From NCBI GenBank assembly GCA_011620695.1, contig WOYT01000121.1, positions 1-44,861 on the forward strand: a DNA stretch of 44,861 nt, given 5' to 3'. The stretch is from Proteiniphilum sp. (GTDB lineage: Bacteria; Bacteroidota; Bacteroidia; Bacteroidales; Dysgonomonadaceae). A program made the translations under genes and the position numbers. A model generated the notes under the pieces. It ran no database searches and had not been told where the DNA came from. It worked only from the letters and a program-made list of their open reading frames with translations. Positions 1 to 44,861 of the stretch are shown here, piece after piece. Position 1 is the stretch's first letter. Each line of letters opens with the position of its first letter.

Positions 1-137
1 CAGATCATAGCAAATCCTCCCGCGGGTGTTTTTCTTCTATTTTGCTGAAAAAATACGAGGACCGGATTCCCGCGATAAACAGTACCGCACAAAAAAGTCG
101 TGCACTCACAAAACTTATCCCTGCAAAAATACACAAG

Positions 138-173
138 AATATAAGGCTTTTTAAAATATAAGCCTTATATTTG
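138..173 (+). promoter_or_regulatory. Candidate promoter/operator of the AbiEi-like gene: perfect 12-bp inverted repeat overlapping a -7 box
   Basis: AATATAAGGCTT (138-149) and AAGCCTTATATT (160-171) are perfect reverse complements with a 10-nt spacer; TATATTTG (166-173) matches the Bacteroidetes -7 consensus TAnnTTTG and overlaps the right arm. Confidence 0.65.
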
Positions 174-191
174 TGCGTAAAGATAGAAGCA

Positions 192-776
192 ATGGAAACA
201 AATATTATTGAACGGTTTCATAAAAATGGGGGTTACCTCACTCGAAAAGAGATACGCACAGAGAAACAGCTTTACCAATTGCGCCGCTTGACAGAAGAAA
301 AAATTGTGAAGCGTATTAAACCTGGCCTGTTTTTTTTGGAAGAGGCAACAGCTTCAAAAACAATGATTGATGTAGAGCGCATTGTTCCTGAAGGTGTACT
401 TTGTTATTATTCGGCATGGTTCCATTACGGACTGACAACACAAATACCGCAACAGTATCATGTGGCAGTCGTCAAAAACCGCCGTATTACGTTGCCCGGT
501 TTTCCGCCTATACAACTGCACTACTGGCAAGAAAAATATGTATTGCTTGGTAAAGAGTACCAAATCATTGAAAATCTTCGTGTACCGATTTTCGATTTGG
601 AAAAATCGGTATGCGATGCCGTAAAGTTCCGCAATAAAGTAGGGATGGATGTTTGCGCTGAAATCTTGCAGAATTATCTTGTCCGGAAAGACAGGGATCT
701 GACAAAACTGATGCGTTATGCAAAAAAAATGCGTATCGGTAATCTTATGGAAACTTATATCACAATACAGCTATGA
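192..776 (+). CDS. AbiEi-like (type IV TA) antitoxin, winged-helix N-terminus
   Basis: METNIIERFHKNGGYLTRKEIR...LRRLTEEKIVKRIKPGLFFLEE is typical of the AbiEi antitoxin wHTH; 'YYSAWFHYGLTTQIPQQYHVAV' and 'FDLEKSVCDAVKFRNKVGMDV' match the C-terminal domain. The ORF-track start (TTG at 171) lies inside the -7 box, so ATG 192 is preferred. Confidence 0.8.
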   Translation: METNIIERFHKNGGYLTRKEIRTEKQLYQLRRLTEEKIVKRIKPGLFFLEEATASKTMIDVERIVPEGVLCYYSAWFHYGLTTQIPQQYHVAVVKNRRITLPGFPPIQLHYWQEKYVLLGKEYQIIENLRVPIFDLEKSVCDAVKFRNKVGMDVCAEILQNYLVRKDRDLTKLMRYAKKMRIGNLMETYITIQL

Positions 777-1039
777 CAAAGAGAGAATTAAAAAATATAG
801 AGAAATCCATTCGTTCTATTAATGCCACATTTGACACTCGTTTCACACGGTATTCCGATGACCACCCGATTTTTACGGATGATTTTACTGGAAATAAGAC
901 AAAACAAGTGCAGTGGAGTGCCTTTTTAAAGAAAATAAGTTCTAATGATAATGATGAAGTACCGGAACGTTTTGAAGATGTCGCAACCTTTATTGTGAAA
1001 GAGCTTTATCCTTTTTGGTTGAACAGGAAAGAAGAATAA
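773..1039 (+). pseudogene. AbiEii-like toxin, internally deleted in frame (88 aa remnant)
   Basis: Start overlaps the antitoxin stop (ATGA), as in AbiE operons. N-terminal MTKRELKNIEKSIR is followed directly by the C-terminal region SINATFDTRF...PIFTDDFTGNKTKQVQWSAFLKKI; the nucleotidyltransferase core is absent. Confidence 0.7.
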
Positions 1040-1072
1040 AAAATTTCATTCGTTTATTCCAGCGTTTTTGTT

Positions 1073-1080
1073 TAATTTTG
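1073..1080 (+). promoter_or_regulatory. Candidate -7 box (TAATTTTG) upstream of the 1238-3229 genes
   Basis: Match to TAnnTTTG; no clear -33 TTG at the right distance. Confidence 0.35.
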
Positions 1081-1237
1081 TTCAATATAGAACCCAATTT
1101 CTTGCGCCATGATGTTTGATAACAGAAAAAAGCATTTAAGAAGGCAGCCCTGGTGGCAGAGAGGGCGATGGGCAGCAGCACATAAATCTCAACCTGTGAA
1201 CTGAACAGATACAACAATAACCCAAAGACATTTAATT

Positions 1238-1909
1238 ATGATGAAGTATCATTTGCAACACAAATCTGTTTTCCTGTTTCTTCTTTTGTCTGTGCAGGGT
1301 TCGTTGCATGCACAACAGAAAAAGGAAATTTCCCACTATCTCTTTCCGGAGTTTGTCCAGGGGGTGGTGCTGATGAAAAGCGGTCAGAAGAACCCGGCGA
1401 TGCTCAATTTTAATGCAGCCACCGAGGAGATGGTTTTTAACCAGAACGGACAGGTGCTGGCATTGGCAGAGCCTACGCTGAGTCAGTTAGACACGGTATT
1501 TATCGACAGCAGAAAATTCATTCTTCACAAAAATCAATTTGTAGAGGTTCTGCACGGCGACGGATACAAACTCTTTGCCCAGTACAAGTGCAGGGTGATT
1601 CCTCCGGGGAAGCCGGCTGCCTATGGCGGAACATCGCAGACATCATCTTCAGACAGCTATTCCAGCTGGTCGAGTGGCGGCAGGGTGTATGAGTTGAAGC
1701 TCCCCGACGACTTTCAGGTGAAACCTTACATGGTTTACTGGCTCAATAACGGTTCGGGATGGAAAGAGATCAAATCGATGAGACAACTAAGGAACCTCTA
1801 TAAAAAGAGTAAGGAGCAGTACAATCAATATACCGCTGACAACGAGGTCGATTTTGAAGATCAGACAACCGTGGCGCAGCTGGTTCATTTTCTGGAGACG
1901 ACAAAATGA
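1238..1909 (+). CDS. Secreted hypothetical protein
   Basis: 223-aa ORF with signal peptide (FLFLLLSVQGSLHAQQ); 18 bp upstream of the fucosidase gene, same strand. Confidence 0.75.
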   Translation: MMKYHLQHKSVFLFLLLSVQGSLHAQQKKEISHYLFPEFVQGVVLMKSGQKNPAMLNFNAATEEMVFNQNGQVLALAEPTLSQLDTVFIDSRKFILHKNQFVEVLHGDGYKLFAQYKCRVIPPGKPAAYGGTSQTSSSDSYSSWSSGGRVYELKLPDDFQVKPYMVYWLNNGSGWKEIKSMRQLRNLYKKSKEQYNQYTADNEVDFEDQTTVAQLVHFLETTK

Positions 1910-1927
1910 ATCATAAAATATAGCATC

Positions 1928-3229
1928 ATGAAAAAGTTTAACATTCTCTTTTTTGCACTGCTGTTGATGGCTGTCGGCGTGTCGGCACAACAGCGCTATA
2001 ATCCAACCGAAGAAAACCTGAAAAACCGGGAGGAGTTTCAGGATATGAAGTTTGGTGTTTTTATCCACTGGGGCATCTACAGCATGATGGCCGACGGAGA
2101 GTGGATCATGAACAACAAAAACATTCATCACAAGGAGTATGCAAACCTGGCAAATGGTTTTTATCCGTCGAAGTTCAGCGCCGCCAGGTGGGTGTCGGAT
2201 GTAAAGGCAGCAGGAGCAAAGTATATTTGCATCACCTCGCGCCACCACGACGGCTTCTCCATGTTCGGCACGAAACAGTCGCCCTACAACATCGTGGATG
2301 CCACACCCTTCAAACGGGATATCATGAAAGAGCTGGCTGATGAATGCCACAGGCAGGGGATTAAACTACATTTTTATTATTCGTTACTCGATTGGAAAAG
2401 AGCCGACTATTATCCACTGGGCAGAACGGGTAAAGGAGTAGGTCGCACGGAGCAGGGAGATTGGAAGACCTATCATCAGTTTATGCTGAATCAATTGACG
2501 GAACTGCTGACCAATTATGGAGAGATCGGAGCTATCTGGTTCGATGGCAAGTGGGATCAGCCGGACGATTTCGACTGGCGTCTGAGAGAGATCTACGACC
2601 ATATCCACAGCATCCAGCCCGGCTGCCTGGTCATCAACAATCATCATATAGCGCCCCTGGAGGGTGAGGACGGGCAGACGTTCGAGAAGGACCTGCCGGG
2701 ACAGAACCAATCGGGTTTTTCCGGCACGGCAACCATCGGCCGGCTGCCGCTGGAGACCTGCGAGACCATGAATCATTCATGGGGATACAATATCACCGAC
2801 AACAACTATAAATCGGAGAAAGAGCTGATTCACTATCTGGTGAAGGCGGCGGGAAACAATGCCAACCTGTTGATGAACGTGGGGCCGCGGCCTGACGGCA
2901 CGTTTCCCGATATCGCCGTGCAGCGCTACAACGCGATGGGTGAGTGGCTCAGGACGTACGGTGAGACGATTTACGGTACCCGCGGTGGTTTCATCGCTCC
3001 GCGCGACTGGGGTGTGACCACTCAGAAAGGAAACAGCCTCTTCGTTCATATCCTCAACCTGAAGGATGATGCGCTTTACCTGCCGATGAAAGATAAACAG
3101 GTAAATGCTGCAAAATTTTTCATCGATAAAAAACCGGTTAAATTCACGAAGGTGGACGGCGGTATTGTATTGCAATTAGGTCGGATTCCCAATGAAACGG
3201 ATTGTGTGGTTGAGGTAGAAGTGCAATAG
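1928..3229 (+). CDS. Alpha-L-fucosidase (GH29), secreted
   Basis: Signal peptide; 'FGVFIHWGIYSMMADGEWIMNN', 'AGAKYICITSRHHDGFSMFGTKQSPYNI', 'AIWFDG', 'NLLMNVGPRPDGTF' are GH29 motifs. Confidence 0.93.
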   Translation: MKKFNILFFALLLMAVGVSAQQRYNPTEENLKNREEFQDMKFGVFIHWGIYSMMADGEWIMNNKNIHHKEYANLANGFYPSKFSAARWVSDVKAAGAKYICITSRHHDGFSMFGTKQSPYNIVDATPFKRDIMKELADECHRQGIKLHFYYSLLDWKRADYYPLGRTGKGVGRTEQGDWKTYHQFMLNQLTELLTNYGEIGAIWFDGKWDQPDDFDWRLREIYDHIHSIQPGCLVINNHHIAPLEGEDGQTFEKDLPGQNQSGFSGTATIGRLPLETCETMNHSWGYNITDNNYKSEKELIHYLVKAAGNNANLLMNVGPRPDGTFPDIAVQRYNAMGEWLRTYGETIYGTRGGFIAPRDWGVTTQKGNSLFVHILNLKDDALYLPMKDKQVNAAKFFIDKKPVKFTKVDGGIVLQLGRIPNETDCVVEVEVQ

Positions 3230-3292
3230 CGCGATCTATTATATAGGGTAGAGAATCCATTGCTTGGTTGTTACCATCTGCCATCAGGGAAC

Positions 3293-4774
3293 TTAATATG
3301 CCCTGGCGAAGATCACCCGTTGTGGAGAAGGTTTGCCGGTCACCATGCACCGTCCGGGGCTCTTATCCCCTTCCATGGGTATGCAACGGATGGTGGCCTT
3401 GGTTTCGTTCTTGATCAGCTCTTCGGTTTCGGGTGAGCCATCCCAGTGGCAGAGCAGGAAGCCACCTTTTTCGATTTCCACCTTAAACTCCTCATAGCTG
3501 TTCACCTCACGGGTCTGTGAAGTGCGGAAATCGGCCGCCTTGCGATAGATGTTCTCCTGGATTTCTTCCAGCAGTGCCTTTATATGTTGTTCGATGCCGT
3601 CGCAGGAGAGGGTCTCCTTGGTCAGCGTGTCGCGACGGGCCACCTCCACGGTATTGTTCTCCAGATCACGGCCTCCCATGGCGAGACGCACCGGTACCCC
3701 CTTCAGTTCATACTCGGAGAACTTCCACCCCGGCTTCTTGTTGTCTGCATTGTCGTAACGGACAGAGATGCCCAGATCTTTCAACCCCTTCATGATGCCA
3801 GCTACTTTCTCGTTGATCTGTTGCAGCTGCTCCTCGTTCCTGTAGATAGGTACGATCACCACCTGGTAGGGTGCCAGCTTCGGGGGCAGCACCAGGCCAT
3901 TGTCGTCGGAGTGCGACATGATCAGAGCACCCATCAGGCGGGTTGAGACACCCCAGGAGGTAGCCCAAACGTAATCGCGGTTACCATCTTTGTCGGTGAA
4001 CTGCACGTCGAACGCTTTGGCGAAGTTCTGTCCCAGGAAGTGGGAGGTGCCTGACTGCAATGCCTTGCCATCCTGCATCAGTGCTTCGATGGTGAAGGTA
4101 TCGAGGGCGCCGGCAAACCGTTCCGACTCCGACTTATGTCCCTTGATCACCGGCATCGCCATATATTGTTCCGCGAAGTCAGCATAGACATTGATCATCT
4201 TCTCTGCCTCTTCCATCGCTTCCTCTTGTGTGGCGTGGGCGGTGTGTCCCTCCTGCCAGAGGAATTCGGTCGTACGGAGAAAGAGACGCGTACGCATCTC
4301 CCAGCGCACCACGTTGGCCCACTGGTTGATCAGCAGCGGCAAGTCGCGGTACGACTGAATCCAATTCTTATAGGTACTCCAGATAATGGTTTCAGAGGTA
4401 GGGCGTACGATCAGTTCCTCCTCCAACTTCGCTTCAGGATCTACGATCAACCCACTGCCGTTTGGGTCGTTCTTCAGGCGGTAGTGGGTTACCACGGCAC
4501 ACTCCTTGGCAAAACCCTCCACGTGATCTGCCTCACGGCTCAGGTAGGACTTGGGTATAAAGAGCGGGAAGTAGGCATTCTCATGTCCGGTCTCCTTGAA
4601 CATATCATCCAACTGGCGCTGTATTTTTTCCCAGATCGCGAAACCATATGGTTTGATCACCATACAGCCACGTACGGCTGAGTTCTCTGCCAAGTCGGCT
4701 TTCGTCACTATGTCGAGGTACCACTGCGAATAATCCTTGCTGCGGGGCGTGATCTCCTTCAATTCTTTAGCCAT
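3293..4774 (-). CDS. proS: Proline--tRNA ligase (archaeal/eukaryotic-like type)
   Basis: '[59 protein letters not shown]' class II aaRS motif; 493 aa. Confidence 0.95.
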
Positions 4775-4808
4775 TATCGTGAAAATTCTGTTATCATAAT
4801 TGCGGCTG

Positions 4809-4816
4809 CAAAGATA
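4809..4816 (-). promoter_or_regulatory. Candidate -7 box of proS (TATCTTTG on minus)
   Basis: CAAAGATA on plus strand, 35 bp upstream of the proS start. Confidence 0.45.
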
Positions 4817-4844
4817 ATAAAAATTTGGGATATGGGATCGTTGC

Positions 4845-6287
4845 TTATCGCTTATCGTTTTTTTCCTTTACCCGCAGATCACCCCTGTTGTAGGAGAAAA
4901 AGATACCGGGGATACCGATAAGGGCGAAGATAAAGAAACCGATTCGCATGGTGGTTAGGAATGTATGCTCTTCTACTGCCTCCACGGTAAGATCGCCGAA
5001 GTAGAGCGTGAAGAGGAGGGTGACCACGCTCATGCTGATGATCTGACCGAAGACACGCATCGAGGCTGCCAGTCCGGAGGCCTGACCATAGTGGCTTTGC
5101 ACTACGGATCCCATAATGGTATTCATGTTTGGTGATGAGAAGAGGCCGAACCCAAGACCCACCCATACCAGGATGGCGATGATAACCCAGATAGGTGTCT
5201 GGCTGCCAATCAATGCCAGCATGGCCAGTCCCGAGGAGCAGATAGCCATGCCGGCAGTGGCGAAGTAACGTGGCTCGATCCTGTCGGAGAGCCGTCCCAC
5301 CACTGGTGAGAAAAGGGTCATCATCAGTGGTTGGGTGATGATCACTGCTCCCGCATCACGCGGGGAGAGTCCCTGTATCTTTTGCAGGTAGAGACTGAGG
5401 AAAAAGACGATGGCAAAGGTGGCGGTGTAGTTGATCAGAGCCGAGAGGCTGGAGTAGGTGAAGAGGCGGTTATGGGTGAAGAGGCTCACCTCAAACAGCG
5501 GATGCTCTGTTCTTTTCTCATGTTTCCAGAAAAACCATAACAGAAGGAGAGCACCGCTCATCAGTGACCATCCCGTGATGGATGGAATCAATGTGGAGCC
5601 ATAGACCAGTGCAGTGAGTCCACCCATGAAGAACAGCGTTCCTTTGGCATCACTTTGTGAGGAATGGGATCTCTTCCTTACCGGTTCTTTTAGCCTGAAG
5701 AGCGTGAGGAGCAGGGTGGCGAAACCGAGCAGTGAGGCGATCAGAAAGAGAGACCTCCAGCCGGCATAGAGCGTAAGGATCCCTCCCAGCAGGGGACCGA
5801 GGGCCAGACCTGCATAGACGGCTGAGACGGAGATGCCGAGAACCTGTCCCCTTTTGTGAGCAGGGTAAGAGGAGACCAAAAGTACCTGTCCCGTAGTGTT
5901 GGTGAAAGCAGCGCCCACACCCTGCAGGAAGCGGGCGGCGATGAGCCACCATCCCCCTGGGGCAAGCCAGCAGAAGAGCGATGAGAGGGTGAAGATCAGC
6001 AATCCCATTTTAAAGAGGCGGCTACTGCCGTAACGATCTCCCCACGCCCCTGCCGGCAGCATAAAGAGAGCGGTGGCCAGCAGGAAAGAGGTGACGATCC
6101 AGCTCAGTCCCACGGCTGAGAAAGAGAAATCACTACCGATGGCCGGCAGGGCAATATTCACTGATGAGATAAGGAAGGTACCGAGGAAAGAGGTGGCTGC
6201 GACCATCAGCAGGATGGGTAGCCCGTTGCTGAAGTGAGCCTGCTCGGTTTTAGATTGCTGACTTTTTAGACTATCACTGTTTCCCAT
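4845..6287 (-). CDS. MFS transporter, DHA2-like drug/efflux family
   Basis: Multi-TM; '[53 protein letters not shown]' is typical of DHA2/EmrB-type proteins. Confidence 0.88.
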
Positions 6288-6288
6288 A

Positions 6289-8838
6289 TCAAAAGATTTC
6301 CTGCATATGTGTGATCTTCACCGCTGTTTTATTGTCTGCTTTCAGTGCTGGTGAACGGATGATGATGGTACGCTGCTCACCCGGCAGAAGGTCGATGAAG
6401 TTATCGCTGAAGCGTGCCCCCTGGATCGGTATCTCCAGAAAGAGGTCTTTAGCCAGCCGTGGAGAGGTGAGCGTTATCCGGTATTCACCGTCGGCATACT
6501 GCATGGTGCTTCTGACGGTAGTCTGTGGCAGCTTCAGCTTGTTGGGCCAGTAAAAGAAATGATCCTTGCGGGAGATCACCATTCCCTCACTATCAGTGAG
6601 ATAGGCGTGGATCAGGGTGTGTGTTTTCTCCTCTTCCCTCAACAGGTCGGAGAGGGGATAGCTCTTCACAATGGTGCTGCTGTTGGCCCTGGCATTCACT
6701 TTCTCCCGAAACTCTTTTCGTGTGCCCGTTGTGAAATCAATCACCTGCACCGTGAGGGTCAGTTCATTTCGGTCGTTGAGGTAGTCCGACAGGGTGTAAC
6801 AGTGCAACATCCCATCTTTCTCTTCCACGCCAAGTGCCAGAGGAGCCAGTACGTCACGCATCCGGTAGTGTTGCGCCTTCCAGTTGCCGTAGTAGTCGAT
6901 GCTCGACCAGGAGACCACCGGCCAGTCGTCGTTGATCTGCCAGTAGAGTGCTCCCATGCAATAGGGCCTACCACGCCGCATCGCCTCCACCGACTCCTCC
7001 ATGCCATTGCCCTGCATCACCAGCCCCACATAGACGAAATCCTCAAAGCTCTTCGGTTCCGGGTAGTACATCTCCATGTATTTCTTGATGAGGGAGTTGC
7101 CGGTGGATGCTTTCTGATGTACCTGCATCACCTCACTCTCCAGTGCCCATTGCTCCTGGGGTGCGAAAGAACGGATGGTCTTCATCTCGGGGAACGACTG
7201 GAAGCCAAACTCACTGGCAAAGCGGGGTAACCGGTCGGCCATCGCCTCAAAGGGGAGGTGTCCGTACCAGAGTCCCCAGTCATGTACGTCGCTTGAAGCG
7301 AACTTCTCCGGGTTGCCCCAGTTGGCGTCGTAGGGTGAGCCATGGATATAACTGCGGGTACCATCCAGCTCCTCCACCAATGAGGGCAGCAGCTCACGAA
7401 AAGTCTTGTCATATTGCTCGAACCATGTTTTCATCAGTTCAGCCGGATAGATATTCTCCCAGCCCCAGTGGTGCAGGGCTTCATCAATCTCGTTGTTGCC
7501 GCACCAGAAAGCCAGGGATGGATGGTTGCGCAAACGTTTGATGTTGTATATCGCCTCCTCCCGCACGTTGGAGAGGAAAGCATCATCGGAGGGGTAGGGT
7601 GTGCAGGCGAAGATGAAATCCTGCCAAACCAGGATGCCCCGTTCGTCGGCCTGCCGGTAAAATTCCTCGTTCTCGTAAATGCCACCGCCCCATACACGGA
7701 CAAAGTTCATGTTGGCATCCGTAATCTGTTCGAAGAGACGCTCATAATAGGCTTCATTCTGCTGTGTGGTGAAGATCTCGCCTGGGATATAGTTGGCCCC
7801 CTTGGCAAAGAGCGGGATGCCGTTCACCTCGAAATAGAAGGAGCGGCCATGTTGATCTTTCTCCTGCACCAGGCGTACCGAACGAAGTCCCGTACGCACC
7901 GTTTTCTCTGCGATCAGCCGGTCGCCATGGTGGAGGGTGACGAAGAAGTCGTACAGATGCTGCTCACCCCAGTTCACCGGCATCCAGCGCTGTGGATCGG
8001 TGATCGTGGATGGAAAAGAGAGTTGATTGATGCCTCTTGTAAGAATGACACTTTTCTTTTTGGTTGTCAGCACCTTTCCGTTGAAGGCATAACCATAGGT
8101 GAGTGTAACCTCGCCCTCACGGAGCGCGTTGACAGCTATCTGATGTTCAATCTCTGCTTTCTCCTCTGTCACTGACAGCTGCTTTACATAGTAATCCTCA
8201 ATGCGGGCATCGTTGTAGAAATGGAGGGATATTGGTTTCCAGATCCCCATCTGCACGATGCGGATGCCCCAGTCCCACCCGAAGTGATAGGGAGCCTTGC
8301 GGCTGTAGATGCTCAGCTTCTCCTCGCGGTGGTCGTTGCCTGCCGGGTAGTCATAGCCGAAGGTGGCACGGGCCGGCATCATGGTCCCGATGGGTGAGTA
8401 AAAACGGATATAGAGGCTGTTCTTCCCCTCTTTCAGGAGGTTTTTCACCGCAACTTCATGGCCGATGAACATGTTCTGCGACCGAAGGATGCGGGAGCCG
8501 TTGAGGAACACGTCGGCATGGGTGTCTAATCCTTCGAAAAGGAGTAACGCCTCATGGTGTTGCAGTTGTGCAGCGGTGACATTGAATGTTTTCCTGAAAT
8601 CCCAGTTTTCATCTTCCACCCATTGCAGCTGTTCTTCGTTGGTGCCATAGAAGGGATCCGGTAGCAGGCCGTGGCGTACCAGGTCGCGCTGTACCGAGCC
8701 AGGCACTTCGGCGTCGTACCACTGATCGCTGTTCATCCGGGCAAACTGCCAGCCGTCGTTCAGGGTGATGGTTTCGCTTTGCTGTGCAGTCGACAGCAGG
8801 GGGAGGAGGGTTAAGAGCATGGTGAGGATTCTTCGCAT
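6289..8838 (-). CDS. Beta-mannosidase-like glycoside hydrolase (GH2)
   Basis: 'NDGWQFARMNSDQWYDAEVPGSVQRDLVRHGLLPDPFYGTNE', 'MNFVRVWGGGIYENEEFY', 'HPSLAFWCGNNEIDEA', 'RFASEFGFQSFPE'. Start MRRILTMLLTLLPLL (signal peptide) chosen at 8838 because the longer start lies upstream of the predicted promoter. Confidence 0.92.
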   Translation of the reverse strand: MRRILTMLLTLLPLLSTAQQSETITLNDGWQFARMNSDQWYDAEVPGSVQRDLVRHGLLPDPFYGTNEEQLQWVEDENWDFRKTFNVTAAQLQHHEALLLFEGLDTHADVFLNGSRILRSQNMFIGHEVAVKNLLKEGKNSLYIRFYSPIGTMMPARATFGYDYPAGNDHREEKLSIYSRKAPYHFGWDWGIRIVQMGIWKPISLHFYNDARIEDYYVKQLSVTEEKAEIEHQIAVNALREGEVTLTYGYAFNGKVLTTKKKSVILTRGINQLSFPSTITDPQRWMPVNWGEQHLYDFFVTLHHGDRLIAEKTVRTGLRSVRLVQEKDQHGRSFYFEVNGIPLFAKGANYIPGEIFTTQQNEAYYERLFEQITDANMNFVRVWGGGIYENEEFYRQADERGILVWQDFIFACTPYPSDDAFLSNVREEAIYNIKRLRNHPSLAFWCGNNEIDEALHHWGWENIYPAELMKTWFEQYDKTFRELLPSLVEELDGTRSYIHGSPYDANWGNPEKFASSDVHDWGLWYGHLPFEAMADRLPRFASEFGFQSFPEMKTIRSFAPQEQWALESEVMQVHQKASTGNSLIKKYMEMYYPEPKSFEDFVYVGLVMQGNGMEESVEAMRRGRPYCMGALYWQINDDWPVVSWSSIDYYGNWKAQHYRMRDVLAPLALGVEEKDGMLHCYTLSDYLNDRNELTLTVQVIDFTTGTRKEFREKVNARANSSTIVKSYPLSDLLREEEKTHTLIHAYLTDSEGMVISRKDHFFYWPNKLKLPQTTVRSTMQYADGEYRITLTSPRLAKDLFLEIPIQGARFSDNFIDLLPGEQRTIIIRSPALKADNKTAVKITHMQEIF

Positions 8839-8865
8839 AATAATCTGACTGAAAAAAATGAGGCA

Positions 8866-8896
8866 CAAATATAGCGATTCCATTTCGTATCTGCAA
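8866..8896 (-). promoter_or_regulatory. Promoter of the beta-mannosidase gene (TTG-N20-TATATTTG)
   Basis: CAAATATA (8866-8873) plus CAA (8894-8896) on plus strand, 20-nt spacer; full Bacteroidetes -7/-33 match. Confidence 0.65.
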
Positions 8897-8962
8897 CTGC
8901 AAATGAAGAGAATGAGACCATCACTTTTTCAGCTGCAGGTATCCTTTTTTGATGGAAAATTG

Positions 8963-8970
8963 TACATTTG
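8963..8970 (+). promoter_or_regulatory. Candidate -7 box of relA (TACATTTG)
   Basis: Match to TAnnTTTG; overlaps the ORF-track start at 8968, so a downstream start is likely. Confidence 0.5.
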
Positions 8971-8991
8971 TATGATCATAACAAGCAAGTG

Positions 8992-11196
8992 ATGCCCATG
9001 TCAGACAACCGCTCCATCGAACGCCGCGAATTCCTGCCACTCTATCGCAGGCTCTACTCTTTTTTGCGTGAAGCGTGGGAGCGTGAGAAGGTGTTACAAC
9101 TCAGGGAGATGGTACAAAGCTCCCTGCAGCAGGCGGATACAGAAGATGAAGAAGCATTCTTCCACCTGATCACGGAGATGCGCACCGCTCTGATTGCAGT
9201 CGACGAGATCGGGCTCCGACAGCCGACAGTAGCCGCCGTGCTGCTCTATCACACTGCAGTTACCGGGCAGCATCAGCTGGAGGATATCGGTCAACTGTTT
9301 GGTGATGAGGTAGAGGTGATTCTGCGTGGACTAAAGAAGATCAGCCGCTTCAGCGACAAGCGCACGGCAGTGGAGTCGGAGAACTACATGAAGCTGTTGC
9401 TCTCCATGGCTGAAGATATTCGTGTGGTCTTTGTAATGATTGCCCGGCAGCTGCAGCTGATGCGTGATGCAAAGAATGCTGATGGCTCACGCCGCCTCGA
9501 TCTGGCTGTTGAGAGCTCCTATCTCTATGCTCCCCTGGCACATCGTCTGGGTCTTTATACCATCAAGTCGGAGCTGGAGGATCTCTCCCTCAAGTACACC
9601 GACCGGGAGTCGTACGATTATGTGGCACAGAAGCTGAACGAGACCAAGCGCTCCCGTGAGAAATATATCCGCGAGTTCATTGAGCCGGTAGAGGAGCGGC
9701 TCTCGAAAACAGGCTTGAAGTTTGATATCAAGGGACGTACCAAGTCGATACACTCCATCCTCAACAAGCTGAAGAAGCAGAAGATCGAGTTCGAGAATAT
9801 CTACGACCTGTTTGCCATCCGTGTGATCCTGGATGCGCCGCCCGATCAGGAGAAGGCGCAGTGCTGGCAGGTTTACTCGGTGATCACCGACATGTACCAG
9901 CCCAACCCCTTGCGGCTGAAGGACTGGCTCTCCATCCCCAAGAGCAACGGTTACGAATCGCTCCATATCACCGTGATGGGACCCGATTCCCGTTGGGTGG
10001 AGGTGCAGATCAGAAGCCGCCGCATGGACGAGATCGCTGAACGGGGACTGGCGGCCCATTGGAAGTACAAAGGGGTAAAAGAGGAGTCGACCCTTGACAG
10101 CTGGCTTTCCTCGCTGCGTGAATCGCTTGAGGACAAGGAGGCCAACCTGAGCCAGAAGCTGACTGATTTCAAGCTGGATCTCTATGAAGAGGAGATCTTC
10201 GTCTTTACGCCCAAAGGTGACCTCTTCAAGTTACCCAAGGGAGCCAGCGTGCTCGACTTTGCCTTTGCCATTCATTCGAAGCTGGGCGCATCCTGCATCT
10301 CGGGCAGGGTGAACGGCAAGAATGTACCCATCAAGCATCAGCTGAAGAGCGGTGATCAGGTAGAGGTCATCACTTCGGCACATCAGACACCCAAGCAGGA
10401 CTGGCTCAACTTCGTGGTCACCTCGCGGGCACGCACCAAGATTCGGCAGCTGCTCAAAGAGGAGGCAGGCAAGCAGGTGGATATTGCGAAGGAGACACTC
10501 TCGCGGCGGATGAAGAACCGTAAGATCGATGTGGATGACTCACACCTGATGCAGCTGATCAAGAAGCTGAAATACAAGACTGTTACTGATTTCTACGCCG
10601 ATATTGCAGCAGAGAAGCTGGATATCAACTGGGTGATCGACCGTTACCTGGAGCTGGAAAGCAGGGAGAGCGAGAGCCGCGAGGCTGCGCAGCAGGTGAG
10701 TGCCGAACAGTTCACCATGAAAACCGAACCCCGTGAGAGCCACAGCGGTGATGAGCTGGTGATCGATCAGAACCTGACGGGGGTGGATTACAAGCTGGCC
10801 CGGTGCTGCAACCCCATTTTCGGAGATGAGATCTTCGGCTTTGTCTCCTCACAGGGAATCAAGATCCACCGGGTGAACTGTCCCAATGCGCAGGATCTCT
10901 TCTCCCGTTTTGGCTATCGCGTGATCAAGGCTCGCTGGTCCGGCGGTACCGGCAGCTCTAACTATACCATCGTGCTAAGGGTGATCGGTAACGACCAGAT
11001 CAATATTGTGGCCAACCTGATGTCGATCATCTCAAAAGAGGAGGGGGTGCAGTTGCGTGCCATCTCCATCGATTCCAATGATGGCCTTTTTCAGGGAAAT
11101 ATCTCGGTGATGCTGGCCAACACCTCAATGTTGGAGCAGCTTATCAGGAAGCTGAAAGCGGTGAAAGGGGTGAAGTCGGTAACCCGTCTCAATTAA
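8992..11196 (+). CDS. relA: RelA/SpoT-family (p)ppGpp synthetase with degenerate hydrolase domain
   Basis: 'GRTKSIHSILNKLKKQKIEFENIYDLFAIRVILD', 'YESLHITVMGP', 'VEVQIRSRRMDEIAERGLAAHWKYKG', TGS domain (VFTPKGDLFKLPKGASVLDFAFAIHSKLG) and C-terminal ACT. HD-domain motifs degenerate. Start chosen downstream of the -7 box. Confidence 0.93.
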   Translation: MPMSDNRSIERREFLPLYRRLYSFLREAWEREKVLQLREMVQSSLQQADTEDEEAFFHLITEMRTALIAVDEIGLRQPTVAAVLLYHTAVTGQHQLEDIGQLFGDEVEVILRGLKKISRFSDKRTAVESENYMKLLLSMAEDIRVVFVMIARQLQLMRDAKNADGSRRLDLAVESSYLYAPLAHRLGLYTIKSELEDLSLKYTDRESYDYVAQKLNETKRSREKYIREFIEPVEERLSKTGLKFDIKGRTKSIHSILNKLKKQKIEFENIYDLFAIRVILDAPPDQEKAQCWQVYSVITDMYQPNPLRLKDWLSIPKSNGYESLHITVMGPDSRWVEVQIRSRRMDEIAERGLAAHWKYKGVKEESTLDSWLSSLRESLEDKEANLSQKLTDFKLDLYEEEIFVFTPKGDLFKLPKGASVLDFAFAIHSKLGASCISGRVNGKNVPIKHQLKSGDQVEVITSAHQTPKQDWLNFVVTSRARTKIRQLLKEEAGKQVDIAKETLSRRMKNRKIDVDDSHLMQLIKKLKYKTVTDFYADIAAEKLDINWVIDRYLELESRESESREAAQQVSAEQFTMKTEPRESHSGDELVIDQNLTGVDYKLARCCNPIFGDEIFGFVSSQGIKIHRVNCPNAQDLFSRFGYRVIKARWSGGTGSSNYTIVLRVIGNDQINIVANLMSIISKEEGVQLRAISIDSNDGLFQGNISVMLANTSMLEQLIRKLKAVKGVKSVTRLN

Positions 11197-11573
11197 AGTG
11201 ATTGGCTCTCCAGATCGGATAGCAGTTGTTGCACATACTCCCGCTGAAAATCAGCGGGACGGAGAAGCTCATCATTGTAACGAATCAGGTCGATGTCTAT
11301 GACTACCTTCCCCAGGTACTTATCACGCGGCGAACGTCCTACAGCACGTTCGGTCTGTTTGATCTTTTCAATCACCTCCTCCGGCAAGAGGTCTGTTTCA
11401 GCAATTGCCAGCACATTCCGAAAAAGAAAGGAGTAACGATCATCGTCCGGTTCCGACAAGACCGATTGACTGAAGAGAATGCCGGGGAAGAGTCGCGTCA
11501 GCATGCGCTGGGCTTTGTCAATATTGGTCTTTGAGAATGTGTTTGATCCTATGCTTAATAAAATTGTGCTCAT
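11193..11573 (-). CDS. folK: 2-amino-4-hydroxy-6-hydroxymethyldihydropteridine diphosphokinase
   Basis: 'ILLSIGSNTF', 'RSPRDKYLGKVVIDIDLIRYNDE' matches the HPPK signature; start MSTILLSIG at 11573. Confidence 0.88.
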   Translation of the reverse strand: MSTILLSIGSNTFSKTNIDKAQRMLTRLFPGILFSQSVLSEPDDDRYSFLFRNVLAIAETDLLPEEVIEKIKQTERAVGRSPRDKYLGKVVIDIDLIRYNDELLRPADFQREYVQQLLSDLESQSL

Positions 11574-11618
11574 AATGTTAAATTGAGCGACAAATATACA
11601 CATTTTTGATGAAAATGA

Positions 11619-11647
11619 TTGGTTAAAATCGAAATCTATTATCTTTG
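11619..11647 (+). promoter_or_regulatory. Promoter of nfeD (TTG-N18-TATCTTTG)
   Basis: TTG 11619-11621, TATCTTTG 11640-11647, 21 bp before the start. Confidence 0.5.
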
Positions 11648-11668
11648 TTCCATTATAACTATTAAAAA

Positions 11669-13057
11669 ATGAAAAATTTACAGGGAGCACTGCTGCTTCT
11701 TTTTTTACTTTTTTTCAGCAACATCACAGCACAGGACGAGACAACATTCATTTATCGGATCAATATCCGGGAGAATATCGGGAGCAACAGCTGGATTTAC
11801 CTGCAAAACGGTTTACATCAAGCCGTTGAAAAAGAAGCTCATGCAGTAATATTACATATGAACACTTACGGGGGAGGAGTGCTGGAGGCCGACTCAATGC
11901 GCAGTGCCATCCTCAACTATTCATTACCGGTATATGTATTTATCGACAACAATGCAGCATCCGCGGGAGCGCTGATTGCCATTGCCTGCGACAGCATCTA
12001 CATGCGTAAAAGTGCCTCTATGGGTGCGGCCACGGTGGTGGAGGGAGGAACCGGGGCTGCAGCACCCGACAAGTACCAGTCATATATGCGTGGAATCATG
12101 CGCGCAACGGCCGAGAGCCATGGTAAAATCGAAACAACCGTTGATGGAGAAAAGGTTCAACGGTGGCGACGTGATCCCTTGATTGCTGAGGCGATGGTGG
12201 ATGAACGGGTAGTGGTGCCCGGGTTTGCCGACTCCACGCAGATCCTTACCCTGACAGCCTCACAGGCGATGGAGCTGGGCTATTGTGAGGGCACGGCCGA
12301 GAGCCTCCATGAATTGATCGTAAACCAGCTGGGAATAAGCAACTACCGGCTGGAGACCTATAACCCCACCTTTTACGATAAGGTGAAAGGGTTCCTCACC
12401 AGCGGTGTGGTACAGGCGTTGCTGATCATGTTAATTATCGGCGGAATCTATTTCGAGTTGCAATCGCCCGGGTTGGGATTTCCAACAGCTGTTGCCATCA
12501 CGGCTGCGATACTTTATTTCACACCGCTTTATCTCACGGGTTACGCTCAGAACTGGGAGGTATTGATTTTTGTCTTAGGATTGATATTCATTGTGTTTGA
12601 ACTTTTTGTTTTTCCCGGATTCGGCATCCCCGGGATCACCGGCGTGGTGCTTATCTTCTCCTCCCTGGTGCTGGCCCTGTTGGGAAATATCCGCTTCAGC
12701 CTGGATGGGGTTCTCCCCATCCAGCTTTTCAGAGCTGTGATGATCGTACTGGGGGGGATGGGGATGGGGGTGACCCTGATCATCTATCTTACAAGTAGAA
12801 TCGGAAGACCGGGAATGTTGAATAAGGCTGCCCTGCATGCCGATGAGGAGGGGTTCGTCTCGGTGCCGATGGAACCACTGCAACTGGTCGGTAAAACTGC
12901 TGTTGCAGCCACCATCCTCCGTCCCTCAGGTAAGGTCTTGCTGGAGGGAGCATACTACGATGCGGTCTCACTAAAAGGGTTTATAGAGAAAGGGGAGGAG
13001 GTGGTGGTGAAACGATATGAGAACTTCCAGCTCTACGTGATGCGCAAAGAGAGCTGA
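11669..13057 (+). CDS. NfeD family membrane-bound ClpP-class serine protease
   Basis: Signal peptide, 'LHMNTYGGGVLEADSMRSAI', 'FIDNNAASAGALIAIACDSIYM', multiple TMs and C-terminal NfeD OB fold (VGKTAVAATILRPSGKVLLEGAYYDAVS). Confidence 0.88.
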   Translation: MKNLQGALLLLFLLFFSNITAQDETTFIYRINIRENIGSNSWIYLQNGLHQAVEKEAHAVILHMNTYGGGVLEADSMRSAILNYSLPVYVFIDNNAASAGALIAIACDSIYMRKSASMGAATVVEGGTGAAAPDKYQSYMRGIMRATAESHGKIETTVDGEKVQRWRRDPLIAEAMVDERVVVPGFADSTQILTLTASQAMELGYCEGTAESLHELIVNQLGISNYRLETYNPTFYDKVKGFLTSGVVQALLIMLIIGGIYFELQSPGLGFPTAVAITAAILYFTPLYLTGYAQNWEVLIFVLGLIFIVFELFVFPGFGIPGITGVVLIFSSLVLALLGNIRFSLDGVLPIQLFRAVMIVLGGMGMGVTLIIYLTSRIGRPGMLNKAALHADEEGFVSVPMEPLQLVGKTAVAATILRPSGKVLLEGAYYDAVSLKGFIEKGEEVVVKRYENFQLYVMRKES

Positions 13058-13063
13058 CGCCAC

Positions 13064-13348
13064 TTAGTTATAAAGTGCCATCTCCTCTTCGCTGTATGCT
13101 TTCTTCTTGAAGAAGTTAAAGAGAAGATAGGGGATGAACAACAGAATGATCGCCCAGATGAGGTTGCCCAGCTTACTCCCTTTTTTCATGTTGTTGATGA
13201 AGATATGGCCCAGCATACCCTCCACGACAAATAACAACCCTATGATCAGATTGGTATTGTTTGTTGTGCCCATCAGGAAGGGTATCGCCAACACTGCAAC
13301 GCCAATGAGCATTACAACCACTCCGAAGTACTTTGCAAATTCTTTCAT
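13064..13348 (-). CDS. Small hypothetical membrane protein
   Basis: MKEFAKYFGVVVMLIGVAVLAIPFLMG..., two or three TM segments. Confidence 0.65.
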   Translation of the reverse strand: MKEFAKYFGVVVMLIGVAVLAIPFLMGTTNNTNLIIGLLFVVEGMLGHIFINNMKKGSKLGNLIWAIILLFIPYLLFNFFKKKAYSEEEMALYN

Positions 13349-13504
13349 GTGTATAATAATTATGATTTTGATTTCGCAACGCAAATAAACACAAAAAACA
13401 ACAAACAAGGAAATAATTTGCCAGAAAAAACTCAACCTCGGCCTAAAAAAGCAGTTTTGTCCAAAAAAAAGCCATTCACTCGCGAGGTGATCTCTTAAAT
13501 TGTT

Positions 13505-13512
13505 TATTTTTG
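13505..13512 (+). promoter_or_regulatory. Candidate -7 box of plsC-like gene (TATTTTTG)
   Basis: TAnnTTTG match 30 bp before the GTG start. Confidence 0.4.
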
Positions 13513-13542
13513 TAGATTGTTCATCCGAAGAATGTCTAAGCA

Positions 13543-14274
13543 GTGAAGAAAATTGCCCTGTTTCTCTATCAATGGATCATTTTCATGCCGTTGTTCTTGT
13601 TGATTACCCTCCTAACCGCCTTAACGGTAATGGTGATGGCTCCTCTTTTCGGTAGTCGTTTTTGGGGATACTATCCTCCTCACATCTGGTCCAGAATCAC
13701 CTGTTATCTGTCACTCTGCCGGGTGAAGAGCTCAGGACATGAGAAGCTTGATCCCAAACAGTCATATATATTTGTTGCCAACCATCAGGGTGCTTTCGAC
13801 ATTTTTCTGCTTTATGGCTTCCTGAATCAGAACATCAAATGGATTCAGAAACAGAGTCTGCGAAAGTTACCTTTTGTGGGTTTCGCCTCCGAGAAAGCAG
13901 GTCATGTGTTTGTTGACAACTCAACAGCTGCTGCCCGTGCAGCTACCATTGAAAGGGCAAAAGCCCAGATCACCGATGGGGTCTCCATGGTGATCTTCCC
14001 TGAGGGTGCACGCACCCTCACTGGCAAGATGGGTCGCTTCAAGCGCGGTGCCTATTACATAGCCCGTGATTTGCAGTTACCGCTGGTGCCCCTTACCATC
14101 AATGGATCATACGATGTGTTAAAGCGTCACAGCCGGCTGATCAGGCCGGGAAAGCTGGAGCTGGTGATTCATGATCCCATACCAACAACATCGCTGTCGG
14201 ACGAGGATCTGGCAGCTTTGATTGATCGCTCGAAAGAGATCATACATGCTTCTTTGTGGGAGAAATACCGGTAG
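13543..14274 (+). CDS. plsC: 1-acyl-sn-glycerol-3-phosphate acyltransferase
   Basis: NHQGAFD (HX4D) and FPEGARTLTG motifs; GTG start. Confidence 0.88.
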   Translation: MKKIALFLYQWIIFMPLFLLITLLTALTVMVMAPLFGSRFWGYYPPHIWSRITCYLSLCRVKSSGHEKLDPKQSYIFVANHQGAFDIFLLYGFLNQNIKWIQKQSLRKLPFVGFASEKAGHVFVDNSTAAARAATIERAKAQITDGVSMVIFPEGARTLTGKMGRFKRGAYYIARDLQLPLVPLTINGSYDVLKRHSRLIRPGKLELVIHDPIPTTSLSDEDLAALIDRSKEIIHASLWEKYR

Positions 14275-14285
14275 GGGGGGGTGAT

Positions 14286-14356
14286 AAAAAAGAAATGGTT
14301 GTCTCACGACAACCAATCTTCATTGTTAACCTTAAATCTAATACCATGAAAAACAC
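14286..14356 (-). ncRNA. Predicted intergenic small RNA (~70 nt)
   Basis: Minus-strand promoter TTTG-N20-TACATTTG (14392-14361), then GTGTTTTTCATGGTATTAGATTTAAGGTTAACAATGAAGATTGGTTGTCGTGAGACAACCATTTCTTTTTT. 8-bp perfect stem with GTGA (GNRA) loop and U-rich tail. Lies in a 252-bp gap between two convergent genes. Confidence 0.65.
14296..14315 (-). terminator. Intrinsic terminator of the predicted sRNA
   Basis: TGGTTGTC-GTGA-GACAACCA followed on minus by TTTCTTTTTT. Confidence 0.7.
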
Positions 14357-14360
14357 GTAG

Positions 14361-14392
14361 CAAATGTACAAGCATTGCGGCATATCTCCAAA
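14361..14392 (-). promoter_or_regulatory. Promoter of the predicted sRNA (TTTG-N20-TACATTTG)
   Basis: CAAATGTA 14361-14368 and CAAA 14389-14392 on plus strand. Confidence 0.65.
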
Positions 14393-14526
14393 GATTCAGT
14401 AAGAAAAAAAATTCTTTTTAAATATATTTAGTATTTTAACCTTTTCAATGGATCAAATGTCTCGTTCGTTTGCGTTTGTTTGCATATTTTGAGGAAGAAA
14501 TAATCACTGCTTTTGCCCTTTTAGTC

Positions 14527-15516
14527 TCAATCGTAGATCCTGTTGGCAAAAAAATTGAGTAAACCCCAGTTGAAGCGGTACCAGCGTCTGGTTGCCCGCT
14601 GTTTACCACCGAACTGCAGCAGGAAGCGCGAACGACCGCTTTTTTTGTGCAGGAAACTCACATCCATGAAATCGAAGTAGTGAAAACCCTCCTCTTCCGA
14701 TCGTTTCATCGCAGCATAGAGGGTGAAGATGGTGGGGTAGAGTAGCTTGTAACGTTTCGATTTGCCCCAGTAATAGAGGCAATAGACAACGCTGTTTCTC
14801 TTTTCAAAGCCAAGGATGGCTCCACCGATGATCTTTCCCTGGTAGCGGGTGAGCAGGATCTTTCCTCTTCCTTTTTTCACGTAGTGATGGAAGAAGTTTT
14901 CGAAATAGGCGTAGGGAGGGAAACGACGTCTGATCTTTTTCTGGTTAGTGTTCCTGATTAGTTTGTATATTTCAGGCAGATCATCTTCCGACAGCATCTC
15001 CTCCATGCGTACCCCTTTTCTTATGGCTTTGTTAACCTGGTTTTTACGGGAAGGTGAAAGTTGGTCCCAGATCTTTCTTTTTCGTTGCAATGAGTTGCAA
15101 ATGTTGATCCATTTCACGGAAAAAAAATGATTTTCGCGGAATCCCTTGTACCCGAAGATAGCATTGCCCAGGTTCTCATATCGTATGAGAAATACCTTGT
15201 GCTTCACCTCCTGTACCAGGTGGGTGATCAGTAAATCAAACAGTTCGATCTGGGGTAGGTTCTTCCCGAAGAAGGAGGGCGCTTGAGAGATGATGCACCG
15301 CCTGAAGAGCGAATGGTGTAGCAACCGGTTTTTGCGGACGATGATAGCGAAGAGTGCCGCAACAGGTCTCTCTTCGTCAAAAGCAACCAACATCAGCGGG
15401 CGGTAGGCGGGGACATGGCCGTACCAGTCGAAACAGGAAGGACTATGGAAGAATTTATTCTCTTCAAGCGGTGGCAATTCCTCTTTGTGATGGTATGTTT
15501 TTACGCTGAAAGCCAT
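14527..15516 (-). CDS. GNAT/FemAB-like acetyltransferase domain protein
   Basis: 329 aa; 'LSPSRKNQVNKAIRKGVRMEEM', 'GKIIGGAILGFEKRNSVVYCLYYWGKS', 'FHYFDFMDVS' resemble FemAB/GNAT_6-type acyltransferases. Confidence 0.65.
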   Translation of the reverse strand: MAFSVKTYHHKEELPPLEENKFFHSPSCFDWYGHVPAYRPLMLVAFDEERPVAALFAIIVRKNRLLHHSLFRRCIISQAPSFFGKNLPQIELFDLLITHLVQEVKHKVFLIRYENLGNAIFGYKGFRENHFFSVKWINICNSLQRKRKIWDQLSPSRKNQVNKAIRKGVRMEEMLSEDDLPEIYKLIRNTNQKKIRRRFPPYAYFENFFHHYVKKGRGKILLTRYQGKIIGGAILGFEKRNSVVYCLYYWGKSKRYKLLYPTIFTLYAAMKRSEEEGFHYFDFMDVSFLHKKSGRSRFLLQFGGKQRATRRWYRFNWGLLNFFANRIYD

Positions 15517-15703
15517 GCAGAACGATGGTCGTTAAAGAACAATTTCCGCAAATGTACGAAAAAAAAATGAAAAGAGCAGTGATTTTGATCTCTCCGAATG
15601 GTCATTTGTCGGCGGTCATTTTATCCAGGGGCGATGTTCATTTTTTTTTCTGTAAAAATAAGCTCTTTTGCCTCCAATCGGGCTGCTGTTCTGTTTTATT
15701 TCG

Positions 15704-15711
15704 TAATTTTG
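15704..15711 (+). promoter_or_regulatory. Candidate -7 box of galE (TAATTTTG)
   Basis: TAnnTTTG match 52 bp before the start. Confidence 0.45.
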
Positions 15712-15763
15712 TATCAGAGCAGGAGCATGAATCAATATCGTACAACATCAAACAAAATATTTT

Positions 15764-16795
15764 ATGGCAAAGAAAATTCTTGTAACAGGCGGAACGGGGT
15801 ATATCGGTTCCCATACCGTTGTTGAACTGCAGCAGGCAGGGTATGAAGTGGTCATCATCGATAATCTATCCAACTCGAATGCCGATGTATTGGAAGGTAT
15901 CACCCGTATCACTGGTAAGCGTCCACTCTTCGACAAGCTGGATTGTAAAGATATGGATGCACTGAAAGCACTCTTCCGGAAACACAATTTCGATGGGATC
16001 ATCCATTTCGCCGCCAGCAAGGCAGTGGGAGAGTCGGTTCAGAAGCCACTGCTCTATTACCGCAACAACCTGGTGTCGCTGATCAACCTGCTGGAGCTGA
16101 TGCCTGAACACAATGTGAAAGGTATCGTCTTCTCATCCTCCTGCACTGTTTACGGGGAGCCAGACAGCAACCCCATCGATGAGAATGCACCCATCAAACC
16201 TGCAGCATCACCCTATGGAAACACCAAGCAGATCAACGAAGAGATCATTCGGGATTTCATCCACTCGGGTGCGCCGATCAGGAGCATTATCCTGCGTTAT
16301 TTCAATCCGATCGGGGCCCATCCCTCTGCCGAGATAGGCGAACTGCCACTGGGGGTGCCACAGAATCTGGTGCCCTACATCACCCAGACCGGCATCGGCA
16401 TACGGGAACAGCTGAATGTCTTTGGAAACGATTATAACACCCCCGATGGCTCCTGTATCCGTGACTTCATCAATGTGGTGGATCTGGCCAAAGCGCATGT
16501 CAAGGCCATCGAACGGATGCTCAACAATCAATCGGATGAGCCGGTGGAGATCTTCAATCTGGGTACCGGTACCGGTCTCTCGGTACTGGAGCTGATCGCG
16601 CTTTTTGAAAAAGTATCCGGCAAACCGCTCAATTATAAGATTGTGGGACGTCGTGAGGGCGACATTGAACAGATCTGGGCGAACCCCGACAAAGCGAACA
16701 AAGTATTGGGCTGGAAAGCGGAGATCCCGATGGAAGATACCATGGCTTCAGCCTGGAAGTGGCAGCTGCGGCTGCGCGAGAAAGGGGTGATGTAA
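15764..16795 (+). CDS. galE: UDP-glucose 4-epimerase
   Basis: TGGTGYIGSHTVVEL Rossmann motif; 'SSSCTVYGEPDSNPIDENAP', 'SPYGNTKQINEEI'. Confidence 0.95.
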   Translation: MAKKILVTGGTGYIGSHTVVELQQAGYEVVIIDNLSNSNADVLEGITRITGKRPLFDKLDCKDMDALKALFRKHNFDGIIHFAASKAVGESVQKPLLYYRNNLVSLINLLELMPEHNVKGIVFSSSCTVYGEPDSNPIDENAPIKPAASPYGNTKQINEEIIRDFIHSGAPIRSIILRYFNPIGAHPSAEIGELPLGVPQNLVPYITQTGIGIREQLNVFGNDYNTPDGSCIRDFINVVDLAKAHVKAIERMLNNQSDEPVEIFNLGTGTGLSVLELIALFEKVSGKPLNYKIVGRREGDIEQIWANPDKANKVLGWKAEIPMEDTMASAWKWQLRLREKGVM

Positions 16796-16818
16796 CCGCA
16801 CCGATCCTGCTATCTCAC

Positions 16819-16853
16819 AAAAAAGTCCGGGTTCAATGCCCGGACCATTTTTT
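16819..16853. terminator. Bidirectional intrinsic terminator between galE and the wHTH gene
   Basis: GTCCGGG (16825-16831) / CCCGGAC (16839-16845), flanked by A6 on the left and T6 on the right. Confidence 0.85.
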
Positions 16854-16876
16854 GTCTCTCTCCACATTGTTTCTGG

Positions 16877-17122
16877 TCAGAAATAATACTCGATCACAAG
16901 GTAATACACCTCTTCCCCATTTTGAGACTTTTCAATCTCAATTTTATTCTCCCTGGCCAGCCAGCCTATGGCAGTGTAAATCTCTTTTTCTGTCAAACCG
17001 GATGCTTCCCGCAGTTCGGCGATGTTCCATCTCTGGTTGTTGTTCAACAGATTCCAGATAATACCCGCATTGGTTCCAATCAGTTTTTTGTACATATTGA
17101 TGACTTCATTTGGTTTGCTCAC
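16877..17122 (-). CDS. Winged helix-turn-helix domain protein (DUF2582-like)
   Basis: 'TNAGIIWNLLNNNQRWNIAELREASGLTEKEIYTAIGWLARENKIEIE'; start may be at the internal MYKK. Confidence 0.75.
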   Translation of the reverse strand: MSKPNEVINMYKKLIGTNAGIIWNLLNNNQRWNIAELREASGLTEKEIYTAIGWLARENKIEIEKSQNGEEVYYLVIEYYF

Positions 17123-17218
17123 TGTTGGTTTTTCATGTTTGCTGATGAATGCCCATCCTCCATCATAAAAACACCTGATCGATGAGGTTTGTTCGCAGGA
17201 GAAGCGGAAAAAAAGCGG

Positions 17219-18058
17219 TTAAATAAAAAAGAGGATCAGGTAGAGGTAAGCTGCCGGTATCGCCACCAAAAGGCTGTCAATACGATCCAGGATGCCACCG
17301 TGACCGGGGATCAGGGTGCCAGCATCTTTTACCGAGTAGGTCCGTTTGATGAGTGACTCGAAAAGATCGCCCACCGTGCCGAAGAGAGCAACCACCATGG
17401 CAAACCCCATCCAGTGGAGGGATGAGAATTCCGGGAAGAAGTGGGCGATCAGGAGCGATGAAAGCATCGTGCATAAGATGCCGGCGATAAATCCCTCAAC
17501 CGATTTCCTGGGTGAGATATGAGGGATGAGCTTGTGTTTTCCGGTGAGCGAACCAATAAAGTAGGCAGCGGTATCATTGATCCAGATAAAAACAAAGAGG
17601 GCCAGCAAGGGTGTCCAGTCATACCCGCCGGCAGTAATTCTGTCTTGATAGGAATAGGAGAGCACCATCAACAGGCTTAGCGGCATGGTGATATACATTT
17701 GTCCGAAGACGGAGTAGATGATGCCATGCAGGATGTCCTGTCGCCGGATGAGGATGGCTGAAGCAAAGAGAATGAGCAGATAAACCAGGACAAATACTGG
17801 CAGTGCCAGATAGGATAATCTTTCCAGGAAGAGAAAAACCGATAGAAAGAGAAGCAGGCCATGTATGATGTTGAAGATCTTGCTGATGGCATGTGAGGTA
17901 TCTTTCTCTACCATGCGGTAGAACTCAAACAGGCCCAGGGCAAGGATGATTCCGAAGACCGCCAGAAAAGAGAAGCGCCCCCCGAGTATCCCCAGAAGGA
18001 TCACCAGGATATAAATGATGCCTGTCCCTGCACGAGTGAGTAAATTTTTAAGATTCAA
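17219..18058 (-). CDS. cdsA: Phosphatidate cytidylyltransferase
   Basis: 'NDTAAYFIGSLTGKHKLIPHISPRKSVEGFIAG', 'GDLFESLIKRTYSVKDAGTLIPGHGGILDRIDSLL' CDP-DG synthase signature. Confidence 0.94.
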   Translation of the reverse strand: MNLKNLLTRAGTGIIYILVILLGILGGRFSFLAVFGIILALGLFEFYRMVEKDTSHAISKIFNIIHGLLLFLSVFLFLERLSYLALPVFVLVYLLILFASAILIRRQDILHGIIYSVFGQMYITMPLSLLMVLSYSYQDRITAGGYDWTPLLALFVFIWINDTAAYFIGSLTGKHKLIPHISPRKSVEGFIAGILCTMLSSLLIAHFFPEFSSLHWMGFAMVVALFGTVGDLFESLIKRTYSVKDAGTLIPGHGGILDRIDSLLVAIPAAYLYLILFFI

Positions 18059-18119
18059 TTAGCCAGTTTTTTAGATGAACGGGTAAAGATAGCTCTTTTT
18101 TCTGGAAAGGAGGGAGCAG

Positions 18120-18584
18120 TCACTCGCCATCATCTGCAATTTCTTTATGTTCTTCGTCGGTCGAGGGTGACTCGGGTACTGCATCTTCGGTACGCTCCTC
18201 CTCCTCCAGGTCGATCTGGTTTTCCACCAGAATGTTATACCAGGTGATGATTTTTTTCACATCAGAGGCATAGACACTCTCCCGGTTGTAATCGGGGAGC
18301 ACCTCTCTCAGGTATGCAAACAGTTCACTACCAGATGCTTTGGCCCCAACCGATGCCTTGCCCCCATTCTCTTTCTCTTTCATCCGTTTCATCACCTCTC
18401 GCAGAGGGGTATCGCCTTCATTGGTATAAATGGATACATCGCTCAACGCCACCACCTTTTCGTGCAGATAGACCGGCAGTCGTTTGCCGTCGCCAAGTGA
18501 TTCAACAATGTTCAGATTCTTTCCGGTGGAGATGAGCTTGTAGAGACCGGGACGGCCGGTAACCGATAATATCTTGGATAACAT
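18120..18584 (-). CDS. DUF5606 domain protein
   Basis: MLSKILSVTGRPGLYKLISTGKNLNIVESL...; matches my recollection of a conserved Bacteroidetes family. Confidence 0.7.
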   Translation of the reverse strand: MLSKILSVTGRPGLYKLISTGKNLNIVESLGDGKRLPVYLHEKVVALSDVSIYTNEGDTPLREVMKRMKEKENGGKASVGAKASGSELFAYLREVLPDYNRESVYASDVKKIITWYNILVENQIDLEEEERTEDAVPESPSTDEEHKEIADDGE

Positions 18585-18630
18585 AACAGTGTAATTTGCG
18601 ATTTAAATTCTGATTTGTTTTTTCAAGGTG

Positions 18631-18661
18631 CAAAAGTACGCAGACTCTCCCATATTCGCAA
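18631..18661 (-). promoter_or_regulatory. Promoter of the DUF5606 gene (TTG-N20-TACTTTTG)
   Basis: CAAAAGTA 18631-18638 and CAA 18659-18661 on plus strand. Confidence 0.6.
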
Positions 18662-18722
18662 CTTTTCATGCGAAATGTGCTGTTTTTTCGATGAGTGTTG
18701 CCCATGTCACCAAAAAATAGGT

Positions 18723-18730
18723 TATTTTTG
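18723..18730 (+). promoter_or_regulatory. Candidate -7 box of lactonase gene (TATTTTTG)
   Basis: TAnnTTTG match; TTG at 18698-18700 with 22-nt spacer. Confidence 0.45.
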
Positions 18731-18761
18731 CAATGATATTCATCCGTAAACTAAAAACAGA

Positions 18762-19952
18762 ATGTACCGATTGATCACCATGATCGCGCTTACAGCTACA
18801 CTGTTGGCTTCCTGCAGCGGCAATCGTTCGGGCGACCGCGCAGCAGAGGCGTCAACCTCTTTGTCCGATTCCAGCAAGACTGTTGATCGTATCAGACTAT
18901 TCCTTGCGGTGGGCACCTACACCTCTGACAATGGCAGCAGGGGGATCTACATCTATCGTTTCGATACCCTGACCGGGAAGAGTGACTCGGTGAGCATGGT
19001 GGAAGTGACCAACCCCTCCTATCTCACTTTTAGTCCCGATGAGCAATATCTCTATGCTGTTGGGGAGAACGATGATGAACAGGGTGCCGTGCATGCCTTT
19101 TCTTTTGACAAGGGAAGTGGTACATTAAAGAAGATTAACTCGCGGGCGACGGGAGGTAACGGTCCCTGTTACATCACGATCGATGCCAGGGGACGCAATG
19201 TGCACACTGCCAATTATGGCGGGGGGAGCATCTCCTCCTTCCAGGTAAATGATGACGGCAGTTTATCACCTTTGATCTCCCTTATCCGATTCAGCGGATC
19301 AGGTCCCGACAGCTTGCGACAACAACAGCCTCACCTGCACTGTGTGGCCTATTCTCCCGACGGTGGCTCACTCTTTGCCGCCGATCTGGGGAGCGATAAG
19401 CTTTATCGTTTCCCGGTTCAGGAGACACCTTTTCAGGGGCAGCCGGTGATTCTGGAGAGCAGCATGACAGCCATTGAGACGCCACCAGGTACAGGTCCAC
19501 GTCATTTTGTTTTCCACCCCGACGGGGGCAGATACCTCTACCTGTTGGGTGAGTTGTCGGGGGAGGTGCTGGTCTATGCGCATCACCTGGGTGTGTTGGA
19601 GCAGAAACAGGTAATTGCAGCCGATACGGTGGGCGCGCGCGGCAGTGCCGATATCCATGTCTCGCCCGATGGTCGTTTTCTCTATGCCTCCAACCGGCTA
19701 CAGGCCGATGGCATTGCCATCTTCGCGATCGATCCCGATAAGGGAACACTCACCAAAGTGGGATATCAGCCCACGGCCAAACATCCCCGTAACTTTGTGA
19801 TCACCCCCAATGGCAACTATCTGCTGGTTGCCAGCAGGGATGAAAACAGGATACAGGTGTTTTCTGTGGATAAAAGCAGTGGCTTGCTTACCGATACCGG
19901 ACAAGATATCTTTTTGAGTAAGCCGGTCTGCCTGAAGTTTGCAAATGGTTGA
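18762..19952 (+). CDS. Lactonase-family seven-bladed beta-propeller lipoprotein
   Basis: 'FLAVGTYTSDNGSRGIYIYRFDTLTG', 'NGPCYITIDARGRNVHTANYGGGSISSF', 'GPRHFVFHPDG'; N-terminal lipobox TLLASCSG. Confidence 0.88.
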   Translation: MYRLITMIALTATLLASCSGNRSGDRAAEASTSLSDSSKTVDRIRLFLAVGTYTSDNGSRGIYIYRFDTLTGKSDSVSMVEVTNPSYLTFSPDEQYLYAVGENDDEQGAVHAFSFDKGSGTLKKINSRATGGNGPCYITIDARGRNVHTANYGGGSISSFQVNDDGSLSPLISLIRFSGSGPDSLRQQQPHLHCVAYSPDGGSLFAADLGSDKLYRFPVQETPFQGQPVILESSMTAIETPPGTGPRHFVFHPDGGRYLYLLGELSGEVLVYAHHLGVLEQKQVIAADTVGARGSADIHVSPDGRFLYASNRLQADGIAIFAIDPDKGTLTKVGYQPTAKHPRNFVITPNGNYLLVASRDENRIQVFSVDKSSGLLTDTGQDIFLSKPVCLKFANG

Positions 19953-19995
19953 TTCTGCTTAGAATCATGAGCCATATCGCCTTACGGCTCTTCAC

Positions 19996-20931
19996 CTAGA
20001 GATCACCCAGATTCGCGATCTCTTCGAGATTGAAGGGGGTAGCCTGGTAAACGAAGTAGTTCAGCCAGTTGATGTATAACAGGTTGGCATGTGAGCGCCA
20101 CTGAACAAGCGGCGGCTGCGTTGGGTCGTTATCTCTGTAGTAATTTAGAGGCATCGACACAGAATCCATCCCTTTCTCCTTATCCCGCAAATATTCGTTG
20201 TGCAGGGTGAGGGGTGAGTATTCCGAATGACCTGTCACATAAAACTCCCTGCCTCCTCTGGAAGAGAGAATGTATATACCTGCTTCCTCCGATTCGGATA
20301 GGATTGTTAGTTCCGGCTGCTGCCTGATCTCTTCGGAAAGAATGGTTGTGTGACGGCTGTGAGGAGCATAAAACTCATCGTCGAATCCCCGGAACAGCGG
20401 AAAAGAGGGATCGGTGATCGTGTGTCTGAAAACGCCGAACAGTTTCTTCTCAAGTGGATATTTGTTGATGCCGTAAAAATGGTGCAGCGCAGCCTGCGCC
20501 CCCCAGCAGATGTAAAAGGAGGAGGTGACATGGGTGCGTGCCCAGTCGAAGATGCGTGTGATCTCATCCCAATAGGTTACCTCCCGGAATGGAAGCATCT
20601 CTACCGGTGCACCGGTGATGATCATGCCGTCGAAGTAACGGTTTTTCACCTTGTTGAAGGTGGTATAGAACGACATCAGGTGTTCAATCGGGGTGTTTTT
20701 GGGGGTGTGGGAGGAGAGTCCCAGGAACTCGATCTCTACCTGCAGGGGTGAGTTGGAGAGCAGCCGTATCAGATCAGTCTCGGTCGTGATCTTGAGTGGC
20801 ATGAGGTTCAACACCAGTATTTTCAGTGGACGGATATCCTGTGTGGAAGCGCGCAGGTCATCCATCACGAAAATGTGCTCTTTTTTCAGTATCTCAATCG
20901 CTGGGAGATTTTCTGGTAAATTGACAGGCAT
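19996..20931 (-). CDS. metA: Homoserine O-acyltransferase (MetA family)
   Basis: 'MPVNLPENLPAIEILKKEHIFVM', 'RPLKILVLNLMPLKITTETDLIRLLSNSPLQVEIEFL', catalytic-Cys region FYICWGAQAALHHFYGI. Confidence 0.95.
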   Translation of the reverse strand: MPVNLPENLPAIEILKKEHIFVMDDLRASTQDIRPLKILVLNLMPLKITTETDLIRLLSNSPLQVEIEFLGLSSHTPKNTPIEHLMSFYTTFNKVKNRYFDGMIITGAPVEMLPFREVTYWDEITRIFDWARTHVTSSFYICWGAQAALHHFYGINKYPLEKKLFGVFRHTITDPSFPLFRGFDDEFYAPHSRHTTILSEEIRQQPELTILSESEEAGIYILSSRGGREFYVTGHSEYSPLTLHNEYLRDKEKGMDSVSMPLNYYRDNDPTQPPLVQWRSHANLLYINWLNYFVYQATPFNLEEIANLGDL

Positions 20932-20977
20932 GATCTATATGTTTGTTGATGAGTCGGATTGTGTATCCATCCTTTTG

Positions 20978-21200
20978 TTATTGCTTCTTTTTCTTCTTTT
21001 TTTTCTGTACGCTCCAGCCGAACTTACCGATTTTCTTTCCCAGTCCGTAGTTATGCCCAAGGCAATAGGCCATCAAACCGGCCTGCTGCAAATCGAACCG
21101 GCCAGTAACTGGATCGAGGTACAGATCATCGGCTTTCACAGCTGATCAGTGCCACCGGCAGCGGATAGATCATCGTTCCCGGTTTCCAGTCTTGTTTCAA
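20978..21200 (-). pseudogene. Flavin reductase family remnant (internal deletion plus frameshift)
   Basis: Minus strand reads LKQDWKPGTMIYPLPVALISC(ESR*), then in another frame KADDLYLDPVTGRFDLQQAGLMAYCLGHNYGLGKKIGKFGWSVQKKKKKKKQ*. These are the N- and C-terminal ends of a flavin-reductase-like protein with the centre missing. Confidence 0.65.
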
Positions 21201-21202
21201 AC

Positions 21203-21655
21203 CTAAATCAATTCAATTTCCTCTTTCCTGATCTTCAGCTCACAGTAGTGGCACTGCAGCTCCACCATCTCCTTGTCGATCACATGAAACCGGGTTTTCA
21301 TCGGTTCGTTGTTGGTGATGCATTTTGGGTTGTTGCAGCGGACGATCTCGATGATCTCGTCGGGCAGCACCACTTTCTTCTTCTCCACCACCTCGAAATT
21401 GCGGATGATGTTGAGGTTCACGTTGGGCGCCACCAGGGCAATCCGGTTGATCTCATCCTCACGGAAAAATTTGTCGGAGACCTTGATGATGCCTTTAGAT
21501 CCCATCTTACTGCTTTTGAGGTTGTTGCCGATGGTGACGCGGTTGTTCAGTTTTTGCAGATGCAAGAGCGATACCACCTTGAAGACTGCCGACGTGGGGA
21601 TATGATCGATCGCTGTGCCGTTTTCAAGTGCGGCAACCTGCAATTCTTTTCTCAT
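21203..21655 (-). CDS. pyrI: Aspartate carbamoyltransferase regulatory subunit
   Basis: '[21 protein letters not shown]', zinc cysteines CNNPKCITN...CHYCE. Confidence 0.95.
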
Positions 21656-21678
21656 AATTTATTCTTTCAATTAAAGGG

Positions 21679-22596
21679 TTATTCTACCTCAATGCCCAGC
21701 AGGTCGCAGATCACCGCCTGACGGACATACATGCCGTTTTTTGCCTGCTGGAAATAGTAGGCCTTGGGATTGTCATCCACATCCTGGCTGATCTCTTTCA
21801 CCCGCGGCAGCGGATGCAGCACCTTCAGGTTTTCTTTGGAATCGTTCAGCATATCGTTGTGCAGCACATACACGTTCTTTACTTTCTCATACTCCATCAG
21901 GTCGGTAAACCGCTCTTTCTGTACACGGGTCATGTAGAGAATATCGGAGCCGTTGATTGCATCGGAAGAGAACTCCTTATATTCGCGGTAGGGAATGCCT
22001 TTCTTGTCGCAGAATGCCTTGTACTTGTCAGGAATAGCCAGCTCCTCAGGGGCTACAAAGTGAAAGGAGGGGTTGAAATGGGACAGCCCCTGGATGAGGG
22101 AGTGTACCGCACGGCCATATTTGAGGTCGCCCACCACGGTGATGGCCAGGTTCTCCAGGGTGCCCTGTGTCTCGTAGATGGTGAACAGGTCGAGCAGGGT
22201 CTGCGTGGGATGCTGGTTGGAGCCATCGCCTGCATTGATCACCGGCACGGGTGAGATCTCGGAGGCATAGCGTGCCGATCCCTCCAGGTGGTGACGCATG
22301 ATGATGAGGTCGGCATAGTTGCTGACCATCATAATGGTATCTTTCAGCGACTCCCCCTTGGTGGAGCTGCTGGTAGCTGCGTCGGAGAAGCCGATGATAC
22401 GTCCACTGAGCCTGTTGACCGCGGTTTCGAAACTCAGGCGGGTGCGGGTGGAAGGCTCAAAGAAAAGCGTGGCGCACACTTTTCCCTGCAACAGATCACG
22501 ATTGGTGTTCTCCTTGAATCGGGCGGCGGTTTGCAGGATACGCAAAATATCTTCCTTGCTGTAATCGCCGATATTTACCAGGCTTTTAGGACTCAT
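21679..22596 (-). CDS. pyrB: Aspartate carbamoyltransferase catalytic subunit
   Basis: '[15 protein letters not shown]', '[21 protein letters not shown]', '[10 protein letters not shown]'. Confidence 0.97.
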
Positions 22597-22649
22597 GGGT
22601 GCAATTTTTCAAGCAATGTGTTGTGAATAGAAAAAATAGAAAAAACTCA

Positions 22650-23852
22650 TCAGACCTCCAGATCCACGTCAAAGAGCTCATGCCAGGGCAGTCCCTGTTT
22701 GTTGAGTTGTTCCATGAACGGATCGGGATCGAACTCTTCCACGTTGAAAACGCCCGGCTTTTTCCAGATGCCCTGCATCAACATCATGGCACCGATGGTT
22801 GCCGGCACACCTGTGGTATAACTTACTCCCTGCGCACCTGTTTCCTTGTAGGCTTCCTGATGGCTGCAGTTGTTGTAGATGTAGTAGGTGCGTTCTTTAC
22901 CATCCTTGATGCCGCGGATACGGCAGCCGATGGATGTCTGGCCGGTATAATTCTCGCCCAGCTTACCCGGATCGGGAAGCACGGCCTTCAGAAATTGTAT
23001 GGGCACAATCTTCTGTCCGTTATATTCCACCTCATCGATGCGGGCCATGCCGATGTTCTGGATTACCCGCAGGTGGGTAAGATACTCTTGTCCGAAAGTC
23101 ATCCAGAAGCGGGCCCGTTTGAGGGTGGGGTAGTTTTTCACCAGTGATTCCAGCTCCTCGTGAAAGATCACGTATGATTCTTTCGGGCCGATTTCAGGAT
23201 AAGTGAGGGGTTTGTGGATCTCATGGGGTTCTGTCACCACCCATTGGCCATCTTCCCAGTACTTTCCTTTTTGGGTTACTTCGCGGATGTTGATTTCGGG
23301 ATTGAAGTTGGTGGCAAACGCTTTGCCATGGTCTCCTGCATTGCAGTCCACAATATCGAGATAATGAATTTCGTCGAAATGGTGTTTGGCCGCATAGGCC
23401 GTGAAGATGCTGGTTACGCCCGGGTCGAAGCCGCAACCCAGGATGGCGGTGAGACCTGCTTTCTCAAACTTATCGCGGTAAGCCCATTGCCATTTGTACT
23501 CAAACCTGGCTTCATCCTTCGGTTCGTAGTTGGCGGTATCCAGATAGTTCACTCCCGCTTCCAGGCAGGCATCCATGATGGTGAGATCCTGATAGGGCAG
23601 CGCCACGTTGATCACCAGCTCCGGTTTGAAATCGTTCATCAGTGATACCAGTTCCGGCACTTTGTCGGCATCTACCCTGGCGGTATCAATAGTGATGCCC
23701 GTACGTCGTTTCACATCCTCCGCGATGGCGTCACACTTGCTTTTGGTGCGGCTGGCGAGCATGATATCGGTGAAGAGGTCACTGTTTTGTGCCACCTTGT
23801 TGGCTACCACCGTGCCGACACCGCCGGCGCCAATGATCAATACTTTTCCCAT
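22650..23852 (-). CDS. Carboxynorspermidine synthase / saccharopine dehydrogenase family
   Basis: 'GKVLIIGAGGVGTVVANKVAQNSDLFTDIMLASRT', 'LGCGFDPGVTSIFTAYAAKH' and 'GVPATIGAMML' fit the carboxy(nor)spermidine dehydrogenase subgroup. Confidence 0.88.
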   Translation of the reverse strand: MGKVLIIGAGGVGTVVANKVAQNSDLFTDIMLASRTKSKCDAIAEDVKRRTGITIDTARVDADKVPELVSLMNDFKPELVINVALPYQDLTIMDACLEAGVNYLDTANYEPKDEARFEYKWQWAYRDKFEKAGLTAILGCGFDPGVTSIFTAYAAKHHFDEIHYLDIVDCNAGDHGKAFATNFNPEINIREVTQKGKYWEDGQWVVTEPHEIHKPLTYPEIGPKESYVIFHEELESLVKNYPTLKRARFWMTFGQEYLTHLRVIQNIGMARIDEVEYNGQKIVPIQFLKAVLPDPGKLGENYTGQTSIGCRIRGIKDGKERTYYIYNNCSHQEAYKETGAQGVSYTTGVPATIGAMMLMQGIWKKPGVFNVEEFDPDPFMEQLNKQGLPWHELFDVDLEV

Positions 23853-24033
23853 AGAGATAACTTTTTAATTTTGTTGATGATACAATCCTTGTATGATGAT
23901 GTCATTGCCTGGTGTCTGCAGGGCTGTATGGTTATGACACCCGAAGAGACCGGTTGGGACCCTTCGTACAACTTCTACAAATATACAATGATTCCCGGAA
24001 ATGGGGCCGATTTCTCCGGTAAAAAATGGAAGT

Positions 24034-24064
24034 TTTGAAGCGAGGATGCAATTTGCTATATTTG
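24034..24064 (+). promoter_or_regulatory. Promoter of mechanosensitive channel gene (TTTG-N19-TATATTTG)
   Basis: TTTG 24034-24037, TATATTTG 24057-24064. Confidence 0.6.
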
Positions 24065-24104
24065 TCTTTTATTTGAGAATCAACATAAAAAAACAACTAC
24101 AAAA

Positions 24105-25400
24105 ATGAACGAAGAGAAGATTGAACAGATCTCGCGCTCCACCAATGTCATCAGTGAATGGAGCATCCAACTGCTGACCAACGCTGGTATACCCGGGAAC
24201 TGGGTGAAATATATCAACCTGCTGCTGATGTTGCTGGTGCTGGTGCTCCTGGTCTTCATGGTACAATATCTCACCCGTCGCATCCTGAATGCAGCACTGA
24301 ACCGTGCGGCGAGGATCACCGGCATCGAGTTCCTGCGGCATCTCTCGGAGCGTCGCTTTCCCCACTACCTGGCGATGATCATCCCTTTCAGCCTGGTAAA
24401 AGGCTCAATACCCATTATCTTTGACCTATTTCCACGTGTCATGGTGATGGCTGACAAGCTGGTGGATATCTTCTTGATATTCTACGTGATATGGCTGATA
24501 TCCTCGGTGGTTAACGCTTTTACCGACACCCTTCGCAGTCGCCCCAGCCTGGCCGACAAACCGCTGGACAGTTATGTGCAGGTGGTGAAGATCATCCTCT
24601 ACTGCATTGGGGCGATCGTTCTCTTCTCCATCCTCACCGGAAAGAATCCGGGTGTGATCCTTGGGGGACTGGGTGCCGCATCGGCTATCCTGATGCTGGT
24701 GTTCAAGGATACCATCCTTGGACTGGTGGCCAGCATGCAGGTGACGGCCAACGACATGGTGCGGATTGGCGACTGGATCACCGTGCCCAAATATGGTGCT
24801 GATGGCGATGTGATCCAGATCACCCTCACCACGGTCAAGATACGTAACTTCGACAAGACCATCACCACCATACCGCCTTACTCGCTGGTGTCCGATTCGT
24901 TCCAGAACTGGCGGGGCATGGTGGAGGCCGGCGGCCGGCGAGTGAAACGGAGTGTCTATGTAAAGCAATCCACCATTCGTTTCCTGACTGACGAGGAGGT
25001 GAAAGAGATGCAGAAAATTCAAGCGATAGCCCCATACATTACCACACGGAGCAGAGAGATCGCCGAGTACAATGAGTCGATCGGTGCAGATAAATCACTG
25101 GCAGTGAACGGCAGGAACCTTACCAACATGGGACTTTTTCGCGAGTATATCAAGAACTACCTGCGTCATCATCCCGATGTACATAAGGAGATGCTCCTGT
25201 TGGTACGTCAAATGCAACCCACCTCCAAAGGGCTTCCGTTGGAGCTCTACTTCTTCACTGCCACCACCGAGTGGGGAAGATATGAGGACATCACCTCCGA
25301 TGTGTTTGACCATGTGACCGCGGCAGCCAGCTATTTTGCGCTTGAGCTTTATGAGGATATCTCCAATCCGCTTATCACAGCAGGTCATAAGCCGGAATGA
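24105..25400 (+). CDS. Mechanosensitive ion channel family protein (MscS/YbdG-like)
   Basis: Multi-TM; 'GGLGAASAILMLVFKDTILGLVASMQVTANDMVRIGDWITVPKYGADGDVIQITLTTVKIRNFDKTITTIP'. Confidence 0.92.
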   Translation: MNEEKIEQISRSTNVISEWSIQLLTNAGIPGNWVKYINLLLMLLVLVLLVFMVQYLTRRILNAALNRAARITGIEFLRHLSERRFPHYLAMIIPFSLVKGSIPIIFDLFPRVMVMADKLVDIFLIFYVIWLISSVVNAFTDTLRSRPSLADKPLDSYVQVVKIILYCIGAIVLFSILTGKNPGVILGGLGAASAILMLVFKDTILGLVASMQVTANDMVRIGDWITVPKYGADGDVIQITLTTVKIRNFDKTITTIPPYSLVSDSFQNWRGMVEAGGRRVKRSVYVKQSTIRFLTDEEVKEMQKIQAIAPYITTRSREIAEYNESIGADKSLAVNGRNLTNMGLFREYIKNYLRHHPDVHKEMLLLVRQMQPTSKGLPLELYFFTATTEWGRYEDITSDVFDHVTAAASYFALELYEDISNPLITAGHKPE

Positions 25401-25473
25401 CATTCTATTGCTTTACCCGCTTCATGCAGAAAGTGAAAAGCAGATAAAAAGAGGATATTCAAAAATAAATTTT

Positions 25474-25481
25474 TATCTTTG
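25474..25481 (+). promoter_or_regulatory. Candidate -7 box of KAS III gene (TATCTTTG)
   Basis: TAnnTTTG match 24 bp before the start. Confidence 0.45.
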
Positions 25482-25504
25482 TACAGTAAACTGATTTACA
25501 TTTT

Positions 25505-26587
25505 ATGAGCAGAATTTACAGCATATTTACTGGTACCGGAAGCTATGTCCCGACCAGACAGGTAAAGAACGAAGCCTTTCTTGATAACGAGTTTTACGAA
25601 TCTTTCGGGGTGAAGATCGCAACGCCCAATGAGGAGATCGTACGGAAATTTGAGGAGATCACCACCATCTCCGAACGTCGTTATGCCGAGGATCATGAGG
25701 TGACCTCCGATTTGGCACTGATGGCTGCACAACGGGCGATAGAAGCTGCCGGGGTGGATAAGGAAGAGCTTGATTACATCATCTTTGCCCACAATTTTGG
25801 GGAGACGTTGGCGGACAACATGCGGATGGATGTGGTGCCGTCGCTGGCCTCTCGTCTGAAACATAAACTGGGCATTGCCAACCCCGCTTCGGTTGCTTAT
25901 GATGTCCTGTTCGGTTGTCCCGGCTGGGTGCAGGCGGTGATCCAGGCCGATTACTACATTCGCTCCGGTGATGCGAAAAAGGTGCTAGTGGTGGGTGCCG
26001 ATATCCTGTCGCGTGTGGCCGACCCGCATGACCGCGACAGCATGATCTATGCCGACGGTGCCGGGGCGGCTATCATGGAGGGACGCGAGAGTGACACCCC
26101 CCTTGGTATTCTGGGACACAACTCGCGCAGTGATGCACTCGACTATGTGCAGATGTTACGGATGGACTACTCCTATAATCCCGAGCTGGCGAAGAAGAAA
26201 GATTATTACCTGAAGATGCAGGGGCGTCGGCTCTACCAGTATGCGCTGGAGAACGTGCCGAAGACCATCAAGGCTGGGCTGGATAAGTTACAGCTTTCCA
26301 TCACCGAGATCCGCAAGGTGTTGCTGCATCAGGCCAACGGCAAGATGGATGATGCCATCCTGAAGCGGTTGTTCAAACTTTACAACCTGAAAGAGGTGCC
26401 TGAGAGCATCATGCCGATGACCATCTCCTGGCTTGGCAACTCATCGGTGGCCACCGTGCCGACGCTGCTGGACCTGATCACCCGTAAGGAGATGGATGGT
26501 CATGATCTGAAGTGTGGTGACATCATCATCCTCGCTTCCGTAGGGGCTGGCATGAACATCAACAGCATCGTTTACAGGATTCCCTGA
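25505..26587 (+). CDS. 3-oxoacyl-ACP synthase III family protein
   Basis: 'GTGSYVPTRQVKN', active-site region DVLFGCPGWVQAVIQAD, 'LLHQANGKMDDAI', 'WLGNSSVATVPTLLD'. Confidence 0.9.
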   Translation: MSRIYSIFTGTGSYVPTRQVKNEAFLDNEFYESFGVKIATPNEEIVRKFEEITTISERRYAEDHEVTSDLALMAAQRAIEAAGVDKEELDYIIFAHNFGETLADNMRMDVVPSLASRLKHKLGIANPASVAYDVLFGCPGWVQAVIQADYYIRSGDAKKVLVVGADILSRVADPHDRDSMIYADGAGAAIMEGRESDTPLGILGHNSRSDALDYVQMLRMDYSYNPELAKKKDYYLKMQGRRLYQYALENVPKTIKAGLDKLQLSITEIRKVLLHQANGKMDDAILKRLFKLYNLKEVPESIMPMTISWLGNSSVATVPTLLDLITRKEMDGHDLKCGDIIILASVGAGMNINSIVYRIP

Positions 26588-26614
26588 GCAGCTTTCAACA
26601 ACCTGATCGTTTTT

Positions 26615-27241
26615 TTACAACCGCTCTACCAACAGGTGGAGTGGTTTTCTTATCTTGGGCTGGTGTGCCAACCTGTCCTCTGCGGCATCGCGATAGCCGA
26701 GGGTGAGCATCAGCACCGTCTCCTCCTCCTCTTCATTGAGTTCAAGGAGACGGTTGAGTACTTTAGGGTTGAACCCCTCGATGGGAGTGGTGTCAATGCC
26801 CAGCAGTGCCGCTGCAAAGGTGGCATATCCCAGAGCCAGGTAGGTCTGATGGATGGTCCAGCTGAAGGTGTTGATGGCGGGATCATTGATCACTCTGTGT
26901 ATCTTCTTCCGGTAACTCTCTATCTGTTCATCGTTGGCATTTCTGACGCGTTTGAACTCACTTAGGAATCCTTCCAGATAGTTTTCGTCCAGTCGTTTTT
27001 TTGCTTTGAAGATCAGCAGGTGGGAGCATTGTTGCAGCACCACCTGGGGACAGGATTGCTCGTAGATCTGCGTTATCAGTTCCCTGTTTTCGGTGACGAT
27101 CACCTGGTAGGGTTGCAGACCGTATGATGAGGGAGTCAGACGAATCGCTTCCAGAATGGTCTCAAGCTCTTTCTCCGGAATCTTTTCTCCTGTCATTCGC
27201 TTGGTGGCATATCGCCAGTTCAGTGATTCTATGAGGTTCAT
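26615..27241 (-). CDS. Nitroreductase family / NAD(P)H-dependent oxidoreductase
   Basis: 'NWRYATKRMTGEKIPEKELETILEAIRLTPSSYGLQPYQVIV', 'GIDTTPIEGFNPKVLNRLL'. Confidence 0.9.
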   Translation of the reverse strand: MNLIESLNWRYATKRMTGEKIPEKELETILEAIRLTPSSYGLQPYQVIVTENRELITQIYEQSCPQVVLQQCSHLLIFKAKKRLDENYLEGFLSEFKRVRNANDEQIESYRKKIHRVINDPAINTFSWTIHQTYLALGYATFAAALLGIDTTPIEGFNPKVLNRLLELNEEEEETVLMLTLGYRDAAEDRLAHQPKIRKPLHLLVERL

Positions 27242-27434
27242 AAAAGTATGCTAAAGTACAACGGGTCTTTTCTCCCGAAGAAATGTTCAAGCAGCCCCGT
27301 TGTTACAGATATTTATTGTTTTGAAAAACCATTAACAGATAGCATCAAAAAAAGGTTTTCAGTTTAACTTTTCTTGTCAGGTGAGGTGAATGGACCCGTT
27401 ATCGGCAGTAGCAGGGTTCCATAAACAGAGGGGG

Positions 27435-27776
27435 TCAGAACTGATCCGGCTCAGTCTTTGCAGCAGTGGCCGTGATGCTTCGGAAATCGCTGTCGAAGTG
27501 GGAGAGCAGCATCTCGATCAGTTTTGCATGAAAGGTGGTATAGAGTTTCGTGGTGATATGCTTCCGGTCTTTACGCTTCAGCAGGCCAAAGCGCAGTTCG
27601 TTCTCATCCACCCATATCTGGGGCTTAAAGAAGGCTTCGTTTCTCCACAGCAGAGCCCCATAGGTGAGTCGTCCGTCTCCCGTGCGGTCCCATTTGTCCG
27701 CTTTCTTATTGTCTATTGCCTCATAAATCTTGTCGAGTAGCAGATCCGGGTGGTTTGTTTGTATGATGATTGCCAT
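27435..27776 (-). CDS. Hypothetical protein
   Basis: 113 aa; 5-bp gap after murQ on the same strand. Confidence 0.7.
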   Translation of the reverse strand: MAIIIQTNHPDLLLDKIYEAIDNKKADKWDRTGDGRLTYGALLWRNEAFFKPQIWVDENELRFGLLKRKDRKHITTKLYTTFHAKLIEMLLSHFDSDFRSITATAAKTEPDQF

Positions 27777-27781
27777 ATTCT

Positions 27782-28606
27782 TTATGTTTCTTTTCCGTTT
27801 TTATATTGTTCAATAGCCTTTTTCACAGAGCCATGCAGCAGCAGCAGGTTCTTTGCCTGCTCGTAGTTCAGCGAGAGCTCATCGACGATCATTCGGGTAC
27901 CCCTGTCCACCAGCTTTTGGTTGGTGAGCTGCATGTTGACCATCCGGTTGCCTTTTACCCTGCCCAGCTTGATCATGGTGGCGGTGGTGATCATGTTGAG
28001 CACCATTTTCTGTGCCGTTCCTGATTTCATGCGGGTGCTGCCGGTCACATACTCTGGTCCCACCACCGGCTCAATTTTTATTTCTGCCTCAGCTGCCACT
28101 GGCGAGTCGGGGTTGCAACTGATGGCGGCGGTGAGGATCCCTTTCTCACGGGCACGGCGGAGTGCGCCAATCACATAGGGGGTGGTGCCGGAAGCGGCGA
28201 TGCCAACAAGCACATCATCCTTCCCGATTTTATGCTTCATCAGATCCTCCCATCCCTTGTCGTAATCATCCTCTGCGTGTTCCACCGGGTTACGCAGGGC
28301 GATGTCGCCTCCCGCAATCAGGCCGATCACGTAGCTGTTGGGCATGCCAAAAGTGGGTGGTATCTCCGAGGCATCCAGCACACCCAGCCGTCCGCTGGTG
28401 CCGGCACCAATGTAAAAGAGTCGTCCACCACGACGCATTCGCTCTACGATGCCAGTGACCAGACGTTCAATGTCGGGGATGGTCTTCTTTACAGCCAGCG
28501 CTACCTTTTGGTCCTCGGCATTGATTTCGGTCAGGATCTCCTGCACCGTTTTTTTCTCCAGGTCGTTGTAGAGCGATTCCTGTTCGGTTATCTTGATAAA
28601 TGTCAT
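27782..28606 (-). CDS. murQ: N-acetylmuramic acid 6-phosphate etherase
   Basis: 'TEQESLYNDLEKKTVQEILTEINAEDQKVA', 'FYIGAGTSGRLGVLDASEIPPTFG', 'GITAA/GSTRMKSGTAQKMVLNMITTATMIKLGRVKGNRMVNM'. Confidence 0.96.
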   Translation of the reverse strand: MTFIKITEQESLYNDLEKKTVQEILTEINAEDQKVALAVKKTIPDIERLVTGIVERMRRGGRLFYIGAGTSGRLGVLDASEIPPTFGMPNSYVIGLIAGGDIALRNPVEHAEDDYDKGWEDLMKHKIGKDDVLVGIAASGTTPYVIGALRRAREKGILTAAISCNPDSPVAAEAEIKIEPVVGPEYVTGSTRMKSGTAQKMVLNMITTATMIKLGRVKGNRMVNMQLTNQKLVDRGTRMIVDELSLNYEQAKNLLLLHGSVKKAIEQYKNGKET

Positions 28607-28633
28607 TTCGATGTATGATATGGGATATGGGAT

Positions 28634-29488
28634 TTATTTGTAATAATTGATCAATCCGGGCATGGGCGATTGTTCTATTTGTCCAATGGTGATTCCTTTT
28701 GTTGTGGCAACCTTTCTCAGGATATCCGCGAAATGCCAGGCGATGGATCCCACAAAATGGACCGTCTGTTCGTGGTAATCATACTGCATCACATTTCGTT
28801 CAAAAAAATCGGAGAAGCCCCTGAATACGATCCTGTAGATGCTATCGTCAGCAATGTAGCTGAGCAGGAAAGGGGCGAGGCTGGCCAGGAAGCGGCTGGG
28901 GAATGGCTGACGGTACACCTTGTCGATGATGAGGGCAGGAGTAAGCTGGTATTCCTCCAGCAGTTTTTCTTTTAACCCCAGTGTGAGCTGGTTCTTCAGG
29001 GCATCACCCACCAGCTGTTTGCCCATGGCAGCACCGCTACCCTCATCACCCAGTATAAAACCCAGGGGCGAAACATGAGAGATGATCTCACTGCCACTCC
29101 ATTCACAGGAGTTACTGCCTGTACCCAGTATGCAGGCAATGCCTGGTGCATCACCGCACAGGCTGTGTGCTGCAGCAACCAGGTCGCTGAAGACATGGAT
29201 GGATTCTATTGGAAATGAACTGTAGAGAGCCTTTTCAACGAGATGGCTTTTATCGGGAGTACAGCCGCTGCCGTAGAAGTGGATCGCATGGATCTCACGC
29301 TCTTTCAGATGTGGCCGGACCTGTAGTCTGATCTCCTCTGCGATCTCCTCTTCCGTTTGATATACCGGACTGAGCCCTTTCCCGTAAAAGCGCTGCAGGA
29401 TCTCTCCATCGCATGTCAGACACCACTCGGTCTTGGTCGCGCCACTGTCGGCAATCAGGTTGTTTCCCTTTGTTGTTTGATGAATCAT
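28634..29488 (-). CDS. BadF/BcrA-type amino-sugar kinase (GlcNAc/MurNAc kinase)
   Basis: 'LIADSGATKTEWCLTCDGE', 'GIACILGTGSNSCEW', 'LGFILGDEGSGAAMGKQLV'. Start MIHQTTKG at 29488. Confidence 0.85.
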   Translation of the reverse strand: MIHQTTKGNNLIADSGATKTEWCLTCDGEILQRFYGKGLSPVYQTEEEIAEEIRLQVRPHLKEREIHAIHFYGSGCTPDKSHLVEKALYSSFPIESIHVFSDLVAAAHSLCGDAPGIACILGTGSNSCEWSGSEIISHVSPLGFILGDEGSGAAMGKQLVGDALKNQLTLGLKEKLLEEYQLTPALIIDKVYRQPFPSRFLASLAPFLLSYIADDSIYRIVFRGFSDFFERNVMQYDYHEQTVHFVGSIAWHFADILRKVATTKGITIGQIEQSPMPGLINYYK

Positions 29489-29529
29489 AGCTCTCTCTCT
29501 TTGTTGTGCTATAAACCAATAACCGGCCT

Positions 29530-30702
29530 CTATAGTTTGATAAAAATATTTTTTTTGTAGAGGATATATCCGAACAGCCAGCAAAGGGTGATGAAGAGCA
29601 GCGCATAGAGCAGCGATCCGAAATAATCTCCTGCCCATGGTCGCAGCAGCACCTCATAGGCAAACCCTTTGATAGAGATGCGCTCACCCTGCCATCCAAA
29701 CTGGATGTTGGAGAGCAGGTTGGCCAATACACCCGCGAAAACATATACAATCAGCGGGTTCACCCCAAATGCGTGAAAGAAGCGGCTCCATTTCTCTTTT
29801 TTCCGGATATCGATGATCCAGATCAGCAACCCCAGCAATTGAGCAGCAAAGCCGGTGGTCACGAGTACAAACGTGGGACTCCATATTTTCTTGTTGAGGG
29901 GGCATCCATATTGCAGCAGCAAACCGGAGAAGGCAAGGATGGTCCCCCAGATCAGCAGTTTCTCCACACGGGTGTGGTTGTCTTTGTGCTCCACGATCAG
30001 CTTCCCGAAAAGAAAGCCAATCAATACATGGGCGATGGAGGGGAGGGTGCTGAGCAGCCCTTCGGGGTCGAAGGCAATGCGCACGCCTTCCGGTGTGGTA
30101 TCTTTGTACATATGGGCGGTACCCCATAATGCTTTATCGACCACCGCGATGATGTTCTCTTCCGACAGTTCAAACCCTTTGCCGAAGCGAAGAATCAGGT
30201 AGTAGCCCAGCAACAGGATGCCAATCACCCATGGCAGCAGTTTGCCCTTCACCAAAACTACTGTCAGCGCGGCAAAACCGTATGCCAGCGCCAGCCGTTG
30301 CAGTACCCCGAGTATGCGGAGGGTGTCGAAATGGGTTGCCGCCACACCGAACGACTCTCCCGAAGCGAGTCCCCGCGTGAGTTGTCCGAACCATCCCAGT
30401 GCCAGTCCGATCAGGAAGATGAGGAGGGTGCGACGCACAATTTTCCAGATGGCTGCTTTGGAGGGTTCAAAGTTGAATTTCCGGAGCGACATGAAAGTGG
30501 AGACCCCCATGATAAACATAAAGAAGGGGAAGACCAGGTCGGTGGGGGTGAGCCCGTTCCAGTGAGCATGCCGGAGCGGTGCATAGGCGTAGCTCCACGA
30601 GCCGGGATTGTTGACCATGATCATGCCGGCGATGGTGATACCGCGGAGTATGTCGAGGGACAAGAGGCGGTTGCTCTGTTTGGCGGAAAGAGTTGCATTC
30701 AT
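29530..30702 (-). CDS. Heparan-alpha-glucosaminide N-acetyltransferase-like membrane protein (DUF5009/NagX-like)
   Basis: 'RLLSLDILRGITIAGMIMVNNPGSWSYAYAPLRHAHWNGLTPTDLVFPFFMFIMGVS'; about 10 TMs. Confidence 0.88.
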   Translation of the reverse strand: MNATLSAKQSNRLLSLDILRGITIAGMIMVNNPGSWSYAYAPLRHAHWNGLTPTDLVFPFFMFIMGVSTFMSLRKFNFEPSKAAIWKIVRRTLLIFLIGLALGWFGQLTRGLASGESFGVAATHFDTLRILGVLQRLALAYGFAALTVVLVKGKLLPWVIGILLLGYYLILRFGKGFELSEENIIAVVDKALWGTAHMYKDTTPEGVRIAFDPEGLLSTLPSIAHVLIGFLFGKLIVEHKDNHTRVEKLLIWGTILAFSGLLLQYGCPLNKKIWSPTFVLVTTGFAAQLLGLLIWIIDIRKKEKWSRFFHAFGVNPLIVYVFAGVLANLLSNIQFGWQGERISIKGFAYEVLLRPWAGDYFGSLLYALLFITLCWLFGYILYKKNIFIKL

Positions 30703-30818
30703 AGATGATTATGAATAATTTGTTTGTTTTGTTTTGGACATTTACATCTGTGACCGTGATCTGAACGGTCAATTGTATGTCTTAAGATATGTGTGTTCAT
30801 TAAACTTACCTGAGCAAT

Positions 30819-32084
30819 TCAGCGGTAAAGATAGTATTTCTTCGAGAATTTCCTGAATGCTTCCTCGTCTTTCGTCCAGTAAGACTGTATATCGGTGAAA
30901 CGATGATTTTTGGAAAATTCCAGGCGGATAAAATCGCTGCCACACACCTTGTCGAACATATCGAACCGGTTCTCCGGCGCATGGTCAAACACTTTGTAAT
31001 CAGGATAAAGTTCTGCTGCCACCTCCATCACATGAAACTGAATATCCGACAGGCGGGCTTTCGCGAAATCGGTGAGGTAGATCTGTACTCCCTGGTAATT
31101 CTTTCCCTGTCCCACTGAATAGTAGGGCTTCAGGTGTATGGGGCGGAAGGTGACACCGGGCAGATTTTTCATGTTCAGCGCTTTGGCAAATGCTTCTGCA
31201 TTGATCCATTCGGCTGCAAACATCTCGAAGGGAAGGGTGTAGCCCACGCCAATGGAGATATATCCCAGTTCACCGAGGATGCCTGATGCGGGGTAGAAAC
31301 AGGCCGAGTGTGCAAAGGGAATATGGGGTGAGGTGGGTACCCAGGGCAGGCCGGTATCATCGAAGTTCATCCTGCGACGCCATTTTTTCATCTTCACCAC
31401 CGTCAGTTTGCAAGGTTGCGGATTCATCTGTTCCCCGTTGATCATCTCTGCCAGCTCACCGCAGGTGAGGCCATAGACATAGGGAATTTTCAGCTGACTG
31501 ACAAACGAAAAGAAGCCCTCTTCCACCAGGTTACCTTCCACCTTAAGTCCGCCCAGCGGGTTGGGACGGTCCAGCACCACGAATTCGATGTCGTTTTCTG
31601 CTGCCGCCTGCATAGCCAGGTACAGGGTGGAGATGTAGGTATAGGAGCGGCAACCAATATCCTGGATATCATATACCAGCAGATCCAGACCCTGCAGCAT
31701 CTCTTTGGTCGGCTTTCGTGTAGCACCGTAAAGTGAATAGACAGGGATGCCGGTATCGGGATCTTTGAAGTCGGACACCTTGTCACCGGCATGTACATCG
31801 CCGCGCACGCCGTGCTCGGGACCGTAGAGCGCCACGAGCTGCACGTTGGGTGCTTCGTGCAGGATGTCGATGGTCGATTTCAGGTTGTTGTCCACCCCCG
31901 TGGGGTTGGTGATCAGTCCCACCCGTTTGCCCTGGAGGATCCTGAAGCTGGACTCCTTCAGCACTTCGATTCCGGTCTTCACCTTGATTTTCTGTGCAAA
32001 AGCGGTCGTGGTGAATATCAGTCCGCCGATAATCATGGCGAAAAGCCAGCCCGATTTCCGGGACATTCGCAGGTTTGTTTTCAT
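30819..32084 (-). CDS. DUF1343 / NamZ-type exo-beta-N-acetylmuramidase, exported
   Basis: 'KTGIEVLKESSFRILQGKRVGLITNPTGVDNNLKSTIDIL', 'LYGPEHGVRGDVHAGDKVSDFKDPDTGIPVYSLYG', 'VYDIQDIGCRSYTYISTL', 'LDRPNPLGG'; signal peptide. Confidence 0.9.
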   Translation of the reverse strand: MKTNLRMSRKSGWLFAMIIGGLIFTTTAFAQKIKVKTGIEVLKESSFRILQGKRVGLITNPTGVDNNLKSTIDILHEAPNVQLVALYGPEHGVRGDVHAGDKVSDFKDPDTGIPVYSLYGATRKPTKEMLQGLDLLVYDIQDIGCRSYTYISTLYLAMQAAAENDIEFVVLDRPNPLGGLKVEGNLVEEGFFSFVSQLKIPYVYGLTCGELAEMINGEQMNPQPCKLTVVKMKKWRRRMNFDDTGLPWVPTSPHIPFAHSACFYPASGILGELGYISIGVGYTLPFEMFAAEWINAEAFAKALNMKNLPGVTFRPIHLKPYYSVGQGKNYQGVQIYLTDFAKARLSDIQFHVMEVAAELYPDYKVFDHAPENRFDMFDKVCGSDFIRLEFSKNHRFTDIQSYWTKDEEAFRKFSKKYYLYR

Positions 32085-32130
32085 AATTCTGATTTTAAAC
32101 CTTTTCATATGTGTGCATCATTCGCTCGTA

Positions 32131-33423
32131 TCATGCTGTTTCCTGTTCCTCTTTTTTAGATCTGCCAAAGTCGGGATCCACCTTCATAAAGGGGATCAGC
32201 AGCAACGTGGGGATCGTGAAGAGGATGATCAGGATAAAGAAATGCAGATATCCCAGCTGTTCCTGGATCCATCCGGCAGCCATGCCGGGCAGCATCATCC
32301 CTAAAGCCATGAATCCCGTGCAAATGGAATAGTGGGCAGTTTTGTGTTCACCCTGCGAGAAATAGATCAGGTAGAGCATATAGGCTGTAAACCCGAAGCC
32401 GTATCCAAACTGTTCAATCGCCACGGCCACATTCACCCAGATAAAGTTTGCAGGTTGATAAAATGCAAGGAAAAGGTATGCCGCATTGGGCAGGGTGATG
32501 GTCAGCGCCATGGGCCAGAGCCAGTATTTCAACCCGTTGCGGGAGGCTACGATCCCCCCAATGATACCCCCAAGGGTGAGGGCAATCACACCCACGGTGC
32601 CATAGGTGATGCCTACTTCGGAGGTGCTTAATCCCAGTCCCCCCACCTCACGGCTGTCGAGTAGAAACGGCGACGCCAGCTTCACCAGCATCGCTTCGGC
32701 CAGCCGGTACAATAACATAAAGGCGATGGCCAGTCCGATTCCTTTTTTTGTGAAAAACGATTTGAAGGTATTGCCAAATTCCGTCATTACCTCCCTGGGC
32801 GTGAAGGCAGCTTTTCCGGTATCACCGGTTGGGTAGGGAAGGACAAAGCGGTGATAGACGAAAAAAACGAGGAAGAGCCCTGCCAGAATAAAGAAGGTGA
32901 GGCTCCAGGCATAAGGGATTTTGCCGGTCGATTTTTCCAGGAATCCTGCCAATACAACGAGCAATCCCTGTCCGGTAATCGAGGCAAAGCGATAGAAGGT
33001 GCTGCGGATCCCCACGAAGAAAGATTGTTGTGAATCATCGAGCGCGAGCATGTAGAAGCCGTCGGCCGCGATGTCGTGTGTGGCGGAGCTGAAGGCCATC
33101 AGCCAGAAGAAGGCGAGCGATGCCTGGAGGAAGAAGGGCGTGGGGAGGGTAAAGGCCACGCCTGCCAGGCCGGCACCAATCAGCAGCTGCATGGAGACGA
33201 TCCACCATCGTTTGGTTTTCAGGATATCGACAAACGGGCTCCAGAAAGGTTTGATTACCCAGGGGAGATACAGCCAGCTTGTGTATAAGGCAATTTCGGT
33301 GTTGGAGAGGCCGAAGCGTTTGTACATGATCACCGAAACGGTCATCACAGCCACATAGGGCAATCCTTCTGCAAAATAGAGGGTGGGGATCCATGCCCAG
33401 GGGTTGCGTGTTGATTGATTCAT
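32131..33423 (-). CDS. AmpG/MurT-like MFS transporter
   Basis: 'TLYFAEGLPYVAVMTVSVIMYKRFGLSNTEIALYTSWLYLPWVIKPFWSPFVD', 'SATHDIAADGFYMLAL'. Confidence 0.88.
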   Translation of the reverse strand: MNQSTRNPWAWIPTLYFAEGLPYVAVMTVSVIMYKRFGLSNTEIALYTSWLYLPWVIKPFWSPFVDILKTKRWWIVSMQLLIGAGLAGVAFTLPTPFFLQASLAFFWLMAFSSATHDIAADGFYMLALDDSQQSFFVGIRSTFYRFASITGQGLLVVLAGFLEKSTGKIPYAWSLTFFILAGLFLVFFVYHRFVLPYPTGDTGKAAFTPREVMTEFGNTFKSFFTKKGIGLAIAFMLLYRLAEAMLVKLASPFLLDSREVGGLGLSTSEVGITYGTVGVIALTLGGIIGGIVASRNGLKYWLWPMALTITLPNAAYLFLAFYQPANFIWVNVAVAIEQFGYGFGFTAYMLYLIYFSQGEHKTAHYSICTGFMALGMMLPGMAAGWIQEQLGYLHFFILIILFTIPTLLLIPFMKVDPDFGRSKKEEQETA

Positions 33424-33435
33424 TTGTAGGGTGTT

Positions 33436-34779
33436 TTAATATTTCTTGTCGATCTTCGTATCGGGAAAATAGTGATGCAGGATCTCTTCGTAGTTGTACC
33501 CCTTCTCCGCCATCATGGCGGCACCGATCTGGCACAAACCCACACCGTGGCCCCAGCCGGCACCGGTCAGCGTGAACTTTTGTGGGATCCCTTCGTCGTT
33601 CTCTTCCTCCGCATCCACCACGAAGGCGGAGCTGTAGAGGTGTGAGCTGGAGAGCGTACGCCGTATCTCCAGCTCCTTGCCGATGGTCATCACCCTCTCC
33701 GTGCCGATGATCTTCAGCCGGATGATGCGTCCCGAGGTACCCCGTTCGAGTGGTTGCAGGTCGATGATCTCGCCGTAATCGATGCCGGAGCGTTCTCTGA
33801 TCAGCAGGCTGAGCTCCTCCTGCGAATAGACCACCTTCCAGCGGTAAAAGTCGGCTGTCTCCTGGTCGTAGTCGTTGAGCACCTGCCGGAGTACATCAGC
33901 ATCCCCTGTATTGCAGAAAGCGGGGGGTGAGGAGCGTATCCATTCATCGGCATTCTCTTCCACGGTGAGATCGGGCAGGGGAGCATCGCCGGTGAAATCT
34001 GCCTTCCCCTGCAGGTAGGGATGTGCGATGGGTTCCCACACATTCTCGAAGGTCTCCATCACGCCGCCGCAGCATTTTGAGAAGCGGGCATCGCAGATGG
34101 TATCGCCGTAGGAGATCACCTTTCCGCGAGTTTCATCGATCACCTTGTTTACCAGCGCGGTTGTTTGACGGGTGATGCCCTGGTAGCGCTGGCAATGGTC
34201 GTCGGCACAGACATCGAACCGGGCATGATCCTCGCGGTCGTACCAGCGGATGATCTCGGTAGGTGATTCAAAGGAGGTCTTGTATTTACCCACAATCTTC
34301 TTGTTCTTTTGTATCTGCGCCAGAAGCCAGCTGCGGGAGATCACGGCATGTGCCTTCAGCAGCTCTTCGGAGCTGGTGGCACTCATCTCGGAGGAGATGA
34401 CGCTCCTGAGGTAATCCTCCAGGGAGACGATGTTGATGGCGGTGATGCCGCCCTTCTCCACGATGATTTTCAATCCCCCCTGAAAACGCTGGTTCTCCCT
34501 GCGTTCCCAGTGGAAGTGGAGGCCGATGATCACATCCTTCAACTCGAAGGTGTCGTGGTGAAAATCTTCCGGCTTGAAGGAGAGCTCATCCAACAGCTCC
34601 CCGTTGAACAGGATTTTTCCCTTCGAGTACGCAGCTGAATAATCACCCGGCAGCATTTCTTTTTCCTCCAACTGATATGCGGAGGAGAGTGAAAAATGGA
34701 TGGTGGGTTGTTCCAAGAGGATGCCGACCTGTATCAGTGGTTCGTTTATTTCAATCTCTTTCTTGCCTGTAGTTCCCAT
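33436..34779 (-). CDS. SpoIID/LytB domain protein without recognisable signal peptide
   Basis: '[37 protein letters not shown]', '[19 protein letters not shown]', '[38 protein letters not shown]'. Confidence 0.9.
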
Positions 34780-36200
34780 GTCCTGATCCTGTCTTTATAA
34801 AGATTGTGTGCATTCATCCTGACGATATCGAGGGAGGCGTCGCTGTTGTCTTCCCAGCGGCGGCAGAGGTAGAGTACGTCATAAATACGTCCTATCTGGT
34901 AGTGGCGGGAGATGTTCAGCCCGAGTGCATAATCCTCGCCGTAGCTGGTATTGGGCACCTTGATTTCCCGCAATACCGGCGTATAGAAAGCACGGGGTGC
35001 CCCCAGTCCGTTGATGCGCAGTGCGTTGTTCCTGCCGTTTTCGGGGGTCCACTCGCGGTGGTCGATGATGCCCGGGGGGATCATCTCCATGTGGAAGTTG
35101 GTCATCTGATAGGTACCCACGACCATGGCGCAGTTCTGTGCGTAGAAAGCATTTACAATTTTTTGCAGTGTATCCTCGCCGCTGTACACATCATCGCTGT
35201 CGAGCTGTACAGCGAATTTTCCGCATCGGGGGTGATGGACTGCCATGTTCCAGCAGCCGCCGATGCCCAGGTCGTCTCTCTCCGGAACGATATGGATCAG
35301 TCGTTCGTCATTTTTGAACTCCGCGATGGCCTCCGTGGTGCCGTCGCTGGAGTGATTATCCACCACGATCAGGTTAAAGGGGAAGGTGGTCTGCTGACTT
35401 AACGCCGACCTGATGGCATCCCGTATGGTCTTGATGCGGTTGCGCACCGGGATGATCACCGACGCTTCAACCTCGAAATTGCCCTGGTTAAATTCAATTT
35501 TCTCGAACCGTGGTTCCAGCCAGGCGCCCACATCTTTCAGGTGCTGGGTGCAGACCTGCTCCATCTCGAGCTGCACCTGCCGGTTTTTGGGATCCACGTA
35601 GTCGAATATTTTCTGACCCGAGGCACGGGTATCTTCCTCCATCATTGTATAAAGGTATTCATTGATATGTACCAACGGATTCTTTTGGGAGACCTTGAGC
35701 CTGAGATCGTAGAGTCCGGCATATTTATAGGCTCCTGCCTTCATCTGTCGTGCCGCTTTCTTCAGTGCCTTTGCATTGTAGAGGAGCAGTGAGCCAAAAT
35801 CGAAATCATCGCGCAGACTACCTTCCTGATAGTCGATCACCGGATGGTTGCTCTTCGCTCCGTTGCTGATGGTGTAGGAATCGGCATACACCATGCCGGC
35901 TTGTGCATCATCCGCAATACGTACCATCCGTTCCAGTGCGAAATAACCCGGTTTCAGCACAGTGGGCTTCTGATAGATGAGCGTATAGTCGGTATTCGAT
36001 TTCTGCGCGATCTTCTTAACCGTGGTACTGCTCTGGAGCGTGTCGATGGCGATGTTTTTGCACCCTTTGATCGTTTCTCTGCTATCTTCCGGAGTAAGCA
36101 AATAGATCTTGTCTATCGACTCCGATTGTCTGAGCTCTTCTACCGTTTTCCTTGCCTGATCCGGTTCTGTGAAGAGAATAAAGGCGTTAATTTTTTTCAT
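34746..36200 (-). CDS. Glycosyltransferase family 2, with extra N-terminal GT-like half
   Basis: C-terminal '[45 protein letters not shown]...LDSDD'; N-terminal ~240 aa contains 'AGMVYADSY', suggestive of a second GT-A fold. Confidence 0.85.
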
Positions 36201-36206
36201 AATCTG

Positions 36207-39200
36207 CTAATCATTCCACGTTTCCGTGATGTTTTTAATAAGTTTATTCCTATGCTCCTGACCCTTGATGGCTTCAATGGGAAAGCCCAGGATGCAGCTG
36301 TTGTAGTCCACACCCTTGTAAAGGATGCCGGCACTCAGGTTGTTTTCCGAATATCGGAAAACAGTGAATGCCTGCTCATCTGCCGGCTCAATGGCGTCGG
36401 GGTGTTCCACCACATAGCTTTCGCTGTTCAGCTCATTGTAATAGTTGTAATGACCCGAGATGGATGGGTAGGGAGACGGTACAGCCTTCACACGACCGGT
36501 TACTGCCCCGTTGTTGTTGCGCCATTTATATTTGAGGATGTTTTGGGCCCACTCCCGGTCCTCATTTGTAGCGTATGGATTATCCCACAGGTCGGTACCG
36601 ACAAAAGCGCCGCTGACGAGGATGTTGCCGCCATTGTTGCAAAAGGTAGCAATCGCCTTCTGCTGATTGGAAGTAAATGTCTTGAAACGAGTCGGTTTTG
36701 CTCCGCGTGCGATGCTCCACTCCCGCTGTTTACCCAGGATCCAGTCGACCGTGCCATAATCGTTCAGGTTCACCATCCCGTTTTCCACGGCCGATGCTGC
36801 ACAGGAGACAAATGAGTAGCCCGCTTCCGCAAAAGCCTGCCCATGCACCATGGGATAGTCAAAGTTGTTGCCGGCAATCCGCATTGTCTCATAATTGGCG
36901 TTGCTGTCGCCGAAGCCCGAGGCATCGTCGTCCATCCAGGGGATGATGCGTCGGAACTCATTCTGTTGACCGATAAAATGGTGGTCGGCGATGTAGGGTA
37001 CGCCATTATCCACATTTCCCACGAAACCGGCGATGCTGTCCTGAGAGGCCGTGAAACTAAATGGAGCGGAAACCCTGGTGAATCCGTTCACGATCAGCAC
37101 CTCTCCCTTTTGGTTTGATTTTCTGCAGAGCGAGAGGGTCTCCGAGGGAAAGCTTTTCCCCCCTTCATTCAGGGCCTCTACCCGGAAGCTGTAAAGGCTG
37201 TCTTTTTGAATGGTTGTGCTGTAGCTGTTGTGCTCCACCCTCACGCCATTGTCGAAACCGCTCCCGTTGATGCGGGTGTAAACGATGTAACCCGTTGGGG
37301 TGGCAGAGGGTTCCGCCGGGTCGTTTGTCGGTTGCCATCTTAATTCTATTTCTGTCTCCCCACTGAAGCCCGCCGAAAAATCTTTTACCGGCAGCGGTTG
37401 CACCACAAAGGGTCGGTTGTATTGGGTGGCAAGAAATTTGAGCATCCCCTTGTAAACGGAACGGCTTACGGTGAAGCGGAAGGTGGGATCCAGGCCGTAG
37501 CGCATATCGGCGAAGTTCTGGTGGGAGAGGAGCTCCAGCAGCATGGTCGGCACATTGGGGATGCGTGCTTCGGCATAGGAGCGGTTCCACAGATGACGTC
37601 GCGTCCAGTCCGGTTCAAAGTCACGACGGATATCGTTTACAATCTCCTCCATGATCAGTTCCGTCAGGTCGCGGGAAGCCCACCGTGAGCGTCCGTTTTC
37701 GAACCGTTCCTGGTTGTGGTGCGTCATGTAGATGCCCAGCGTACCCACGATGCTGTCGCCCCAGAAGGTGCCGGCATCGGTATGAAAAGCAAAGGCAAGA
37801 TCCAGTGGAATATTTAGTCCCTTCTTCCTGGGTAGTACCGAAGAGCCTCCGGCCAGCCAGTTGACCCACACGCCGCGACTGGCATAATCGTCGGTATAAT
37901 CATTCTTCCCTTTGCTGCGGTTATATACACTGTCGGGCACTCCTGCCCACTGCATCCAGTAGCGTGCACCCTCGGCGTAGCGGGGGTAACCGCTTATCTC
38001 GGGGGTGTAAGATATCTTTGAAATGAGTGTATCGCCCCCATTCAGGCTGTCGGAACTTTTCGTGTTCTCACGCTCGAAGCCTCCGGGGTGTGGCATCCGG
38101 GCAATGTTACCCATTCCCCCGCCGATTTTTACCGCATCGGCAGTAACGATCCTCCCGGCACGACGACTTTTGTTGGAGAGGGTGATCATATGATGGTTCC
38201 CTTTCTCGAAAGGAAAGCTGCCCAGATAGATCCAGGTGCCTCCTCCCATCTGCTGGTTCACCTTGAACTGGGTTGTACCACCGGCATGGGATATGGTATA
38301 AAGCGCATCGTCGCTGCTGTTCTTTACTGTCTGGTAGGAGACATAGACACCATATTCCCCTTTTTCCGGTATGTCGGGTTGCCAGGTGGCGACTGAAACG
38401 GCACCCTTGGTGATGGTTCTGATTTTTCTTGCCTTTCCCATCCTGAAAGGGTTCTCCCCATCAAGATAGTACTCCTTACCGTTGGCAAAACCTGCGGAGT
38501 CACTCATCTGCCAACGCTCTTTGCCGTTTCGCTCGCTGTAGGAAGAGCCTGCGCTGCTGCCCTCCTGGTCGATGATCAGCTCGGTGGGGTTGTAGTCCCG
38601 TTCACGGGGCATGAACACGTTGGCACCGGCGTTCTCCAGCATCGGTACCAGGAAGGGTATCACATAACTTTGGGTGTAGAGATCCTCTACCGTCTGAAAG
38701 ATGCGTGCCCGCTGCCATTCCCAGCGCCCCAGCTTCTGCTCGTAGTACCAGCCGTGGCTTTGCCACAGGGCGATGTGGTTGTTTTGCAAACCTTTGTTAT
38801 AAGGTGCGGAAGGGTCGGATAACGGGGTGATGAGGGGTGTTTTTACCTTGTGGGCAATGATCCGGTTTTTGTCTTTCTGCTTGCCTCGGTAATAATTGGG
38901 TACCAGATGGCTGATCTCCTCTCCGTCGCTGAAGACGCTGATGCGGTATTTCTTCTGATCCTGTGGAAGATAATAGCGGATGCTGTCGTAGATGTGATAA
39001 ACGGTATGATCCCGCATGGGCAGGTAGGAGAGTGCGAGGTTGGTATATAACTCCACCGATCTCTTCCGATGATTAAACGCAATGCTGTCCACCGTCACCC
39101 TTCCCGGCCGGAGCAGTACCTCCCGGTAGATATTGGTCAATGATTTGTTGAGTTTAAATTTCAGAGAATCCTCCTGAAGATCTTGGGAAAAAGATGAAAA

Positions 39201-39242
39201 GGAGGCAGTCAGAATGAATGCCATAAAAAAATATTTCTTCAT
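36207..39242 (-). CDS. Exported Amidase_3-type N-acetylmuramoyl-L-alanine amidase with inserted golvesin-like domain (often named xanthan lyase)
   Basis: Signal peptide; 'NNHIALWQSHGWYYE...PMLENAGANVFMPRERD' and 'LDLAFAFHTDAG...IPNVPTMLLELLSHQNFADMRYGLDPTFR' look like two halves of an amidase, separated by a golvesin-like beta domain; FN3-like region follows. Confidence 0.75.
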   Translation of the reverse strand: MKKYFFMAFILTASFSSFSQDLQEDSLKFKLNKSLTNIYREVLLRPGRVTVDSIAFNHRKRSVELYTNLALSYLPMRDHTVYHIYDSIRYYLPQDQKKYRISVFSDGEEISHLVPNYYRGKQKDKNRIIAHKVKTPLITPLSDPSAPYNKGLQNNHIALWQSHGWYYEQKLGRWEWQRARIFQTVEDLYTQSYVIPFLVPMLENAGANVFMPRERDYNPTELIIDQEGSSAGSSYSERNGKERWQMSDSAGFANGKEYYLDGENPFRMGKARKIRTITKGAVSVATWQPDIPEKGEYGVYVSYQTVKNSSDDALYTISHAGGTTQFKVNQQMGGGTWIYLGSFPFEKGNHHMITLSNKSRRAGRIVTADAVKIGGGMGNIARMPHPGGFERENTKSSDSLNGGDTLISKISYTPEISGYPRYAEGARYWMQWAGVPDSVYNRSKGKNDYTDDYASRGVWVNWLAGGSSVLPRKKGLNIPLDLAFAFHTDAGTFWGDSIVGTLGIYMTHHNQERFENGRSRWASRDLTELIMEEIVNDIRRDFEPDWTRRHLWNRSYAEARIPNVPTMLLELLSHQNFADMRYGLDPTFRFTVSRSVYKGMLKFLATQYNRPFVVQPLPVKDFSAGFSGETEIELRWQPTNDPAEPSATPTGYIVYTRINGSGFDNGVRVEHNSYSTTIQKDSLYSFRVEALNEGGKSFPSETLSLCRKSNQKGEVLIVNGFTRVSAPFSFTASQDSIAGFVGNVDNGVPYIADHHFIGQQNEFRRIIPWMDDDASGFGDSNANYETMRIAGNNFDYPMVHGQAFAEAGYSFVSCAASAVENGMVNLNDYGTVDWILGKQREWSIARGAKPTRFKTFTSNQQKAIATFCNNGGNILVSGAFVGTDLWDNPYATNEDREWAQNILKYKWRNNNGAVTGRVKAVPSPYPSISGHYNYYNELNSESYVVEHPDAIEPADEQAFTVFRYSENNLSAGILYKGVDYNSCILGFPIEAIKGQEHRNKLIKNITETWND

Positions 39243-39274
39243 GGGAGGCTCGTTTTACATTTTTTCAATTTTCA

Positions 39275-39307
39275 CAAAATTAGGGAAAATGAATGAATAA
39301 ATTCAAA
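39275..39307 (-). promoter_or_regulatory. Promoter of the amidase-to-murQ gene block (TTTG-N21-TAATTTTG)
   Basis: CAAAATTA 39275-39282 and CAAA 39304-39307 on plus strand; 32 bp upstream of the amidase start. Confidence 0.65.
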
Positions 39308-39361
39308 CTTTCAACTGTAGTTTGCTTTGTGAAGTAATGGCAAACCAGTAAACTTTCCCTG

Positions 39362-39452
39362 AAAAAGGGTTGCCTAAAAGTTTAATTTTTTGCTGTTACA
39401 CCCTTGAATCATATCAAGACAAAGATAACAGAGCAACCTTTAGACAACCCTT
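39362..39452 (-). terminator. Nested three-stem palindrome; candidate susCD terminator or structured RNA
   Basis: Outer arms AAGGGTTGCCTAAAAG (39365-39380) / CTTTAGACAACCCTT (39438-39452); middle CTGTTA (39393-39398) / TAACAG (39426-39431); inner CTTGA (39403-39407) / TCAAG (39414-39418). On minus it ends ...CAACCCTTTTTC. Confidence 0.55.
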
Positions 39453-39476
39453 ATCAAACCGGGAATACTCAAATAA

Positions 39477-41204
39477 TTATTCCCATCCCGGATTCTGTAC
39501 CAATTGAGAATTCAAAGAAATTTGATCCGATGGTATGGGATACCAGTAGTGTTTCTGATTGAACTGTCGGGTTTTCTCCTTGGTTCCGTCAATATAATTA
39601 CCCACTTTGTCCACAACAAGGTTGTAGGGATCATTCACAATATTGGCACCCAGAAGGATATCCGGATTTAGAGAGGAATCCAGCTTATCGAGTTGATGCC
39701 ATCTGATCAGGTCCCAGTAGCGGGTCCAGTTATCAAACATCAGTTCGTTACGGCGTTCACGACGAATTTCCCAGATAAGATCACTCACATCCATATTATT
39801 GGCGGGATCGGAATATCCCACGTTTACGGTTAACGGAGGAATGCCGGCCCTGGATCGCAGCTTGTTGATTGATTTGTCCAGATCGTCCTGGGTGATAGTG
39901 CCTGACTCTGCACACGCTTCTGCATATTGTAAATATACGACCGATAACCAGAAGATGGGCGCGTGGGTAAAATTGGCATTGGTTTGGTTTCTGTACATGT
40001 TATCCAGACTCTTGTTGTCATATTTACTTACCCCGTACCCGGTGGATGATGTCATTGAGATACCGGTTCCAAACCGTGTAAATCCTCGTCCCACATAGCA
40101 GAGTGCTGTATCGATGGTTTGACTGAGTCGTTTATCACGTATATCCAGTATCTTTTTAATTGACATCACCGTATCGGGAACCACATTGCCTCCCACTGTT
40201 TTGGTTCCTATCTTCATTACTGCGGCGTCCGATTTATCGAGAGAGGTCAGTGCCAGTGGCTTACCGTCCGTGAAAAGATAAGATTCGAATGCATCTTTGC
40301 TCATGCCGTTTATTTGGGTTGATGAGCTGATATAGGCGATCAGGGAGTGATGCAGCACATTTTGTTTGTAGGCTTTGTAGAAAATCATTTCCGGGTTGTT
40401 GGCCAGATTGACTGAATTGTAATTCTCCTGATAAGTAGGACTTAATGTGAAATTTTTGTTCATCAGGAAAGCAGCTGCTGTTTTCGTTTCAGTGAGAAAT
40501 TTGCTGGCACCTGTCATATCGGGTGCTGTCTGACCGTCTTCCGCTTTCCGATATTTACGGTAACTGCCTTCGAAAAGGGTGATTTCGGCTTTCATGGCAT
40601 AGGCGACATTTTTGTTCAGCTTTGTTTTGGAATCATTGTCATACATGTTTTCACAAGCGTAATTTAAATCTTCCAACACGTTATCCATCACCACATCACG
40701 ATTTTCCCGGGGCCCGTATAAATATCCCTCATCTGTGATATCCAAAGATTTATCTACCCATGGGACGTCTCCATAGGCACGTACAAGCTGATAATAATGC
40801 CAGGCTCTCATTAAACGGCCAACGCCTTTCCAGTGATTTTTAGCTTCATCACTCATATTAACTTTATCCACATTCTCAAGCAAGATATTAGCGCGTCTGA
40901 TCTCAATCCATCCATCACGCCAGTTGGTACTGCTTGCCGGCACGTTTTGAAATGTCCAGTCAGCAAAACTTCCGCCCGCCTGGTCATCGGAAAGGGTCCG
41001 GAAATAAAAGAGACCGGTGCCGCCGCCATTTCCGTAACCCAGGAAAGTTTGGTAGAAGGTGTTGGCATAACCGGTTACATTACTTTCATTTGTCCAGAAG
41101 TTATCGTTGGTAAAAGTATCCAACGGACCTTTGTCCAGAAAGTCGTTACAGGATGAGAAAGCCAAAATTGCAGCAGCGATGTATATGATATTTGTTTTCT
41201 TCAT
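39477..41204 (-). CDS. RagB/SusD family nutrient-binding outer membrane lipoprotein
   Basis: Lipobox LAFSSCNDFLDKGPLDTF; SusD-type C-terminus 'DLIWEIRRERRNELMFDNWTRYWDLIRWH...YPIPSDQISLNSQLVQNPGW'. Confidence 0.95.
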   Translation of the reverse strand: MKKTNIIYIAAAILAFSSCNDFLDKGPLDTFTNDNFWTNESNVTGYANTFYQTFLGYGNGGGTGLFYFRTLSDDQAGGSFADWTFQNVPASSTNWRDGWIEIRRANILLENVDKVNMSDEAKNHWKGVGRLMRAWHYYQLVRAYGDVPWVDKSLDITDEGYLYGPRENRDVVMDNVLEDLNYACENMYDNDSKTKLNKNVAYAMKAEITLFEGSYRKYRKAEDGQTAPDMTGASKFLTETKTAAAFLMNKNFTLSPTYQENYNSVNLANNPEMIFYKAYKQNVLHHSLIAYISSSTQINGMSKDAFESYLFTDGKPLALTSLDKSDAAVMKIGTKTVGGNVVPDTVMSIKKILDIRDKRLSQTIDTALCYVGRGFTRFGTGISMTSSTGYGVSKYDNKSLDNMYRNQTNANFTHAPIFWLSVVYLQYAEACAESGTITQDDLDKSINKLRSRAGIPPLTVNVGYSDPANNMDVSDLIWEIRRERRNELMFDNWTRYWDLIRWHQLDKLDSSLNPDILLGANIVNDPYNLVVDKVGNYIDGTKEKTRQFNQKHYWYPIPSDQISLNSQLVQNPGWE

Positions 41205-41235
41205 ATTGTTATCTTTTTACAATGAATACAACGAT

Positions 41236-44200
41236 TTAGAATGTAAGCTGAACGCCAAATGATACTGTTCTGTACATCGGGTCTATTCGTCCCCAGGTTG
41301 CATTACCCAGGCTCACTCCTTCTTCTTTGTCATTTACTTCAGGATCGACGGGGGCATTGCTTTTATTGATCAGTTCCATCAGGTTATTGGCACTGAAATA
41401 GACTCTGGCTCTTTGCATATAGATCCTGGATGCCATATTGGTGGGGATTGTGTAGCCCAGTGTCAGGTTCTTGAAGCGCAGATAGGCCATGTCAACCAAA
41501 TATTTTGTCTGAGGGTAAAAGTTATGATTACCTAATTCCAGGACAGAAATCGTACCTCTTCCGGCGTTACCCGGATATAACCTTGGAAAATCGGCTTTGG
41601 AGTCCGGGTTCTCTTCTGTCCAGTAATTTGTCTGGTTTTCATAAATTGCATCGGCGCCACGCATCATCGGCATTACAAATGCGCTCTGTGTCCATACCGA
41701 GCGTTTACCCACACCCTGGAAAAACATATCAATGTCGAATCCTCTCCATTCGGCACCCAGACGAAAACTGTACTGATAACGCGGAGTGATATTACCGATC
41801 ACTTTCAGATCACCATGGTCATCGGCCGTACCTTTACCGCCATCAATAACGCCACTTCCGTCCAGATCCTTGAATTTGATATCACCGGGGCCAAAAACAA
41901 ATGTTCCTTGTTGTAAACCGACCTGGGATGGAATCCCGGGTTTATAGGTCCCGTCAGCATTAAAATCTCTCTCTGTAAAATAACGATCTGTTTCGAATCC
42001 CCAGATATCGCCATACCGTTTACCACTATAATTCTGGTTCAACAATTTGGCCTCATTGTCCCATTCAGTAATATCTGTGATAAAGTCTCCCACATTGGCA
42101 TTCGCATATAGCAGTAGATCGTTGAAACGGTGGCGCCCGTCGATCGTTAGTTCCCATCCCCGTGTGCGAAGAGATCCTGCATTGATATAAGGTGCAGTGG
42201 CTCCAAGTACCTGCGGCATGGTTTGGCCTGGTGCCAGCATGTCTTTCGTTGTACGTTGATACCAATCGAACGTAAAATTCAGTTCGTTGTTAAAGATTCC
42301 CAGGTCAGCACCAAAATCGAGCGTTTGTATGCGCTCCCATTTCAATGTGGAAGAGACTAATTTCGGCAGGTCGTAAGCCACCACTTTGGTTCCGTCATCT
42401 GCCAGCCAATAGGTATTGTTTTCAGTGCGTTTTGCCAGTGTGGAAAGGTACATGTTATTACCCACCGCCTGATTGCCAATTTCTCCGTAAGAGGCTCTCA
42501 ATTTGAGATTATTGATCGATTCTTTTAATGGATCGAAGAATGTCTCTTCGCTGATCCTGTATCCGGCAGATGCCGAATTAAAAAATGCCCATCGATCGTT
42601 GGCGGGAAACCGGGAGGATCCGTCGTATCGACCGTTTAACTCCAGCAACCACTTCCCTTCATAGTCGTAGTTCAAGCGGCCAAAGTATCCGGCAGTTGCC
42701 CAATGTGAGTGTGCTCCATCGACGTATTGACTGCCTGTAGCCAGATCAAATTCCGGAAGATTATAGTCCAGCAGGTCATCTCTTTGGGAATAATGGTTGA
42801 AATATGTATTTCCTTCCGCATTTCCCCCTAACATAAGATTGAAATGATGGTGATCGGGCAAAGAAAATTCATAATTTCCATAGATATTCACTGCAAAAGT
42901 CTTATCCTGATCGGACTGTTGTTCCAGCAAGGAACTACTGGTATATAACGTTGTATTTTCGATGGCCCCTCCCCAGGAGTTCCATCCGCCTACCGGTATA
43001 TAAGCAGCTTTATAGGTATAGTTATTAATATTATACGTATAGTCGGCATTCAGGGTCAATCCCTTTGCAAGGGTAGCCTTTGCAAAAGTTCCCATACGAA
43101 TAAAACTATTGTTGTCAGTCCAGTCACCCGCTTGTTTGCGGTAAGCAATATCGTTCCGGAAATCGGTACCCTGATACGTTCCATAAGGGCCAAAGAAGCT
43201 TCCCCAGCGCCACATGTACTGATAGGTTGTTCTGCGTGTAGCTGGCCCAATAAAATCTTTATTGCTGTAATTGAACCGGGCACCAACCTGTAACCAATCT
43301 GTCACGTCGGTTGTTACGTTCAACATGGCTGTCCATTTGTCCAATTTCTCGGGAAAATAGGTCATGACCCCTTCCTCGTGGTTATATCCCACCGACATGT
43401 AATAGGAAGTTTTTCCGCTTGTTCCTTGCAGGGAGAGGTTATGGCTCTGTGACGGTTTCCAGTTTCGGAACATGATATTCACCACATCCCAGTCTGCAAA
43501 GTACATACCCACACCGTTGTTGTCCAGGATGAAATCACCGAGGGGTTTAGAACTATCTGTCAATGCATCCTTGTGACCCAATACCATCTCCCGGTAATTG
43601 GCTTTCTTGCCATTATGTTCGTCTCTCCATTTTTCTGCATAAGGAAGCATTTCATCCAGGTACATGCCAAACAACTCATTGGCTAATCCGGCGCGTTGGT
43701 TTGCGGCAATCAACGCTTTCAATTGTGTTGGAACATCGGGATAGTCAGGTAAGATTGTGGGGGTATCCCAGCCAAAATTATTGGTATAGTTTACAGATAC
43801 CCTATCTACCTGCCGTGCCGATTTGGTTGTGATCAGTATCACTCCAAAAGCAGCTCTGGTACCGTATATTGAGGTTGATGCAGCGTCCTTCAGGACAGAT
43901 ATATTTTCTATATCCTGCGTATTCAGAAGGGAAAGATCGTCCATGGGCACGCCATCAACAACAATCAGCGGTTTACTGGTTGCATCATTGCTTAAAGTTC
44001 CCAGGCCACGAATGGTCACAGAGGGCTGTGCTCCCAGTCTGCCACTGCTGCTGATAACGGATAAGCCCGGGACTGCACCCTGTAGCGCTTTCGAGATATC
44101 AGAATAGGGACGTGCCTCCAAGGTCTTGCTGACATCCACGGTGGAAACCGCTCCTGTTAAATTGGCTTTCGTTTGAATACCATACCCCACTACCACTAAC

Positions 44201-44805
44201 TCTTCCAGAGACTGTGTATCTTCCATCAGTGTGATGTTGAAATTGGTTCTTCCTGCGGTGTTGATTGTCTGACTCAGGTAGCCAATATAGGAAACCTGAA
44301 TAGAGGCATCATTGGCCACGCGGAAAGTAAACCGGCCATCCACGTCGGTGATGGTTCCGTTGGTGGTACCCACCTCCACGATATTGGCGCCGATGATGGC
44401 TTCTCCTCTTTCATCGAATACTCTTCCGGTGATTGTTTTATCGGTCTGCTGCACCACTTCATCCGTGGTTCTGATTTCTGTTTTGATTTCTTCGGACAAC
44501 GGTTTACGGGAGATCGTGATTTGACGGTTGACAATCGAGTAGGTCAGATCCGTCTTCTTCAGGAGCAAATCCAATATCTCCGTAATGGATTTGTTGGTGA
44601 ATTTGTAATCAACCTTAGCAGATAATGCCGCTGCCGTATTATCCATTACCAAAAACAGGTAATCACTGTTTTTTTCAATCTCTTGCAATGCCTCCCTCAG
44701 TGTGATGTTTTTTAATTCGGCGCTTATCGATTTTGTTTGGGAATAGGTGTTCTCTGCCGCTATTGAAAAAACACAGAGTAAAGTTATTAAAAAATATATT
44801 TTCAT
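41236..44805 (-). CDS. SusC/RagA family TonB-dependent receptor with N-terminal STN domain
   Basis: STN 'NITLREALQEIEKNSDYLFLVMDNTAA...ITISRK', carboxypeptidase-like 'ITGRVFDERGEAIIGANIVEVGTTNGTITDVDGRF', plug 'ALQGAVPGLSVISSSGRLGAQPSVTIRG'. Confidence 0.96.
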   Translation of the reverse strand: MKIYFLITLLCVFSIAAENTYSQTKSISAELKNITLREALQEIEKNSDYLFLVMDNTAAALSAKVDYKFTNKSITEILDLLLKKTDLTYSIVNRQITISRKPLSEEIKTEIRTTDEVVQQTDKTITGRVFDERGEAIIGANIVEVGTTNGTITDVDGRFTFRVANDASIQVSYIGYLSQTINTAGRTNFNITLMEDTQSLEELVVVGYGIQTKANLTGAVSTVDVSKTLEARPYSDISKALQGAVPGLSVISSSGRLGAQPSVTIRGLGTLSNDATSKPLIVVDGVPMDDLSLLNTQDIENISVLKDAASTSIYGTRAAFGVILITTKSARQVDRVSVNYTNNFGWDTPTILPDYPDVPTQLKALIAANQRAGLANELFGMYLDEMLPYAEKWRDEHNGKKANYREMVLGHKDALTDSSKPLGDFILDNNGVGMYFADWDVVNIMFRNWKPSQSHNLSLQGTSGKTSYYMSVGYNHEEGVMTYFPEKLDKWTAMLNVTTDVTDWLQVGARFNYSNKDFIGPATRRTTYQYMWRWGSFFGPYGTYQGTDFRNDIAYRKQAGDWTDNNSFIRMGTFAKATLAKGLTLNADYTYNINNYTYKAAYIPVGGWNSWGGAIENTTLYTSSSLLEQQSDQDKTFAVNIYGNYEFSLPDHHHFNLMLGGNAEGNTYFNHYSQRDDLLDYNLPEFDLATGSQYVDGAHSHWATAGYFGRLNYDYEGKWLLELNGRYDGSSRFPANDRWAFFNSASAGYRISEETFFDPLKESINNLKLRASYGEIGNQAVGNNMYLSTLAKRTENNTYWLADDGTKVVAYDLPKLVSSTLKWERIQTLDFGADLGIFNNELNFTFDWYQRTTKDMLAPGQTMPQVLGATAPYINAGSLRTRGWELTIDGRHRFNDLLLYANANVGDFITDITEWDNEAKLLNQNYSGKRYGDIWGFETDRYFTERDFNADGTYKPGIPSQVGLQQGTFVFGPGDIKFKDLDGSGVIDGGKGTADDHGDLKVIGNITPRYQYSFRLGAEWRGFDIDMFFQGVGKRSVWTQSAFVMPMMRGADAIYENQTNYWTEENPDSKADFPRLYPGNAGRGTISVLELGNHNFYPQTKYLVDMAYLRFKNLTLGYTIPTNMASRIYMQRARVYFSANNLMELINKSNAPVDPEVNDKEEGVSLGNATWGRIDPMYRTVSFGVQLTF

Positions 44806-44861
44806 GCTTTTTAAAAACTTATTGTCTTTTTTCGGGATGATTTGTTGAAAGTTTACCTTTT

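Follow-up and report, generated by a model that had tools for sequence, protein, structure and literature searches.

A FopS-family small RNA gene between two convergent genes of Proteiniphilum and a candidate operator of its paralogs

The DNA analysed here (a stretch of 44.9 kb, hereafter the window) comes from a Proteiniphilum MAG (Dysgonomonadaceae) that is 78% complete, and it contains two convergent genes whose ends are separated by exactly 252 bp (14275–14526); the question raised by this locus is what the gap encodes. The neighbours, which are given for context only, are a PlsC-like acyltransferase gene (13543–14274, plus strand; PF01553, E 2.7e-26), whose stop ends at 14274, and a FemAB/GNAT-like gene (14527–15516, minus strand; PF13480, E 1.2e-10, and PF02388, E 4.5e-8), whose stop ends at 14527. 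The window PlsC is 96% identical to the PlsC of Proteiniphilum sp. SM3-B12.2. An initial annotation, made from the sequence alone, had assigned the same length to the gap and had placed in it a stand-alone small RNA gene of about 70 nt, transcribed from the minus strand.

A FopS gene in the gap

The Rfam search that the initial annotation had proposed assigned the minus-strand segment 14356–14285 to RF04319 (FopS), with 80.1 bits (E 2.6e-10 with the whole window searched; gathering cut-off, 56 bits) and a match covering model positions 1–71 out of 71. The ends predicted from the model delimit an RNA of 72 nt, in agreement with the expected length. Upstream of it lies the promoter that had been recognised as typical of Bacteroidetes, i.e., a sigma-ABfr promoter of the form TTTG-N20-TACATTTG (14392–14361, minus strand), with the −33 element TTTG at 14389–14392 (TTTGG in the orthologs) and the −7 element TACATTTG at 14361–14368; TTTG-N20-TAnnTTTG has this single match in the whole window, while shuffles expect 0.09. 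At the other end, the terminator scan retrieved the 8-bp stem with a GTGA loop already described (14296–14315), followed by the U-tract TTTCTTTTTT (14286–14295); the gap harbors two terminator-like sites (one hairpin read on both strands) versus 0.2 expected. Between promoter and hairpin, the 31-nt 5' region GTGTTTTTCATGGTATTAGATTTAAGGTTAA (14326–14356) embeds the seed named R1' in PMC11697453 (RNA positions 1–21, 14356–14336), which is identical to the RF04319 consensus at every position. In the centroid fold the first 36 nt are unpaired (minimum free energy −16.2 kcal/mol, z −2.1), as anticipated for a single-stranded, seed-bearing body.

The FopS family has already been named and its mechanism described (2025, Ruttiger et al., PMC11697453); the window copy is an additional member. 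The RNA has the same seed, length (~65–70 nt) and layout, an unpaired 5' end followed by a terminator hairpin, as FopS of Bacteroides thetaiotaomicron (RF04319; PMC11697453), which is likewise multicopy, has a sigma-ABfr promoter and occurs together with an RRM-1 protein in the genome. According to these data, we hold with high confidence that the gap encodes a trans-acting small RNA of the FopS family, which sigma-ABfr RNA polymerase would transcribe, and which is predicted to pair through its seed and to be counteracted by an RRM-1 protein.

The RNA might instead be GibS, the GlcNAc-induced small RNA with two seeds (RF04182; PMC7366714), with which FopS has the R1 seed in common and to which a weak match of 41.4 bits was obtained. 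The cut-off of that family, however, is 115 bits, its model spans 142 positions, about twice the 72 nt found here, and the promoter is the sigma-ABfr type typical of FopS rather than PM2, according to PMC11697453. Both score and length fall short of RF04182, so that membership in GibS is refuted and its probability practically negligible.

Conservation, copies and taxonomic range of FopS

Sufficient sequence downstream was available for 26 plsC loci of the Proteiniphilum/Petrimonas/Fermentimonas type, and in 24 of them the FopS RNA occupies the same position and strand; at the corresponding place of the Dysgonomonas plsC loci no FopS RNA was found. These 24 loci and the window constitute a set of 25 orthologous loci. 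Compared pairwise without gaps, they are on average 98% identical over the RNA, 53% over the preceding 120 nt and 31% over the 30 nt that follow it, so that selection acts on the RNA itself. The 5' region is invariant in all 25, the boundaries of the conserved block coincide with the RNA ends expected from promoter and terminator, and upstream of the RNA only TTTGG and TAnnTTTG are clearly kept, within diverged surroundings. Over 33 sequences from many families, the 5' region is nearly invariant and the hairpin stem covaries, with 99.1% of the stem cells paired and two-sided changes at four out of seven pairs, a signal that none of 500 shuffles reached and that was far lower in slid controls. 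The limits of the conserved block, together with this covariation across the families of Bacteroidales, imply that both the RNA and its hairpin have been selected.

The same comparison bears on whether the segment encodes a small peptide starting from the ATG at RNA positions 10–12, whose frame in the window copy runs without a stop before the hairpin end. Among families, however, indels of 1–4 nt between seed and hairpin break this frame, the hairpin substitutions are compensatory pairs, one paralog of the host genome (copy C, see below) lacks the ATG, and in B. thetaiotaomicron sORFs in the FopS copies were excluded by the authors (PMC11697453). Hence, a coding function is extremely unlikely, and the reading as a FopS RNA is retained.

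A further possibility, raised in the initial annotation itself, is that the segment forms nothing but the end of the FemAB-like mRNA (3' UTR and terminator), from which a small RNA might be processed. Downstream of the FemAB stop, the FopS terminator is the first one on the minus strand, so that FemAB read-through transcripts could end there, and one B. thetaiotaomicron copy, FopS-14, is described in PMC11697453 as derived from a 3' UTR. Nevertheless, the promoter immediately upstream of the RNA is kept in the 25 loci while the neighbouring sequence is not, the host genome carries this RNA at two further loci, and promoter and RNA persist at three loci (L047, L073 and L048) where FemAB is missing nearby or has moved. 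Of these, L073 is the corresponding locus of the cultured P. acetatigenes DSM 18083. Because of this persistence the RNA is not just a FemAB 3' UTR, an interpretation that we regard as very unlikely; FopS has a conserved promoter and terminator of its own, recurs at unrelated loci and is a stand-alone gene, as had been proposed.

The incomplete genome to which the window belongs harbors three FopS loci, i.e., copy A (the window), copy B (contigs C3 and C157) and copy C (the start of contig C52). Counting C3 and C157 as two copies was rejected; since the contig ends (L112 and L114) share an exact overlap of 55 nt, they represent one FopS locus split by the assembler. Near-identical FopS paralogs break assemblies, and copy counts can be inflated as a result. 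Most members of the genus have three FopS loci, typically two strong matches and a weak one. The window genome thus has three copies versus 14 in B. thetaiotaomicron. The third FopS paralog of the genus, to which copy C (L113:1–71, on C52) as well as L118, L121 and L124 belong, differs in its 5' end (GTGGTTTTTTCATAATAG) and has a hairpin of 13 bp or longer with a GAGA loop; it scores 44–54 bits, below the Rfam cut-off, and may represent a separate subtype.

The hairpin GGTTGTC-GTGA-GACAACC (window 14296–14315) is almost fixed in the genus, in both strong paralogs, a difference from FopS of B. thetaiotaomicron. The 98% identity of the RNA also covers parts beyond the seed, and target pairing alone does not explain it. 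Since a terminator stem would be expected to be free to vary, its near fixation suggests either a further role, such as protein binding, or gene conversion between the copies.

The phylogenetic distribution of FopS was surveyed at increasing depth. The RNA is present in 100 out of 101 Dysgonomonadaceae genomes, among them each of the 62 good ones, and in every one of the 15 genera, as well as in 30 out of 148 genomes of an even Bacteroidales sample, under about 22 family labels. In a sample of the whole phylum, 3 out of 248 genomes were above the cut-off, all of them Bacteroidales, and no match above the cut-off was found in this sample outside that order. The impression of the initial annotation that GGTATTAGATTTAAGGTTAAC recurs in Bacteroidales was therefore correct, as revealed by the genus, Dysgonomonadaceae and order surveys; conservation extends well beyond close strains, across the order, and both the synteny-independent copies and the covariation that it had suggested looking for were found. 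As far as it is presented in PMC11697453, the conservation of FopS was established within Bacteroidaceae, by BLAST with a word size of 28; the range observed here, about 22 Bacteroidales families, is thus wider than the one given there. A recently described system of post-transcriptional control is hereby extended from gut Bacteroidaceae to a whole further family, the Dysgonomonadaceae, in which all well-assembled genomes tested have it, and to about 22 families of the order, and its fixation in an environmental relative makes the family much wider than the gut group of its first description.

Named matches include records of Parabacteroides distasonis, Prevotella nigrescens, Phocaeicola and Bacteroides in a plasmid collection. 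A match was also found in BX-TP2, an induced phage of Bacteroides xylanisolvens (PQ571285.1, L310), in which an unannotated FopS-like RNA (974–1019) with the promoter TTTGG...TATCTTTG lies near a DNA methyltransferase gene.

Predicted mode of action and targets

In B. thetaiotaomicron, the R1' seed of FopS RNAs pairs with the start region of mRNAs for SusC sugar importers and translation stops, and the RRM-1 protein RbpB relieves this repression (PMC11697453). By analogy, target repression and an RbpB-like effect would be expected for the window copy. Sigma-ABfr RNA polymerase would transcribe about 72 nt from the minus strand and stop at the terminator hairpin, and the 31 unpaired nucleotides at the 5' end would act as the seed. 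The complement of this seed, ...TTAACCTTAAATCTAATACCATGAAAAACAC (...CTAATACCATGAAAAAC), reads as a start-codon region, and for this reason the seed should be able to pair at translation-initiation regions. Such pairing, across the initiation regions of mRNAs for secreted and outer-membrane proteins and above all for SusC-type transporters, would block the entry of the ribosome; an RRM-1 protein, RbpB in the case of B. thetaiotaomicron, would bind FopS and counteract the repression.

The genome of the window harbors an RRM_1 protein, known by its domain match (E 1.8e-16); a single gene was found, and it is cut by a contig end. The search of the same genome for complements of the seed within three mismatches retrieved only the FopS genes and no SusC start. 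In 36 genomes of the genus, near-complements of the seed fall mostly on the ATG starts of genes for proteins with a signal peptide, many of them lipoproteins, as judged from the N-terminal sequences, a pattern that is suggestive only, because the reversed-pattern control ignores the commonness of ATGAAAAA. In a crude test on the window genome, the seed duplex was modestly stronger at SusC starts than at other genes (median −13.6 versus −11.0 kcal/mol, p = 0.011), with the best SusC start at −17.9 and one background gene at −21.2 kcal/mol. The SusC pairing, the identity of the seed and the RRM_1 gene support, without proving it, the same mode of action as in B. thetaiotaomicron. The window itself contains a gene for a SusC/RagA-type TonB-dependent transporter (41239–44439, minus strand), whose start pairs with the seed at an unremarkable −12.3 kcal/mol.

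The Enterobacteria possess small RNAs that shut off the synthesis of outer-membrane proteins, namely the sigma-E-dependent MicA, RybB and MicL, several of which are under one envelope-stress control. FopS resembles them in its predicted action; this is an analogy only, with no sequence relation, and on the FopS side there is an RRM protein instead of Hfq and no sigma-E. Since the window copy belongs to a Dysgonomonadaceae MAG and not to a gut Bacteroides, neither bile salts nor host glycans suggest themselves readily as its signals.

A palindrome in the promoters of FopS paralogs

The promoters of the paralogs are of two kinds, plain in copy A and with a palindrome in copy B (C3:19184–19214, L112), which probably means that the paralogs are controlled differently. 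The palindrome, TATGTT-N4-AACATA, is present in 40 out of 90 distinct FopS upstream regions, where it replaces the −33 TTTG at a near-fixed distance from the −7 box; shuffles gave a mean of 0.07 sites and a maximum of two, and the next best of 1024 half-sites reaches five. We consider it a candidate operator of a regulator. The window copy lacks it, and, since its promoter is of the plain TTTG type, we infer that it would be the less regulated one, beside the palindrome-bearing copy on C3.

Genome-wide, 91 out of 101 Dysgonomonadaceae genomes have one to four palindrome sites, versus four matches in total for the reversed control. The order sample yielded 33 sites, 21 of them directly in front of a FopS gene; FopS is present in 21 of the 24 genomes that have a site (hand count from two tables). 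The other 12 sites at this level equal the 12 of the reversed-pattern control; for this reason, no regulon beyond FopS is claimed for the order. A broader scenario may be depicted, in which two classes of FopS promoters exist across Bacteroidales (plain TTTG and palindrome operator), the regulator also controls a small PG1828-like lipoprotein and a 48-aa protein in Proteiniphilum, and FopS thereby belongs to a regulon for envelope stress that resembles the sigma-E/RybB system; we put it forward tentatively, with doubt slightly prevailing.

The text of PMC11697453 postulates a regulator for the induction of FopS under bile stress without mentioning a palindrome, and it assigns to FopS a sigma-ABfr promoter, not PM2; the latter is called near-palindromic, with a −10/−30 layout, in PMC7366714. 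As a bait sequence or in a reporter, the palindrome offers a concrete handle on the bile-stress regulator postulated by the FopS authors, and the candidate operator, together with the extended range, is worth following.

Palindrome-promoters also lie before other genes, and two such sites recur in Proteiniphilum. The first precedes a PG1828-like lipoprotein gene (75–80 aa; L272, about 1472–1503; C31:4971–5002, plus strand), with orthologous sites in Proteiniphilum and another genus of Dysgonomonadaceae (L274, L276, L278, L281 and L283); the lipoprotein scores 35.6 bits against the PG1828 model, under its cut-off of 50. The second precedes the gene for the 48-aa protein (L271; C67:18991–19023, minus strand; orthologs L273, L275, L277, L280 and L287), for which no Pfam or NCBIfam match was retrieved; between palindrome and gene lies a highly conserved leader, ATGGCAAGCGAGTTATTTGAAATCA...ACGGTTGCCGA...AATCATAAC, without a match in Rfam. 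Finally, the window harbors a DUF2582 winged-helix gene (PF10771; 16877–17122, minus strand), upstream of which the palindrome was searched for and not found, and a homolog of this gene in another family (G140, L305) is located behind a palindrome-promoter.
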